DNA of 59,369 bases, from positions 1 to 59,369 of the forward strand of contig JAPLGP010000010.1 in NCBI GenBank assembly GCA_026390075.1. Direction: 5' to 3'. Below are positions 1-59,369 of the stretch, one piece after another (the first letter of the stretch is position 1; every line of letters starts with the position of its first letter). The position numbers were made by a program, and so were the translations under genes. Source of the stretch: Campylobacterales bacterium (GTDB lineage: Bacteria > Campylobacterota > Campylobacteria > Campylobacterales > Sulfurimonadaceae). A model generated the notes under the pieces. That model did no database searches, was not told the origin of the DNA, and worked only from the letters and a program-made list of their open reading frames with translations.

Positions 1-151
1 AAGTAGTGCTTGTTTGAAGCATAAAGTTTTCATTTTCCACATGCCAAGATGCTTCCTTGACTTGTTTAAGTCCAATGCCGATAGCAACCGTAATCGCCAT
101 AACAAAAAGAACGGTTATCAGTAAGGCTATTGCATTCTTATTTAATGGCAT
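1..151 (-). CDS. Pseudopilin, GspK-like (partial, N-terminus)
   Basis: A minus-strand reading frame starts with ATG at 151 and stays open to the left edge, giving 50 residues. It begins MPLNKNAIALLITVLFVMAI and continues with a hydrophobic helix and then a polar stretch, as in prepilin-like N-termini. The lack of a Glu at +5 and the position in a gspG-pseudopilin-gspF cluster suggest the GspK-type minor pseudopilin of type II secretion. The gene is cut by the window edge, so the family call rests on the N-terminus and the neighbourhood. The word CCACATGCC lies inside it at 37-45 and encodes part of a Trp-His-Val-Glu stretch. Confidence 0.6.
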   Translation of the reverse strand, partial: MPLNKNAIALLITVLFVMAITVAIGIGLKQVKEASWHVENENFMLQTSTT

Positions 152-159
152 TTTAAAAA

Positions 160-312
160 CTCACTTTAGACTGCCACGGCTTTTTCAAAGCCTCGCAGTG
201 ACGGAGTTGGCTATTGCGAATACTTCCGTCATTGCGAATGTTTTTGTCATTGCGAATGTTTCCGTCATTGCGAGCAAAGCGAAGCAATCTGATGTTCTGA
301 GTTACTTGTAAC
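160..312. repeat. Dispersed repeat with tandem gtcattgcgaatgttt units
   Basis: The gap between gspF and the GspK-like gene holds about three near-identical units of the type gtcattgcgaatgttt, followed by a gcgaagcaatct end. This matches the right half of the dispersed repeat family found at 8513, 18312, 19811, 39625 and 47668. An 84-codon plus-strand frame across it has repeat-derived composition and is not taken as a gene. Confidence 0.75.
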
Positions 313-313
313 A

Positions 314-1528
314 TTAGCTTATACTCATAGAAAAAATCGGCAAAAGCATGGCTGCAACTATAAAACCAATACTTCCGCCGACAAAGAGCATAAGAGCGGG
401 TTCAAGAAGGGTTAAAAGCATACTTATTTTATCTCTGTTTTCTTCAAAATAGAGTTCTGAAATATTTGTAAGTACACTTTGAATCTGTGAAGTTTCTTCA
501 CCTAGTGCGACAGATTGGATAAAAGCATAATCTATTTTCGTTTTGGAATCATTCAAAGCATTGGAGAGAAGTTTTCCCTCTACCACTTTTTTTGCAGCGG
601 TGCTAAAAAGCTCTTTTAAAACCAAGTTATTTAAAATATTTGCACTCAGTTGAATAGTCTGAACAAAAGGTACGCCAGAGCGAGTAAGCAGTGAAGCGAT
701 GTAGGAAAATCTTGCGAGTTCACTTTTTTGTGCTATTTCACCAAAAAGAGGGAGCTTTAAAAGAAACTTGTGAACACTGTATGCAAAACCATAACTCTTT
801 TTCATAAGAACCACAAATAGTGCACTAAGAGTAAAAATAAGAGCTAAAATAGTTATAAAGTTATCATTAAAAAAGTCTCCCATAGCGATGACTACTTTTG
901 TAGGTGTAGGGAGTTCTTGGTGCATACTTGCAAATATACCCGTTATTTGAGGCACAACAAAGGCGAGCATAAACGATATCATAAGAAGTGAGATGATAAT
1001 CATAAAAGATGGATACGCAAAAGCAGCTTTTATCTCTTTGTTGATTTTATCTTGCTCTTTTAAAAATCGTGAGAGTTCCATAAGCACCTCATCGAGGATT
1101 CCCCCACTTTCACTTACTTTGATAGACTGTTTAAAAAATTCTGGAAGCGTTACTATATTTTGTGATTCAAGTGCTGTAAAAAAGTCTTTTCCCTCATCCA
1201 AATAGCTACTCACCGTATTTAAAAAGAGTTTCATTTTTTTGTTGTTTTCATAATGCGTTTGAACTATTTTAAGCGCCGATACGATACTGATCCCAGAGCG
1301 AATATACATAGCCAGTTCTCTTGAGAGACTTGCTAACTCTTTTGCGGGGACTTTATATTTTGGGTTAAAATCAAATTTTTCATAAAAGGCTAGAGTTTCT
1401 TCTTCTATACTTTGATAAATAATTTTTTTGGATTTGAGTTTGCTTTTGGCTTCACCCAGAGAAATGGCTTCTACTTTATCTCGTACTTTATTGCCCTCAG
1501 CGTCAATGCCACGGTATTTAAAAATCAT
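314..1528 (-). CDS. gspF: Type II secretion inner membrane platform protein GspF
   Basis: The 404-residue product has the duplicated T2SSF/PilC layout: two similar alpha-helical cytoplasmic domains (about residues 70-190 and 270-390), each followed by membrane segments, with a hydrophobic C-terminus near residues 375-400. GspF/PilC proteins form the inner membrane platform that links the secretion ATPase to pseudopilus assembly. The start overlaps the stop of the upstream pseudopilin gene by four bases, implying one transcript gspG-pseudopilin-gspF. The length is normal for the family. A pilus-type PilC is possible, but the pseudopilin neighbours favour secretion. Confidence 0.85.
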   Translation of the reverse strand: MIFKYRGIDAEGNKVRDKVEAISLGEAKSKLKSKKIIYQSIEEETLAFYEKFDFNPKYKVPAKELASLSRELAMYIRSGISIVSALKIVQTHYENNKKMKLFLNTVSSYLDEGKDFFTALESQNIVTLPEFFKQSIKVSESGGILDEVLMELSRFLKEQDKINKEIKAAFAYPSFMIIISLLMISFMLAFVVPQITGIFASMHQELPTPTKVVIAMGDFFNDNFITILALIFTLSALFVVLMKKSYGFAYSVHKFLLKLPLFGEIAQKSELARFSYIASLLTRSGVPFVQTIQLSANILNNLVLKELFSTAAKKVVEGKLLSNALNDSKTKIDYAFIQSVALGEETSQIQSVLTNISELYFEENRDKISMLLTLLEPALMLFVGGSIGFIVAAMLLPIFSMSIS

Positions 1529-2040
1529 CGAAGCACCTCTTGAGAGAGTTTTTCTTTAGCATTCATCGCCTCTTGTAAAGATTTATAAACACCAACAGGA
1601 GTAAGATAAGTTGAAAAATCATAGACTACGCCACCAAATTCTACAAGCACTTGTTCCCCCACCCCTTTTTTGTCAACAGAGTAAGAGAAACAGACTTTTT
1701 CTTCAACTGAATCTTTGTTAAAATAAATTTCTTGCGGGTGTTTAGACACACCTAAGAAAAAATTATAATCATACACTTTTACACTTGCATCTAAAAAATC
1801 TTCAAGTGTTGCTTGAACCTCTCCATCTGCTATAACACTACATTTAGAACAATCATCAAGACACAATAATTTCACTTTCTTGGCATGTGGAAACTTTTGC
1901 AAATACTCTTTTAAATTTTCTAATTTTACTTTTGTGGACGCTTCTTCAATCTTTTGAAAATTACTCACAGCCAAAGTATATACAACCCCAATAATAACGA
2001 TAACTATAAGAAGTTCTACAAGAGAAAAGGCTTTGCGCAT
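1525..2040 (-). CDS. Type II secretion pseudopilin (GspH/GspI-like)
   Basis: The 171-residue protein starts MRKAFSLVELLIVIVIIGVV, a type III prepilin signal: short basic leader, F at mature +1, E at +5, then a hydrophobic helix of about 20 residues. A prepilin peptidase would cut before Phe. The globular part contains a CLDDCSKC cysteine cluster near residues 59-66, which could carry a disulfide or metal. It lies 6 bases after gspG and overlaps gspF by four bases. Size and position fit a minor pseudopilin, but which one is not clear. The motif TGGCATGTGG lies inside at 1881-1890. Confidence 0.75.
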   Translation of the reverse strand: MRKAFSLVELLIVIVIIGVVYTLAVSNFQKIEEASTKVKLENLKEYLQKFPHAKKVKLLCLDDCSKCSVIADGEVQATLEDFLDASVKVYDYNFFLGVSKHPQEIYFNKDSVEEKVCFSYSVDKKGVGEQVLVEFGGVVYDFSTYLTPVGVYKSLQEAMNAKEKLSQEVLR

Positions 2041-2046
2041 AAAGCT

Positions 2047-2478
2047 TTATTTACACTCACTCATTCTAATATCCGCAGCTTCATCTTTTCCACCCTCTTT
2101 TTTATCTGCACCGAGTGAGATAAGCTCTACTTTACCATCATCATTTGTGTATATAAACTTATTACTCCAAGAATCATTTGGCATTTTGCTATCTTTGAAA
2201 TAGCCACTTTTTGAGTAGTTCGCATATTTTTCTGCATTAGGATTTTTAACAAGTGCTTCTAGTCCCTCTTCCGTAGATGGATAAACACTGTTGTTTATCT
2301 TGAACATATCCAAAGCACCATTGTAAATACTTTTCATCTGCACACACACCAAATTTCTCTTCGCCTCTTCGCCTTTTCCCGTCAAACTAGGCATAACCAT
2401 CGCAGCTAAAAGTCCTAAAATGACGATAACTATCATCAACTCTATAAGTGAAAATGCTTTTCTTGATTTGTTTTTCAT
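2047..2478 (-). CDS. gspG: Type II secretion major pseudopilin GspG
   Basis: The 143-residue product has a prepilin leader followed by FSLIELMIVIVILGLLAAMV, with Glu at +5 of the mature protein. The C-terminal part shows GspG features: YPSTEEGLEALVKNP near residues 66-80 and a Gly/Asp-rich C-terminus as in calcium-binding GspG. Length is standard for the family. It is the first gene of the gspG-pseudopilin-gspF operon. The gap upstream contains an inverted pair of the CCACATGCC motif. Confidence 0.9.
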   Translation of the reverse strand: MKNKSRKAFSLIELMIVIVILGLLAAMVMPSLTGKGEEAKRNLVCVQMKSIYNGALDMFKINNSVYPSTEEGLEALVKNPNAEKYANYSKSGYFKDSKMPNDSWSNKFIYTNDDGKVELISLGADKKEGGKDEAADIRMSECK

Positions 2479-2616
2479 AGTAAATAACCTTTTGTTTTTT
2501 AATTGAATATTATAGTAAAAAAATGAAGATAGTATGAAGATAGTATAAAAATTTTATGAATCTTCTTCTGTGCTAAGTTTGTTGTATGTTTAAAGTCTAA
2601 TCACATGAGTGATATC

Positions 2617-2646
2617 TTGGCATGTGAAAAGTTTCCACATGCCAAG
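2617..2646. terminator. Hairpin made of an inverted CCACATGCC pair
   Basis: The segment reads cttggcatgtgaaaa, then gtttccacatgccaag: two inverted copies of the window-wide motif with one mismatch, forming a stem of about 14 bp with almost no loop. It lies between the 3' end of nifQ (minus strand) and the start of gspG. It is probably the nifQ terminator, although the T-run is weak. Confidence 0.6.
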
Positions 2647-2676
2647 TATTTTTATAATTTATAAACTATAACAGTT

Positions 2677-3012
2677 TCAAGTAGAATATAACTCTTCAAC
2701 CATACATCTAAAACAATTTTGTTGGTCATCACAACTTGCACATGCTGGAGCAATAGCATCAATTTTTTCGTATAAAAACTTTTTCCACAACTTCTCTTTT
2801 GGTTTTAAAACTGCCAACTTAGAGAAATTTTCCATCATAAATTTTCCCATCTCTATTCTGTTTTTAAAACCTAAATCTTCATAAAGATGATTCATCTCCA
2901 GTGAAGTTTTTGCAACCAAAGGAGCAAGTACGCTTCGTGCGTGTTCATTATCTGCATAAAACCAAAGAAGCGCATTCAAATCATCATACATTTTTTTGTG
3001 TTCTGCGTTCAT
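2677..3012 (-). CDS. nifQ: Short NifQ-family molybdenum protein, copy 1
   Basis: NifQ supplies molybdenum for FeMo-cofactor synthesis. The 111-residue product has the family's C-terminal core: NHLYEDLGFKNRIEMGKFMM, then KLWKKFLYEK, and a cysteine cluster APACASCDDQQNCFRC, which fits C-x2-C-x5-C-x2-C. It is shorter at the N-terminus than usual NifQ (about 170-200 residues). The chosen ATG at 3012 has a good GGTGGAGAT ribosome site; a start ten codons upstream would lack one. A paralogue with the same layout and ribosome site is at 47196-47531. It sits near tpx and nifA. A promoter-like TTGAAC...ATGCA element upstream has spacing one base too short. Confidence 0.75.
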   Translation of the reverse strand: MNAEHKKMYDDLNALLWFYADNEHARSVLAPLVAKTSLEMNHLYEDLGFKNRIEMGKFMMENFSKLAVLKPKEKLWKKFLYEKIDAIAPACASCDDQQNCFRCMVEELYST

Positions 3013-3101
3013 AAATCTATCTCCACCATTTCTTTTGAGCATCCTTCACAAAGCTAATATGCATTTATGTTCAATAACAATCCTCCCCGAAGCAAACCTT
3101 T

Positions 3102-3650
3102 CTAAACACTCATCCAATTCTCATGCGTATGCCCACTCTTTTTCTCATTAACAATCTTTTCAATCGCAGCTAAACAGGCATCATAATTCACTTCATCCAC
3201 TATTTCACTCACTATCTCTTTATAAGCGAGTAAACCTTCTCTGTCTATTACAAAAACGGCGCGTGCAAGGCGGTCTTTTAGCTTGCCTTCTGTAATGAGC
3301 ACACCAAATTTTTTGCCAAACTGACGATTGGTATCTATCACTATTTCAGCGCTGTCTATACACTCATTTTTTGCAAACTCTTTTACAAATTCTATGTCAT
3401 CCGTCGTTACCATGATGGTGTCAAGTTTTTTAAGATTTTTTACCAACTCGTTAAACTTCTTTGCCCCCAAAGAGCAAACTTCTGTTTTAAGTGAAGGAAT
3501 AGCTATAATCAACTGAGAGTTTGGCGCAATCATCCCTATTACATTCTGCGAGCCATCAAGCTTTGTTATGCGTGCGGCAGGGGCTTCTTTTCCTACTATT
3601 AACTCTTTTGTATCCAATGTTACTGGTGTTCCATGTACTGTAATCTGCAT
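3102..3650 (-). CDS. tpx: Thiol peroxidase Tpx
   Basis: The 182-residue protein belongs to the atypical 2-Cys peroxiredoxins that reduce lipid and alkyl hydroperoxides with thioredoxin. The peroxidatic Cys59 lies in PSLKTEVCSLGAKKFNE, with the Pro-Ser and Thr positions of the family conserved. Cys97 in NECIDSAEIV is the expected resolving cysteine, and the FGKKFGVLI segment follows. Length is slightly over the usual 165-175. It lies between nifQ and nifA. A promoter element at 3691-3706 resembles the nif-type elements (TAGAAT instead of TAGAAC), so it may protect nitrogenase as part of the regulon. Confidence 0.88.
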   Translation of the reverse strand: MQITVHGTPVTLDTKELIVGKEAPAARITKLDGSQNVIGMIAPNSQLIIAIPSLKTEVCSLGAKKFNELVKNLKKLDTIMVTTDDIEFVKEFAKNECIDSAEIVIDTNRQFGKKFGVLITEGKLKDRLARAVFVIDREGLLAYKEIVSEIVDEVNYDACLAAIEKIVNEKKSGHTHENWMSV

Positions 3651-3690
3651 CTTCCATCCATTTTAATAGTATAGTATTTAACATAAAGCA

Positions 3691-3706
3691 TGCATATCGT
3701 ATTCTA
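3691..3706 (-). promoter_or_regulatory. Near-match to the TAGAAC-N5-WTGCA nif promoter (tpx)
   Basis: Read on the minus strand this is TAGAAT-ACGAT-ATGCA, one base off the element found upstream of nif genes in this window. Its flank (agcatgca) also matches the nifQ copy-2 promoter at 47627. The ATG of tpx is about 40 bases downstream of the -12 part. Function is inferred. Confidence 0.4.
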
Positions 3707-3744
3707 TGAAATTACCATAAAATTGATTGTTTTTTATACAATAA

Positions 3745-3785
3745 TCTGTATAAATAGATAGTATAATTTGAATAAAAAGGGCTGA
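3745..3785 (+). promoter_or_regulatory. Sigma-70-type promoter region of nifA
   Basis: Upstream of the nifA ATG lies the string gatagtataatttg, with a TATAAT -10 box and a T-rich upstream region. No TAGAAC-N5-WTGCA element is present, so nifA seems to be transcribed by the vegetative sigma factor rather than by the system it controls. Confidence 0.5.
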
Positions 3786-3789
3786 GTAG

Positions 3790-5400
3790 ATGCCAAATAT
3801 CACAAACACTCCTGATAATAAAGATTGTCAAACTTGCTCACTTACATTTGCATACAATGAGATAAGCCTCCTTTATGACATAGCTGTAATGCTCTCTAGC
3901 ACAACAGATATTCGTGAAAGTATAGAAAAAGGGATGCGCATGCTTAAACGCAGTTCGTATCTTGACCGCTGTACACTTTTCATACTGAGTGACGATAAAA
4001 CAGAGCTTGAACTTTATGCCTCCATTGACCTGACTGCGCAACAGCGTAAAATGGCTATTTACAAACTAGGGGAAGGAGCAACAGGGCTTGCTGCAAAAAG
4101 TGCTGAACCTGTTGTTATAGAAAATATACATAACAATATCAACTATCTCAATAAAATGGGCACAGTAAATACAAAATCTATCTCTTATGTCGCTGTGCCT
4201 ATTATTCAAGATGATGAAGTTATAGCGGTTATTTCTGCAAATACCTGCAAATCTTCTGTTATGGATTTTGATGATGTTGTACGCATGCTAACAATTGTAG
4301 GCTCACTTTTTGGTGGAACACTCGCAACACAAAAGAAATTCGCCAAAGAAAAAGAGGATATTACAGAGTTAAAAACCTACTATAAAGAGCAGGCACTCAG
4401 TGAATATAACTTTGAAAGCATCATCGGAAGAAGTTCTAAAATGAGATTAGTTTTTAGTATGCTTGAAACAGTAGCGCCATCGGATGCAACCATACTCATT
4501 CGTGGAGAAACAGGCACTGGAAAAGAGCTTATTGCTACTGCTGTGCACAATCTAAGCAAACGAAAAAATGCACCATTTATCAAACTCAACTGTGCTGCAA
4601 TCAGTGAAACACTGCTTGAGAGTGAACTCTTTGGTCATGAAAAAGGTGCGTTTACAGATGCAAAAGAGGCTCGTAAAGGGCGTTTTGAACTAGCAGACGG
4701 AGGAACACTTTTTCTTGATGAGATTGGAGATATCACACCTTCTCTTCAAGTAAAACTCCTTCGTATCTTGCAAGAACAGGAATTTGAGCGAGTTGGTGGA
4801 AATAAAACTATTAAAACCAATGTCCGCCTTGTTGCTGCAACCAATAGAAACTTAGAAGAAATGGTTAAAAATGGAACTTTTAGAGAAGATTTGTTCTACC
4901 GTTTAAATGTTATTCCTGTCAATCTTCCACCACTCAGAGAGAGATATGAAGATGTAAAATTGCTTGTTGAGCATTACCTCCACAAGTTTATGCAAGAGCA
5001 TCGTAAGCAGATGACTTTTGCAAAATCAGCACTTGAAATACTGCTTGATTATCCATGGCCAGGAAACATTCGTGAACTGCAGAATACCATGGAGAGAATC
5101 GTTCTTATATGTCCAAATGGTACTATAGAACCAGATATGCTTAATCATGTTTTACCATTTAATTATCAAAAACTCCACATGCCAGTAGAGCCAACGCCGA
5201 TTTTGGAATCCGAAGTAACAACCGTTGTAACGCAACCAGCTCCAAGACTCACAAAAACAAGCCTCCTAGACATGGAAAAAGAGTCTATCATCCAAGCACT
5301 CATAGAACATCGTGGCATCCAAACAAAAGCTGCTACACAACTTGGTATGACAGCGCGTCAAATTGGGTATAAAATTCAGAAGTATGGGATTGAGTTTTAG
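3790..5400 (+). CDS. nifA: NifA, sigma-54-dependent activator of nitrogen fixation genes
   Basis: The 536-residue protein has an N-terminal GAF domain (about 25-175), an AAA+ domain (about 205-435) with Walker A GETGTGKE and Walker B LFLDEIGD, and a C-terminal Fis-type helix-turn-helix ending [12 protein letters not shown]. It uses ATP hydrolysis to open sigma-54 promoter complexes. The sigma-54 contact loop, normally GAFTGA, reads GAFTDA at residues 286-291. The linker before the DNA-binding domain lacks the CXXXXC cysteine pair of oxygen-sensitive NifA. The nif neighbourhood supports NifA over another GAF activator. A divergent rpoN is at 18419-19687. Confidence 0.88.
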
Positions 5401-5406
5401 ATATTT

Positions 5407-5435
5407 CCACATGCCAGAATAATCTTGGCATGTGG
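5407..5435. terminator. Inverted CCACATGCC pair after nifA
   Basis: Seven bases after the nifA stop, tttccacatgccagaataatcttggcatgtggaaag forms a stem of about 13 bp with a short loop. It is placed as a terminator for nifA. A third copy of the motif follows at 5483-5492. The segment gctttactttatttgag in between is also found in the hairpin at 8219-8256. Confidence 0.6.
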
Positions 5436-5561
5436 AAAGTTTAGTATAGTAAAAAGCTTTACTTTATTTGAGACTATGATTTCCACATGCCAACATCTTT
5501 CATAATTCATTAGATATGTTACAATTGTGCAAAATCGTTCTAGCCAAAGGGAATCTATTCA

Positions 5562-6437
5562 ATGCAAAAATCACACGACACAATAGCTCGAAGGTTAGCT
5601 CTTATCTTAACAAAGTTCAACGAAGCACAAAAATTTACAGCCAGTGAACTCGCCCAAGAGTTTGGTGTATCGCTTCGCACTATTCAAAGAGATTTAAACT
5701 CAAGACTGTCGTATTTGCCAATCAAAAAAGAGAGTGATTACTACTCTTTGGAAACTTATGCTTTAGGAAAACTTACCCTTGAAGATATAAAGAGCTTTGC
5801 AACCATGAGTGGCATAAAAGAGCTTTATCCAGCTCTCACAGATAGCTTTATAATAGATATTTTAAACAATAAAATCAATGCTACCTATCTTGTAAAAAAT
5901 CATGGATTTGAGGCTTTGGAGCATAAAACAAAAGAGTTTGAACTCCTAAGCGTAGCCATACTGCATCATCAGCATGTGCAATTTAACTACAACGAAAAAG
6001 CAAGAGACACGAAGCCCTACAAACTTGTCAATAATCAAGGGATTTGGTATCTTGTAGCGGATGAAAAGCAAGAGTTAAAAACATACAGTTTTAGCAAAAT
6101 ATCTCATCTCAAAATCATAGATAAAAACTTCAAACCAAACGAAGAGTTTATAAACACTATCAAAAAAAATGAGGCAAACTGGTTTTCTCAAACCGTCTTA
6201 GAAATTACACTCGAGATAGACAAAAGTGTGGCTGAGTATTTTTTGAGAAGAAAAATACTTCCAAATCAAACCATCCTAGAACACAATGACAAAAAGCTCG
6301 TATTGTCCACAAAAGTATCGTATGAAAATGAGATACTCAGCATCGTACAGTATTGGTTACCCCACATCAAAATCATCTCACCGACGCATTTAGAAGAAAA
6401 ACTGCACGATGTACTGCAAAAATATATCAAAAACTAA
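5562..6437 (+). CDS. WYL-domain transcriptional regulator
   Basis: The 291-residue protein has an N-terminal DeoR-like winged helix (about 10-60; FTASELAQEFGVSLRTIQRD) and a WYL domain in the centre (about 125-195; GIWYLVADEKQELKTYSFSK). WYL regulators sense ligands, often nucleotides or nucleic acid, and frequently sit next to defence or DNA-damage genes. It is a single gene between nifA and two small membrane proteins. The start has a near-consensus AAAGGGAA ribosome site. The target is unknown. Confidence 0.8.
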   Translation: MQKSHDTIARRLALILTKFNEAQKFTASELAQEFGVSLRTIQRDLNSRLSYLPIKKESDYYSLETYALGKLTLEDIKSFATMSGIKELYPALTDSFIIDILNNKINATYLVKNHGFEALEHKTKEFELLSVAILHHQHVQFNYNEKARDTKPYKLVNNQGIWYLVADEKQELKTYSFSKISHLKIIDKNFKPNEEFINTIKKNEANWFSQTVLEITLEIDKSVAEYFLRRKILPNQTILEHNDKKLVLSTKVSYENEILSIVQYWLPHIKIISPTHLEEKLHDVLQKYIKN

Positions 6438-6479
6438 AATACTAAAAAGATATTTCAACTTTTTTATTTTTATTTTTGC

Positions 6480-6485
6480 TATAAT
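6480..6485 (+). promoter_or_regulatory. TATAAT -10 box seven bases before a start codon
   Basis: TATAAT ends at 6485 and the ATG of the small membrane protein is at 6492, so transcription from this box would begin at or next to the A of ATG. No ribosome-binding site precedes the ATG. This predicts a leaderless mRNA. Confidence 0.45.
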
Positions 6486-6491
6486 CCAACT

Positions 6492-6734
6492 ATGACATTA
6501 CAAGAACGAAAAGATACAGCTGATATTATTAGCAAAAAAAGTGATATTATTTATAAGAAGATGGTCGTGTTGTTGGCGTCTGCTGGTGCACTCGGAAGTT
6601 ATGGACTTAACCAAACGGGTGTCGAAAAATACTTTTTAATGTTTCTCTTTGGAATCATCGTTGTTGGATTAATTTTTAATTATTTTTCTATAAATAAAGC
6701 AAAAAAACAGATAGAGGAGTTAGAAAATGAGTAG
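6492..6734 (+). CDS. Small membrane protein of unknown function
   Basis: The 80-residue product has an amphipathic N-terminus, two hydrophobic segments (about 24-40 and 47-66) and a charged lysine/glutamate-rich tail. I do not recognise a family. It overlaps a second tiny membrane protein by eight bases in another frame, suggesting translational coupling. No Shine-Dalgarno sequence is seen; the TATAAT box lies immediately upstream. Confidence 0.55.
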   Translation: MTLQERKDTADIISKKSDIIYKKMVVLLASAGALGSYGLNQTGVEKYFLMFLFGIIVVGLIFNYFSINKAKKQIEELENE

Positions 6735-6825
6735 CGGAATACTTCTTGGGGTTACACTCATAGTTGCAACTTTTATCGCATATTTGGCATATAAGCATCA
6801 TTGGAAAGTGGCAGATTTCTTTTAA
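6727..6825 (+). CDS. 32-residue single-pass membrane protein
   Basis: An ATG inside the end of the previous gene opens a frame encoding MSSGILLGVTLIVATFIAYL and a short basic tail ending KHHWKVADFF. The start lies in ATGAGTAG, overlapping the upstream stop, with TTAGAAA before it as a weak ribosome site. The strongly hydrophobic single helix and the tight coupling to the 80-residue membrane protein support a real gene. Function unknown; a subunit or a small toxin-like peptide are both possible. Confidence 0.45.
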   Translation: MSSGILLGVTLIVATFIAYLAYKHHWKVADFF

Positions 6826-8107
6826 AATTAAAATCGGCATGTGGAAAGTTCCACATGCCAAACATTTCCATCTTCATTCCGACATGCATCAAAATAAGCC
6901 GAACAACAATTTGAGGGATTTTGTTGCCAAATCCTATTTCAATATCGTCCGCTACGATATAGGAGTTTGGTACATCTTTTATTTGAGAAAAACTTTTATT
7001 TTTGCCACCCACCTCAAATGTATAGGTATCATCTACTAAAAAATCCCCTTGTTTAGATATAAAAATCGTATTGTCTATAAGTTTGGTTTGTACATTGTAA
7101 TAGTTCTTGATTTGATTGACAAAAAATGCCTCTCTTGCACTTCCAATTTCAATATTTGAAGTAATAGCAAAGGAGATATTTGTGTTTTGCATAAAAAGTT
7201 TTTCAGGTTTTGCAAGGATGTTGTATCCCTTCTCTTTACCACGAATGCTATTGATGATTTTTGCTTGTTCCAAATGTTCCAAATACTCATATACTTTAGG
7301 GCGTGAAATGTTTGTAGCGGTAGCTAGATCTGTTATGTTTGGAACAAAAGGAACATTAACAGCCAACATATAAAGTAATTTTTTAAGTTTTATAATCTGA
7401 GAAATATCGATTTTGTTTATGTATGGCAAGTCGGTTTCCAAGATAAGATTTATCATTTGCACAATCTTTTGGTGGTAACTCTCTTTGTCTTCAAGGATAA
7501 ACGGATACGCTCCATATTTTAAATACTCTTTAAAATGCATGAGCGGTTTTATGCTCTCGTTTATTTTACTTGCTATATTTTCATGGTTATTTAAAATCTC
7601 TTCCAATGAATAGGAATCAAATTTTTTCACATCTAGCAGTTCTAAATACTCTCTAAAAGATAAATTTTCAAGATAATAAATCACCGTTCTTCTTGAGAGG
7701 TCAGCATTTTGTTTATGAATTTGAAGGATGGATGAACCAGAGAAGACGACCTGTATATCGAGCGTATCGTAGATATTTTTGATATGTGACGACCAATCAT
7801 CATACTTATGCACTTCATCCACAAAGAGCATAAGACCGCCATATTGCTCAAACTCTTTGGCAAATTCAAACAGAGATATAGATTGCATGTAAGGATTATC
7901 GAGACTTACATAGAGTGCTTTTTTTGTACCTGCAAAGTTGTCTTTGATATACTGAAGCATCATCGTCGTTTTACCGAGACCTCTTTGCCCCAATATGCCA
8001 ATGGACTTCAAACTCCAATTGATTTTGTTATAAAGATATCTTTTCTTTTCAAGTGATGTTTTGCGTAAAAGTCTCTCTTGTTCTTCATACATTAATTGTA
8101 AATTCAT
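6773..8107 (-). CDS. AAA ATPase, AAA_14/DUF4143 type, with frameshifted C-terminus
   Basis: The 444-residue reading frame has Walker A GQRGLGKTTMM (about 38-48), Walker B LMLFVDEVHKYDDW and a C-terminal DUF4143-type region with a winged-helix segment (IPRPKVYEYLEHL-like). A paralogue of 398 residues is at 20039-21235 and ends IPLWLFDFID. Here the frame runs past the expected end; a one-base shift after Ile-Pro-Gln would give LFGLF and a stop at about 6889. The last 40 or so residues (to 6773) are therefore probably not native and include two copies of the intergenic CCACATGCC motif. The cellular role is unknown. Confidence 0.7.
   Translation of the reverse strand: MNLQLMYEEQERLLRKTSLEKKRYLYNKINWSLKSIGILGQRGLGKTTMMLQYIKDNFAGTKKALYVSLDNPYMQSISLFEFAKEFEQYGGLMLFVDEVHKYDDWSSHIKNIYDTLDIQVVFSGSSILQIHKQNADLSRRTVIYYLENLSFREYLELLDVKKFDSYSLEEILNNHENIASKINESIKPLMHFKEYLKYGAYPFILEDKESYHQKIVQMINLILETDLPYINKIDISQIIKLKKLLYMLAVNVPFVPNITDLATATNISRPKVYEYLEHLEQAKIINSIRGKEKGYNILAKPEKLFMQNTNISFAITSNIEIGSAREAFFVNQIKNYYNVQTKLIDNTIFISKQGDFLVDDTYTFEVGGKNKSFSQIKDVPNSYIVADDIEIGFGNKIPQIVVRLILMHVGMKMEMFGMWNFPHADFNFKRNLPLSNDAYMPNMR
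6836..6860. repeat. Inverted CCACATGCC pair, seven-base-pair core hairpin
   Basis: cggcatgtggaa and ttccacatgcca face each other with a three-base loop. The pair lies after the 32-residue membrane protein and before the expected stop of the convergent ATPase gene. It would serve as a shared terminator for both. Confidence 0.55.
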
Positions 8108-8188
8108 AAATACACCTTTTACTACTATTTGTAAATTGTATTTTACATTTTTACACTATTTTTGTCAAATATATTGAGTTTTACATTT

Positions 8189-8256
8189 CCACATGCCACA
8201 ATTATCTTGGCATGAGACGGCTCAAATAAAGTGAAGCTTTTCACTTTATTTGAGCC
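8189..8256 (-). terminator. Strong terminator hairpin of nifT with an adjoining motif pair
   Basis: Bases 8219-8256 form a perfect 17-bp stem (ggctcaaataaagtgaa / ttcactttatttgagcc) with a four-base loop, a few bases beyond the nifT stop. Next to it an imperfect inverted CCACATGCC pair (8189-8212) could form a second hairpin. Part of the stem sequence recurs at 5454-5480. Confidence 0.7.
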
Positions 8257-8262
8257 TATGAT

Positions 8263-8484
8263 TTAGTGGTCTCCACGAGAGACAATCGTCGCCACAATCT
8301 CATCAGGAAGTTTTTTAACGCTCGGTTTAATGTGCCAAACATCGCCATTTGTGAGGTTTACATTCCCACCCCATTTCTCATCTGTGTCAAATTCAAGAGA
8401 TACAATTATCTCCTCCATATCTCTTTTTGCAAGGTAAAAAAGTACCTGCCCTTTGTCATTTTCTCGTAACATTATTGTCGCCAT
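8263..8484 (-). CDS. nifT: NifT/FixU
   Basis: The 73-residue protein matches the small NifT/FixU family: MATIMLRENDKGQVLFYLAK, then DMEEIIVSLEFD, WGG and a basic, proline-containing C-terminus. NifT genes are found in nif operons; loss usually has a mild effect and the biochemical role is unsettled. Length is typical. It stands between a strong terminator and a repeat element, apparently as a single gene, and I see no TAGAAC-N5-WTGCA element upstream. Confidence 0.85.
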   Translation of the reverse strand: MATIMLRENDKGQVLFYLAKRDMEEIIVSLEFDTDEKWGGNVNLTNGDVWHIKPSVKKLPDEIVATIVSRGDH

Positions 8485-8512
8485 TTGTAATCCTTTTTCA
8501 ATTAATTTAAAT

Positions 8513-8613
8513 AGACATCTTGCATAACCTAGATTGCTTCGTCATTCTTCCTTGGTACATGACCGTCATTGCGAACGAAATGAAGCAATCTAAAAATAGG
8601 TTATGCAAGAAGT
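8513..8613. repeat. Dispersed palindromic repeat
   Basis: Outer arms cttgcataaccta (8519-8531) and taggttatgcaag (8597-8609) are perfect inverted copies. The inside carries gattgcttcgtcattc and gaacgaaatgaagcaatc, the core of the dispersed repeat family in this window. Confidence 0.85.
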
Positions 8614-10266
8614 TTAATAAAACATTTTTTTGAGCTTATGCCATACATTATTATGCACAGCACTATCAAACGAAACACTAAAATAGTTATGACTTAACTG
8701 CTCTACAAAAGATGCATCGTTAAATTCAGTATCATCCTTATTTGGGTAGTCATTGCGAAAATGTACACCTCTACTCTCTTTTCGTGCCAAAGCACAAAGT
8801 ATCATCGCTTCGGCAATGAGCATCGCATTTTTAAACTCTAGTATGGATGAGAGTTCTACATTGTTGTGAAGTTCTTTACTCACACAGTGCATTCCATACT
8901 GTTTTTTCATCAGATAGTGCGTGTACTCTAAAGCCGATGAGAGGGAATGTTCATCTCTAAAAACACCTGCATTTCTAAAGAGTGATTCCCCTAGATTTTT
9001 ACGCATGGCATTCATGTTAAAGAGGCTCTCACCAGCAAGTATCTTATCCACACGACGCATTTCTTTATTGACATACGCATAATCAATCGGCTGAAATTCT
9101 CTTTTTTTGGCAACTTTTGCCGCTTCTATCCCCGCCGTGCGCCCAAAATATGCTCCCTCAAGAAGCGAATTACCTCCTAGTCTATTTGCTCCATGCACAC
9201 CTGTCACCGCACACTCTCCACATGCAAAAACATAAGGCATATCAGTCGATGTATCTTCTCTGACCCAAATACCGCCGATGGTATAATGGGCTGAGGGAGT
9301 GATTTCTAGCAGTTCGGTTACAAGGTCTATTCCCGCCGAACCAAGAGCGAGTTTTCGAGCGGAAGGCAACTTTTCTTCTATCACTTTTTCGCCCAAATGT
9401 CGTACATCCAAATAAACTTTATGCCCTTGGAGCATGTGGTTTAAAATCTCACGAGAGAGTTTATCTCTGGTTTGAAGCTCATCCGTAAATCGCGCACCAC
9501 GCTCATCGACCAAATATCCACCCTCACCCCGTGCCGCTTCACTTATCAACGCCCCGCTTTGTGCTAAAGTTGTAGGATGAAACTGGATAAACTCCATATT
9601 GCTCAGACGCATGTTAGCACGAAGAGCCGCGGCGATAACATCTCCTGAACTCTCTTGAGAATTTGTGCTGTGTCCTCTGAAAATTCCCGCATATCCGCCA
9701 CCTGCAAGGACTAAAGACTTACATGCCAGAGCGATTACCTGAGAGTTGTGTCTTCTTAAAACCGTAACGCCTGAAAGGTTGCCCTTGTACTTTGTAATAT
9801 TTAAAAACTGATGATTTGAGAGTATATGCACACCCGCATCACGACACTGCAAAAAGAGTGTTTGAATGATAGATGCACCCGTTTTATCGGCTATGTAGCA
9901 GGTGCGATTTGCGTACGAACCACCAAAGGGGCGTTGGTGTAAATTGCCATGTTCATCCTCATCAAATGCTACACCCATCTCTTTAAGTTCGGCGATAATA
10001 TTGGGAGCTTCTTTGCACATGCCCTCAATATTTCGCAGATGTGACAAGCCATCTGCACCATCCACTGTATCTTTTACATGACGGGACACAGAATCATCCT
10101 GTGTAAAATTTAAAACTGCATTGATTCCACCAGAAGCAACTGCCGAGTTGGAGCGGAATGGATTTCCTTTGGTAAGCACGGCGACATTTTGTCCCGACTT
10201 TTTTGCATAAAGTGCCGCATAAAGCCCTGAAATTCCACTCCCAACTACAATAATGTCATACAACAT
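8614..10266 (-). CDS. FAD-dependent oxidoreductase, L-aspartate oxidase / fumarate reductase family
   Basis: The 550-residue protein has an N-terminal FAD fold (DIIVVGSGISGLYAALYA), SAVASGGINAV, the substrate motif FHPTTL, SEAARGEGGYLVDERGARF and ANRLGGNSLLEG. These fit the NadB/SdhA/FrdA flavoprotein superfamily. NadB oxidises aspartate to iminoaspartate for NAD synthesis, but the FTDELQTRDKLSREI segment also resembles fumarate reductases, so the substrate is uncertain. Its start overlaps the aldo/keto reductase stop by 11 bases, placing it in the nifU operon. The link to nif could be redox or quinolinate supply. Confidence 0.7.
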   Translation of the reverse strand: MLYDIIVVGSGISGLYAALYAKKSGQNVAVLTKGNPFRSNSAVASGGINAVLNFTQDDSVSRHVKDTVDGADGLSHLRNIEGMCKEAPNIIAELKEMGVAFDEDEHGNLHQRPFGGSYANRTCYIADKTGASIIQTLFLQCRDAGVHILSNHQFLNITKYKGNLSGVTVLRRHNSQVIALACKSLVLAGGGYAGIFRGHSTNSQESSGDVIAAALRANMRLSNMEFIQFHPTTLAQSGALISEAARGEGGYLVDERGARFTDELQTRDKLSREILNHMLQGHKVYLDVRHLGEKVIEEKLPSARKLALGSAGIDLVTELLEITPSAHYTIGGIWVREDTSTDMPYVFACGECAVTGVHGANRLGGNSLLEGAYFGRTAGIEAAKVAKKREFQPIDYAYVNKEMRRVDKILAGESLFNMNAMRKNLGESLFRNAGVFRDEHSLSSALEYTHYLMKKQYGMHCVSKELHNNVELSSILEFKNAMLIAEAMILCALARKESRGVHFRNDYPNKDDTEFNDASFVEQLSHNYFSVSFDSAVHNNVWHKLKKMFY

Positions 10267-11380
10267 TTTTGCCTCCGAAGAGTTGTGTAAGATTTTGTTG
10301 TGGTGTATTTGGTATGTACGCCAACATCAGGTTATCTTCCACATGCCGAGGATTGACCGCACCAAACAAGGCACTCACGACATTTCCCATCCTTGCAAAC
10401 TGCAACGCACTTGCCACATCGTTTAACTCACTCGTGCCGAGAAGTTCGCCCACTCTCGCGTCAAACTTTCTTTGAAAAATATTTGCCTGAAGAAGCGAAG
10501 AGGACGCCATCATTTTTAGCCCATACCCTTGCACCATTTGCATGAGCGTGTAGTATTTTCCATCAGGTGCTTTTTGGTTTGAGAAGTTATACGCATCCGA
10601 TTTTGCGATGTTATAAGGTGACTGAATATACTTAAAGTGATGCTCTTTTCCGCCAACTTCCACTGCTATTTCGACCATATCTTTGAGTGAAAGATACTCT
10701 GTATGCGTCTCATCGTACAAAAATCCATTCCAACACGCTATCCCATAGTGGCGGATTTTGCCCTCTTTTACCAGTTTTTCAAAAAGTTCAAACGCTTTTT
10801 TGATTCGTTTTTTGAGTGTTTTATAGTCAATGTAGCCGAGTTGCATTTCAGGATTATGCAAAAACAGAATATCAATAGTTTTAAGTTGTAAGTTTTGAAG
10901 GCTCTGCTCCACACTCCAACGCAAATACGCAGGAGCGATACAATGTTGGTCAACAATAATGTCCTCTTTTGTCGCAAGTCCGCTACTTAAAACATTCTCT
11001 TCAATCCATTGGTAGGGATTTTCAGGAAACGGAAAATCAAGCGGTAAAAAACCCGCTTTTGAAGTGATGACGACCTGCTCTCTTGAAACTTTTTTCTCCT
11101 CAAAAAGCTCTTGAAGTGCCTCGCCAATTTCTCTCTCACTTATTTGGTAACGATAATTTATAGCGGTGTCAATAAGATTCATTCCATTTAAGAGTGCCAT
11201 TTTTACAGACTCTTTGTAATTCACAACATAATTCTCTTCACGGTAAGGCTCTTTGCGAAATGTACCAAGTCCAAGCGAAGAGACAAAAACATCGCCATCA
11301 AAACGATAAAAATCTTTGCTATATTTAGGAAACTGCTTTAAATAACCAAAAGTTCCCTCTTTGGTTGCGTAAGTTTTCAT
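10256..11380 (-). CDS. Aldo/keto reductase family oxidoreductase
   Basis: The product of about 374 residues has the aldo/keto reductase barrel motifs: LIDTAINYRY (catalytic Asp and Tyr region), VITSKAGF (Lys) and ILFLHNPE (His). These enzymes reduce carbonyls with NADPH; the substrate here cannot be told. The ATG at 11380 overlaps the nifU stop in TAATG, which argues for translational coupling; a start 33 codons further up would lie deep inside nifU and is rejected. It is followed with an 11-base overlap by the FAD oxidoreductase. Confidence 0.8.
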   Translation of the reverse strand: MKTYATKEGTFGYLKQFPKYSKDFYRFDGDVFVSSLGLGTFRKEPYREENYVVNYKESVKMALLNGMNLIDTAINYRYQISEREIGEALQELFEEKKVSREQVVITSKAGFLPLDFPFPENPYQWIEENVLSSGLATKEDIIVDQHCIAPAYLRWSVEQSLQNLQLKTIDILFLHNPEMQLGYIDYKTLKKRIKKAFELFEKLVKEGKIRHYGIACWNGFLYDETHTEYLSLKDMVEIAVEVGGKEHHFKYIQSPYNIAKSDAYNFSNQKAPDGKYYTLMQMVQGYGLKMMASSSLLQANIFQRKFDARVGELLGTSELNDVASALQFARMGNVVSALFGAVNPRHVEDNLMLAYIPNTPQQNLTQLFGGKNVV

Positions 11381-12351
11381 TATGTCACTATCACTTTTAA
11401 TGGTGCTTTGAGTTTGAACTTGAGCATATCTTCTATACCAGCAAGTGTTGTTGTTGTGTTCATCGAACAACTCATACATTCGCCCTGATATTTGATAAGA
11501 ACATCAAAAACTCCACCGTTGTCTTGAATATCCATAAGTTCCACATTCCCGCCATCGGCTTTGAGTGTCGGACGGATGTACTCTTCTAAAATAGATTCAA
11601 CCGCTTTAATTTTCTGTACAAGTCCCATCGAGAGGAATGTTCCATCTCCTTTTGCTTCAATGATTTTACGGCTTTTTTCTTCTGCTTCTTTTGCCTCTTT
11701 GACCTCTAAAAGCAAATCTACCAAATAAACATCTTTTCTCTCATGTCCCCCAGGTTTGATACACGATTTACAAAATCCACCTGCCTTGGTGTAGTCAATA
11801 ATCTCTTCAATCGTAGTTAATTTGTTCAGTTTTATCACTTCCATAAGTGTATCTTGAGAAACTCTAGCACACTCACAGATGATAAATTCACTCTCTAAAC
11901 TCTCCATGTCTACGCCTTTGTAGATGGAAGCTGCTTTTTTGATAACATCGTACGCCATAACAGAACAGTGCATTTTTTGCCCTGGAACTGCGGGAATATC
12001 TGGCTCATCTCTGAGAGCTTTTTCTACATCTATGTTTGTGATTTTAAGGGCTTCATCGACAGTTTTACTCATACAAAGTTCCGCCATCATGTCTGAAGAT
12101 GCTATGGCAGTGCCACAACCGAAACTTTTAAACTTACTACTTACAATCGTGTCAGTTTTTGGATCAATGAGCCAATACAATCGAACTGCATCCCCACAAC
12201 TCTCAGCACCAAAATCCGCGATAATCAGCTCATTATCGCCCTTTTGTGCCTCAGTTATTTCGCCCATATTGGTAGGTTCATTCATTCTTCTTTGTACTTC
12301 CAGTGAGTACTCTTCCCAAAGTGCACCACCGATTAAACTATCTCTTGCCAT
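11380..12351 (-). CDS. nifU: NifU, Fe-S cluster scaffold for nitrogenase
   Basis: The 323-residue protein has the full NifU layout: an IscU-like N-terminal domain with cysteines in AESCGD, FGCGTA and MHCSVMA; a central BFD-like [2Fe-2S] domain (CECARVS...GGFCKSC, about 135-185); and a C-terminal Nfu domain with ADGGNVELMDI and ECMSCSMNT. It assembles Fe-S clusters with sulfur from NifS and passes them to nitrogenase proteins. It heads the operon nifU-aldo/keto reductase-FAD oxidoreductase. A promoter element with AAGAAC lies at 12393-12408. Confidence 0.95.
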   Translation of the reverse strand: MARDSLIGGALWEEYSLEVQRRMNEPTNMGEITEAQKGDNELIIADFGAESCGDAVRLYWLIDPKTDTIVSSKFKSFGCGTAIASSDMMAELCMSKTVDEALKITNIDVEKALRDEPDIPAVPGQKMHCSVMAYDVIKKAASIYKGVDMESLESEFIICECARVSQDTLMEVIKLNKLTTIEEIIDYTKAGGFCKSCIKPGGHERKDVYLVDLLLEVKEAKEAEEKSRKIIEAKGDGTFLSMGLVQKIKAVESILEEYIRPTLKADGGNVELMDIQDNGGVFDVLIKYQGECMSCSMNTTTTLAGIEDMLKFKLKAPLKVIVT

Positions 12352-12392
12352 AGAACCCTCACTTTTGTAATCTAAATCTTTAATGAAGCTAT

Positions 12393-12408
12393 TGCAATTT
12401 TTGTTCTT
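12393..12408 (-). promoter_or_regulatory. Nif-type promoter element of nifU (AAGAAC-N5-TTGCA)
   Basis: On the minus strand AAGAAC, five bases and TTGCA lie about 42 bases upstream of the nifU ATG. It differs in one base from the TAGAAC-N5-WTGCA element shared by other nif genes here. Confidence 0.6.
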
Positions 12409-12439
12409 GTTGAAAAACTTTAAAGGATGTTATTGGAAT

Positions 12440-12505
12440 ATGATGATTGGATGGGTTGAAAATTTTGATGGCTGTTTTTTATTGGGAAAGGTGAAACTGG
12501 AAACC
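12440..12505. repeat. Partial copy of the 16442 MITE-like element
   Basis: tgattggatgggttgaaaat and the following ttttgatggctgttttt...aaaggtgaaac match the right part of the element at 16442-16618 with a few changes. The two copies lie on either side of the restriction-modification and toxin-antitoxin genes. Confidence 0.6.
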
Positions 12506-12638
12506 CTATATTTCAATTATGTATCTTAGCCATTTATATTTGCCACAATTAAATATATTGCAAATTGAAAGATTTTAGTTAAACCCTAGAGCATATAATT
12601 CTTTGATAAAAAATGGAGGTATTGACATGTGTGTCCTT

Positions 12639-13829
12639 TTAAGTATTTGCATTGTTTAAAATTTCTTTAAATCCATAAGAGGTTGAATTGATAATTTCTA
12701 TTGTATGATCCACCGTATCAAGCTCAAATAATAATTTTATATCATTTATTCTTATTAAAAATGATTTCTTAGAACGCTTAACTTTGACTGCTTTACTTAG
12801 TTGTTTTATTGCTTCTTCGATAGTTTCATGCTCTTTCTGAATACGAACTAATATTGGACTATTTTGATATGTTTCCTTTAATATTGCATCTATTCCGCTA
12901 TTTCTTTGAACAGGAACATATTCTATATCATGCAAAAATTTTTCAACTTGACTATCAACATTATTATATGCATCCTTCCCTTTTTGTAATAGATTTGATT
13001 CGCTTTTGATAGGATTATCCAATCTTGAATTTGTTAACTTAATTGCATCCTCTGAAATATCCATACCAATAACTTTTCTTTTTTTCAGTTTTCCTGCAAC
13101 TAAAGTTGTCCCACTACCACAAAATGGATCGAGTACTATATCTCCTTCATTGGATGCTATTTCAATAATTCGTTCCAATAATAAAATTGGCTTTTGTGTT
13201 GGATAACCAACTCTCTCTTTGGCTTTTGGGTTTAAATATGGTATTTCCCAAACATCATTCAAAGGAACACCTTTTTTAATATCACTGTTTATTGTATTTC
13301 CATTTTCATCTCTTGCATAGACAGTTTTACCATTGTTATTTCTAATTCTTTTTTGTAAAATTTGGTCTACATTTGTCGTTTCTGAATAATTATTGTAAAG
13401 AGTTTTAAATTTAAAATCTTTAGTTTTTGAATAAAAATATATAGTTTGGTGTGAAGGCAATAATCCCTTTCGTGAATTTGACCATCTTTTATAATACCAA
13501 ATAATTTCGGATTGAAATTGTTCTAACCCAAAAACATCATCTAAAAGAGTTTTAACAATATGTGTAGAATTTTTATCACAATGAACAAAAATATTTCCTG
13601 TATCTTTTAGTACCCTTTTCAATTCAATGAACCTGTAATACAGAAACTCTGCATATTCCTCATTGCTTTTCCAAATATCTTTATATGAGAATTCTTTACT
13701 TCCATCTCTTGTTTTTAATTTTTGTACTTTATTGGTAAAAAATGGTGGATCTAAATATATTAAATCAATGCTATTATTTTCAAACTTTTTTAAAAGCTTT
13801 AAACAATCCCCTAGTAAAACTTTTTCCAA
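12639..13829 (-). CDS. Type II DNA methyltransferase (beta class)
   Basis: The 396-residue protein has the catalytic motif IV DPPF near the N-terminus (IDLIYLDPPFFTN) and the S-adenosylmethionine motif FxGxG further on (VLDPFCGSGTT), the order of beta-class N6-adenine/N4-cytosine methyltransferases. About 130 extra residues follow the catalytic domain. It lies two bases after the nuclease gene, as a cognate modification enzyme. If the partner is ApaLI-like, GTGCAC would be the target. The island has a lower GC content than the flanking nif genes. Confidence 0.85.
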   Translation of the reverse strand: MEKVLLGDCLKLLKKFENNSIDLIYLDPPFFTNKVQKLKTRDGSKEFSYKDIWKSNEEYAEFLYYRFIELKRVLKDTGNIFVHCDKNSTHIVKTLLDDVFGLEQFQSEIIWYYKRWSNSRKGLLPSHQTIYFYSKTKDFKFKTLYNNYSETTNVDQILQKRIRNNNGKTVYARDENGNTINSDIKKGVPLNDVWEIPYLNPKAKERVGYPTQKPILLLERIIEIASNEGDIVLDPFCGSGTTLVAGKLKKRKVIGMDISEDAIKLTNSRLDNPIKSESNLLQKGKDAYNNVDSQVEKFLHDIEYVPVQRNSGIDAILKETYQNSPILVRIQKEHETIEEAIKQLSKAVKVKRSKKSFLIRINDIKLLFELDTVDHTIEIINSTSYGFKEILNNANT

Positions 13830-13831
13830 AT

Positions 13832-14767
13832 TTATACTCCAAAGTTTTCTTTTGCGATTTTTTCTAAAATATTTTTTAAATCAATACTCGTTCTATCTTT
13901 TACATATTCCCAAGCACTATCCCCATAGTAATAATGACCTTCAATACCTTTATAAAGAGTTTCTAATGTGCTCTGAATTTTCATTGCTTGTTCACGATTA
14001 GGATAATAAAACATTACTCTAATAGGAGTATAACCTGCGGCATGAATTACTCTAATTCTTGTATGTTCTTTTGTTATATGGTCACCATCAGTTGTAGCAT
14101 CTCTCCATTTTATTTCTATTGCATTATTACCTTCTAAACAATCAATTTCAAAAGTTTTTGGTCGTGTTCCTAAAGTATTTGCTATTTTTGTTGTAGCTGA
14201 TTCAGGAAATTTATGTAAAAAGCACAGTTTTGTAGCATCTTCTAAAAAAGAACCTGCATATTTATATAAAAATCGTCCTTTATTCTGATATAAATCAATT
14301 AAATGACCCTCTTCATCTGTTACTCCTAAAACTTGATAAACCAAGTAATGTGCCTTATCATCATTCTTCATCTCTTCCGTTCTGTCATCAATTTTACTTT
14401 TTAGATTATCTGCATATTTTTTTGCTAAATCTTTTATTTCTTGTTCTATATTCATCAAAACACCTTCTTCTCCCTCTTTAATTTTATTTTCTAAATCTTC
14501 TATTTCATCTTCAAGTATATTTAATCCTGATGGATACTGAGATATAAGTGATTCATAAATCATTTCTTCAAATATATAAGATGTATCACTTTCATCATCT
14601 GGATTATAACTTACCTTATTTTCCTTGATAAAATCATCTTCTTCTTTCAATAACTCATTATATTCTCTTATTGAAAGTTTATCTAAGTATTGATTTAATT
14701 CTTCATATTGTTTTTCTTTAAGATGTAGCATATTTTTTAATTCAGTTAAATCTTCAAAGTTTTCCAT
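13832..14767 (-). CDS. Type II restriction endonuclease, ApaLI-like
   Basis: The 311-residue protein has a charged coiled N-terminal half (to about 150) and a C-terminal half with CLEGNNAIEIKWRDATTDGD near residue 210, where the Asp/Glu and Glu-x-Lys positions fit a PD-(D/E)XK-type nuclease site. The region EIKWRDATTDGDHITKEHTR and the ending resemble what I recall of the ApaLI family (recognition GTGCAC). The methyltransferase gene follows directly. The family call is from memory of motifs, and GTGCAC still occurs in the window, for example near 4545, 15911 and 25966. Confidence 0.65.
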   Translation of the reverse strand: MENFEDLTELKNMLHLKEKQYEELNQYLDKLSIREYNELLKEEDDFIKENKVSYNPDDESDTSYIFEEMIYESLISQYPSGLNILEDEIEDLENKIKEGEEGVLMNIEQEIKDLAKKYADNLKSKIDDRTEEMKNDDKAHYLVYQVLGVTDEEGHLIDLYQNKGRFLYKYAGSFLEDATKLCFLHKFPESATTKIANTLGTRPKTFEIDCLEGNNAIEIKWRDATTDGDHITKEHTRIRVIHAAGYTPIRVMFYYPNREQAMKIQSTLETLYKGIEGHYYYGDSAWEYVKDRTSIDLKNILEKIAKENFGV

Positions 14768-14799
14768 ATTTTATCTTTGCTAGTTAGTTAAAATTAAAA

Positions 14800-14830
14800 G
14801 AGACCAATCAAAAAACTTTTGATTGGTCTC
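14800..14830 (-). terminator. Terminator hairpin after the TIR-like gene
   Basis: gagaccaatcaaaa and ttttgattggtctc form a perfect 14-bp stem with a three-base loop, followed on the minus strand by a T-rich tail. It ends the TIR-like gene upstream of the nuclease gene. Confidence 0.8.
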
Positions 14831-14840
14831 CTTTAGTTTA

Positions 14841-15575
14841 TTACGCACTTACTTGTTTGAGTTTTTCTTTAAGTGCTTTTGTTAAATCTTTTATACCTTG
14901 GGCATTTGGATAATATTTCAAAAATCTATGATGCCTCATATCAAATGGTACATCATCCATTGATTGTGATATAGGGATAACTAACTTTCCAAGAGTATGT
15001 GCAATTCCAGTTTCATACATCACATTTGGATTCTTGCCAGTAAAATCCACGATTACAATAGAAGACCTATAAATTAAGCTAAATATATCTTGGATAATCG
15101 TGCTATTTTCCCAAATATCATCTGCTCTTAATACTCTATAGGTTGTATCTTTACATGAGTTTTTAATAGCTTCATAAACTGCTTTCAAAGATGAATCAAA
15201 TGGCATCATGACTGCAATTAAGTCATGTTCAACTGGAGTATTGGGTATTTCAAATACATTTGGAGCAAAAGTTATTTTAATTGCAGATGGTTTTGCTGAA
15301 ATATAATGTGTCTCTTCCTCAAATTTTTCATTCAAATAAGTATCAAAAATATTTAAAGCACTTTCATTTTGAGAAGCTATACCGCTGAGAACATTTAATA
15401 CATTCCCAGAATAATCTTCATCACCCCAGCTTAAACTTCTTAATAATCGTTTATGCCCTTTAATCAAATCAGAAAAACCAGTAAGCAAACCGATTTCTTC
15501 CCAATTTTCTTGTGTAAAATTCGAAACAATTCTTTCTCGAATTTTAATGATTCGCTGCCCAAGGTCTAAATCCAG
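14841..15575 (-). CDS. TIR-like / nucleoside deoxyribosyltransferase-like protein
   Basis: The C-terminal domain (VMMPFDSSLKAVYEAIK, RADDIWENSTIIQDIF, IVIVDFTGKNPNVMYETGIAH, PFDMRH) is a Rossmann-like fold seen in proteins linked to nucleotide-based signalling and defence; the enzymatic role is not known to me. The frame is open well above the TTG at 15488. It continues through LDLGQRIIKIRERIVSNF, which looks like native sequence, up to a CTG at 15575. AGGAG stands six bases before that CTG, the only ribosome site seen, so I place the start there. An ATT at 15578 is an alternative. Its neighbours are restriction genes. Confidence 0.65.
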   Translation of the reverse strand: MDLDLGQRIIKIRERIVSNFTQENWEEIGLLTGFSDLIKGHKRLLRSLSWGDEDYSGNVLNVLSGIASQNESALNIFDTYLNEKFEEETHYISAKPSAIKITFAPNVFEIPNTPVEHDLIAVMMPFDSSLKAVYEAIKNSCKDTTYRVLRADDIWENSTIIQDIFSLIYRSSIVIVDFTGKNPNVMYETGIAHTLGKLVIPISQSMDDVPFDMRHHRFLKYYPNAQGIKDLTKALKEKLKQVSA

Positions 15576-15938
15576 AATATACTCCTGTAACTTAATTTAT
15601 AACTATTAATTCAGCGAACATTATATATCAAACAGCTTGATATTTACTAAATAAACGAACAAAAAAATGTTTGTTTAAATAATTAAATCATTGAAAAATG
15701 AAATATTTTGACTATTTATTTAGCTTAAAACACTAGAATCTTTAAGTAATTACACTCATATGAATGTATCTCCATCTTTTTTAAAATAATCATTTCTTGT
15801 GCAACCCACTTTTAGATTGCTTCACGCCGACTCGATGACGGTTTGCTTTTAGTATAGCAATGCCAAGAGAAAAATTGATTGGTAAATTCTATATATTATT
15901 TTGCTAAAATTGTGCACAGATTTAACAAAAGGATTTTT
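15576..15938. other. AT-rich gap with a partial dispersed repeat
   Basis: No gene is seen here. Bases 15797-15846 hold a fragment of the dispersed repeat (gattgcttcacgccg...gatgacgg). Near 15655 two short tttgtt/aacaaa stretches form a weak palindrome. The end contains the ribosome site (aaaagga) for the antitoxin. Confidence 0.5.
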
Positions 15939-16173
15939 ATGTTAGCCTTGAGACAAGAACAGCTTTTTGATGAGATAGATATTTTACCGATAGATTTAAA
16001 AACGAAAATTGTCGATAAAATATTGGCAAGTATAACTCCTTCAAACACTTTAATAGATGAGCTTTGGATACAAAAAGCAAATAAAAGAAAAAAATGAGAT
16101 TGAATCTCACTCTGTAACTTTAGTCGATGGTGATGAAGTTTTTAAAAAAATTTCTAAAAGATTAAATTCATAA
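15939..16173 (+). pseudogene. Addiction-module antitoxin, frameshifted
   Basis: The frame starts MLALRQEQLFDEIDILPIDL at 15939 after a good AAAGGA site and stops at 16097 after 53 codons. A change of one frame in the A7 run at about 16090 restores EIESHSVTLVDGDEVFKKIS and the expected terminus at 16173. The composite matches the short putative addiction-module antitoxin family that pairs with RelE/ParE toxins. Either a single extra base inactivated it or the A7 tract is slippery. The toxin remnant follows directly. Confidence 0.7.
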
Positions 16174-16436
16174 ATAAAATACTCAATGATGCAGTTGATT
16201 ATTATGAGGAGTGTAAACAAAATCTCGGTTCAGAATTTGCCTATGAAATCTATCAAACAACTCAAAGAATATTAGAATTTCCAACTTCTTGGCAAAAATT
16301 AGATGCAGATATAAGAAGATGCTTAACAAATAGATTTCCATTTGGCATAATCTATTATCAAAGAGATAATGAGATTGTTTTTTTAGCGGTTATGCAACTC
16401 AACAGAAAACCAAACTATTGGAAAAATAGAAACTAG
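16170..16436 (+). pseudogene. RelE/ParE-type toxin, start codon lost
   Basis: An open frame encodes INKILNDAVDYYEECKQNLG, then RILEFPTSWQKL, RRFPFGIIYY-like and VMQLNRKPNYW, the pattern of ParE/RelE toxins (88 residues). In this family the start usually overlaps the antitoxin stop as tcATGA; here the site reads tcATAA, so the initiation codon is ATA. No other in-frame ATG, GTG or TTG occurs before the core. With the antitoxin frameshift this points to a decayed module. Confidence 0.7.
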
Positions 16437-16441
16437 ATTTG

Positions 16442-16618
16442 CTCGTTCCACCTTTTACAAGCTGAAATACCTACTTCAATTACAACTTCATAAAACTTCC
16501 ACATGCCAATAAAAATTAAATATATACTGATATGAAAATCATGCGATTATTGGATGGGCTAAAAATTTTGATAGCTGTTTTTGTGATGTGTATTTTAGCT
16601 TGTAAAAGGTGAAACGAG
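16442..16618. mobile_element. MITE-like element with 22-bp inverted ends
   Basis: CTCGTTCCACCTTTTACAAGCT at 16442-16463 is repeated inverted at 16597-16618 with one mismatch, spaced by about 133 bases that encode nothing. The motif CCACATGCC lies inside at 16499. The end sequence CTCGTTCCACCTT also occurs in the palindrome at 38289-38351 and, as fragments, at 17582-17630. Only the ends flagged are seen; no transposase is nearby. Confidence 0.65.
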
Positions 16619-16698
16619 AAGACAACGAAGTATAATGATTCGCCAATTTTAAAAATTCATAATACCATGAAATAAATTACCAAATAAAAGAGATTAGT

Positions 16699-17196
16699 AT
16701 GATGAGTAAAAACACAAATAGACCGACAATTTTGTTATTTACAGATGGAAGTGTAAATCCAAAGACAAATATTGGTTATGGAGCTTATTTAGTTATGGAT
16801 GAAGATAAACTCTCCAGTAATCTGCAAATCGAAGATATCAAAACGAAGAGATTTGAAAACACCTCTTCAACCAAATTAGAGTTAGAGACCCTGCTATGGG
16901 CTTTGAGTGAAATTGATTTAGAAAATTTTAAAATTATCGTTTATACCGATTGTCAAAATATTATAGGCTTAAGTGATAGAAGGGAAGGTTTTGAAAAGAA
17001 TCACTACATTTCAAGAACAAATAAACTCATAAAAAATCATGAACTTTATAAAGAATTTTATAAAAACATGGATTTAACGGAATCAAAATTTATTAAAATC
17101 AAAGGTCATATAAAAAATAGCAAAAAAGATGAAATAGATAATATTTTCACTTTAGTAGATAAGGCATCAAGGGCTGCTCTTAGAAAAGTATTGTAA
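16699..17196 (+). CDS. Ribonuclease H-fold protein
   Basis: The 165-residue protein has the RNase H catalytic pattern: Asp16 in LLFTDGSVNP, a Glu in TKLELE near residue 61, Asp84 in VYTDCQN and a final Asp in LVDKASRAA near 155. RNase HI cleaves RNA in RNA-DNA hybrids. Sequence between the motifs is unlike standard RnhA, so it is likely a family member rather than the housekeeping enzyme. A start at MMSKN or at the second Met is equally possible. It precedes the ArsC-like gene by 27 bases. Confidence 0.75.
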   Translation: MMSKNTNRPTILLFTDGSVNPKTNIGYGAYLVMDEDKLSSNLQIEDIKTKRFENTSSTKLELETLLWALSEIDLENFKIIVYTDCQNIIGLSDRREGFEKNHYISRTNKLIKNHELYKEFYKNMDLTESKFIKIKGHIKNSKKDEIDNIFTLVDKASRAALRKVL

Positions 17197-17223
17197 AATT
17201 CCAAAAAAACAAGGATATAAATT

Positions 17224-17574
17224 ATGAACAAAATTATTATTTGGCACAACCCGCAGTGTTCAAAATCTCGTGCAGCTTTGGAAATTTTGGAACAAACAAA
17301 TTCAAAAGTTGAAGTTGTAAAATACTTAGAATCTACTCCAAATGTACAAGAGATAAAAGATGTACTCAAACTTTTAAATATTTTACCTAGAGATTTAATG
17401 CGTACAAATGAAGAACTTTATAAAGAGTTAAAACTTCAAGAAGAGACGAGTGATGATGTGCTTATAGCAGCAATGGCAAAAAATCCAAAGCTCATTGAAA
17501 GACCTATTCTCATAAAAAATGGATGTGCAATTATTGGTCGCCCAACAGAGCGTATTGCTGAATTTTTAGCCTAA
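17224..17574 (+). CDS. ArsC/Spx-family arsenate reductase-like protein
   Basis: The 116-residue protein has NPQCSKSRAALEIL with the single catalytic Cys of the glutaredoxin-coupled ArsC family, then LGLLPR-like ILPRDLMRT and RPILIKNGCAIIGRPTERI near the C-terminus. It could reduce arsenate, but this family also includes YffB-type proteins often found in nif regions. No ars genes are adjacent. Length and start (ATG after AAGGATATAA) are normal. Confidence 0.8.
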   Translation: MNKIIIWHNPQCSKSRAALEILEQTNSKVEVVKYLESTPNVQEIKDVLKLLNILPRDLMRTNEELYKELKLQEETSDDVLIAAMAKNPKLIERPILIKNGCAIIGRPTERIAEFLA

Positions 17575-17597
17575 CGGCTTACTCGTTCCACCTTACT

Positions 17598-17613
17598 TGT
17601 TCCACCTTTCACA
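17598..17613 (+). promoter_or_regulatory. Candidate NifA upstream activator site (TGT-N10-ACA)
   Basis: TGT, ten bases, ACA lies about 157 bases upstream of the -24 part of the PII promoter, the usual distance for NifA. This pattern is short and is expected by chance every few kilobases, so it is only suggestive. Confidence 0.35.
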
Positions 17614-17769
17614 GTCTCTGGAAAGGCACTGCCATTAAGTTAAGCTATCTTTGGTTTTGGTGACGCTTACCTCATCGGCGGTGCAAATATGAATGAATTA
17701 GTTTCGCGCCAAGACGGCGGACATCAAAGTAAAAAAATAACTACAAATTTGTCACGCCAAACCATCTCC

Positions 17770-17785
17770 TAGAACAAAACTTGCA
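17770..17785 (+). promoter_or_regulatory. Nif-type promoter element of the PII gene
   Basis: TAGAAC-AAAAC-TTGCA is an exact match to the shared element. The -12 part ends 36 bases before the ATG, leaving room for a short leader with the AAAGGATT ribosome site. Confidence 0.7.
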
Positions 17786-17821
17786 AGTGAACTTTTAAAT
17801 TTAGGTTTCAAAAGGATTCAC

Positions 17822-18220
17822 ATGTACCAACTTACTGCAATATTTAACAAAATCTGTCTCAATGATGTCTTACATGACCTCAGCGAAAGAAAAATCGAAG
17901 GAATTACGGTTATCGATGTTTTTGGAAAAGGTGGCATAGGCTTCATCGAAGAGGGTGGAACTCCAGACCTTTACCCAAAAGTAAAAATAGAAATCATTCT
18001 CTCAAACGATGAATACAAAGAGAGTGCAAAAGAAGCAATTAGGGCTAATACGCAAGATTTAGGTCACGGAGCTGGGAAAATGTGGGTTACAAATATTCTT
18101 GAAGTAGAACGCATCCGAACAGGTGAAAAAAACGAAGCGGCACTTACGCAATCAAACATAAACAAAAATAAAAGTACAAATGAGAGCTACTTCACAATTA
18201 TAGATACACCAGCGAGTTAA
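17822..18220 (+). CDS. PII-family nitrogen regulator with shortened T-loop
   Basis: The 132-residue protein follows the PII fold: ITVIDVFGKG, PKVKIEIIL, a B-loop-like GHGAGKMWV and the C-loop RIRTGE. PII proteins sense ATP/ADP and 2-oxoglutarate and control nitrogen metabolism. Between the conserved strands the T-loop is about five residues shorter than in E. coli GlnB and has no counterpart of the uridylylated Tyr51. A polar tail of some 20 residues (NINKNKSTNESYF) extends past the usual end. It has its own nif-type promoter and so may work on nitrogenase or NifA directly. Confidence 0.8.
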   Translation: MYQLTAIFNKICLNDVLHDLSERKIEGITVIDVFGKGGIGFIEEGGTPDLYPKVKIEIILSNDEYKESAKEAIRANTQDLGHGAGKMWVTNILEVERIRTGEKNEAALTQSNINKNKSTNESYFTIIDTPAS

Positions 18221-18243
18221 GTAAAAATTGAAAATCTAGCAGC

Positions 18244-18276
18244 TGGCATGTGGAAATTTAGAATTTCCACATGCCA
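18244..18276. terminator. Inverted CCACATGCC pair after the PII gene
   Basis: ctggcatgtggaaatttagaatttccacatgccaac forms a stem of about 14 bp with a short loop, 24 bases after the PII stop. It is placed as the PII terminator. Confidence 0.65.
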
Positions 18277-18311
18277 ACATACAATTTCTATACTAAAAAT
18301 ATTTACATAAA

Positions 18312-18418
18312 TAGACTTCTTACAAAACTCGTATTTTAGATTGCTTCGCTTTGCTCGCAATGACCGTCATGTGCCAAGGAGGAACGACGAAGCAATCTTA
18401 GTTCTGCAAGAAGTTTAA
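18312..18418. repeat. Dispersed palindromic repeat
   Basis: Begins agacttcttacaaaactc and ends gttctgcaagaagtttaat, with gattgcttcgctttgctcgc and gaggaacgacgaagcaatc inside. It abuts the rpoN stop codon. Confidence 0.85.
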
Positions 18419-19687
18419 TCAAAGCATTGTCAGTTTATAAAGAAATATTCTCTCTTTAAAAGATGGAATATCCAGCTCTTGCCGATATTTTGCAATGGAG
18501 CGGCGAACCATCTGCACCCCAAAACGCTCCTCAATTTTTTCATGCAGATACTTGTCGCTAAAGGGATTTTCTTTATCTTCACTTTGAACCAATCTTTGCA
18601 TAAAACTTTTAATCTCAGAGGTTGAAACATCGCCTATCGAGTTTGAAAAGAAGTCTTTAAATGCAAATACACCATGCTCACACTCTAAATATTTATCACT
18701 TATAGCTCTTGAAATAGTTGACTCGTTGAAACCAAGCTCATCCGCTACATCTTGAAGTCTAAGAGGTTTTAGTGCACCACCCATAAAAAATGTATATTGC
18801 TTTTCAATAAGAACTATCCCGATGTTATAGAGTGTCGCTTTACGCAAATCCAAAAGTTTAACAAGTTCCCTCGCCTCTTTGAACTTCTGCTTTGCGAAGT
18901 TGTCATATTTATCAATCTGGTGCACCATCAAATCAGGATAGAAATCGTGGTTTATTTTTATAATAAAATCACCCTCTTTAAACTCTATAAACATGTCTGG
19001 CAAAATCTGTTTTTCATCTTCCATATAGGCAATTGCAGGAGGATTTTTAAGATGTTTGAGCACCTCTTTTGCATCATGGATTCTCGGATGATTCATAAAC
19101 TTTTCAATCTTATCAAACTGGATAATGAGTGCGCTCATCAAGATGCTTAATTCATCATCAAGAGTATAATCATTTAACTGAAATAAAAACGATTCTTTAT
19201 AGTCCACTGCTCCAACACCTGAAGGCTCTAAATAAGCAAATCGTTGACGAATCTGCTCTACTTTGTGGGCATCCGTGCCTGTTTGTTGTGCGATTTCATT
19301 AATATCACCATCAAAATATCCCTCTTCATTGATGTACATAATGATTTGATGCGCTATCTTTTGTGAAATCGGTGTCGGAAAAAGCGGTGCAGAAATTTGA
19401 AAATCCAGTTTTTCATAGAGCGACTCGTTGGATACGCTCATCCACTCAATATCATCACTTGAACTATTTGAAACACGATTTTGTGACTCTAAGTATGCAA
19501 AGTGAGATTTCTCAGAAGAACCTTCAGAAACCTCAAAACCAGATTTAACCTCAAGACATGGGTTCTCATTTGTTATAACCTGTATATGCTTTTCCAAATC
19601 ACTTAACGAGCACTGTAATAATGGCAGCCAAGTCTGCATAGAAAGTCTTGGCAATTGTTTTTGTTTAAAATTAAAATTCTGTTTCAT
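18419..19687 (-). CDS. rpoN: RNA polymerase sigma-54 factor, divergent
   Basis: The 422-residue protein has the three parts of sigma-54: a glutamine-rich region I that binds activators (residues 1-45), a core-binding region, and a C-terminal DNA-binding part with a helix-turn-helix (LGFNESTISRAISDKYLECEHG near 308-330) and an RpoN box. The box reads VRRSIAKYRQ (394-403) instead of the near-invariant ARRTVAKYRE that reads the -24 element. It lies inside the nif region beside PII, separate from flagellar genes, so it may be a nif-dedicated second copy. The nif-type promoters here have TAGAAC in place of TGGCAC. Confidence 0.88.
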   Translation of the reverse strand: MKQNFNFKQKQLPRLSMQTWLPLLQCSLSDLEKHIQVITNENPCLEVKSGFEVSEGSSEKSHFAYLESQNRVSNSSSDDIEWMSVSNESLYEKLDFQISAPLFPTPISQKIAHQIIMYINEEGYFDGDINEIAQQTGTDAHKVEQIRQRFAYLEPSGVGAVDYKESFLFQLNDYTLDDELSILMSALIIQFDKIEKFMNHPRIHDAKEVLKHLKNPPAIAYMEDEKQILPDMFIEFKEGDFIIKINHDFYPDLMVHQIDKYDNFAKQKFKEARELVKLLDLRKATLYNIGIVLIEKQYTFFMGGALKPLRLQDVADELGFNESTISRAISDKYLECEHGVFAFKDFFSNSIGDVSTSEIKSFMQRLVQSEDKENPFSDKYLHEKIEERFGVQMVRRSIAKYRQELDIPSFKERIFLYKLTML

Positions 19688-20038
19688 CGTTTTGTCTTTT
19701 TAGTAAGTTATAAAATTATACTTTTTATTATTCTATTTAATATACACTATTTTGTTCTATTTTTATACAATAATACATTTTGCTCTATCAAATAAAAATT
19801 CTTATCCAATAGACTTCTTGCAAAACTCTCTTTTTAGATTGCTTCACTTCGTTCGCAATGACGGTCATTGCGAGGAGGAACGACGAAGCAATCTTAGATT
19901 TGCAGGAACCCTAATAAAAAATTTCAAGAAATACGGCATGTGGAAAATTTTAGTTCATTCACTTAGAGTTAAATAAAATAACTACTTTACTAAAAACAAA
20001 TATTTTGTTAAACTACACTTTTACAAAAAGGTTAAATT
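19688..20038. other. AT-rich gap upstream of rpoN
   Basis: Holds the AT-rich rpoN leader, one dispersed repeat (19811-19915), one CCACATGCC copy (19935-19943) and a TTTTGTTAAACTACACT promoter-like stretch before the AAA ATPase. No TAGAAC-N5-WTGCA element and no gene are seen. Confidence 0.5.
19811..19915. repeat. Dispersed palindromic repeat
   Basis: agacttcttgcaaaactc, then gattgcttcacttcgttcgc, a tgacggtcattgcg centre and gaggaacgacgaagcaatc. The centre is the site type into which the right-edge IS110 element seems to have inserted. Confidence 0.85.
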
Positions 20039-21235
20039 ATGCTAAATGCACTTCAAGAAAAGCAAAGAAGATTAGTTTCTTCTTTAGAAAATGTTGATTA
20101 TGTTCGTAAAGAGTATCATTTCATCAACAGCGATGAACGCCTCATTGGGCTTATTGGTTCAAGAGGTGTTGGAAAGACAACTCTCCTTTTACAGTACATC
20201 AAGCAATTTAACCTTGATGAAGCCCTCTATTTTAGTGCGGATGATATGAGCATTGTTAATTTTGGCATCATTGAAATTGTTGAAGAGTTTTATAAACTAG
20301 GCGGACGCATAGTTGTGATTGATGAAGTGCATAGATTTAGAGAGTGGGCTGGACATGTTAAAAATATTTATGACTTTTTCCCTGATTTAATTATCCGTAT
20401 AAGTGGCTCATCAATGCTCAATATATTGATGCAAAGTTACGATTTAAGCAGACGAATTTTAATCAAAGAACTCGACAAACTAAGCTTTAAAGAGTATTTT
20501 GAGATAAAAAATGGTGTAACATTGTCATCTTTTACTTTTGAAGAGATACTTGAAAATCATGTCACACTCTCGTATGAGTTGATTACAAAACATCCTACAC
20601 TTTATAAACAATTTACAAATTATTTAAAAATGGGATGTTACCCCTATTTTCTCAGTAGTAAAAATGAGGAGAATTACTACGCAAAACTTTATAACTCTCT
20701 TGAAAAAATCATTTATGAAGATATTCCCTCTACAAATAAAATAAAGTTTGAGTCTCTTGATGTCTTTAAAAAGTTGATGTATAAAATTGTAGCCGCACAA
20801 ACACCTTATAAAGTAGTCATAGATTCTCTCTCTAAAGAACTTAAAATAAGTGAGCCAACACTCTACACATACCTTGATATTTTAAATAAAACAGGTCTTT
20901 TTACAACTGTGAAAAAGTTTTCCAAAAAAGAGTCACGCAAACCAGAAAAGCTTTTCTTCTCAAACACCAATATTTTATTTGCGCTCTCAAACGACCTACA
21001 AATAAAAGCAGATATTGGAACCATAAGAGAAACTTTTTTTGTAAATAGTTTGAAAAATGCCTATTATAGTGATGTAGGAGACTTTATTGTTAATGGACAT
21101 ATTTTTGAAATTGGTGGAAAAAATAAAACTTTTACTCAAATAAAAAATGTCCAAGAGAGTTATTTGGCACTTGATATTGACAGTAGTACAAACAAGAAAA
21201 AAATACCATTATGGCTGTTTGATTTTATAGATTAG
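20039..21235 (+). CDS. AAA ATPase, AAA_14/DUF4143 type
   Basis: The 398-residue protein has Walker A GSRGVGKTTLL (about 41-51), Walker B RIVVIDEVHRFREW, a sensor-like ISGSSML and a C-terminal DUF4143-type region with a winged-helix (ISEPTLYTYLDIL) and a nuclease-like EIGGKNK near 360-368. The paralogue at 6773-8107 shares this order, including FEVGGKNK. The two are common single-gene ATPases of unclear role. The start has AAAAAGGTTAAATT upstream. Confidence 0.8.
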   Translation: MLNALQEKQRRLVSSLENVDYVRKEYHFINSDERLIGLIGSRGVGKTTLLLQYIKQFNLDEALYFSADDMSIVNFGIIEIVEEFYKLGGRIVVIDEVHRFREWAGHVKNIYDFFPDLIIRISGSSMLNILMQSYDLSRRILIKELDKLSFKEYFEIKNGVTLSSFTFEEILENHVTLSYELITKHPTLYKQFTNYLKMGCYPYFLSSKNEENYYAKLYNSLEKIIYEDIPSTNKIKFESLDVFKKLMYKIVAAQTPYKVVIDSLSKELKISEPTLYTYLDILNKTGLFTTVKKFSKKESRKPEKLFFSNTNILFALSNDLQIKADIGTIRETFFVNSLKNAYYSDVGDFIVNGHIFEIGGKNKTFTQIKNVQESYLALDIDSSTNKKKIPLWLFDFID

Positions 21236-21240
21236 AGTTC

Positions 21241-21340
21241 TTAAACTAGATTCCGAATCAAGTTCGGAATGACCGAGTACATGAGCTTTCGTCATCCTGA
21301 ACTTGATTCAGGATCTAAGTATTGCAAGAACTTTATTAAT
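21241..21340. repeat. Double-hairpin intergenic repeat
   Basis: attccgaatcaagttcggaat and atcctgaacttgattcaggat form two adjacent palindromes between arms agttctta and tgcaagaactt. The type differs in sequence from the gattgcttcgtc family but has the same two-arm layout. Confidence 0.75.
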
Positions 21341-21405
21341 GTCGGTACTCCTAGAGATTTCCTCGCTTTGCTCACCGCACATGTGGAAACATTTTGTTCT
21401 AGAAA

Positions 21406-22836
21406 TCACGGAATAAGATAATGATAAATACTTAAATGTGTCCGTTTCAGTCCGCGTCTTGTGTAAAATTGAAGAGCATTTTCATTGTTGATATCTGCTG
21501 CGAGTTGAATGCGTTTATATCCATATTCCTGAGCTAAAGCGCGCATTTTGTTTATCAGACGACTCCCAACTCCCATTTTTCTGTACTCTTCTTTGACTAC
21601 CAAATCTTCAAGTTGCCCGATGAAACTCCCCTCAGCACTTGAAATTAATCTTTGCATCGTAAGCATTCCAACTACATGATTTTCATGTTTTGCAACAAGA
21701 AGATTACTTCCTTCGTACGAGAGAAGTTGCTTAAGTCCAGCATATTGTTTCTCAAAATCTATAGTAAAGTCAGATTCTATGGCAAATAAAACACCAAGTA
21801 ACTCCGCCATCTCTTTTAAATCTTCCTCTTTTGCTGTTTCTATGGTAATACCTGACTTCATATTTAAGTCACAAATCTCAGGATCTAAAATAGCTATAAC
21901 TTTTTTGGCATGTGGATTCAATGGATTTCCTTTGGCATAGAGTGTTTGGAGTGTTGCGATATTTGCAAGAGTATCGGGTAAATCTGTGATTTTATTTGCA
22001 TCAATATCGAGTTCTTGAAGTTGTGTATAACAACTTATTTCTTTTGGCACTTCCACAATAGAGTTTGATGAGTAACAAAGTACTTCAAGTGAAGCAGATG
22101 GAGGAAGTAAAAACTCTTCTAAACTACAACTATCACACGAAAATTCTTTTAATAAAGGTGCAAAATTCTTTGAAAAAGTCACTGATTTAAAAGGATTTTC
22201 ATCAAGGGTCAAAACTTCTAAACTCTCTAAAGTGTGAAGATGCAGAGAAACTAGCCTATTTGAGCTAAGATTTACATTTGTCACTTTCAATTTGAAAAAA
22301 GCTTCATCGATAGTTTTGAGACGATTGTCTATCATCTCTATCTCTTCTAAAGCAGTTAAAGAGCCGATAGAAGTTGGAATATTTTCTATAAGATTATTGT
22401 TTAGATTGACTCTCACAGCATTTGCTAAAGAGGGAAGGAAAGCTCCAATATCTTTTAAAAAATTACTTGAGAGATTTATACTTCTTAGTTCAGGCAAAAA
22501 AGAAAATTGTATCTCTTTGAGAGCGTTTGCACTTAAATCTAAGACTCGGATTTGCTGACATTTACTCAAAATAGAGACATCACTGAGTTTATTACCACTT
22601 GCATTTAAAAAACGAAGTGCTAAACTGCCCAAGACTTCTGGCAAAACTTCAAAGCTGTTTCTGCGAATATCTAAAATACTAAGATGCGAAAGAAGAGCAA
22701 AATTACTAGGAAGCGTTTTAAGAGAATTTCCACTCAAATCTATGCGTGTAATCTCCTCTGGTTTTGTAATGTTTTCATCAATCGCACCATATTGACCGAG
22801 CCAAGTTCTGAGTCTGTCCCATTCATAGTTATACAT
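21406..22836 (-). CDS. Leucine-rich repeat protein fused to a GNAT acetyltransferase
   Basis: Residues 1 to about 310 hold at least ten leucine-rich repeats (LxxLxxLxLxxN pattern, e.g. LTALEEIEMIDNRLKTIDEAF). From about 325 to 476 a GNAT domain follows (VVKEEYRKMGVGSRLINKMRALA, the acetyl-CoA loop, and INNENALQFYTRRGL). LRRs bind proteins and GNATs transfer acetyl groups, so a protein-modifying enzyme with its own binding domain is likely. The start overlaps the preceding gene in TAATG. The order nifB-nifV-small proteins-LRR/GNAT places it with nif genes. The target is not known. Confidence 0.82.
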   Translation of the reverse strand: MYNYEWDRLRTWLGQYGAIDENITKPEEITRIDLSGNSLKTLPSNFALLSHLSILDIRRNSFEVLPEVLGSLALRFLNASGNKLSDVSILSKCQQIRVLDLSANALKEIQFSFLPELRSINLSSNFLKDIGAFLPSLANAVRVNLNNNLIENIPTSIGSLTALEEIEMIDNRLKTIDEAFFKLKVTNVNLSSNRLVSLHLHTLESLEVLTLDENPFKSVTFSKNFAPLLKEFSCDSCSLEEFLLPPSASLEVLCYSSNSIVEVPKEISCYTQLQELDIDANKITDLPDTLANIATLQTLYAKGNPLNPHAKKVIAILDPEICDLNMKSGITIETAKEEDLKEMAELLGVLFAIESDFTIDFEKQYAGLKQLLSYEGSNLLVAKHENHVVGMLTMQRLISSAEGSFIGQLEDLVVKEEYRKMGVGSRLINKMRALAQEYGYKRIQLAADINNENALQFYTRRGLKRTHLSIYHYLIP

Positions 22837-23105
22837 TATTCCATTCCCTCACTCAAATGCTTCAACCTCTCTAACCTCTGCTCAATCAAATACGCAATCT
22901 CATCATAATCAAAATGACCAAAAAGATTCATATCATACACCTTCATCAAAGCAACTCTACAGCAACTTTTATTGCATTCAGTGACGAGTTTTTTTGCTTT
23001 TTTATAGGGCAATGCCGTATCCCCAAAGATTTCAATTGCCTGTGCGACATTTTTTGCTCCGCACTCGCAAATTTCCATTTCAAGGATTTGTTCTTTAGTT
23101 TTCAT
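22836..23105 (-). CDS. Small cysteine-rich protein, nif neighbourhood
   Basis: The 89-residue protein has cysteines in ICECGAKN (residues 13-15), ECNKSCCRV (44-49) and no recognised family. The spacing could bind a metal or Fe-S cluster. The next gene starts in its stop codon, so the two are translated together. It lies 35 bases after the DUF683-like gene. Likely nif-related by position only. Confidence 0.65.
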   Translation of the reverse strand: MKTKEQILEMEICECGAKNVAQAIEIFGDTALPYKKAKKLVTECNKSCCRVALMKVYDMNLFGHFDYDEIAYLIEQRLERLKHLSEGME

Positions 23106-23140
23106 TATCTACCTCGCATAAAAGCGTTTTATAGAGCGTT

Positions 23141-23335
23141 TTATAGAGCGTATTTTTCTTTAAAAGTATTTGCCTCTTCGACAGCATCGTAAAGTTTTTT
23201 ACTTAGCTCTGGAAGCTTCACATGGTTTGTCCAAATTGTATCTTCAACTATGTCATGTATCTCTGAAGCTATCTCCATAGCGATTCTTTTAAGTTTTGCC
23301 AACTCTTTTTTTAACTCTTTCATATCTTCACTCAT
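23141..23335 (-). CDS. DUF683/CCE_0567-family small nif protein
   Basis: The 64-residue protein (MSEDMKELKKELAKLKRIAM, then EIHDIVEDTIWTNHVKLPEL and a helical end) fits the short two-helix DUF683 family found beside nifX/nifN in many diazotrophs and proposed to bind metal via His. Its function is unproven. The gap of about 150 bases to nifV holds a repeat and one motif copy, so it may or may not be in the nifB-nifV transcript. Confidence 0.7.
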   Translation of the reverse strand: MSEDMKELKKELAKLKRIAMEIASEIHDIVEDTIWTNHVKLPELSKKLYDAVEEANTFKEKYAL

Positions 23336-23379
23336 TTTTTTCTCCTATTTTAATTTTAATGGACTTTTTACAAACCAAA

Positions 23380-23452
23380 GATTGATTCGTCATTTCCCTC
23401 GTTCCCAATGTCCTCATTGGGAATGCATACAAGACTTGGGAGCGAGTCATTT
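23380..23452. repeat. gttcccaatg...cattgggaatgcatac repeat
   Basis: cgttcccaatgtcctcattgggaatgcatac is an imperfect palindrome followed by gacttgggagcgag. A related copy (gttccctaagctccaagcttgggaatgcatac) lies at 36580-36611. Confidence 0.6.
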
Positions 23453-23487
23453 TTTTCTCCTTAGCTTTAATTTATTTCCACATGCCC

Positions 23488-24600
23488 TCAATAGACAAAC
23501 TCTCTATACATTTTCACAAGTTCAATGTTACTCAGCACCCGTTTACGCGAAGTGACAATCTCACGAATGAGTGGGAGCAAACCTTGGAGTGCGTTCTTTT
23601 CCGCATGAATACCAAGTTTTTTAAGATGGTACAAAATCGTCCCAGTTCCCGAGTGCTTTCCTATAGGAAATTCTCTAGCAGTTCCTACCTCTTCCGCACC
23701 AAATGGCTCATACGCAGAACCATTTTTCATCATTCCATCCGCATGGATACCACTCTCATGCGAAAAAATCCTCTCACCAATAATGGGAGCGGTTAAAGAG
23801 AGGCTCACACCCGCGGCTTCGGCAACTAACCGTGCGAGATTTTTCATCTCGTAAGTATCAATAGAACGATTTTGTCCATAAATATGTTTGAGCGCCATAG
23901 AAATCTGCTCAAACGAAGCATTCCCAGCTCTCTCGCCAAGCCCTATGACAGTTGTATTTACGCTCACAGCCCCAGCGTCAATTCCACTCAAAGCATTCGC
24001 ACTCGCAAGTCCAAAATCGTTATGCGTGTGCATCTCAATAGGAAGTAAATCCAGCGATACCAAGTCACTTACATTTTTGTAAGTTTTCGTAGGTGTGAGT
24101 ATGCCAACCGTGTCACAGTAACGAAATCTATCCGCTCCACATGCCACGCCTAAAGTCATAACCTCTTTCATAAATTCTAAAGAACCTCGTGAACTGTCTT
24201 CTCCGCCGATACAGACAAAAAGCCCTTCGCGTTTTGCTTCTATAATTACTCTCTCAAGTTCACGCAACATAAGAGTTTTATTACTGCCAAACTTCACATC
24301 TATGAGAATATCTGAGATGGGAATGGACAAATCCACCGCTTTGATTCCACATGCCAAAGAAGCTTCAAGGTCACTCATTTTTGCACGGTTCCAACTCATC
24401 ATGCGAGTGTTTAGACCGAGATTGAGAAGTTCTTTGATATCTTCTTGCTCTTTTTTTCCCATGGCAGGAATTCCGATTTCAAGTTCATCCGCTCCACATG
24501 CCACTAAATGTGAAGCGATTGCGAGTTTTTCCTTTGTGTTAAATGCCACAAAAGGAGCTTGTTCGCCATCACGGAGTGTTGTGTCGTTTATGAGTGCCAT
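23488..24600 (-). CDS. nifV: Homocitrate synthase NifV
   Basis: The 370-residue protein has the isopropylmalate/homocitrate synthase core: INDTTLRDGEQAPFVAF at the N-terminus, GADELEIGIPAMG, the metal-binding MHTHNDFGLASANAL and GERAGNASFEQ. NifV condenses acetyl-CoA and 2-oxoglutarate to homocitrate, the organic part of FeMo-cofactor. Its ATG is nine bases after the nifB stop, so they form one transcript. Length is typical. Three CCACATGCC copies lie in the gene (24137, 24347, 24494). Confidence 0.93.
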   Translation of the reverse strand: MALINDTTLRDGEQAPFVAFNTKEKLAIASHLVACGADELEIGIPAMGKKEQEDIKELLNLGLNTRMMSWNRAKMSDLEASLACGIKAVDLSIPISDILIDVKFGSNKTLMLRELERVIIEAKREGLFVCIGGEDSSRGSLEFMKEVMTLGVACGADRFRYCDTVGILTPTKTYKNVSDLVSLDLLPIEMHTHNDFGLASANALSGIDAGAVSVNTTVIGLGERAGNASFEQISMALKHIYGQNRSIDTYEMKNLARLVAEAAGVSLSLTAPIIGERIFSHESGIHADGMMKNGSAYEPFGAEEVGTAREFPIGKHSGTGTILYHLKKLGIHAEKNALQGLLPLIREIVTSRKRVLSNIELVKMYREFVY

Positions 24601-24609
24601 TTTTTACTC

Positions 24610-26058
24610 CTACGAAACCTTCAACAGCACCGAACTTTCCGTATCTGTCGCATGGATTTCACTCAGGTTAAAATACTTTCGTGTCGCTCTTAAAACAGAA
24701 ACTTCTATCGGCTGGTTTGCATAACTTTGGTCTGCAATAAGTCCAGCTTTAGCCAAATCATCTTGCGGACATCCTCCGATTTTCGCTGTTAAAATAAGCT
24801 TACAATCTTTGAGTTTTGCCAAAATCGGCTCCATAGGATTTGCTCCGTCTGGTCCTGCACAGTACTCATAATCGAGTTTACGGTGATGAATAAATCGTAT
24901 CCCTTTGTCTCCCGCTTCATAGATGAGAAATTCGCGAACTGCCCCGAAATGTTGGTTTATCATCCCCTCACCCGCCGTTGTCACTGCGACCAAAATCGTC
25001 TCGCCACTGCTACTGAGCTCTGCTTTTTCTTTTCTCACTCTTTCGTTTGCTTTGTCTAAAAAGAATCTAAACTCTTCGATTTTTGCCTGAGACTCTTGTC
25101 GTGCTTTGATGTTGTAATGGTCTTCTAAATCATCAAAACTCATAGAACTAAAAACATCTTTTGTAAACTCTTGTCCTCTGTCCTCACCGATAAGTCCAAC
25201 CGCATCTGCACGGCATTGACGACAATGTTGCATGAGTTTCATATCCATTCCACATGCCTCTTGCACTTCCATCTGTTGCTGATCTGTCGCACTTGGCACA
25301 CCGCCAAGTCCAAATGCAGTTCCATGCTCTGGCTCTGAGATAATCGGCATAATGTTATGTAAAAACACACCAATTTCTTTGAGCTTTTTAGAAACTTCTA
25401 CGAGATGTTTATCGTTTATTCCAGGAATTAAAACAGAGTTTGCTTTGATGAGAATCCCTTTTTCAACACATTTTTTCATCCCTTCAAGTTGACGCTCCAA
25501 AAGTATTTTTGAAGCCTCTTTTCCATAGATGCGTTTGTTGTTGTAAAAAATCCACGGGTAGATTTTTGAGCCGATGAAGCCTGTTTCATCGACGCTGTTG
25601 ATTGTCACAGTCACATGGTCAATGTTGTATTTTGCCATCTCATCGACAAATTTTGGAAGTTCCAAACCGTTTGTAGAGAGACAAAGTTTCAAATCCGATG
25701 CCTTCTCACGCACAAGTCGAAATGTCTCAAATGTTTTTTTAGGATTTGCCAAAGCATCACCAGGTCCCGCGATACCAAGAACGCTGAGTCTTTTTACCTC
25801 TCCGCCAACAAACATTACTTTTTTAGCCGCTTCTTCTGGGCTTAATCTCTCACTCGTAACCCCTGGGCGGCTCTCGTTAGAACAGTCATATTTACGGTTA
25901 CAATAGTTACATTGGATGTTACACGCTGGAGCAACAGCGACATGAATTCTCGCATAATGATGGTGTGCACCCTCCGAATAACAGGGATGATTGTGGATTT
26001 TCTCTTGAATATCCTGTGGCAGAAAAGACTCACTAGGATTGCTTGAACTACAGCTCAT
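24610..26058 (-). CDS. nifB: NifB, radical SAM FeMo-cofactor precursor synthase
   Basis: The 482-residue protein has the radical SAM cluster C46-x3-C50-x2-C53 (APACNIQCNYCNRK), the GPGDALANPKKT and GINDKHL segments, further cysteines CRQCRADAVG for the K clusters, and a C-terminal NifX/NafY-like domain (about 365-482; TTAGEGMINQHFGAVREF). It makes NifB-co, the iron-sulfur-carbide precursor of FeMo-co. It starts the operon nifB-nifV-(DUF683 and LRR genes). The nif-type promoter is at 26141-26156, with AAGGAGCTAAA as ribosome site. Confidence 0.96.
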   Translation of the reverse strand: MSCSSSNPSESFLPQDIQEKIHNHPCYSEGAHHHYARIHVAVAPACNIQCNYCNRKYDCSNESRPGVTSERLSPEEAAKKVMFVGGEVKRLSVLGIAGPGDALANPKKTFETFRLVREKASDLKLCLSTNGLELPKFVDEMAKYNIDHVTVTINSVDETGFIGSKIYPWIFYNNKRIYGKEASKILLERQLEGMKKCVEKGILIKANSVLIPGINDKHLVEVSKKLKEIGVFLHNIMPIISEPEHGTAFGLGGVPSATDQQQMEVQEACGMDMKLMQHCRQCRADAVGLIGEDRGQEFTKDVFSSMSFDDLEDHYNIKARQESQAKIEEFRFFLDKANERVRKEKAELSSSGETILVAVTTAGEGMINQHFGAVREFLIYEAGDKGIRFIHHRKLDYEYCAGPDGANPMEPILAKLKDCKLILTAKIGGCPQDDLAKAGLIADQSYANQPIEVSVLRATRKYFNLSEIHATDTESSVLLKVS

Positions 26059-26140
26059 TTTAGCTCCTTATATAATAGTTTGTTTAGGAATTCAAATGAC
26101 CTTGCTTCATGCAGCTACAATCATTTCTTAAAAGTGATTA

Positions 26141-26156
26141 TGCAAGAGTTGTTCTA
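26141..26156 (-). promoter_or_regulatory. Nif-type promoter element of nifB
   Basis: On the minus strand TAGAAC-AACTC-TTGCA, an exact match to the shared element, lies 83 bases upstream of the nifB ATG. Confidence 0.75.
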
Positions 26157-26235
26157 GCTCTTAGAAAGTATGTAAGTATGGATTATTTTTTATGATAAAA
26201 GAAGTTGAATTTGTAGTTTTTAAAACTAAGGGGGC

Positions 26236-26252
26236 AAGGGGCAAAACCCCTT
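26236..26252 (-). terminator. Short GC hairpin after the 19-codon frame
   Basis: aaggggcaaaacccctt is a perfect 6-bp stem with a five-base loop. On the minus strand it follows the tiny frame, with only a weak T-rich tail after it. Confidence 0.5.
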
Positions 26253-26262
26253 GGCGTCGAAG

Positions 26263-26322
26263 CTAATGCAACAACGGTGCAAAGATGCACATAAGAAATA
26301 ATGTGAATACCATCTTATCCAT
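26263..26322 (-). CDS. 19-residue hydrophobic peptide
   Basis: ATG at 26322 opens MDKMVFTLFLMCIFAPLLH, ending in TAG. AAGGGGG lies six bases before the ATG as a good ribosome site. The unit is enclosed by a strong terminator upstream and a hairpin downstream, so it could be a tiny transcription unit, a leader peptide or chance. No family recognised. Confidence 0.35.
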   Translation of the reverse strand: MDKMVFTLFLMCIFAPLLH

Positions 26323-26355
26323 AAAGAACCCCCTTCGGTTGAAACTTTGGAGGGT

Positions 26356-26396
26356 AAAAAAAAAGGTCGGAGGCTCATGACTTCCCCCGACCTTTT
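26356..26396 (-). terminator. Strong rho-independent terminator
   Basis: AAAAGGTCGG (26361-26370) pairs with CCGACCTTTT (26387-26396), with extra inner pairing. On the minus strand a run of nine T follows. What it ends is unclear, because the nearest upstream gene in that direction (26590) is 190 bases away. A small RNA between is possible. Confidence 0.75.
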
Positions 26397-26589
26397 GTTT
26401 ACCGCTCCATTGTCTCAACAGAAAAGTGATATTCACGGTAAAATTGTAACTGATTCAATACAACAAGTCAAGATTTCATTTTAGAATTGACATTTCCAAT
26501 TTTGAAGTCTCTTTTGCTATGCTTTTTTCTCTATTTTGACAATATTTATTTTGTCATTCTATTAGACAAAAAATATTTTGTCTAATATT

Positions 26590-27450
26590 TTACTTGGTCG
26601 TACCTTTATGAAGTCTATCAACATTTTTTAAAACTTTTTTATCCTCTGTATGTAATTTTCTTTCAACTTTTTTTACATCCTCTTCCGCTGGAAGATTTTC
26701 AGGTGTAATTCCTCGCGATATAAGTGTTTCTCGTACAGCTTTGTTATTTACTACATGTTCAGTTGATATTTGACTTTCTGTTTTCATACCATTTTGTTTA
26801 GTATTATGTATGGTTATTTCTGTTGCAAAATCTTTAGCTTTTAAAAGTATTGTCGGCATAAAATCCGCCAAAGGTTTTGTATCTTTGATTTTATATTTAG
26901 CTTTCATTTGTGCCGTTGTATGATTAAAAAGTGCTTGGTCTCCCTTACTTCTAATAATTGCAAAGTTTTGGTTGCCACCAGTTTGTTCAAAAATAACCTT
27001 TGACAACTCTTTTTCTGTTTCTACTAACTTTTGTCGTGTTTGAACCCTTTCATTTTCAAGGAGTCTCAGTTCTATCAATTCAGCTTTTCTCGTTTGAATG
27101 GCAAAATAAGTTTGAGCAAAAGCAATCTGCTCTTTTTTGCTATCACCATTTTGTGCTATGAGATAACATGCAAATCTCGTGAGCATTAAGTCATCTACTT
27201 CTTTTGTCGCACCTTTAGGCATTTCTATCGTTTTCCCGACCTCGGCAAAATGATCATCTATGTCATGCCCTGATACTTCACAAGCCGTTTTTGCTTTTAG
27301 AATTACATTTTTAAAATTGTCCCATTTTGTATATCCCAAAAGATGTTGCAAGTCTCTAGCCAACCAAAATTCTACATTTTCATCTGTCTTATTTACAAAC
27401 GATTCAAAATCAGAGGTAAGTGTTTGTATAGTATTTGCAGTCATCATCAA
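26590..27450 (-). CDS. DNA damage-inducible protein D (DinD)-like, copy 1
   Basis: The 286-residue protein has a BRO-N-like domain at the N-terminus (VEFWLARDLQHLLGYTKWDNF, about 20-130) and a helical C-terminal half (GNQNFAIIRSKGDQALFNHT). DinD is SOS-induced and inhibits RecA filaments in E. coli. The next gene is a second, related copy, 26 bases upstream. No LexA box could be recognised upstream. Confidence 0.8.
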   Translation of the reverse strand: MMMTANTIQTLTSDFESFVNKTDENVEFWLARDLQHLLGYTKWDNFKNVILKAKTACEVSGHDIDDHFAEVGKTIEMPKGATKEVDDLMLTRFACYLIAQNGDSKKEQIAFAQTYFAIQTRKAELIELRLLENERVQTRQKLVETEKELSKVIFEQTGGNQNFAIIRSKGDQALFNHTTAQMKAKYKIKDTKPLADFMPTILLKAKDFATEITIHNTKQNGMKTESQISTEHVVNNKAVRETLISRGITPENLPAEEDVKKVERKLHTEDKKVLKNVDRLHKGTTK

Positions 27451-27476
27451 GCCTTTTTCTTTTCTAATTTCATCTG

Positions 27477-28292
27477 CTATTTTTCTATACTCTTCACGCT
27501 TTTTTCTGGGCTTGGTAAATTCTCTGGCATTGTACCGCCTAGCTCTTTGATGGTTTGTCTTATTTTTTTACCAACTTCATGGTGTGTTTGATTGGCATTT
27601 GTTTTACCTTTGATGTTGTCTCGTTTGAGTTTTTCTTCTGCTTGTGTAGCACGAAAAAGATTGGCGGCTAGTTCTGTGCTTCTTATGTGGTCTAAAATCT
27701 TTTTAGATTTTTTAAGTCCTTTTTTTACATGAATATCTTTGGTATCAAGTCCACCATACAAACCTTTGTACCCATGATTTTGAAATATTGCAAAATCAAG
27801 GTTTGACTCTACTCCTGCATTAAAAGCAGTTTCTACTAGCTGTTTGTTGTGTTCTTTGAGCTCATTTCTTAAAAATAATCTTTTTTCTTCCTCTTTTAAC
27901 TGTGCAAATTTTTCATCGTCTTGGAGTTCTGCTTTTCTTGTTTGGAGTGCGAAATAAGTCTGTCCGTTGGCTACAACTCTCTTGCTAGGGTCTGCATTTT
28001 GTACGATTAAGTAACAAGCATATCTTGAGAGTGCAAAAGACTCCACCTCTCTTGATGCACCAGAGCCGATGTTAACCATCTCGTTGACTTCAACGATATG
28101 GTCTGCTACTTCAAAACCGCTATTTGCACATGCTTCTTTTGCTTTGTCGATTACCTTTGTAAAGTTTCTAAAATCACTATATTCAAGTACTTTTGCAAGT
28201 GCTCTTGCGTACCAAAATTCTACACCGTTACTATCTATCTGTTTTATATCTTCAAATGTTTGATGACTTTGATGTGATGTTATAGTTTTCAT
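27477..28292 (-). CDS. dinD: DNA damage-inducible protein D (DinD)-like, copy 2
   Basis: The 271-residue protein has the BRO-N-like N-terminus (VEFWYARALAKVLEYSDFRNF, about 25-135), FAIFQNHGYKGLYGGL and a C-terminal LGGTMPENLPSPEKS. It is closer to the classical DinD length. It is arranged in tandem with copy 1 and is probably the first gene of that pair. The 390-base gap upstream has folded RNA-like segments. Confidence 0.85.
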   Translation of the reverse strand: MKTITSHQSHQTFEDIKQIDSNGVEFWYARALAKVLEYSDFRNFTKVIDKAKEACANSGFEVADHIVEVNEMVNIGSGASREVESFALSRYACYLIVQNADPSKRVVANGQTYFALQTRKAELQDDEKFAQLKEEEKRLFLRNELKEHNKQLVETAFNAGVESNLDFAIFQNHGYKGLYGGLDTKDIHVKKGLKKSKKILDHIRSTELAANLFRATQAEEKLKRDNIKGKTNANQTHHEVGKKIRQTIKELGGTMPENLPSPEKSVKSIEK

Positions 28293-28679
28293 TTAAGCTC
28301 CAATGACTTTTTTCTTAATACTACCATTTTTAAATTTACTTGTTAAAAAGTATGACAAATTGAAATTATTTTTTATTCTTCATCCAAAAAATTCTCTTTT
28401 TTGCTATTATTTCATAAAGGTTCCTAGCTACTGACAAGACTCCAAAGGAGGCTTCTTCGGATAGGTAGTTAGGTCATTTTTATACTATTTATTTTCCATA
28501 TCCTTTGTAACAATGCCCTCGTCGATTATGTACTCTTTTATTTTTATTGAGTTTATCATAAATTATTTGAGCTTTATAACAAAGCTTTAAAGGTAATTAC
28601 AATACAATCACACCGCTCAGATACCATTGAGTATCAAGAGATAGCCGCCACTCGCTCGGTTGATAATAAGCGACCATTT
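28293..28679. other. Gap with GC-richer, fold-forming segments
   Basis: No gene is seen. Bases 28422-28478 can fold as cctagctac / gtagttagg with an inner ctcc-aaa-ggag hairpin. Bases 28612-28676 hold gatac-cattga-gtatc and a GC-rich stretch just after the minus-strand gene. Either could be a small RNA or a leader of dinD; neither matches a family I can name. Confidence 0.4.
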
Positions 28680-29228
28680 TTAAAACCACTCACAATTTTC
28701 TAAATCTTTATCTTTTTTATTTATATAATCATCGTATCTTTTATGATAAGTGTCGCGATTATAATTTTTATCTACATAAAATGAAGTAACTAAATAACTT
28801 GAACTTTTACCCAATTTTTCAAGTATAACAATAAAATCTTCATCAAAAGCCCAAAGATAAAGTCTAACTAGATTAGTCTGTTCCTTATAGTAAAAAAGTT
28901 TTATTTTCGTATGAGTATGATTTTCAATTATCTTTTTTATCCAAACCAATCTTTCAGACCTGCGATAATCGGGTAGTCTCTCTTTCTCTACAATCCATCT
29001 GTTACCAACTTTTTTTTGTATTTTAGTTTCTCGTGTTGTAAGATGCCAAAATACTAACTCTTTGCCATCATCTTTTTTATATGACTTTGGATTTATATAA
29101 ATATTGCTATTGAGATATGTTTTATTATCTACAAAATCTTCACAAAAATAATCATACAAAACATCAAAAAGTTCCGTGATTTCTATGTCATCTAAGTCTA
29201 TAATCTCACTAAACACTACAGACTCCAT
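28680..29228 (-). CDS. Hypothetical protein paired with a DUF3800 protein
   Basis: The 182-residue acidic N-terminus (DLDDIEITELFDVLYDYFCE) is followed by a basic, aromatic body. I recognise no family. Its start overlaps the DUF3800 gene by 13 bases, so the two are likely made together as a two-gene accessory system. Confidence 0.6.
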   Translation of the reverse strand: MESVVFSEIIDLDDIEITELFDVLYDYFCEDFVDNKTYLNSNIYINPKSYKKDDGKELVFWHLTTRETKIQKKVGNRWIVEKERLPDYRRSERLVWIKKIIENHTHTKIKLFYYKEQTNLVRLYLWAFDEDFIVILEKLGKSSSYLVTSFYVDKNYNRDTYHKRYDDYINKKDKDLENCEWF

Positions 29229-29887
29229 CTAAAAATATTAAACTTTTCTATCCAAGGTTTAGTGCCTATGATTTCATATCCACAATTTAGCTCAATCTGC
29301 TCAATGATGTATTTTTTTATCTCACTCGTATGTTCTATATCATCTCTGTTTTTATACCCGATAGCACCTATAAAAAGGTCACAAAGTTGAATAATATTTG
29401 ACTCGTAAGAATGAATAATATAAAAATCTATTTCACTTAATCTATCATTTTTCAGAACCCTCTCAAGCTCTTTTACTTTCTCTCTGCCTTTGGTATCCTT
29501 ATAGTCTAAATATATTTTATATTTACTATCTCTATACAAAAAATTTCTCAAAGTGTAAAAATAAACAACATAATAAAAATCATCATGCGTTCTATTGTAC
29601 TGCTCATGCTTTTGGTCGGATTTGTTTACGACAAGAGTCGCTTTAAACTTCATAAACTCACTGCTAAAAAAATACTCTATCAACTCTTTATAAAACTCTT
29701 GCTGTTTGTTTATGAGTTTTGTCCATTTTATCTCATTATGATAGTTATGTTTATGTCGTAAAAATTTTATATATTTGTTGGCTTCTACAACCTTTTCTTC
29801 ATCAATCAAAATAGCGCCATTCACCATGATATTTGAGCTGTCGTTTAGTAAATGGTTGCTTTCATCGCAGAATATTTTATAGTTCAT
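29216..29887 (-). CDS. DUF3800 domain protein
   Basis: The 223-residue protein has the DUF3800 pattern: an N-terminal IFCDESNHLL, a central IYLDYKDTKG and a C-terminal IIQLCDLFIGAIGYK with acidic residues. The family is thought to have an RNase H-like fold and occurs in defence and mobile regions. The partner gene overlaps it by 13 bases. No activity is known for this copy. Confidence 0.75.
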   Translation of the reverse strand: MNYKIFCDESNHLLNDSSNIMVNGAILIDEEKVVEANKYIKFLRHKHNYHNEIKWTKLINKQQEFYKELIEYFFSSEFMKFKATLVVNKSDQKHEQYNRTHDDFYYVVYFYTLRNFLYRDSKYKIYLDYKDTKGREKVKELERVLKNDRLSEIDFYIIHSYESNIIQLCDLFIGAIGYKNRDDIEHTSEIKKYIIEQIELNCGYEIIGTKPWIEKFNIFRWSL

Positions 29888-29940
29888 TGGTTAGCCTTAT
29901 AATTTCGATATTTGCATAAAATTCTTTCCTCGTATCTTTT

Positions 29941-30528
29941 TTATCCCAATAATGCGACAATCATTGAGCCAATAGATGCAATATTTCCAAGAGCTGGTAA
30001 TGTCCCTAATAAGGTTTTAACTATACTCTTTTTAGGAATTTCTTTTTGTAGTTGTTCTTTTATTTCTTCGACTATTTCTAAATATTCTTTTTCTTCATCT
30101 TTTGAAAAACTTTGCTTTTTTATTTCTTCAATTAACTCATTTAGTTGATTATCTATCTTAGTATTGTAAATATTAATAGTATTTCCATTACCGATTTGAG
30201 AATTTTGAGCATTAAGAGTATGAATATTAACTATTTGTGTAGTAATTCTTTGTTTATCTTCCAAATTTACTTCATCTAATGATTTAATTTTTTTTACTTC
30301 TAAACTATAATGTGATGGAATACCTCGCAATCCTTGCTGATAATAAGAAGATTTTACTAAAAAAAATTCTTCAGAATTTAAAATCTTTCTTTTTAAAACA
30401 TCACCTTCTTCAATAACTTGTTGTGGCAAAGTAATATAAATTTTTTCTTTTTGTACACTTCCTTTTAAACTCTCAACCTCTTTACCATCTCTAACCAATA
30501 TTAATTTGTCTCCAAACATTCCAATCAT
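29941..30528 (-). CDS. Protein with amyloid-like motif, coiled coil and hydrophobic C-terminus
   Basis: The 195-residue protein has a beta-rich N-terminus (1-100), a NSQIGNGNTINIYN segment (109-122) like the Asn/Gly-rich motifs of bacterial signalling amyloids, a charged helical region (125-165), and a hydrophobic glycine-rich end LLGTLPALGNIASIGSMIVA (173-192) that could enter a membrane. I know no family name. It stands between a DUF3800 pair and a restriction enzyme, so a membrane-acting defence effector is a possible reading. Confidence 0.55.
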   Translation of the reverse strand: MIGMFGDKLILVRDGKEVESLKGSVQKEKIYITLPQQVIEEGDVLKRKILNSEEFFLVKSSYYQQGLRGIPSHYSLEVKKIKSLDEVNLEDKQRITTQIVNIHTLNAQNSQIGNGNTINIYNTKIDNQLNELIEEIKKQSFSKDEEKEYLEIVEEIKEQLQKEIPKKSIVKTLLGTLPALGNIASIGSMIVALLG

Positions 30529-30561
30529 TATACAATTCCTTTTTTTAATATTTTTATGTAA

Positions 30562-33264
30562 TTATTTTTCACCCAAATACTCCTCATACAACTCAAACAG
30601 AAATTCTATGCGTTCTTTGTCGTTTTTGAAACTTTTGTTTGTGTAGCATTTATCTACTGCTTTGTCTAGTTCTTGGTGAGCTTTTTTTAGGGTTGGGGGC
30701 ATGGCTAGTGGGTCGTAGAGATCGGCTAGTGAACTCTCTTTGAAACTTGCTCTGGTCTCTAAAACTTTTTGTGCTTTTTCTTCTACTTGTTCTTTGTGTT
30801 TTTGGCTTACATTTTTTGGGAATGGGTAGTTGTTGTACACTAATTCATTTGAATATCTGTAATCACTTTTTATTCTTCCACATGTATATTTTACCCATGT
30901 CATGTGCATTGAAGAAGTTAAAATTCCAAGATGAAGAAGAGTTACATTGTCAATTGCCAAACAAGAATCACTTGCAATATAATCTTTAGAAAAATATCCT
31001 AAAATAAGATATTGTCTATTTTCAGAGAAATGTCTGGGTATCAAAACAAAATCACTCTTTGGTTGTCTATTTTCTCCAAAAAGTGTTGGATATTCTGCAA
31101 GTTTTTTTGTTGCTTCTCTTGTGCTTTCAGCTCTTAAATTTTTTACATTTTCTATGCGTTGCTTCACTAAAGACATTGATTTTAAATCATTTAATTCTAA
31201 ATTTTCTAGCCATAAACACCATCTATTTTTGCCATGTAAAAATTCTCTTGCACTGAGTAATGGTTTGATATATTTTTCTGCTATTGGCTCATGTAGTAAA
31301 AGTTCTGCTTTTTCTTCATCGGTAAGTAAAAAATTTCCGCCGTCATTTGGCATACTTCCAAAAGAAATATTTGGAACATCACAAATCGGTTTTCTTCTTT
31401 TTTCTATAACAATATCATCCCCTTCAACCAAATAAGGATTGATATTTTTTACACTCTTGGCATGTGGAATGCCTTTTATATCTTCGTATTCAAAAATAGT
31501 TTTGTTGTCGCTGTCAAAGTTTGCAAATCCAATTATCACGACATGCACGGCGGCGTTTGCTTTTGCTTCGTTACTCCAGTTAAAAGTTTGATGTGCAAAG
31601 TGGATTTTGATTTTGTAGTTGTCAAACAACTCTTTCCAAAGTATGCCGACCTGTTCGCCTTGAGCAATAGAGTTTGTGGAAACAAAGGCAACTTTTATTT
31701 TTGTATTTTGAATATATTTTGCACTTTTTAAATACCAAGCTGTAACATAGTCTAAAACCCCTGCCCCTTGAACTTTGCCAAAGATTTTTTTCATATCTTC
31801 TTTTTGTTCTTTACCTTGTAATTGCTTACCTATAAACGGCGGATTTCCTAAAATAAAAGAGAGTTTATCTTTAGAAACAACCTCTTCCCAATCAATCATG
31901 AGTGAATTTCCATGCACGATATTTGCCGATTTTTTGAGTGGAAGCCTTGCGAAATATTGCCCAAAATACTCACTTATCATCATGTTCATTTGATGGTCTA
32001 TAAGCCACATGGCAACTCTTGCGATTTGTGCGGCAAACTCTTCGACCTCTATGCCGTGAAACTGGTCAACATCGCACCAAACTATGGCGTCAATGTCGAG
32101 TACATTTTCTTTGTGAAGGAGTTTGAGTATCTCAAATTCGAGTTTTCGTAGCTCTCTGTATGAGAGAATAAGAAAGTTTCCACTTCCACATGCCGGGTCA
32201 AAAAAGTTTAGAGTGGAAAGCTCTTTGTGAAACTCTTGGAGCTTCTTTTTATTTGTCTTTATTTTCTCAAATCGCTCATAAAGTTCATCCAAAAACAGAG
32301 GTTTTATGACTTTTAAGATGTTGCCTTCACTTGTGTAGTGCGCACCCAAATTTCGTCTGTGGGCTTTGTCCATGATAGACTGAAAAAGTGAGCCGAAAAT
32401 CGCAGGACTTATCAATGCCCAATCAAGATAACAACACTCCAAAAGTGCCTCTCGCATCTTGGCATCAAACGAAACTATGGGTAAAAACTCTTCAAACAAT
32501 CTTCCATTTACATAAGGAAAAACACTCAAACTCTCATCTATATTTTTGAGTCTTTTGTTTGTTGGAGTGTTGAGCACCTGATAAAGCTCGGCTAGTTTAC
32601 TCCCTATATCGCTTCCATCTTCATGCGTTTTATCTTCTATGAACTCTGTAAAAATTCTTTTTTCAAAGATGGCTGTATCTTCTGCAAAAAGCAAAAATAG
32701 AAGTCGCACCAAAAAATGCTCTAGCGGATGTCCGTCATACCCTATCTCTTTGAGTTCATCGTGAAGTTTTCCCATAAGTAGCGCGGCTTTTATGTTTACG
32801 GGGTCTTCTGCGACAACTTTATGTTTTGTGTAACCTGCGATAAAACCAAAAAGATTTACATTTTTGTAGAGTTCGTTTATGTTAAATTCGTGGGTGGTGT
32901 TCTCTTCTAAGTCATAAAGTCTAAAAATTTCAAAGTCGGAGATGAGAATGTACTTCGGAAGTTCCGCTTCTTTTAGTCCTGGAAAATAGTCAAGTGCTTG
33001 AGTGTAAGCTTTGTCTAAATCTTTACCTTTTGATTTCTGCTCAACGAGCAAAACACCTTTCCAAAAAAGGTCAATGCGTCCTCTCTTTTCGCCAAGCTTT
33101 TTAACAGGCTCTTCAAAGGAAGCCACTCGTTTGCGGCTAATACCAAAAATATTGAAAAACTCATTCCAAAAACTCTGTGATTCCGCATGTTCTCTCTCCT
33201 CACTTTCCCACTCTTTGGAAAAATTTATCGCTCTGTTTTTTATCTCGTTCCAACTTAGTGCCAT
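30562..33264 (-). CDS. MmeI-like type II restriction-modification enzyme
   Basis: The roughly 900-residue single protein combines an N-terminal nuclease (RIDLFWKGVLLVEQKSKG: Asp...Glu-x-Lys near residues 65-82), a gamma-class N6-adenine methyltransferase with FFDPACGSGNFL (about 355) and catalytic NPPF (FILGNPPFIG, about 480), and a C-terminal target recognition region. Such enzymes bind an asymmetric site, methylate one strand and cut at a distance. The ATG at 33264 is preferred over a TTG two codons up. Two copies of CCACATGCC lie inside (31458, 32186). Confidence 0.85.
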   Translation of the reverse strand: MALSWNEIKNRAINFSKEWESEEREHAESQSFWNEFFNIFGISRKRVASFEEPVKKLGEKRGRIDLFWKGVLLVEQKSKGKDLDKAYTQALDYFPGLKEAELPKYILISDFEIFRLYDLEENTTHEFNINELYKNVNLFGFIAGYTKHKVVAEDPVNIKAALLMGKLHDELKEIGYDGHPLEHFLVRLLFLLFAEDTAIFEKRIFTEFIEDKTHEDGSDIGSKLAELYQVLNTPTNKRLKNIDESLSVFPYVNGRLFEEFLPIVSFDAKMREALLECCYLDWALISPAIFGSLFQSIMDKAHRRNLGAHYTSEGNILKVIKPLFLDELYERFEKIKTNKKKLQEFHKELSTLNFFDPACGSGNFLILSYRELRKLEFEILKLLHKENVLDIDAIVWCDVDQFHGIEVEEFAAQIARVAMWLIDHQMNMMISEYFGQYFARLPLKKSANIVHGNSLMIDWEEVVSKDKLSFILGNPPFIGKQLQGKEQKEDMKKIFGKVQGAGVLDYVTAWYLKSAKYIQNTKIKVAFVSTNSIAQGEQVGILWKELFDNYKIKIHFAHQTFNWSNEAKANAAVHVVIIGFANFDSDNKTIFEYEDIKGIPHAKSVKNINPYLVEGDDIVIEKRRKPICDVPNISFGSMPNDGGNFLLTDEEKAELLLHEPIAEKYIKPLLSAREFLHGKNRWCLWLENLELNDLKSMSLVKQRIENVKNLRAESTREATKKLAEYPTLFGENRQPKSDFVLIPRHFSENRQYLILGYFSKDYIASDSCLAIDNVTLLHLGILTSSMHMTWVKYTCGRIKSDYRYSNELVYNNYPFPKNVSQKHKEQVEEKAQKVLETRASFKESSLADLYDPLAMPPTLKKAHQELDKAVDKCYTNKSFKNDKERIEFLFELYEEYLGEK

Positions 33265-33337
33265 GTGCAAACCTAAAAGTATTAATTTTTAACAAACATT
33301 GTATCTCTATTGATTTTTTTAGTCAAATTGAGTTTCA

Positions 33338-33353
33338 TAGAACACAATATGCA
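33338..33353 (+). promoter_or_regulatory. Nif-type promoter element of the redoxin-nifS operon
   Basis: TAGAAC-ACAAT-ATGCA, an exact match. The start of the first gene is about 34 bases downstream of the -12 part, with AAAGGAG between. Confidence 0.75.
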
Positions 33354-33386
33354 GAACAAATTAAAACTCTAACAAAGGAGACTGTT

Positions 33387-33901
33387 TTGCAAATTCAATA
33401 TAAAACCTTTACAATGAAACTAGAAGATTTGCCACTTGATGTGGGGTATGCCTCAGAGAGAGTTACACTCCAAGATGAAGAAAAAAATCCACATGCCATG
33501 GGTGGACAAAACGGTCAAACACAGCTTTTTATAACGACCCCTTTTATAGATGAAGCGTTTTTAGAGGAGTTGGCACAGATAAATGCGATGCTTCCACATG
33601 GCGGAGATTTTATTGTTCGTGCCAATTTGATTGTCGCAAATGATTCGCACAAAAATCCTCACTTAGAAAAAATCGATTTTTTGATTGATGCAGAGGGCGA
33701 ATTTGGTGACTTTTATGGTGTGAGGCTTCTGGGTGAGCCCTTGGATTTTGAGCTTACAAAAGCGTTGATTTTGGTCTCCAAAGATGGAGCTATTTTTTAT
33801 GATGAGTTTCTCAAAGATTTAAGCGATACATTTAACCTCGACACTCTGATACGCAAAGTTACAGCAGCACAAATGTGCTATACAGGAAAAGGATGCCACG
33901 A

Positions 33902-33905
<4 letters not shown>
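33387..33905 (+). CDS. Redoxin-like protein, nif operon (TTG start)
   Basis: The chosen TTG at 33387 has AAAGGAG six bases upstream, giving 172 residues; the frame before it crosses the promoter and is not native. The product resembles the thioredoxin-fold Tpx/peroxiredoxin group (VTLQDEEKNPHAMGGQNGQT, TPFIDEAFLEELAQIN, FYGVRLLGEP, ALILVSKDGAIFYDEF). The peroxidatic Cys of that family is replaced: the loop after TTPF has no Cys, and the only cysteines are near the C-terminus (MCYTGKGC). It may thus be a binding or assembly protein. Its stop overlaps the next start (ATGA). Confidence 0.7.
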
Positions 33906-35919
<2,014 letters not shown>

Positions 35920-35973
35920 ATAGTACAGAATGAAAATTGCATTTACATTAAAAATTGATACAAGGATTTCCAC

Positions 35974-36537
35974 ATGCCAAGAGTAAAAGAATTTATAAAA
36001 GAAAATAACCTGCAATGGCAACCAACCTATAATGACAAAACAGATAAGTACGCTTATGGTTACAGAGGAAGTCTTATAATTACTCCAGGTGCTGTACTCT
36101 CAGCCGATAAACAGCTTCCGCCAAAAGCTACAGCGAAGCAAACTATTTTAGTTACAAACAGCGACACTATAGACTTTTTAGCTTGTGAGCTTGAAACTCT
36201 CAACTTTTTTGAAGACTTTGTTACTCGCTATAAAGAAGTACTTTCACCTACTGGTCTTTATCTGCTTTTTGTGACCGACTTAGATATGAATGGGAAGTTT
36301 GAATATGAAGGGATTACTTTTAACGCATTCTCATTAGACGAGAGTTCAGTATGGAACGAACTTGTTGATTTTGCAGACCTTTCAAAAGGTGACCTTAAAA
36401 AATTATCTGAAGTAGAAAAAATAGACACAATCTATGATGAGATAAAATCTTCTAATCTTCGTATAAATAATAAAACCTATGAAGAGATAAAAGCAAAACA
36501 AAATGCAAAAGGAAAAGTACTTTTTGGAGCAGTTTAA
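35974..36537 (+). CDS. Hypothetical protein downstream of nifS
   Basis: The 187-residue protein has no family I recognise; it is soluble, with a mid-region YKEVLSPTGLYLLFVTDLDM and an acidic-basic C-terminus. Its ATG (35974) lies inside a copy of the CCACATGCCA motif, and the ribosome site AAGGATTT immediately precedes it. The gap of 54 bases to nifS suggests the same operon. Confidence 0.65.
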   Translation: MPRVKEFIKENNLQWQPTYNDKTDKYAYGYRGSLIITPGAVLSADKQLPPKATAKQTILVTNSDTIDFLACELETLNFFEDFVTRYKEVLSPTGLYLLFVTDLDMNGKFEYEGITFNAFSLDESSVWNELVDFADLSKGDLKKLSEVEKIDTIYDEIKSSNLRINNKTYEEIKAKQNAKGKVLFGAV

Positions 36538-36579
36538 TCTGCAAATAATTATTTCTTAAAGCTTTACGAAGTTTTTTCT

Positions 36580-36611
36580 TGTTCCCTAAGCTCCAAGCTT
36601 GGGAATGCATA
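36580..36611. repeat. gttccctaagctccaagcttgggaatgcatac repeat
   Basis: Palindrome tagctccaagcttggg followed by aatgcatac, related to the repeat at 23380-23452. Confidence 0.5.
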
Positions 36612-36626
36612 CAGCAATAAAAACTA

Positions 36627-37364
36627 CTAATTTGTAGCTATGGTAAATGGAATCAACATCGGAGTAGTTTTCATATACGCTTTGTACTCTTCACCGAAAA
36701 GAGTTATCAGACTTTTTTCTTCATAATAAAGACCTATAAAAATATAAATACTCATACCCACACTTAAAAATAAATGACCATAACTCATAGAGGGTATTGC
36801 CCATAATCCGATGAGTGTTCCTGCTTGGATAGGGTGTCTAATGTATTTATAAAAAAATCTTACCTGAAATTTTACTTCTGGATCAGGAATATTTTTTAAA
36901 GCTCTGTATCCTTGATGTAAACCAAAAAGTTCAAAATGGTCTATAATAAATGTGGCAACAAATGCACTCATCCATCCAATACTATAGAGCATTGTAGTAC
37001 TCCAAAACACTGCACCATTTTGAAAATTCCAAACGAAACCCTCTATCGGTTGCCAAAAATAAAATATCATTACCAGACAGATGGATGAAGCTACAGAATA
37101 AGTAGCAGATTTTACTGCATTGGATACATTTTCCAGCAACCCATCTTTAAAAAAACTCCTCGCCATAAGGGAATGTTGTAAACCAAAAAACAGCAATAAA
37201 CCTGTATTTATAAAAATAGGATTCGCATCTGTACGCATCATAGGAGTGTCAATATGAAATGGCATAAACGCCCATGGATAAACCCATAAAATCAAAAAAC
37301 TTAAAGTAATGATGGAAAGGATGTAGCCGATTAAGGAATATGTGAATATGAAGTATTTTTTCAT
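36627..37364 (-). CDS. Methanethiol S-methyltransferase-like (MddA/NnrU) membrane protein
   Basis: The 245-residue protein has five to six hydrophobic segments and the ICMT-type end: ELFGLHQGYRALKN, RFFYKYIRHPIQAGTLIGLWAIP and YYEEKSLITLFGEEYKAY. MddA methylates methanethiol to dimethyl sulfide; NnrU-like members of the family have other roles. The substrate here is unproven. Confidence 0.7.
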   Translation of the reverse strand: MKKYFIFTYSLIGYILSIITLSFLILWVYPWAFMPFHIDTPMMRTDANPIFINTGLLLFFGLQHSLMARSFFKDGLLENVSNAVKSATYSVASSICLVMIFYFWQPIEGFVWNFQNGAVFWSTTMLYSIGWMSAFVATFIIDHFELFGLHQGYRALKNIPDPEVKFQVRFFYKYIRHPIQAGTLIGLWAIPSMSYGHLFLSVGMSIYIFIGLYYEEKSLITLFGEEYKAYMKTTPMLIPFTIATN

Positions 37365-37457
37365 TGTGGGTTTTCCTTAATTGTTTAAATTTGCATTAAA
37401 ATAGAGTACATCGGTTAAAGTAAGCAATCGAAAAGCTACTCACAAGTTTTTGATTGG

Positions 37458-38174
37458 CTACACTATGCTATTAAACATATTCGGCTTCGCATAATTATAA
37501 AAAAGTTCACGATATTCAACAGAGAACTTCCAACCTAACTCACCTCTGTAATATTTAATAAAATCAAAAATATTCGTAAATTTATTTTCATGAACTAACT
37601 GATATGCGAGGTCAGAGTAATTTTTTGCAAAGTCTTTAAGTATTTGCATTGATTGAGCCTTGGATACATTGAAAGATGTCATTACATATGTTGAACTTAC
37701 AAAACCACTTACATACTGATCGGCTATGCTAAAAAGCTTATGCATAGGTGTATTCCTTTGAGAAGAGCACATAAGAAGATCAAGAATTTTTAGCGCATTT
37801 AAAGTCATATTTTTTGAATATGATGCCATGATTAGATCGTTATGCTTGCCAAATTCATTACTAGGTATATAATCAAGCTCTGTATTTCGTACCATTTCAT
37901 CAATTATGACTTTTGCAAATTTTTTGTTAATTTTAAAAAACTCTTTATTTGGTGCATATCGATAGTCATCTAGTAATAAATGAATTCTTTTTTCAGCAGT
38001 TTCAAAATCAATTGTTTCTTTGTAGTATTCAACAAAAAAATCAGTTGGAATACTTGTAGAAGTACTTAAAGATCTAGCTCTATCTTTAGGATGTTGTCTT
38101 GTCAAACCAATTTTGCATATTCCTTTTTTTAATGCTACATTACTCATTAGATATACATAGCCATTCTGACTCAT
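37458..38174 (-). CDS. GIY-YIG (T5orf172-type) nuclease-like protein
   Basis: The 238-residue protein starts NGYVYLMSN and CKIGLTRQHPKDRARSLS, the T5orf172 version of the GIY-YIG fold, followed by ETAEKRIHLLLDDYRY and FFKI. The second half (about 100-238) is helical and unassigned. Such proteins occur in phage and accessory DNA; activity is not shown. Confidence 0.7.
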   Translation of the reverse strand: MSQNGYVYLMSNVALKKGICKIGLTRQHPKDRARSLSTSTSIPTDFFVEYYKETIDFETAEKRIHLLLDDYRYAPNKEFFKINKKFAKVIIDEMVRNTELDYIPSNEFGKHNDLIMASYSKNMTLNALKILDLLMCSSQRNTPMHKLFSIADQYVSGFVSSTYVMTSFNVSKAQSMQILKDFAKNYSDLAYQLVHENKFTNIFDFIKYYRGELGWKFSVEYRELFYNYAKPNMFNSIV

Positions 38175-38288
38175 AGAAATACAATCCTTTCATAGTTTAA
38201 CATTTGATTTAAGTTGGCAAAACGATTATTTTTTTTACTGATTGTATTGTACCCTGAAAAAGCTTGGGTTAATTGCAAGTATCGTTAC

Positions 38289-38351
38289 TCGTTCCACCTT
38301 TTCGAGACTGTGAAATAACTATATTTCCAGTCTCGAAAAGGTGGAACGAGA
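38289..38351. repeat. Perfect 23-bp inverted repeat (MITE-like)
   Basis: CTCGTTCCACCTTTTCGAGA plus CTG is repeated inverted after 17 bases, and gaaat/atttc extends the stem inward, so the 63 bases fold into one long hairpin. The ends share CTCGTTCCACCTTTT with the element at 16442-16618. Confidence 0.85.
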
Positions 38352-38367
38352 AATTAATTATGTGTGT

Positions 38368-38404
38368 TGGCATGTGGAAATATATACTTCTAATCCACAT
38401 GCCA
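38368..38404. terminator. Inverted CCACATGCC pair after the ferredoxin gene
   Basis: ttggcatgtgga and tccacatgccaa are inverted, with a 14-base loop. It lies 23 bases past the minus-strand ferredoxin stop (38427), as a likely terminator of that operon. Confidence 0.6.
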
Positions 38405-38426
38405 AAGAATTTAAAAAAGTTTGCGC

Positions 38427-38804
38427 TTATTGCGGTTCTTCTTGAACTTCTTTCCCAACTCCACGCATGTTTTGTGGGATGTCTTTACGGTATTTTTTCT
38501 CTTTGATAGAAGGAGATTTTAAAATGTTATCTTTGTTGCAAAGCGCATAAAATTCTTCATTTAAAAAGTGTGCATCAAACTCTTTTGTGTAGGGCATATC
38601 CCAAGTGATACACCCTATGCTAGGGCAAATTGCGGCACATTGTGGGTCATCAAACAAGTCAACACACTCAACACATTTTTCTGGTTGCACATAGTAACGC
38701 TTCTCTCCAGTTGGATTGTTTGCATCGTCTAAGATTGCATTGACTGGACAATTTTGTAAACAAGCATCACAAGTTATACAGCTTTCATCAATTATTACAG
38801 ACAT
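38427..38804 (-). CDS. Nif-type 2[4Fe-4S] ferredoxin, copy 2
   Basis: The 125-residue ferredoxin has CITCDACLQNCP (first cluster) and CVECVDLFDDPQCAAICP, with the insertion between cysteines typical of FdxN-like nif ferredoxins. Such proteins carry electrons to nitrogenase or for NifB. The ATG at 38804 has AAGGAAATAAA before it; a start 30 codons up would lie in nifX and is rejected. It ends the operon ferredoxin-nifX-ferredoxin. Confidence 0.88.
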   Translation of the reverse strand: MSVIIDESCITCDACLQNCPVNAILDDANNPTGEKRYYVQPEKCVECVDLFDDPQCAAICPSIGCITWDMPYTKEFDAHFLNEEFYALCNKDNILKSPSIKEKKYRKDIPQNMRGVGKEVQEEPQ

Positions 38805-38805
38805 T

Positions 38806-39180
38806 TTATTTCCTTGATTTTGCTTTATGAAAAATCCGAAGTAGCCACATAGGGGGTTGTTCTTTGAGCATTTGTTGCAATTGTGCGATTGCATTTTCTA
38901 TTTTTTCACCCTCAGCTACTCGAACAGGGTGAATTCCACATGCCAGAACCATCTTAGAAGCAGTCGGACCGATTTGTGTGCAGTACATCAAATCCGCTTC
39001 TCCAATAGCTTCTATTTTATAACTTAGTTTCTTTTTTTCATCTTCATATTCCAGAGAAGTATCTATGATTTTAAGAAATTTTGATGCGTTTTCATCCACT
39101 TCATAAAGATAAAATGCCTTTGTCCAGCCAAAGTGTTCATTCACAGTTATGCCAGTTGAAGATGAAAAAGCTATGTTCAT
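38806..39180 (-). CDS. nifX: NifX-like FeMo-cofactor binding protein
   Basis: The 124-residue protein belongs to the NifX/NafY/NifB C-terminal family: MNIAFSSSTGITVNEHFGWT, FYLYEVDE, IGEADLMYCTQIGPTASKMV and GIHPVRV. NifX binds FeMo-co precursors. It stands nine bases after the first ferredoxin gene and one base before the second. Confidence 0.85.
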   Translation of the reverse strand: MNIAFSSSTGITVNEHFGWTKAFYLYEVDENASKFLKIIDTSLEYEDEKKKLSYKIEAIGEADLMYCTQIGPTASKMVLACGIHPVRVAEGEKIENAIAQLQQMLKEQPPMWLLRIFHKAKSRK

Positions 39181-39189
39181 AAGAGAGTC

Positions 39190-39576
39190 CTAAAGAGCTA
39201 CGGTTGCGCGTGAATCACGCAAATCCATGCCAATATTTTCCATAAACGGTTGCGCTTTCACCGATGGCAACATCAAACCTTTTGACTTATGTTCACGGAT
39301 TTTATAAGTACCATTTTCATGACCCGCCACAAAATACTCTTCAAACTCAGTTGTATAAGGCATATCCCAGACTATCGAACCCTCAGTCGGACAAACCGCC
39401 GCACAACGAGGTGCATCAGCATGACCAACACATTCAACACAAGTTTCAGCTTTTACATAAAAGCGCTCATCGGCATGTGGGTTTTTCTCATCATCATTAC
39501 TAAGTATCGCCGCTACTGGACACTCAGGCGCACAATCCCCACAGTTTATACATAAGTCAGTTATCATTACAGCCAT
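39190..39576 (-). CDS. Nif-type 2[4Fe-4S] ferredoxin, copy 1
   Basis: The 128-residue ferredoxin has CINCGDCAPECP and CVECVGHADAPRCAAVCP plus a tail of about 45 residues. It is similar to copy 2 at 38427. It leads the operon; the promoter element is at 39609-39624 and AAGGAGAAAAAA is the ribosome site. Confidence 0.9.
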   Translation of the reverse strand: MAVMITDLCINCGDCAPECPVAAILSNDDEKNPHADERFYVKAETCVECVGHADAPRCAAVCPTEGSIVWDMPYTTEFEEYFVAGHENGTYKIREHKSKGLMLPSVKAQPFMENIGMDLRDSRATVAL

Positions 39577-39608
39577 TTTTTTCTCCTTAATTGTTATAAA
39601 ATTTAATC

Positions 39609-39624
39609 TGCATCTTTTGTTCTA
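39609..39624 (-). promoter_or_regulatory. Nif-type promoter element of the ferredoxin-nifX operon
   Basis: On the minus strand TAGAAC-AAAAG-ATGCA, an exact match 33 bases upstream of the ATG at 39576. Confidence 0.75.
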
Positions 39625-39775
39625 TAGATTTCTTGCAAAACTCAGATTGCTTCGTCGTTCCTCCTTGGCACATGACCATCTTCCCCTTGGCGCATGACCG
39701 TCGTTCTTCCTTGGCACATGACAGTCATTGCGAACGAAGTGAAGCAATCTTATGAGAGAGTTTTGCAAGAAGTCT
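39625..39775. repeat. Long dispersed palindromic repeat
   Basis: Arms agatttcttgcaaaactc and gagttttgcaagaagtct enclose three similar ttcttccttggcacatgacc-type units and the core gattgcttcgtcgttcc / gaacgaagtgaagcaatc. It is the longest copy of the family here. Confidence 0.85.
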
Positions 39776-39791
39776 TATCTCTTTTTTGAAA

Positions 39792-40268
39792 TTACATCAA
39801 ATAAAGTACGACATTTTTGTCAATCATTGTTTCAAAATGTTTCAGTAACATGTCCGCAGTGGAAGTAGAACCAAGTTGACAACCCGAACAATTTCCTAAG
39901 TAATTCAGCCAAATCTGTGGTGTTTTTCCACCTACATAATTTATAAGTTCGATTCCACCTCCATCACCTGCAAGAGTCGGACGAATTTTAGTTGTTATCA
40001 TATTTTCAACCAAAACACGCTGTTTGTCTCTATCTAAATCATGAAAAGCACTATTTTTTGATGACTCTATAGATGAATTACTGACATAAGTTATAAGTGC
40101 TTGTGCTTGAGCGTTATTGTTGTGTGCCGCGGCAATCAGATAACGCATAGCCTCAGCCACTTTACCCTCTTGTCTATAGAGTAATCCAGTTTTAAGTTGT
40201 GCTTCCACATGCCCATTATCTGCGGCTTGTTTGCTAATTTCTAATGCTTGTTCGTATGTTTGGCTCAT
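39792..40268 (-). CDS. Sel1-like repeat protein fused to a NifU C-terminal domain
   Basis: The 158-residue protein has Sel1/TPR-like helices (about 1-65; AADNGHVEAQLKTGLLYRQ) and a C-terminal Nfu domain (about 80-158; IRPTLAGDGGGIELINY, GNCSGCQLGSTST) with CxxC for an Fe-S cluster. It may deliver clusters to nif proteins bound through the Sel1 part. It has its own nif-type promoter at 40298-40313 and faces a divergent gene. Confidence 0.78.
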   Translation of the reverse strand: MSQTYEQALEISKQAADNGHVEAQLKTGLLYRQEGKVAEAMRYLIAAAHNNNAQAQALITYVSNSSIESSKNSAFHDLDRDKQRVLVENMITTKIRPTLAGDGGGIELINYVGGKTPQIWLNYLGNCSGCQLGSTSTADMLLKHFETMIDKNVVLYLM

Positions 40269-40297
40269 ATTTGTACTCCTTATTTTAAAAGAAAACC

Positions 40298-40313
40298 TGC
40301 ATCTTTTGTTCTA
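40298..40313 (-). promoter_or_regulatory. Nif-type promoter element of the Sel1-NifU gene
   Basis: On the minus strand TAGAAC-AAAAG-ATGCA, 30 bases upstream of the ATG at 40268. It shares the two bases of its -24 end with the element on the plus strand. Confidence 0.75.
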
Positions 40314-40327
40314 GAACTAGAATTGCA
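40312..40327 (+). promoter_or_regulatory. Nif-type promoter element of the 40369 gene
   Basis: TAGAAC-TAGAA-TTGCA, exact match. The two facing elements form the palindrome GTTCTAGAAC. Confidence 0.7.
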
Positions 40328-40368
40328 TGATGAAACAAAATTTGCTTAACTAAAAAATGGAGAAAGAA

Positions 40369-40875
40369 ATGGATTTTGAACTAACAAAAAAAGAGTTACT
40401 TAAACATGCAAGAAATGCTTTTGAGATGGCTTGTACATTGCGTAATTCCCAAAGAATTGAAGTTTATTTAGAAAATGGCGAAGCAAAAAGTTCCGATATT
40501 CTTGAAGAAAATGAAGAGATACTTTATACTCCACAAAAAATATTGTGTTACGCCATTAACGGATATGATTACCTTGAAGATGAGATTAAAACATGGATTG
40601 ATTATGCCAGAGTTTTGCCTCAACAAACGGATAAAATACCATTAGCAGAGCCAACAAATGTTGAAAAATCTATCAGAGAACTCCTCACTGACATTGCTAA
40701 ACGAAACAATATGAGCCAAGAGGAAGTGAATTCTTATGAAGTTTTTGCAAATCTTCCGATGGATTTACTTGGAACGATTGAACAGCAGATTATCGAGTAT
40801 TGGTGGAGTGCAGAGGAAGAGGAAAACGGCAAAAAATTGGCTCTTTTGCAGATTGAAGAAGCACTTGTTATTTGA
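40369..40875 (+). CDS. Hypothetical protein with nif-type promoter
   Basis: The 168-residue acidic protein (MDFELTKKELLKHARNAFEM, later NPMDLLGTIEQQIIEYWW-like) has no family I recognise. The ATG at 40369 is preceded by GGAGAAAG, better than the ATG at 40357. The promoter at 40312 and the divergent Sel1-NifU gene make a nif-linked role likely. No cysteine cluster is present. Confidence 0.65.
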   Translation: MDFELTKKELLKHARNAFEMACTLRNSQRIEVYLENGEAKSSDILEENEEILYTPQKILCYAINGYDYLEDEIKTWIDYARVLPQQTDKIPLAEPTNVEKSIRELLTDIAKRNNMSQEEVNSYEVFANLPMDLLGTIEQQIIEYWWSAEEEENGKKLALLQIEEALVI

Positions 40876-41001
40876 ACTTAGTGTAATAAAAAGAGACAGA
40901 GGCTTCATTATAATTTTAAAAACTATGGCAATTTGCCATAATTTTCATTTCCACATGCCAAAGAGTGTACAATTATTCAAATTATTATCAGTAGGTAACT
41001 T

Positions 41002-42348
41002 ATGGCTAAAAAAACAACTCTTTTTGAATGTCAGCATTGTGGTTTTAGCACTCCAAAGTGGATGGGAAAGTGTACAAATTGTGGAGCATGGGACTCTTTT
41101 GTTGAGTTAAATGAACATCAACAAGAAGTTGTTAAACAAACAAAATCAGCCTCAACTTCTACAACCAAAGCAATCAGTATAAATGATATAGTAGAAAATG
41201 AAGTTTTTAGATACTCTTCACTCGATACAGAATTAGATGGTGTTCTTGGTGGAGGAGTTGTTCCAGGTTCTCTTACTCTCATCGGAGGAAGTCCAGGGGT
41301 TGGAAAATCTACTCTTCTTTTGAAAGTGGGTTCAAACATAGCATCACTGGGCAAAAATGTACTCTATGTAACTGGCGAAGAATCCGCTGGACAAATAAAA
41401 CTTCGCGCAAATCGCCTCAAGTCAAATCAAGACACGCTCTATCTTTTAAGTGAAATACGACTGGAGCAAGTTTTGATTGAACTTGAACATAGAGAGTATG
41501 AATTTATCATCATAGACTCAATTCAAACAATGTATTCAGAAAATATCACATCAGCGCCAGGTTCTGTGACGCAGGTAAGACAAATAACTTTTGAACTTAT
41601 GCGCATTGCAAAAGAAAAAGATATAGCCATATTTATTATCGGTCACATTACAAAAGAGGGTTCTATCGCAGGACCAAGAGTTCTTGAACACATGGTCGAT
41701 ACAGTACTTTATTTTGAAGGTGACTCCTCGCAAGAACTAAGAATACTTAGAGGTTTTAAAAATCGTTTTGGACCAACAAGTGAAATAGGTGTTTTTGAGA
41801 TGAGAAGCGATGGTTTAGTCTCTGCTACAGATGTTGCATCACGCTTTTTTAGTCGTAATTCAGAGCAACCAGGGTCAGCGTTGACAGTAGTTATGGAAGG
41901 TTCTCGTCCAATTATTTTAGAAGTACAAGCACTTGTTTCAGAATCACATACCTCAAATTCCAAAAGACAAGCGACAGGTTTTGATAACAACAGACTAAAT
42001 ATGCTTTTGGCACTCCTAGAGAGAAAACTTGAAATCCCACTCTCTGGATATGATGTTTTTATCAACATTACAGGTGGAATAAAAATCACAGAAACTGCTG
42101 CAGATTTAGCAATTTTAGCGGCTATCATAAGTAGTTTTAGAAATCGTGCTATTTCTAAAGAGACTGTTTTTATAGGTGAAGTTTCACTCGTTGGCGATGT
42201 TAGAGAAGTATATGCACTCGATGTAAGACTCAAAGAAGCTACAATGCAAAATATTTCTAAAGCACTCATTGCAAAAAAGCCATTAGAAAAAACAAAGATG
42301 AAAATTTTTATAGTAGATGAAGTTACAAAACTTTTAGAATGGTACTGA
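41002..42348 (+). CDS. radA: DNA repair protein RadA
   Basis: The 448-residue protein has the N-terminal zinc finger (C10-x2-C13...C24-x2-C27), Walker A GGSPGVGKST (about 93-102), the RadA-specific LKNRFGP (250s) and a Lon-like C-terminal domain (about 300-448). RadA remodels branched recombination intermediates. Length is normal. The stop is 86 bases before the next gene. Confidence 0.95.
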   Translation: MAKKTTLFECQHCGFSTPKWMGKCTNCGAWDSFVELNEHQQEVVKQTKSASTSTTKAISINDIVENEVFRYSSLDTELDGVLGGGVVPGSLTLIGGSPGVGKSTLLLKVGSNIASLGKNVLYVTGEESAGQIKLRANRLKSNQDTLYLLSEIRLEQVLIELEHREYEFIIIDSIQTMYSENITSAPGSVTQVRQITFELMRIAKEKDIAIFIIGHITKEGSIAGPRVLEHMVDTVLYFEGDSSQELRILRGFKNRFGPTSEIGVFEMRSDGLVSATDVASRFFSRNSEQPGSALTVVMEGSRPIILEVQALVSESHTSNSKRQATGFDNNRLNMLLALLERKLEIPLSGYDVFINITGGIKITETAADLAILAAIISSFRNRAISKETVFIGEVSLVGDVREVYALDVRLKEATMQNISKALIAKKPLEKTKMKIFIVDEVTKLLEWY

Positions 42349-42434
42349 TTTTGATTTGGGTTTAAGGGCTAGCAAAAGCACTATTATTATATAATTATCA
42401 TCTTTATTTAAAATACTACACAAAAAGGCACTAA

Positions 42435-42695
42435 ATGATTGATGCTCAATTTAGAAGTGAAGAGAGATACGCGAAACTATCAATAGCGTATGAGGGAACA
42501 GAAGAAGGTCAGTTTGTTTGTTCTAATGTTGACAAAGTTATTGCAAAATACACAATACAGCCTGAAACTTATACTTGTAATCTTTCAGATACAAAAGATG
42601 TTCTTGTTATCGAATATCACGAAGATATGGACCGTGAAGCTGGTGAAATTTTTGAAGAGATACTAAAAGTATTAGACATTAAAAAGTGTGACTGA
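42435..42695 (+). CDS. Small conserved hypothetical protein
   Basis: The 86-residue acidic protein (MIDAQFRSEERYAKLSIAYE) has no family I can name. It lies between radA and the carbonic anhydrase gene and has AAAAAGGCACTAA before the ATG. Confidence 0.55.
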   Translation: MIDAQFRSEERYAKLSIAYEGTEEGQFVCSNVDKVIAKYTIQPETYTCNLSDTKDVLVIEYHEDMDREAGEIFEEILKVLDIKKCD

Positions 42696-42720
42696 TCTTG
42701 TACAAACTAGGACATAAATA

Positions 42721-43377
42721 ATGAATTTAGAACGATATGCTGAAGGTAATGAACTCTATAAGGCATACTTCAAAAAAAACAAAGAGTCGTTACTAAAATT
42801 AGTTAAAAGCGGACAAACACCGAAAGCTCTTTTTATTGGTTGTTCTGATTCGAGAGTAATTCCAGACTTAATGGTTCAATCCAATCCAGGAGAACTTTTT
42901 GTAATTAGAAATGTGGGAAACTTTGTACCCCCTTATAAACCTGACGAAGATTTTCATGCCACTGCTTCTGGTATAGAGTATGCAGTAAGTGTCTTAAATG
43001 TTAAAGAAATAATTATTTGTGGACACTCACATTGTGGTGCTTGTTTACATTTGTATGAAAAAATTGAAGATCCATCGCTTATTCATACAAAAAAATGGCT
43101 TGAACTTGGAGAGAGTGCAAAAACTTCTGCAATTCTTAGCCTTGGAGTAAATGCCGCGCGAGAAGACCTTTTAAGATTAACAGAAAAATTATCTATTATA
43201 AAACAAATAGAAAATTTATTAACCTATCCAAATGTTAAAAAACGCTTTGAAAATGAAGATTTAAACATTCATGGATGGTATTATGATATAGAAAATGGCA
43301 ATATTGATTACTACAATGCAGATTCATATGAGTTTTTGCCACTGAGTGATTTGCTAGACAATGGTAATAATTCATAA
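42721..43377 (+). CDS. Beta-carbonic anhydrase
   Basis: The 218-residue enzyme has the zinc ligands of beta-carbonic anhydrases: Cys41, Asp43 and Arg45 in GCSDSRV, and His/Cys in GHSHCGAC (about 100-106). It interconverts CO2 and bicarbonate. The order of motifs and length are normal. Confidence 0.92.
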   Translation: MNLERYAEGNELYKAYFKKNKESLLKLVKSGQTPKALFIGCSDSRVIPDLMVQSNPGELFVIRNVGNFVPPYKPDEDFHATASGIEYAVSVLNVKEIIICGHSHCGACLHLYEKIEDPSLIHTKKWLELGESAKTSAILSLGVNAAREDLLRLTEKLSIIKQIENLLTYPNVKKRFENEDLNIHGWYYDIENGNIDYYNADSYEFLPLSDLLDNGNNS

Positions 43378-43426
43378 TATTTTAAAATTTTGATATACTA
43401 ACAAAAATATAAATTAAGGGTAAAAC

Positions 43427-44005
43427 ATGTCTAACAAAGAAAAAACTGAACCTGAACACGGAGAAGTAAAAGAGAAAAAACCCAACAATATGCTAATGAT
43501 AATTATCATTGTTGTTCTAGTACTTATTATTGCTATTGGTGGTGTTGTTACTATGCTTTTGATGGGTGGAAAGGAAGAAGCTGCAAAAGATGGACATGAA
43601 GCACCTGCACACGAAAAACCTGCTGAAAAACCTGCTGAGAGTTCTCATAAAAGTAGTGCAAGTACAGGAGAATCTACAGGTGATTCGAGACTATTACATG
43701 ATATAGGTATTTTATTTCCTCTTGATGCTTTTACTGTTAACTTAAAAAGTGATACTGGGCGTCGTTATTTAAAAGCTACGATGGCTTTAGAGATAGAGGG
43801 TAAAGAGTTGGTTCATGAATTAACACTTAAAGCTCCTGTTATAAGAGATAAAATCATAAGAATTTTGTCATCAAAGTCCCTAGAAGAGATATCTTCTATA
43901 AAAGGGAAACAAAAAGTTTCTGATGAAATCATGGAATCACTCAATGCTATGATAAAAGATGGAAAAATAAAAGGTATCTACTTTACAGAATTTATTCTCC
44001 AATAA
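43427..44005 (+). CDS. fliL: Flagellar basal body protein FliL
   Basis: The 192-residue protein has a cytoplasmic charged start, one membrane segment (about 22-45), a Lys/Pro/Glu/Ala-rich linker and the FliL domain (about 95-192; LFPLDAFTVNLKSDTGRRYLK). It stabilises the flagellar stator. The stop overlaps the acpS start in TAATG. Confidence 0.88.
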   Translation: MSNKEKTEPEHGEVKEKKPNNMLMIIIIVVLVLIIAIGGVVTMLLMGGKEEAAKDGHEAPAHEKPAEKPAESSHKSSASTGESTGDSRLLHDIGILFPLDAFTVNLKSDTGRRYLKATMALEIEGKELVHELTLKAPVIRDKIIRILSSKSLEEISSIKGKQKVSDEIMESLNAMIKDGKIKGIYFTEFILQ

Positions 44006-44376
44006 TGATTGGCATAGACCTCATAAAAACTTCTCGCATGAATCGTCTCATAGAACGATTTGGCGATAAAGCACTTCAAAAATTTCTTTCACATGACGAA
44101 ATACTCCTTGTAAAAAACTACAAAACGGCAGCAGGTTTTTGGGCTACAAAAGAAGCATTTTCAAAAGCGATAGGTGTTGGGATAGGAAGCGAGTGTAGTT
44201 TTCATGATATTACAATCTACAAAACACCCAAAGGCGCTCCAAAACTCAAACTCTCACAAAAAGTGATGGAACAGTTTAACATCAAAGACACAAGTTTATC
44301 CATCACACATGATGGCGACTATGCTATTGCAGTTATAGCGATAGAATCTTTATCCACCACCGACAAAATCAAGTAA
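44005..44376 (+). CDS. acpS: Holo-[acyl-carrier-protein] synthase
   Basis: The 123-residue protein starts MIGIDLIKTSRM (the G-[IV]-D-x-x start) and has WATKEAFSKAIGVG near residues 48-61, the signature of AcpS, which attaches phosphopantetheine to ACP. It overlaps thiS on the other strand by 27 bases. Confidence 0.9.
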   Translation: MIGIDLIKTSRMNRLIERFGDKALQKFLSHDEILLVKNYKTAAGFWATKEAFSKAIGVGIGSECSFHDITIYKTPKGAPKLKLSQKVMEQFNIKDTSLSITHDGDYAIAVIAIESLSTTDKIK

Positions 44377-44550
44377 CTCTAGCTTATCACCCTCATTTAA
44401 AACATAACTACCCCAACTATCTTGTTTTACAATATTCATATTTACTGCTGCAGCCATAACTTTACCATCTAAAGATAGTTCTTTGAGCACATGAGCCAAT
44501 GTTACATTAGCATCAAATTCTCTCTCTTGGGCATTTATTATTATCTTCAT
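44350..44550 (-). CDS. thiS: Sulfur carrier protein ThiS
   Basis: The 66-residue ubiquitin-like protein ends GGG with ELLDFVGGG and has the beta-grasp layout (MKIIINAQEREFDANVTLAH). ThiS carries sulfur as a thiocarboxylate for thiamine synthesis. It is convergent with acpS and overlaps its end. Confidence 0.8.
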   Translation of the reverse strand: MKIIINAQEREFDANVTLAHVLKELSLDGKVMAAAVNMNIVKQDSWGSYVLNEGDKLELLDFVGGG

Positions 44551-44672
44551 TCTCTCTCTTTTTCATATATTTTCAATTTGTTATAATTGTGATATTTTAT
44601 CCCTATTTTAATAAATATGTAATCATTTATTGATATACTTCTTTGCACTAAAATAATTATAAAGAGTGAAAA

Positions 44673-45419
44673 ATGATAAATACGAATGAAGTGGCCCTTA
44701 CTACAAAAGCTCTTTCTATTTTATTTGTAGAAGATAATGAAGTCCTCAGAGAAACTACTGCAGAAATTTTTAAAAAATTTTTTCAAATTGTAGATACAAA
44801 TATAAATGGCGAAGAAGCTATAGAACAATACATTAAATTTTATGAAAAAAATTCACACCATTACGACATAGTTCTCTCAGATATTCAAATGCCAATCATG
44901 GACGGCATTGAATTAACAAAACACATTTATAGCATTAACCCTCTCCAGCATATTATTATTCTTTCAGCATATGATGATTCAGACTATCTTGTAAGTCTTA
45001 TTAATTTAGGTATTGAACAATTTATAAAAAAACCTATCGATTATCAAGAATTATTAAAAGCATTTCAAAATATTTCTGCAAAAATAACACATACTTCTCT
45101 TACATCCAATACAAATAACCAAGTCATAGCACTTGGCGATAATTTTTTATATGACAGAGAAAATAAATCTATGATGCAATTCGACAAAAATATCTATCTC
45201 ACAAAACATGAAATACTATTTTTACAACTTCTTAGCACGAAAGTAGGGAAAATTTATTCGAATGAAGCTATTGTAGATCACTTTAATTTTATAAACGAAA
45301 ATATTGATGCTAAAAATATAAGAAAATTAGTGTCAAAATTGAGAAAAAAATTGCCAGAAAATTGCATTGAAAGTGTTTATGGTATTGGCTATAAAATAAT
45401 GCCTACCAATATAATCTAA
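44673..45419 (+). CDS. Response regulator, OmpR-type
   Basis: The 248-residue protein has a receiver domain (about 12-130) with the phosphorylated Asp in IVLSDIQMPIMDG and KKPID near 113, and a winged-helix output domain (about 150-245). It is convergent with the sensor kinase at 45403, overlapping by 17 bases, and its cognate kinase is not obvious. Confidence 0.88.
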   Translation: MINTNEVALTTKALSILFVEDNEVLRETTAEIFKKFFQIVDTNINGEEAIEQYIKFYEKNSHHYDIVLSDIQMPIMDGIELTKHIYSINPLQHIIILSAYDDSDYLVSLINLGIEQFIKKPIDYQELLKAFQNISAKITHTSLTSNTNNQVIALGDNFLYDRENKSMMQFDKNIYLTKHEILFLQLLSTKVGKIYSNEAIVDHFNFINENIDAKNIRKLVSKLRKKLPENCIESVYGIGYKIMPTNII

Positions 45420-46518
45420 AACAACTTCCTTTACCAAACTCCGAGTTTACATCAACTCGGATATGAAACTCATCACAAATCTGTTTAACTATGCTAAGCC
45501 CTACTCCAAAGCCACCTGCGAGATTTGAGCCTCTTTTGTAGAGTTTAAAAATCTCTTCAAGTTTCTCTTTTGCAATACCTACACCTTCATCTTTTATACT
45601 AAAATAGCCATCTTGTAAAGTAATGGTTATGGTTGTGTTTGGCATGGAATATTTTATAGCGTTTGAGAGAAGATTTGAAAAAAGCAACTCTGCCCTTGTA
45701 TCTAATATCTTAAGCGTTGTATCGTTTATATTTGTATCAATTGTTATATTTTTTGCATGCGTTAATTCTGAGTAGTACGCAACACTGCGCTCTAAAATCG
45801 GCTTTAACTCTATGAGCTCCACTTTTTGTTCTGGCATGTGGAAATTCAGATAGGAGAGAGACTGATAGATGCTGTAGAGTTGTTTTGTACTTATTGAGAT
45901 ATTTGTAAGTATTTTTTCATCATACACACCCTTTTGCATAGCTCTTTTTGAGCTCATTTGTAGAGCGGTTATTGGAGTATTGAGTTCATGAGATATATCT
46001 TGGATAAACTGCTCTATTTGACTCATTTTCTCATGGATTGGTTGCATAAAAAATTTTGAAAGTATCCAAGATATCATACCGATAGCTACGAACACAATCA
46101 TCATACTAAGCAAAACATTTTTTTCAAGAGTGAGTAACTCTTTGTTGTATTCATCTGTTTGAACTACTACATATTCTATACCTAAATGCTCTTGTGGAGC
46201 TGAAGAAACTAAAACTTTATAGCCATCTTTTTCAAAATAACTGCTCTCATAAACTCTGCTTTGTGCTGTTGGTATCAACCTATATTCATAATTTTTTTCT
46301 GCTTTTGGAAGGAGTAAAGGAGTACCACTCATATGTGCGTGTACTATCAAACTTGAGAGATTATCAGCGAGATGTTGAAGTTTATAATAAGTTGTATTTT
46401 CCAAAGAGTTTTTTTGCGCACTAAAATACCAAAAACCAGATAAAAGCACAAAAACTAAAGAAGAGCCAAGATACAGAGCTAAAAAGGAGTAAAAAGATTT
46501 TTTTTCTAAGTTATTCAA
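45403..46518 (-). CDS. Sensor histidine kinase
   Basis: The kinase has two membrane segments (near residues 10-32 and 145-168), a HisKA segment with the phospho-accepting His in QDISHELNTPITAL and a GHKL ATPase domain with NLLSNAIKYS, DEGVGI and GFGVGLSIVKQI. The frame is open to an ATG at 46566, but a TTG at 46518 follows a ribosome site and just overlaps the stop of the response regulator, so I choose it; the start is uncertain. Confidence 0.85.
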   Translation of the reverse strand: MNNLEKKSFYSFLALYLGSSLVFVLLSGFWYFSAQKNSLENTTYYKLQHLADNLSSLIVHAHMSGTPLLLPKAEKNYEYRLIPTAQSRVYESSYFEKDGYKVLVSSAPQEHLGIEYVVVQTDEYNKELLTLEKNVLLSMMIVFVAIGMISWILSKFFMQPIHEKMSQIEQFIQDISHELNTPITALQMSSKRAMQKGVYDEKILTNISISTKQLYSIYQSLSYLNFHMPEQKVELIELKPILERSVAYYSELTHAKNITIDTNINDTTLKILDTRAELLFSNLLSNAIKYSMPNTTITITLQDGYFSIKDEGVGIAKEKLEEIFKLYKRGSNLAGGFGVGLSIVKQICDEFHIRVDVNSEFGKGSCFRLYW

Positions 46519-47158
46519 ACCTATATCCTTCGCCTCGAATGTTTTGAATATGCTCTTTTCCCACATGCCGTCTCAGCTCTTTTATAAGCGTTCGTATCGT
46601 GTCAGACGATGGCATTTCCTCATACTCCCATAAGTTTTGGAGCATCTCATCCGCACTTACAACACGATGACGATTTTTATACAAATAGATTAAACACGCA
46701 CTCTCTTTGTTACTCAGTTTATATGAATTAGCTTGATTTTTTAGCATGTGGGTTTGTGTATCAAACTCTATATCTGAGCTTAGATGAACCATAGTACTCA
46801 ATCCAAAATGCCTCTTAATATTTTCTATACGCTGCGCCAACTCTTCCAAATCAAAAGGCTTTTTTATAAAATCATTTGCTCCAGATTCAAAGGCTTTTTT
46901 TAAATACTTTGTATCATGAAAAGCAGTTATAAAAATAGTCGGTGTTGTGTCATGAAAACTTCTAAGCTCCCTCAAAAGTGAAATACCATCACCATCAGGC
47001 ACATTTATGTCAAAAATATACAAGTCAAAAGAGTTTTCTTCACTCAAACGCAAAGCTTCTTTCATGCTATATGTATGCGTCACACCATACTCTTCTTGTA
47101 AAAAATCTACCAATATATTTGCTAAGACTGTGTCGTCTTCTAGGAGTAAAATATTCAT
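46511..47158 (-). CDS. Response regulator, OmpR-type, partner of the 45403 kinase
   Basis: The protein (about 215 residues) starts MNILLLEDDTVLANILVDFL, has phosphorylated Asp in LYIFDINVPDGDG and a winged-helix end RTLIKELRRHVG. It is the first gene of a two-gene operon with the kinase. No ribosome site precedes the ATG at 47158; TATAAT stands six bases upstream, so the message may be leaderless. An ATG six codons earlier is the alternative. Confidence 0.85.
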   Translation of the reverse strand: MNILLLEDDTVLANILVDFLQEEYGVTHTYSMKEALRLSEENSFDLYIFDINVPDGDGISLLRELRSFHDTTPTIFITAFHDTKYLKKAFESGANDFIKKPFDLEELAQRIENIKRHFGLSTMVHLSSDIEFDTQTHMLKNQANSYKLSNKESACLIYLYKNRHRVVSADEMLQNLWEYEEMPSSDTIRTLIKELRRHVGKEHIQNIRGEGYRFE

Positions 47159-47195
47159 GAGAGTATTATACTTCACATAGCTTTCATCACACTTT

Positions 47196-47531
47196 TTATG
47201 ATATTTTCAACTCCGCTGATATACATTTAAAGCAAGTTTGCTGGTCGTCACAATTTCCACATGCCGGAGCAATCGCATTAATTTTTTCATACAAAAATTT
47301 TTTCCACAGCTTTTCTTTTGATTTTTGTTTTGCTAATTCTGGAAAGTTCTCCATCATAAATACACCCATCTCTGTACGACTTTTAAAACCCATATCTTCG
47401 TAAAGATGGTTCATCTCTAAAGAAACGAGAGCAACATGTGGCGCTAGATTTTTTTTTGCAAAATCATTCACAGCATACGATTCAAGAAGCAAAGTCAAAT
47501 CGTCATACATTTTTTGATGCTCTGCATTCAT
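47196..47531 (-). CDS. nifQ: Short NifQ-family molybdenum protein, copy 2
   Basis: The 111-residue protein is the paralogue of 2677-3012: MNAEHQKMYDDL, NHLYEDMGFKSRTEMGVFMM, KLWKKFLYEK and APACGNCDDQQTCFKC. Such NifQ-like proteins pass molybdenum to cofactor synthesis. The ATG at 47531 has GGTGGAGAT. The promoter element at 47627-47642 is an exact nif-type match, unlike copy 1. A copy of CCACATGCC lies in the gene at 47257. Confidence 0.78.
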   Translation of the reverse strand: MNAEHQKMYDDLTLLLESYAVNDFAKKNLAPHVALVSLEMNHLYEDMGFKSRTEMGVFMMENFPELAKQKSKEKLWKKFLYEKINAIAPACGNCDDQQTCFKCISAELKIS

Positions 47532-47626
47532 AGTTCTATCTCCACCATTTTGCTCATTGTTATTTCTGCAACTTCTCTTGCAAATCATTCATCATAAATA
47601 CATCCTTAGTTTTCATAAGAGTAGCA

Positions 47627-47642
47627 TGCATTTATTGTTCTA
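47627..47642 (-). promoter_or_regulatory. Nif-type promoter element of nifQ copy 2
   Basis: On the minus strand TAGAAC-AATAA-ATGCA, exact match, 96 bases upstream of the ATG. Confidence 0.7.
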
Positions 47643-47667
47643 TTGAAGCAATTTTTAAATGATTTTT

Positions 47668-47754
47668 TTAGATTACTTCGTCATTCTTCCTCGATGACGG
47701 TCATTGCGAACAAAGTGAAGCAATCTAAAAAGAGAGTTTTGCAAGAAGTTTAAT
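47668..47754. repeat. Dispersed palindromic repeat (left end truncated)
   Basis: gattacttcgtcattcttcc and gaacaaagtgaagcaatc with the right arm gagttttgcaagaagttta. The left outer arm is missing. Confidence 0.8.
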
Positions 47755-47808
47755 TTCTACTGCTGCATAATTCGGGTTTAGATTTATACGGACTTGAATT
47801 TTATTTTT

Positions 47809-48699
47809 TTAGAGTTTAATTATTTCTTTACTATTACATCGATTATACTCACATTGAAATGTAACATGTGATATTTTAAACAGCTCTTTTAACTGTTTTT
47901 CAAGTATGTCAATGATTAAAGTAGAAGCTTCGATTGTAATATTTTCATTAAAATCAAGATGTGCTTCAAGATGAATACGGTGGTCATCTAACTGCCACAG
48001 ATGTATGTGATGTGCATTTTCAATCTGAGGCACGGCAGTGATTGTTTTCACAACATCGTTTAACTCAATTCCTTTTGGCACAAACTGCATCAACACAAAA
48101 GTTGCACCTTTTACTAATCCAAATGAAGCCCAAAGAAGATACAAGGCTATGAAAATAGAGATAACAGGGTCAATCCAAAAAATATGAAAATAGTACATAA
48201 GCACACCACCAACAACCACGGCGATAGAGGTCATAACATCTGCTAGTAAATGCAAATAGGCAGCTTGTAGATTCATATTTTTCTCAGCATCTTCTTTTAC
48301 CCTCCAAACACTCAGTGCATTGACGACAATACCTAAAGTTCCAAGTGCAATAACCCATGTGGAATCTATCGGTTTTGGATGATAAAGTTTACTAAAAGCT
48401 TCAATAATCAGATAAATAGAAATACCAATCAAAACAGAGGAGTTAAAAAGTGCCGCCAATATCTCTGCTCTGTGATACCCAAATGTTTTTTCAGCGTTAC
48501 TCGGTTTACTTGAGAGTCTATTTGCACCATAAGCGATTACTAGGGAAAGTACATCGCTAAAATTATGCATTGCATCACTCAAAAGTGCAAGTGAACCAGA
48601 GACAATGCCGCCAATTATCTGTGCTACCGTTATTATGATATTGAAGAGTATGGTAATAAAAAGATTTTTACCACTTACATGGTGGTGGTGTTCTGACAT
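47809..48699 (-). CDS. Cation diffusion facilitator transporter
   Basis: The 296-residue protein has six membrane segments (to about 205), the HxxxD metal site pairs DAMHNFSDV (about 41) and HLLADV (about 151), a His-rich N-terminus (SEHHHH) and a cytoplasmic C-terminal domain with QLDDHRIHLEAHLDF. It is a CzcD-like exporter of zinc, cobalt or similar metal. Confidence 0.9.
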   Translation of the reverse strand: MSEHHHHVSGKNLFITILFNIIITVAQIIGGIVSGSLALLSDAMHNFSDVLSLVIAYGANRLSSKPSNAEKTFGYHRAEILAALFNSSVLIGISIYLIIEAFSKLYHPKPIDSTWVIALGTLGIVVNALSVWRVKEDAEKNMNLQAAYLHLLADVMTSIAVVVGGVLMYYFHIFWIDPVISIFIALYLLWASFGLVKGATFVLMQFVPKGIELNDVVKTITAVPQIENAHHIHLWQLDDHRIHLEAHLDFNENITIEASTLIIDILEKQLKELFKISHVTFQCEYNRCNSKEIIKL

Positions 48700-48726
48700 A
48701 TTTAACTCACTTGATTGTGGTTTTCT

Positions 48727-49968
48727 CTAGCTTTGAGTATAACCCTTTTGTATCTGAGAACGCTTTGCCAAGAACTGTACACTTTTAGAGATATCATCCT
48801 CTGCTATGTGGTAATGCTCATGAAGTTTGGTTAAAGAATCATCCATCTTTTGCGTAAGTGTCACACTTAGAGTTTCTATTTGCTGGCGCATAGCTATGAT
48901 ATGTTCACCTTCGGATGATTTTAACTCATTTGAAATGACACTCAGTTGCGATTGAGATTTTACATAATCCGCTTTTATCGCTTCCATATCACGCATCAAC
49001 TCTTTCATAGTTGAATAAATATTATGAAGCCCATGATTTTGCGCTTCAATGTCACTCATTTTATTTGAAGAAAGAAGCATTTGCTTCATAATCATTTCAC
49101 TTTGTTGTCGTATGGTTGAAAGTTTATTTTCACCTTCATTTAAAGATGTTTTTATACCCTCAGCATGAGATTTTAGAGACACGATTTGAATTTCAAACTC
49201 TTTTGTTGCTCCTGAGAGTTGTTGGAGAGTATGTCTAATAATTGTTTTTGCTATATCATCTGAAACATTTTTTATACTGCCTATAGCAACTTTTAATTTT
49301 TCTAAATCTTCGGAAATATCATGTCGATTTTCAACTGCTTTTTCTAACACAGCTCGTAATTTATTGTAATGGTCAAGCTCTGCAACTCTTAATACATCTA
49401 TATGTCTATGCACAACTTCATCAAGAGAAGGCATTTTGACATTTACAAATTGTTCAAACTCTTTTGAAACATTTTGATGCCAACTTTCCATACTTTCAAA
49501 TTTTTCTAAAAACTTTGCTTGATTGACTTTAATAGCATCAAGAGATTTTATATCTTCTCTAAATTTTATTCTTACTTCATCTTGAGAATTTCTATCTTCT
49601 TGCTGTGATAGAATAATTCTACCCTCTAACTCACCCATAAACTCTTTTAACTCGCCCAGTTGCGCAACGAGTACTTTTGTAAATTCATCTTGTTCTTTTG
49701 CGCTTTCTGTCTCTTGTGTTTGGTGTAATACATTCATAACCATGTAAAGAAGAAGGGCAACAAGCAAAGGAAAAGCAGCTTGTCTTAAAAGTAATACAAA
49801 ATCTTGTACTTGAGGCTGAATAATAAAATGAACGATAGAACTAATAGCACCAATACCTATCATAAGTGGCGAATAATTAATCTTATTTGGCTGTTTTAAG
49901 ATATAAATCTGTCTTAAAAAAAGTACCGCCATAAACAAAAAAGCTAGTAGTAAATCAGAATCAAACAA
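48727..49968 (-). CDS. Membrane-anchored coiled-coil protein
   Basis: The 413-residue protein has three N-terminal membrane segments (about 5-18, 32-50, 58-80) and then a long coiled coil to the end. No catalytic motif is seen and I recognise no family. It could be a structural or signalling protein; an RmuC- or Mcp-like origin is not supported. Confidence 0.6.
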   Translation of the reverse strand: MFDSDLLLAFLFMAVLFLRQIYILKQPNKINYSPLMIGIGAISSIVHFIIQPQVQDFVLLLRQAAFPLLVALLLYMVMNVLHQTQETESAKEQDEFTKVLVAQLGELKEFMGELEGRIILSQQEDRNSQDEVRIKFREDIKSLDAIKVNQAKFLEKFESMESWHQNVSKEFEQFVNVKMPSLDEVVHRHIDVLRVAELDHYNKLRAVLEKAVENRHDISEDLEKLKVAIGSIKNVSDDIAKTIIRHTLQQLSGATKEFEIQIVSLKSHAEGIKTSLNEGENKLSTIRQQSEMIMKQMLLSSNKMSDIEAQNHGLHNIYSTMKELMRDMEAIKADYVKSQSQLSVISNELKSSEGEHIIAMRQQIETLSVTLTQKMDDSLTKLHEHYHIAEDDISKSVQFLAKRSQIQKGYTQS

Positions 49969-50011
49969 ACTATCTCCCTTTTGTAAATCTATATCATTCT
50001 ATCATATTTTT

Positions 50012-50641
50012 TTATAAAACAATATCTAAAATCTCTTTTGGCATGTGGATTAAAGTTTCATGTGCACCATTTGGAGAAAAACCCCAAGTAGCGAAAATAG
50101 AATCTATCCCTGCACTTTGCGCACTTATCATATCTTTAGAGTTGTCGCCAACCATCCATGCTTTGTGTGTGCTTTTATCAAAGCCATAGTAATTTAAAAT
50201 TTCATTTAACATTTCTGGGTCTGGTTTGGAGCATTTTACTTTATCTGCACCGATAATAACATCAAACATAGCATCAATTTTTAAATGCCCAAGCATCATC
50301 TGTGCGAACTTTGTTGGAGCATTTGTAGCAACGGATAACTTTATTCCACATGCCAAAAGTTTTTGAAGAGTTTCTAGTATTCCATCGTATAAATAGGGAT
50401 TTTGTATGCACTGTTTTTCATAATGCGCTTCAAAAAGTTCCCTATCAGAGTCATGATAATGCTCTGTTTCATAAAAAAGTTTAGGAAGATTTCTCACTTG
50501 CATATTTATAGACTCTACCACGAAAGATTCACTCAAAGGCGGTAAATTATAGTTTTTTTCTCTGACATGATTTATAGATATAGTAATATCTTGTTTAGAA
50601 TCTAAAAGTGTTCCATCCATGTCAAATATAATAATTTTCAT
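50012..50641 (-). CDS. HAD-family phosphatase
   Basis: The 209-residue protein has the HAD motif I DMDGTLLDS, motif III lysine near 145 and motif IV MVGDNSKD. It resembles phosphoglycolate phosphatase or a nucleotide phosphatase; the substrate is open. It is 15 bases after hemH. Confidence 0.82.
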   Translation of the reverse strand: MKIIIFDMDGTLLDSKQDITISINHVREKNYNLPPLSESFVVESINMQVRNLPKLFYETEHYHDSDRELFEAHYEKQCIQNPYLYDGILETLQKLLACGIKLSVATNAPTKFAQMMLGHLKIDAMFDVIIGADKVKCSKPDPEMLNEILNYYGFDKSTHKAWMVGDNSKDMISAQSAGIDSIFATWGFSPNGAHETLIHMPKEILDIVL

Positions 50642-50656
50642 TCTATTCTATTTGCC

Positions 50657-51607
50657 CTATTGCATTTTTTCATAAATTTCTACAAGAGCATCCACAAAAA
50701 AATCACTATCATTCGGACATCTACACACTCTATACTCTTCAAACTCAAGCTCATACGCCATTTCACGGTATTGTATCTCTAACTCATAATCTGTTTCAGA
50801 ATTATCTATCGTAAAAGCTATAGGGAAAATAATAACTTTTTTGTTTTCTATACTCATAAGTTTTTCTTCCAAAGAAGGTTTTAACCACTCCATCGGTCCC
50901 ACTTTTGACTGATACGCTAAATGCGTTTTATTAAAATTCATGCCCTCTTCTTCAAGCATATTTTTAATAATTTCCACATGCCGAATGATGTGTTTTTCGT
51001 ACACATCTCCAGCTTTAATTATACTTTTTGGAAGTCCATGCGCTGAAAATAGAAGGTCAAAATCTTCGCACTTATCTTCGAGCATTTTCTCTTTGATTCT
51101 CTGTAAAATCGCTTTGTTGTAGCTATTATTTTCAAAAAAATGTTTTGTCTCAACTAAAATTGCATTTGCTCCACCGTTATGATAATGTTCTTCAAAATCT
51201 TCAAGTGATGACTTTGTTGTTGTCGTTGAAAACTGCGGATAAAGTGGAATTAAATAAACTTTATTTACCTCTTCTTTATTTATTCTCTCAATCACTTCAT
51301 CTGCAAAAGGAGGCGCATATCGCATAGCAAAATCAACGACTACATCTTCCCCAACTCTCATCTGAAGTTTCTTTACCAACTCTTTTGTGAGCCCAACGAT
51401 AGGTGATTTACCACCAATTTGTCTGTATATATCTTGGGATTTTTCCGCTCTTGTAAAAGTTATTATCGTACCGATAATTGTTCGTAGCAAATCACTTTTC
51501 ACAGTCAAAATATTTTTATCACTAAACATATTTGTTAAAAACACTTCTACCTCTTCAAGGTTGTTTGGACCACCCATATTAAGTAAAACTATTGCTTCTT
51601 TTTTCAT
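50657..51607 (-). CDS. hemH: Ferrochelatase HemH
   Basis: The 316-residue protein begins with LLNMGGPNNLEEV and has the active-site LFSAHGLPKS (His) and TYRHVE-like conserved positions, then a C-terminal Glu/Asp pair in the FDNSETDYELE region. It inserts iron into protoporphyrin IX. Length is normal. Confidence 0.93.
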   Translation of the reverse strand: MKKEAIVLLNMGGPNNLEEVEVFLTNMFSDKNILTVKSDLLRTIIGTIITFTRAEKSQDIYRQIGGKSPIVGLTKELVKKLQMRVGEDVVVDFAMRYAPPFADEVIERINKEEVNKVYLIPLYPQFSTTTTKSSLEDFEEHYHNGGANAILVETKHFFENNSYNKAILQRIKEKMLEDKCEDFDLLFSAHGLPKSIIKAGDVYEKHIIRHVEIIKNMLEEEGMNFNKTHLAYQSKVGPMEWLKPSLEEKLMSIENKKVIIFPIAFTIDNSETDYELEIQYREMAYELEFEEYRVCRCPNDSDFFVDALVEIYEKMQ

Positions 51608-51610
51608 TTT

Positions 51611-52309
51611 TTAATCCTCTTTGACTCTCAAACTCATCTCATACACTATCTTCTGCAATGGTAACATATCTTCATATATCTTATAAAGTGTTGCGATTAA
51701 TTTTTCACCATCTTCTATTAGACTTGGTTCTAAAATTTTGTAAGTAGCCAAACCTTTAAAAAGTGCAATGTCCGCACTTGGCATGTGGGAATCGAAACCT
51801 TTTGGAAAGCGTTTATATCCTCGTGGAAGCGTTTCATATCCACATGCCAACAACTCTTTTAAAACTTTGTCTAATGCAACTCTTTTATCTTCATCTTGTA
51901 TATATTCACGAAAGGCATCAAGAAGCGGTTTTTCGAACCATCGCACACCAACTGCAACGAAAAGCTCATCAGGTGAAAAGTGTAAGTAAAAACTTGAGCT
52001 TTGAAGTCGTGAAGCTTTACCTTGCCAAAAAATTATACCGATACGGCTTTTGATAGGCTCTTTATTTGCACCCATTCTTCGTATGTCTCTATAGATGCGA
52101 AAAAGGGATTTGTTGATTTTTGGTTGCGCATTTATGGTTGGTTCTAAGGCTTGGAGATGTGCACCCATCTCAGTGACAAAAGCACGAGATGGGTTTAAGA
52201 TAAGTTCTTCGTACTCACTTTTGTGCGCATCAAACCACTCTTTGTTGTTATTGGCACGGATGGCTTTTAAAAAAGGAAGTGTCTTTTTACTAAAACCAGT
52301 GAATTCCAC
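51611..52309 (-). CDS. DUF2461 family protein
   Basis: The 232-residue protein (LPFLKAIRANNNKEWFDAHK, RIYRDIRRMGANKEPIK, SSFYLHFSPDELFVAVGV) fits the DUF2461/TIGR02453 family of unknown function. It lies between hemH and ccsBA and contains two CCACATGCC copies. Confidence 0.85.
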   Translation of the reverse strand: MEFTGFSKKTLPFLKAIRANNNKEWFDAHKSEYEELILNPSRAFVTEMGAHLQALEPTINAQPKINKSLFRIYRDIRRMGANKEPIKSRIGIIFWQGKASRLQSSSFYLHFSPDELFVAVGVRWFEKPLLDAFREYIQDEDKRVALDKVLKELLACGYETLPRGYKRFPKGFDSHMPSADIALFKGLATYKILEPSLIEDGEKLIATLYKIYEDMLPLQKIVYEMSLRVKED

Positions 52310-52321
52310 ATGCCAACCTTT

Positions 52322-55300
52322 TTAAACTAACTTTCTATTTCGGTACGCTAAAGCTATCACTACAAAAATAATCAAATAAGTCACAGGCACAAAATCAGGG
52401 ATAGGAACAGAGTCACCTTTTGCGTAGGAGTGAAGTCCTGCAAGGTAGTAATTTACCCCGAAATAGGTCATGATGACGGATGTAAACGACAAGAGTGAAA
52501 TAACACTAAAGTTAAAATCACTGTAAATCTCTTTGATAAATCTCAGGTGAAGCACAACCGCATAAACTAAAATAGTTACCAATGCCCAAGTCTCTTTTGG
52601 ATCCCATCCCCAGTAGCGTCCCCAACTCTCATTTGCCCAAACACCACCTAGAAAATTTCCGACCGTTAAAAGAACAAGTCCAGCCATCAAACTCATCTCA
52701 TTGATAGCGTTTAACTCTTTGATGGAAAGACTGATATGTTTTTCATTCGCAGGAGTTTTGAGGATAAACAAAAGGATTGTAATAAACCCAAGTAAAGCAC
52801 CAAGCCCTAAAAAGCCGTAACTTCCCGTAATCATAGAAACATGGATACTCAGCCAGTAGGAGTTAAGGACAGGAACAAGATTTGTGACTTGTGGATTCAT
52901 CCAATTGAGGTGTGCCACAAACAAAATAAGCCCAGCTAAAACTCCCGTAGAAGCCATCGTCATACTTGAGCGTTTAGAGAAGATAAATCCTGCCAAAACT
53001 GTTGCCCAAGCGATATAAATCATAGACTCATACCCATCTGACCAAGGTGCGTGACCTGAAATATACCATCTATTTGCAAGACCTATTGTATGAGATATAA
53101 AAAGAACTATAAGAAGTATTAGAGTCACTTTAGTATAGATTTTCATATTGAAATTTGGTTTTAAGATTTTTACAAAACTAAGAATTAAAAGGACAAATCC
53201 TATTAAAAAGTAGAGTGGGTAAATGGTTTCAAATATCTTTGCTTTATTATAAAAAACCTCTGCCAAAATTCTATTTTCACTCGGATACACTTCTGCTCCA
53301 TAAAACTTCTGATACTCCGCTAATTTCATCAAAGCATTATCAGATTTACTCCAATTTCCGCTCACTAAAGCATCATCAATAGCCGTAAAATACTCCACTG
53401 CGATAGCTCTTAGTTTTTCACCATTTTCTGCTGAAAAAGTTTGAAGAGCATCGATTGTTGGAAACCATTTGTTGGTTACATCATTTGGTTTTGGCCACAT
53501 TTTTATCAACGAACCCGTGTAAACCATATAAGTTACATTGACTCGCTCATCTATACTAAGGGCTGCTTTATCGAGTTTATTTCTAAATTTTGGCTCTTTT
53601 CTTGTTGCCTCTTCCACCACAGATGCAAGTTTATAATCACTCATATTTTCAGGGTCTGCAAAAAACTGAGAAAAAGAAACATATTTTGTATCTGCTTCTA
53701 CTCCAAGTATTTTGTTGATAGCCTCATCTTTTGTGTAAATCATTTTTACATCGCGGTACACATCAGGTCGCACCATCATGCCTAACATCACTTGGTTTGA
53801 ATTCAGTACGGTTGCACCAACATGAACGCTTACATCTGCATGAATTTTTGCCAAAATTTCCGTTGAGAGTGTGTCCAATGGCTTCATTCTTCCACCACTA
53901 TCTTGGATAACTAATGCACCAAATTTTTTAGCATGTTCTGCGTTAAAAGAGAGAATAGTTTTTATAGCAGGATTTAATTCCTCCGCAAAAGAAGGAGTAA
54001 AACTAAAAAGTAATCCACATGCCAAGATCACGGGCACAGCTTTTTGTTCACTTGCTTTTTTTGCTTTTTCTGCCAATTTAGAAAATCTGTTTTGTTGAGA
54101 AAAAAGTGACCAAAACATCCCTAAAGCTAAAAGAAAATAGCCAATGTAGCTTGGGAGAGTTCCAGGGTCATTGTTCACTGAGAGAACTGTTCCCTGCTCA
54201 TCTTGGTCATACGATGCTTGAAAAAATCTATATCCGCGGTGCGCTAAAATATTGTTCATAAAAATTCTATATGGCATTTCAATATTTTGTTCTTTGTCTA
54301 TTAAAACAACTTCACTTGCATACGAAGCTGGACTCATTGAGCCAGGATAACGGTCAAGTTGAAAATCTTTTAACTGAATCTCAAATGGAATTTTTATCTC
54401 TTTTGAACCGTATGAAATACTCACGCCAACACCATTGATTTTATTATAATTTTCTTGTGCCATTGCTCCTGAAACACCAAAAATCATTACTTCTTGCGCT
54501 ACATTATCTACTTTTACATCCAAACGAAGAGCATCAAATCCTGCTTGTTTTGCTGAAGCTTTTGGGTTAGAAACGATTTTAATTGTGGCATGTGGAAAAA
54601 ATTCACGAAGCACAAAACTACTGCTTGCATTTGTAAAAAGAGTTCTTATCGCAAAAGGCTCTTTATCGTTTGAAGCTAATTCACCTTTTGAGCCATCATC
54701 CATCTTTAGGGAGTTTAGGGTCATAGGATGTTTCATAAAAAGTTTGTTATCTTCCATGAACAATGAAATAACAGGTTTGTCAAAACTACCATTAGAATCA
54801 AAATCTAAAACAAACTCTGCAGTCTCATAAAATTCACCTTGTTTTAATTTAACTGGTTTGCCTTTTCCACCACCTGTTACCATCATATTGGCAACTGCAA
54901 TACCATTTTCTTTTTCTTCAACCAATGTTTCAACTGCATCTGGAATATATTCAACCATTGCAACACTTACTTTTTTACCATCAACAACTAAAGAGGAGGA
55001 GAGAGTGTTTGAAGATTTTTTTGAAAGATATACTTTTTGCGTTGTCGATGCGCTTTTATCATTACTTGAAACATTTACACTAAAATAGGTATCTGAACTT
55101 GAAATCACAGAAGAACTCGCACCTTCTCGAATGTGCATAGAGCCTTCAAAACCCACAAAACGCGTAATCGCAGCACCGATAAGTATGATGATAAACGCCA
55201 TGTGGAAAATAAAAAGTGGAGCTTTTTTGAGCGTGTACATTTTAAAGTTTATTATGTTTAAAATAAGATTCAGTGTCAAAAATCCAAGTAAAATTTCAAA

Positions 55301-55447
55301 CCATAAAGCATTGTAAATCTCAGCCTTCGCCGTCATAGTTCCAAAATCATTTTCAACAAATGTAGCATATCCACATGCCATGGCAAATATAAGCATCAAA
55401 ACCGCCATGGTCTTCATAGAAGCAAAATAAGATAGTAGTTTTTTCAT
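52322..55447 (-). CDS. ccsBA: Cytochrome c biogenesis protein CcsBA (ResB-ResC fusion)
   Basis: The 1041-residue membrane protein joins ResB (about 1-450, with an N-terminal hydrophobic start and periplasmic loops) and ResC/CcsA (about 760-1041) with the heme-binding WWD-like ESWGRYWGWDPKETWALVT and flanking His. It moves heme across the membrane and joins it to apocytochrome c (system II). Such fusions are typical of Campylobacterota. Three CCACATGCC copies lie in the coding sequence. Confidence 0.95.
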   Translation of the reverse strand: MKKLLSYFASMKTMAVLMLIFAMACGYATFVENDFGTMTAKAEIYNALWFEILLGFLTLNLILNIINFKMYTLKKAPLFIFHMAFIIILIGAAITRFVGFEGSMHIREGASSSVISSSDTYFSVNVSSNDKSASTTQKVYLSKKSSNTLSSSLVVDGKKVSVAMVEYIPDAVETLVEEKENGIAVANMMVTGGGKGKPVKLKQGEFYETAEFVLDFDSNGSFDKPVISLFMEDNKLFMKHPMTLNSLKMDDGSKGELASNDKEPFAIRTLFTNASSSFVLREFFPHATIKIVSNPKASAKQAGFDALRLDVKVDNVAQEVMIFGVSGAMAQENYNKINGVGVSISYGSKEIKIPFEIQLKDFQLDRYPGSMSPASYASEVVLIDKEQNIEMPYRIFMNNILAHRGYRFFQASYDQDEQGTVLSVNNDPGTLPSYIGYFLLALGMFWSLFSQQNRFSKLAEKAKKASEQKAVPVILACGLLFSFTPSFAEELNPAIKTILSFNAEHAKKFGALVIQDSGGRMKPLDTLSTEILAKIHADVSVHVGATVLNSNQVMLGMMVRPDVYRDVKMIYTKDEAINKILGVEADTKYVSFSQFFADPENMSDYKLASVVEEATRKEPKFRNKLDKAALSIDERVNVTYMVYTGSLIKMWPKPNDVTNKWFPTIDALQTFSAENGEKLRAIAVEYFTAIDDALVSGNWSKSDNALMKLAEYQKFYGAEVYPSENRILAEVFYNKAKIFETIYPLYFLIGFVLLILSFVKILKPNFNMKIYTKVTLILLIVLFISHTIGLANRWYISGHAPWSDGYESMIYIAWATVLAGFIFSKRSSMTMASTGVLAGLILFVAHLNWMNPQVTNLVPVLNSYWLSIHVSMITGSYGFLGLGALLGFITILLFILKTPANEKHISLSIKELNAINEMSLMAGLVLLTVGNFLGGVWANESWGRYWGWDPKETWALVTILVYAVVLHLRFIKEIYSDFNFSVISLLSFTSVIMTYFGVNYYLAGLHSYAKGDSVPIPDFVPVTYLIIFVVIALAYRNRKLV

Positions 55448-55520
55448 AAGAATAATCCTTTATTTAAAAAGGGGTATTCTAGTCAAACTAAGCTAATAAA
55501 TGGTTAAATAAATATTTATA

Positions 55521-57638
55521 CTATTTTTTACTAACCATATTATCTAAGAGAACAAAAAGTTCTTGTGATGCTTTTTCAGCACCCTTAAACATATCTGCAA
55601 TCTCACTTGAGTTTGAATTTATATCTTTTTGAAGAATGCTCATCGCTTTTGCTACACTTGCATGTACTATTTTATGTGGTTCTAAAACAGATGTATAAAC
55701 ACTTGTACTAGAAAAATTCTTTTTACCCTCATTTTCATACCATCTTCCAAGATTACAAGTTGTGTGGTCAGTAAGTGCCGTATCTACTTTTCTCTCAAGT
55801 ACATTTGAATACGCTATATTTTTGAAAATCATATGGTCAAGTTTTGCCATATTTATAAAGAGTTCATGACCAATAAAAGTGTTATCTGATTTAATTTTTT
55901 TAGCATTATCGACTAATTCTAAAAGTACATTTTTAAACGCATCCAGTTTATCTTGTGAAGAGACTGCATGTTCTTCAATTTTTTCACTATTTTCTGACAT
56001 ACTTATAGAATTCTGTTTGAGTACACTTATGTTTGCTTCTACTTCACTTGTTGCTTTTTGAGTTCTCTCTGCTAGTTTACGAACTTCATCCGCTACAACC
56101 GCAAAACCTCGACCATGTTCACCCGCTCGTGCTGCTTCGATAGCAGCATTCAGAGCCAGTAGGTTTGTTTGATCAGAAATATCTTTAATCAAAGATATTA
56201 CATTATATATTTCTTCAACATTTGTATTTAACTGCGCTGAAGAGACTCTTGAATCACTAATCATTTCAGTAATACTTGCTATAGTATTCATGATTTCGCT
56301 TGTAGAATGCGTCACTCTTACGATTACATTTTCGGTTGCTTCATTGAGATTATTTATTTCATCGATGTTATCAACATTATTTTTAAGACTATCTCTAAGA
56401 TTGTTAGCATTATGTATAGACCCATTTATCATCTCATCTGAAAGCATTAAATTAAGTCTATTTTTTTCTAAACTTACTTCAACTTCTTTTGTTGAGGCTT
56501 GTGCTATTTGAGCCTGTACATGTGATTCGTGTGCTATTTGCTCTACTTTATCTAAAAACTTATTGAAACTTGCACTTGCATGACCTAACTCATCATCAGA
56601 TAAAATAGGTAATCTTTTTGACAAGTCAGCATCACCGGATGCTAGTTCATTTGCTACTTTATCAAGATTTTTGATAGGTTCAGATACTGCTTTTCTCACA
56701 ATAATGACTAAAAAAACTAAAACAAATAAATTTAAGAGAGTAGTGATTAAAACTTGTCTAATCAGTGCTTCTTTAGAGTGAGAAAGCGTTCGCTCAACAT
56801 CAGAAATAGGCTTTGAGATGAGAGCATATCCGATAATTTCATTTGAAAAGTCAACTATAGGTTCAGATGTAACGAAATAATTTTTTGAGTATTGAGCTTT
56901 TTTTGTCTCTTCAATATTTATAGAACTCAAATCACTGAAATAATTTGTATCTATATCTTTTTGGGCTACTGCTAAAGCGTATTTACCAAGTTTTGGAGCG
57001 GACTCTAACTCTTTTGCGATAGACAGATGCTTGTTATCCAACAAAATAACGATATCGACACCATAGTTTTTCTTAGCAGATTTTACAACTGAACTCACAC
57101 CCTGCATAAATTCAATAGAACCCAAATAATGATTATTTTCCATAATAGGTGCTATACCACGAAACACAAGTCCTGCAGTACCAATTTCAATCGTTGCTAA
57201 AGGCTTTTGGTCTTCCTTTACTTTTACTATACTTTTTCTAAATGAGCTTAAATCATCACCAAAATTTTGAGGACTCCAATCTCTTAAAAAACTTTTAATA
57301 TTCGCATCATGAATATGAATTTTTATATTTTTAAATTCAGTATTCTCCTTGAAAATCTTTGAAAGATTAGTAAATCCATCAACAGCAATCTTTCTATCAC
57401 CCTCTTTTAATGCTTTTATTGCATAATAATTTTCAGCAATATTGATAGCATTTGTTAAACCTATGTTTTTTTTTGCCTCCATTAAATCGCTATATATGGA
57501 ACGAAGTGAGCTTTCTTGTGCGGTATAAACATCATTTTTCATCTGCTCAATTGAAAAAACATAGTTAACCACAATTATAATAAAACCTATAATTATAGAT
57601 ACTATTAACGGAACCTGAACTTTATTACTAATACTCAT
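55521..57638 (-). CDS. Methyl-accepting chemotaxis protein with CZB domain
   Basis: The 705-residue receptor has an N-terminal membrane segment, a periplasmic sensor of the Cache type (about 35-290), a second membrane segment (about 295-318), HAMP, a signalling domain with [20 protein letters not shown], and a C-terminal CZB zinc-binding domain with [15 protein letters not shown] and [10 protein letters not shown]. The CZB part likely senses zinc or redox. Confidence 0.92.
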
Positions 57639-57885
57639 AAGTTGACCTTTTTCTTAATATTTTGTTAATTCTAACATATTGCTTATAAAATAATCTCTTT
57701 AACTTTATTTTTTTCTCATTCTCCATAATTTCCACATGCCAAGCGAACTCTCTCTTTCATAACTTCATAAATATTTTTATATCCATTTTTATATACAAGT
57801 ATGGTCTCTTTTTTTGTATGTGTTACAGATTTGATAAGCGTTTTTATAAGTCTTACAGGCTTTGCTTTTGTGAATGTGAACAATA
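57639..57885. other. Gap without a supported gene
   Basis: AT-rich; holds one CCACATGCC copy (57732). A cysteine/lysine-rich minus-strand frame of about 33 codons lacks an ATG and is not reported. Confidence 0.5.
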
Positions 57886-59124
57886 TCAATTAAATATTTT
57901 TACTTGATTTCTGCCCTCATTTTTAGCACAATAAAGTGCCACATCAGAGTTTTTAAGTAACTCAGAAATATTGGATTCATCATTTAAAGTCGCTAAACCG
58001 ATACTTACTGTGACTTTTATAACTTTATCTTCATAGAGTATGTTCATTTCTTCTGTACTAACTCTAATACGCTCAGCAAAAGAAATAGCTCCATCCTTAG
58101 ATGTATTTTGAAGTAATATACTAAACTCTTCTCCTCCAACACGACCAAATAAATCACTGTTTCTCAGTAATTCATTAACCGTTTTAGCAAATGACACAAT
58201 AACTTTATCTCCTGCTTGATGTCCAAAAGTATCATTTATATTTTTAAAATTATCTATGTCAATTGACAAAATGTGGATTTGAGTTTTATTGCGTAGTGCA
58301 ATATTAAAATATTTTTCACTAATGTCCATAAAATGACCTCTATTGTTTATTCCCGTAAGTGAATCCAGTTGCGATAATTTTCTCAACTCTTTTGTGCGTT
58401 CTTCTACTTTTAGTTCTAGTTCAACAGTATGCTTTAAAACTCTAAATATCAAAAAAATTATTATTATAGAAACAATAACTATCAGAATTTCTATCATCAT
58501 CTTTTTCTTTAAAATATCGTTTTTATTTGCAAAGTATTCCTCTAAATCTATTAAAATACTAATTCCACCTCTTATATCTCCAACTTTATAGCCCTGTTCA
58601 GCGTGACACTGCATACAAGATTCATTTGTAATAAGTGCCCCCATATATTTAAAACTTTTCTCTTTTTCATTAAATGTAAAAAACTCTGTTTTGCTTTTCT
58701 CTACCATAAATTTTAATGCTTCTTTTTCAAAGTTATTTGGAAAATTTGAAGGATTTAACGGGGCAAAAGATATAATTCTAAAAGTATAATCACCTGTTTT
58801 TGCAAGTTCTGAGAGTTGACTAGTCATCCAATCGGGGTTAATCTTTATGAGTGTCTGATTGTCTTCAGATTTTAAAGTATTATTTATGAGATATGGATTA
58901 GGTTCTTGATTTGGCTTTGGTTTTACATACACACCATCATACTGTGCATTCCAAATTCTATAATTTACTTGGTCATTAAAGTGAGTACGAGCTTGACTGA
59001 TAATATGTGTTTCTTCATTAGAAATTCTTGTTTTTGCAATATTTTCTATAAAATTAATCAAACCATAATCAACTACAATGGCAACTAATATAATAAATAT
59101 GTAGTTATACTTCAAACATATCAC
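57886..59124 (-). CDS. Diguanylate cyclase with a heme-binding sensor domain
   Basis: The 412-residue protein has an N-terminal membrane segment, a periplasmic domain (DUF3365/Tll0287-like) with a c-type heme motif CMQCH (about 167-171), a second membrane segment and a GGDEF domain (about 250-412) with GRVGGEEFSIL and the HxxGD region. It makes cyclic di-GMP, probably in response to redox state or a gas. Confidence 0.9.
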   Translation of the reverse strand: MICLKYNYIFIILVAIVVDYGLINFIENIAKTRISNEETHIISQARTHFNDQVNYRIWNAQYDGVYVKPKPNQEPNPYLINNTLKSEDNQTLIKINPDWMTSQLSELAKTGDYTFRIISFAPLNPSNFPNNFEKEALKFMVEKSKTEFFTFNEKEKSFKYMGALITNESCMQCHAEQGYKVGDIRGGISILIDLEEYFANKNDILKKKMMIEILIVIVSIIIIFLIFRVLKHTVELELKVEERTKELRKLSQLDSLTGINNRGHFMDISEKYFNIALRNKTQIHILSIDIDNFKNINDTFGHQAGDKVIVSFAKTVNELLRNSDLFGRVGGEEFSILLQNTSKDGAISFAERIRVSTEEMNILYEDKVIKVTVSIGLATLNDESNISELLKNSDVALYCAKNEGRNQVKIFN

Positions 59125-59187
59125 CTTTTCTCTTGATAAGAACTAACATCTATAGTTTATTCGTTTAACACTTTTTTGTAAGACTTC

Positions 59188-59237
59188 ATTAGACTTCTTG
59201 CAAAACTCAGATTGCTTCGTCATTCTTCCTCGCAATG
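59188..59237. repeat. Half of a dispersed palindromic repeat, cut at the centre
   Basis: agacttcttgcaaaactc and gattgcttcgtcattcttcc run into the gcaatg centre, but the right half (tgacggtcattgcg... to the right arm) is missing. The IS110 sequence follows directly. Confidence 0.8.
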
Positions 59238-59261
59238 TTCTGTGCTTAAAGTCAAGTCTTT

Positions 59262-59369
59262 TTAACAAATCTCTACCATTTTTCTTTCGTAGATATAGTT
59301 TGGAGTAAATGGTTTATTATGCTTTAAAACTCCAAATGCAATTCTAAGCAATTTATGAGCTACTGCAAT
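59262..59369 (-). mobile_element. IS110-family transposase, C-terminal end (partial)
   Basis: The minus-strand frame enters from the right edge and ends at 59262. Its last 35 residues read IAVAHKLLRIAFGVLKHNKP, then FTPNYIYERKMVEIC, the typical IS110/IS1111-type transposase C-terminus. The stop lies 24 bases from the apparent insertion point at 59237/59238. The rest of the element is outside the window. Confidence 0.72.

Follow-up and report, generated by a model that had tools for sequence, protein, structure and literature searches.

A probable nif-dedicated sigma-54 paralogue with a putatively insulated promoter code beside the flagellar sigma-54 of a Sulfurimonas-like bacterium

An rpoN gene lying close to a PII gene in a nif cluster raises the question of whether a bacterium can keep one sigma-54 for nitrogen fixation apart from the one serving its flagella, and whether the two read different promoters. 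The gene lies in the window analysed here, a 59,369-nucleotide stretch of a Campylobacterales genome (contig JAPLGP010000010.1). Sigma-54 promoters are usually recognised by GG and GC dinucleotides that are treated as almost invariant. A sequence-only reading of the window had proposed that the -24 element of its nif promoters is altered and that a second sigma-54 copy with a changed RpoN box has co-evolved with this element, keeping nif separate from flagellar sigma-54 genes, with a single RpoN carrying such a box as the fallback. Structures described in passages of PMC7057263 and PMC6028918 have the RpoN box meeting the -24 element and the helix-turn-helix meeting the -12 element.

The ORF encoding the window RpoN is intact, and its matches to the AID (4e-8), CBD (9e-33) and DBD (4e-44) domains all exceed the Pfam cut-off, placing the protein in the sigma-54 family, with the PII-like gene nearby as described (Table 1). 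Five of the ten named records whose RpoNs are most similar carry the label Sulfurimonas, at 79-94% identity. The RpoN box retains RR and KYR (RRSIAKYR), with S in place of the usual T. The box sequence VRRSIAKYRQ, which had been set against ARRTVAKYRE, is real; measured against the box of the other RpoN of the same genome (VRRTIAKYRK, locus L001), only two changes stand, T to S and K to Q, the V and I being normal for the lineage and accounting for the rest of the difference. Alignment of the boxes revealed a consistent distinction. Residue 397 is S in 27 and V in 11 of the 38 window-type RpoNs aligned, all of which have Q-E at 403-404; of the 50 other RpoNs, 49 have T at 397 and 45 have K at 403. 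We use type A as a label for this window-type nif-linked RpoN; the type A RpoN of G072, a genome fetched after the alignment, has L at position 397.

Table 1. Features of the window, with candidate nif-type sigma-54 promoters and the basis of each assignment.
Feature	Coordinates	Strand	Basis
rpoN, nif-linked sigma-54 (type A), 422 aa	18419..19687	-	three Pfam domains; tree clades
RpoN box VRRSIAKYRQE codons, residues 394-404	18476..18508	-	translation; 38/38 type A rows
Helix-turn-helix codons, residues 308-335	18683..18766	-	translation; -12 role as described in passages of PMC7057263
PII-like nitrogen regulator	17822..18220	+	PF00543, E 4e-17
NifA-like enhancer-binding activator (GAF, Sigma54_activat, HTH_8)	3790..5400	+	Pfam
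nifU	11380..12351	-	Pfam NifU_N and NifU
nifB	24610..26058	-	Pfam Radical_SAM and Nitro_FeMo-Co
nifV-like homocitrate synthase	23488..24600	-	Pfam HMGL-like and HCS_D2
nifS-like cysteine desulfurase	34738..35919	+	Pfam Aminotran_5
Candidate promoter CTAGAACAAAACTTGCA of PII gene	17769..17785	+	motif search, strict pattern
Candidate promoter CAAGAACAAAAATTGCA of nifU	12393..12409	-	motif search, strict pattern
Candidate promoter CTAGAACAACTCTTGCA of nifB (then nifV)	26141..26157	-	motif search, strict pattern
Candidate promoter CTAGAACAAAAGATGCA of ORF 39792-40268	40298..40314	-	strict pattern
Near-match CTAGAACTAGAATTGCA of ORF 40357-40875	40311..40327	+	one base off strict pattern
Near-match ATAGAACAAAAGATGCA of ferredoxin-like ORF 39190-39576	39609..39625	-	without C at -27
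Near-match ACAGAATGAAAATTGCA of ORF 35974-36537	35925..35941	+	without C at -27

The second copy that had been postulated exists: the same genome holds one further sigma-54, on contig C29 adjoining an ABC ATPase and ~42% identical, and with two rpoN genes present the fallback of a single RpoN fails. The wider distribution of the window type was followed in a family sample of 200 genomes, with genome sets compiled by hand from match lists; 171 of the genomes match the sigma-54 DNA-binding domain and 181 match FlgE/F/G. A match to the nifD family TIGR01282 is present in 75 of the 200, 66 of these passing the cut-off and the others being nifE-like or partial. Nif-linked rpoN genes were assigned by identity to type A (at least 72%; 59 genomes, the copy of G097 being partial) or to a second type, type B (46-48%; 8 genomes). 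All 67 carriers have a nifD-family match, which is below the cut-off in six (G046, G098, G100, G116, G119 and G135), and no carrier lacks one, tying the window copy to nif across the family and leaving the second paralogue absent where nif is absent. Neither a nif-type rpoN nor a nifD match is present in 125 genomes, and eight genomes with completeness of 57 to 92% (G015, G023, G092, G102, G110, G118, G128 and G134) have a nifD match with no nif-type rpoN listed.

Flagellar genes sort with the other copy. Among the 19 genomes without a FlgE/F/G match, seven have nifD and exactly one rpoN, of type A, and the remaining 12 have neither nifD nor rpoN matches. A nif-type rpoN occurs in 60 flagellated genomes, 56 of which have at least two rpoN matches; in the other four (G056, G071, G085 and G090), which have one match only, a search with the flagellar copy of the present genome as query found no second rpoN. 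It is not unusual for drafts to lack genes, 13 of the 181 flagellated genomes having no rpoN match whatever, and an assembly gap is the likely, though unproven, cause of the single rpoN in G071, G085 and G090, because their flagellar loci retain TGG..TGCT sites. Five genomes lacking a nifD-family match (G009, G115, G129, G145 and G162) also show extra rpoN matches.

A midpoint-rooted tree of 88 RpoNs, built without the G097, G174 and nif-linked G354 copies, splits flagellar from nif-linked copies at support 100/99, with type A forming a clade at 100/100 on a long stem (0.70) and type B at 100/98; the base and branching of the type A clade are poorly supported. The comparison was widened to a phylum sample of 38 genomes hand-picked from 298, with nifD in 27 and FlgE/F/G in 33. 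Three of its families, f10, f7 and f4, we take to be Sulfurospirillum-like, Arcobacter-like and Sulfurovum-like, respectively. Sulfurospirillum-like genomes have two rpoN matches in 13/13 cases with nifD and one in 4/4 without; one match is found in 8/8 Arcobacter-like genomes with nifD and flagella and in 5/5 Sulfurovum-like genomes with nifD and without flagella, and G354, presumably Wolinella or Wolinella-like, has two. There are two RpoN paralogue clades, each co-occurring with its own gene set.

Upstream regions of nifH, nifE, nifB, nifU and the PII gene were searched by expectation-maximisation, with the regions and a motif width as the only inputs. In 20 type A genomes with a second rpoN, the motif tCtaGAAcA-N3/4-tTGCA was recovered in 58 of 59 regions, the sole miss being nifE of G164, whose region was truncated where the retrieved sequence ended. 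The log-likelihood was 495.8 over 12 restarts, versus 70.6-77.5 in six dinucleotide shuffles, and a pattern scan picked the same 58 sites. These nif promoters take the form C(-27)-N-A/C(-25)-G(-24), ending GCA, with A at -11 in the 58 sites. They depart from the standard GG/GC promoter in one half: under the pattern used, GC and the -24 G are present in 58/58 and the -25 G in 1/58, the -25 base being A in 41, C in 16, T in none and G only at the PII gene of G008. That one site excepted, the absence of the -25 G spans the promoters of five genes and six genera; because related genomes do not supply independent sites, the counts are best taken by gene and genus, and P-values that take no account of relatedness are given no weight. 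As a promoter feature, the missing G limits the standard code and not the membership of the protein in the sigma-54 family.

Within the window, the strict pattern occurs at four sites versus 0.15 expected from shuffling, which together with the log-likelihood bears out the altered -24 element of its nif promoters. Genome-wide there are 12 matches, versus none for the reversed control pattern. Six precede nif-cluster genes by 30-84 bp (nifH, nifE, nifU, nifB, the PII gene and ORF 39792-40268); five others lie inside genes, one of these also being 192 bp before another ORF, and the last, on a 2.1-kb piece, has no gene in range. The site of ORF 39792-40268 and the near-match of ORF 40357-40875 form a divergent pair. 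The last batch of nine genomes was fetched after the -25 rule had been formed, and its two-rpoN genomes gave 8/8 sites without the -25 G and with C at -27 (three in G005 and one each in G046, G062, G072, G119 and G135); in the same batch, nifH of G005 gave no site, G165 had no usable region and G354 contributed its rpoN only.

Flagellar promoters were sought upstream of fliK and flgE2 with a pattern leaving -25 and -11 free. The 37 regions yielded 32 sites, all TGG..GCT, with G at -25 and T at -11 in 32/32; one extra GCA match, far upstream in G183, was set aside as chance. The -24 elements of the two gene sets therefore differ, as had been anticipated (-25 not G in 57/58 nif sites vs TGG in 32/32), and so does the -11 base, A for nif and T for flagella. 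Distinct promoter sequences mark the two gene sets. The base at -27 adds a further mark, C being present at 71/83 type A sites (50/58 with a flagellar RpoN, 21/25 without) and at 0/50 other nif sites and 0/32 flagellar sites; the -27 and -25 counts exclude the uncertain genomes G071, G085 and G090. These differences at -27, -25 and -11 fall within the sigma-54 element itself, and together with the separate gene set that accompanies each paralogue they make it very unlikely that the two sigma-54s are redundant, both serving both regulons with promoter differences confined to activator sites, even though Sulfurospirillum-like genomes do carry two RpoNs without recoding at -24 or -12. The best reading of these promoter sequences is that two regulons are kept separate, much as the sequence-only reading would have it.

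The classic NifA enhancer TGT-N10-ACA was not enriched in the 20 two-RpoN type A genomes (5/59, ~4 expected). It was above expectation in flagella-less type A genomes (6/26, ~1.4 expected) and occurred at 3/11 in Sulfurospirillum-like genomes (~1 expected), with few elsewhere; the activator site may differ between two-RpoN and flagella-less type A genomes.

Relatives that live without flagella bear on what the type A box requires. In six type A genomes lacking flagella and a second rpoN (G007, G010, G025, G027, G044 and G045), 26 regions yielded 25 sites, of which 17/25 have G at -25, versus 1/58 where the flagellar RpoN is present. The -25 base is G in 15/15 sites of G010, G027 and G044, which belong to one genus, G in 2/5 of the mixed G025, and A at the one site of G007 (G in 0/1). 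G045, which has type A only, shows A in 4/4 with C at -27 in 1/4, the motif search having picked a different string at its nifE. Flagella-less G036, from the last batch and with an RpoN almost identical to that of G027, has G at -25 and C at -27 in 5/5, bringing the -25 G to 20/20 in four genomes of one genus; the box is unchanged in all four despite their GG nif promoters. Passages of PMC12029903 describe uptake of 15N2 by both the non-motile Sulfurimonas diazotrophicus and the motile S. microaerophilic.

Among the less certain genomes, G056, with flagellar genes and no flagellar rpoN found, has G at -25 in 2/4 and C at -27 in 1/4, and G071, G085 and G090, which are flagellated and in which type A was the one rpoN found, gave seven sites in eight regions (A 4, C 2 and T 1 at -25, the one T being in G090; C at -27 in 4/7). 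The Sulfurovum-labelled locus L012, from a genome with one rpoN match, combines GG at nifE and nifU with AG at the promoter of a tpx-like gene.

A strict lock and key, in which the type A box demands A or C at -25, would fit the S/V397, Q403 and E404 shared by 38/38 type A rows and the A or C found at 57/58 sites with both RpoNs present. We consider it improbable, because the same box stands beside a -25 G in 20/20 sites of G010, G027, G044 and G036 and so does not demand A or C. Moreover, G323 has S at 397 yet an ordinary GG nifH promoter, and two flagellar-clade RpoNs of Sulfurospirillum-like genomes have Q at position 403, so that neither change alone predicts the promoter and single box residues were rejected as the cause. 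The proposed co-evolution of box and promoter thus survives in part: a box demanding an altered -24 element does not hold, and C at -27 and tolerance at -25 do accompany the box. Of the two promoter bases, C at -27 appears to accompany the type A box more constantly, with the -25 base seemingly varying with the company that the RpoN keeps.

Drift offers a somewhat stronger competitor, though we still regard it as doubtful. Here type A would simply have stopped reading -25, and the GG of flagella-less lineages would be ancestral retention, an account compatible with A at -25 in G045 and G007 despite their lack of flagella, with the single T in G090 and with the weakly settled base of the type A tree; since that branching is not settled, the GG of the G010 group may be ancestral and not regained. 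AT-rich DNA should then give T about as often as A, yet T is found at 0/58 sites, and the -25 G is missing across five genes and six genera, one site excepted, versus present in 17/25 sites without a flagellar RpoN. The near absence of T favours instead a type A RpoN that would accept A, C or G at -25, with G removed where a GG-reading sigma-54 resides in the same cell.

Taken together, we consider it likely that the window RpoN is a nif-dedicated sigma-54 paralogue with an insulated promoter code, in a Sulfurimonas-like bacterium that also has a flagellar sigma-54. Type A RpoN, with the NifA-like activator, would start transcription at C(-27)-N-A/C(-25)-G(-24)-AA[C/T]-N5-[T/A]TGC-A(-11), while the flagellar sigma-54 would read T-G-G-AA[C/T]-N5-TGC-T(-11). 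We infer that the -24 reading of type A has shifted, gaining C at -27 and making the -25 G optional, and that this shift goes with the changed box and neighbouring DNA-binding residues. Beside a flagellar sigma-54, selection would have removed the -25 G, blocking that factor from reading nif promoters, and the -11 difference may form a second layer, at a position reported for RpoN1 and RpoN2 of Cereibacter sphaeroides.

Other nif-linked RpoNs broaden the picture. Type B nifH and nifE promoters keep GG in 13/13 and end in TGT, not TGC; the type B pattern scan gave sites in 11/24 regions, its nifE pick in G059 being wrong by comparison with the motif search, and found none in two nifH regions and in all nifU and PII regions. 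GG with GT was noted at type B loci L120, L122, L124, L176, L177, L206 and L208. The same GT occurs in 2/2 sites of G352, which belongs to another family and has its second rpoN on contig C6. A changed helix-turn-helix was rejected as the cause of the type B GT, since the type B helix-turn-helix is nearly identical to that of G363, yet the G363 nifH promoter has GC. In the Sulfurovum-like and Arcobacter-like genomes with a single RpoN, 31 regions searched gave GC in 23/25 and GG in 24/25 sites. In six Sulfurospirillum-like genomes, which carry two RpoNs, both GG and GC are retained at 11/11 nif sites, with A at -11 in nif and T in 2/2 flagellar sites; company does not, therefore, always bring recoding. 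Whether, over the phylum as a whole, an old nif sigma-54 has been insulated from flagellar sigma-54 by two separate promoter recodings, one in type A (-25 G lost, C at -27) and one in type B and G352 (GC to GT), we judge to be about evenly balanced.

Several further features of the window deserve mention. The activator is presumably NifA, judging from its domain order, and the cysteine desulfurase presumably nifS, judging from its position. ORF 21406-22836 encodes leucine-rich repeats fused to an acetyltransferase (GNAT) domain. The 9-mer CCACATGCC (extended form TTTCCACATGCCAA) has 44 copies in the 59 kb versus 0.09 expected, for example at 18245-18275, 24137-24502 and 38369-38403, some forming inverted pairs and 27/44 lying within listed ORFs (coding fraction 0.85). 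It is similarly dense in five further pieces of the same genome and is found in 6/20 relatives' loci (L005, L009, L010, L013, L143 and L150) and in none of the other 14; the 9-mer resembles a DNA uptake sequence. Another repeat has the inverted arms GAAGCAATCT (12 arms versus 0.29 expected), with copies at 8531-8591, 18338-18398, 19836-19894 and 39644-39750, one being upstream of rpoN and another upstream of the ferredoxin-like ORF.

A nif-dedicated sigma-54 is itself already known. In Cereibacter (Rhodobacter) sphaeroides, separate paralogues serve the two functions, RpoN1 nif and RpoN2 flagella, and passages of PMC11999139 attribute their specificity to the -11 position together with the activator. 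The base at this position differs here as well, with A in nif and T in flagellar promoters; unlike C. sphaeroides, the present system has lost the hallmark -25 G and gained C at -27, and it belongs to another phylum and spans many genera. A second rpoN within the nif operon of Wolinella succinogenes was noted in 2011, according to passages of PMC3372290. G354 fits that arrangement, with an rpoN at C1:1323809 beside nif, and unlike type A its nifH promoter keeps GG and GC and its nif-linked box reads RRTIGKYREQ. Compared with canonical sigma-54 (the RpoN chains of the PDB), type A shares the domains and the RRxxxKYR box, and differs in its S/V-I-A-K-Y-R-Q-E box and, at its promoters, in a dispensable -25 G and C at -27. 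For recoding of the -24 element for a nif sigma-54, and for promoter recoding at -25 and -27, we found no earlier report in the open-licence papers searched.

Because GG and GC are treated as near-invariant, genome scans requiring GG would miss type A nif promoters. If two recodings did take place, both would have arisen where two sigma-54s share a cell, most lone nif RpoNs keeping GG and GC; the sigma-54s and their promoters would then form naturally orthogonal pairs, and the loss of flagella would be a natural experiment relaxing the insulation. With opposite halves of the element changed in two lineages and flagella-less relatives as controls, the separation of codes between paralogous sigma factors would become testable, and the type A and type B systems may supply ready-made orthogonal sigma-54 pairs.
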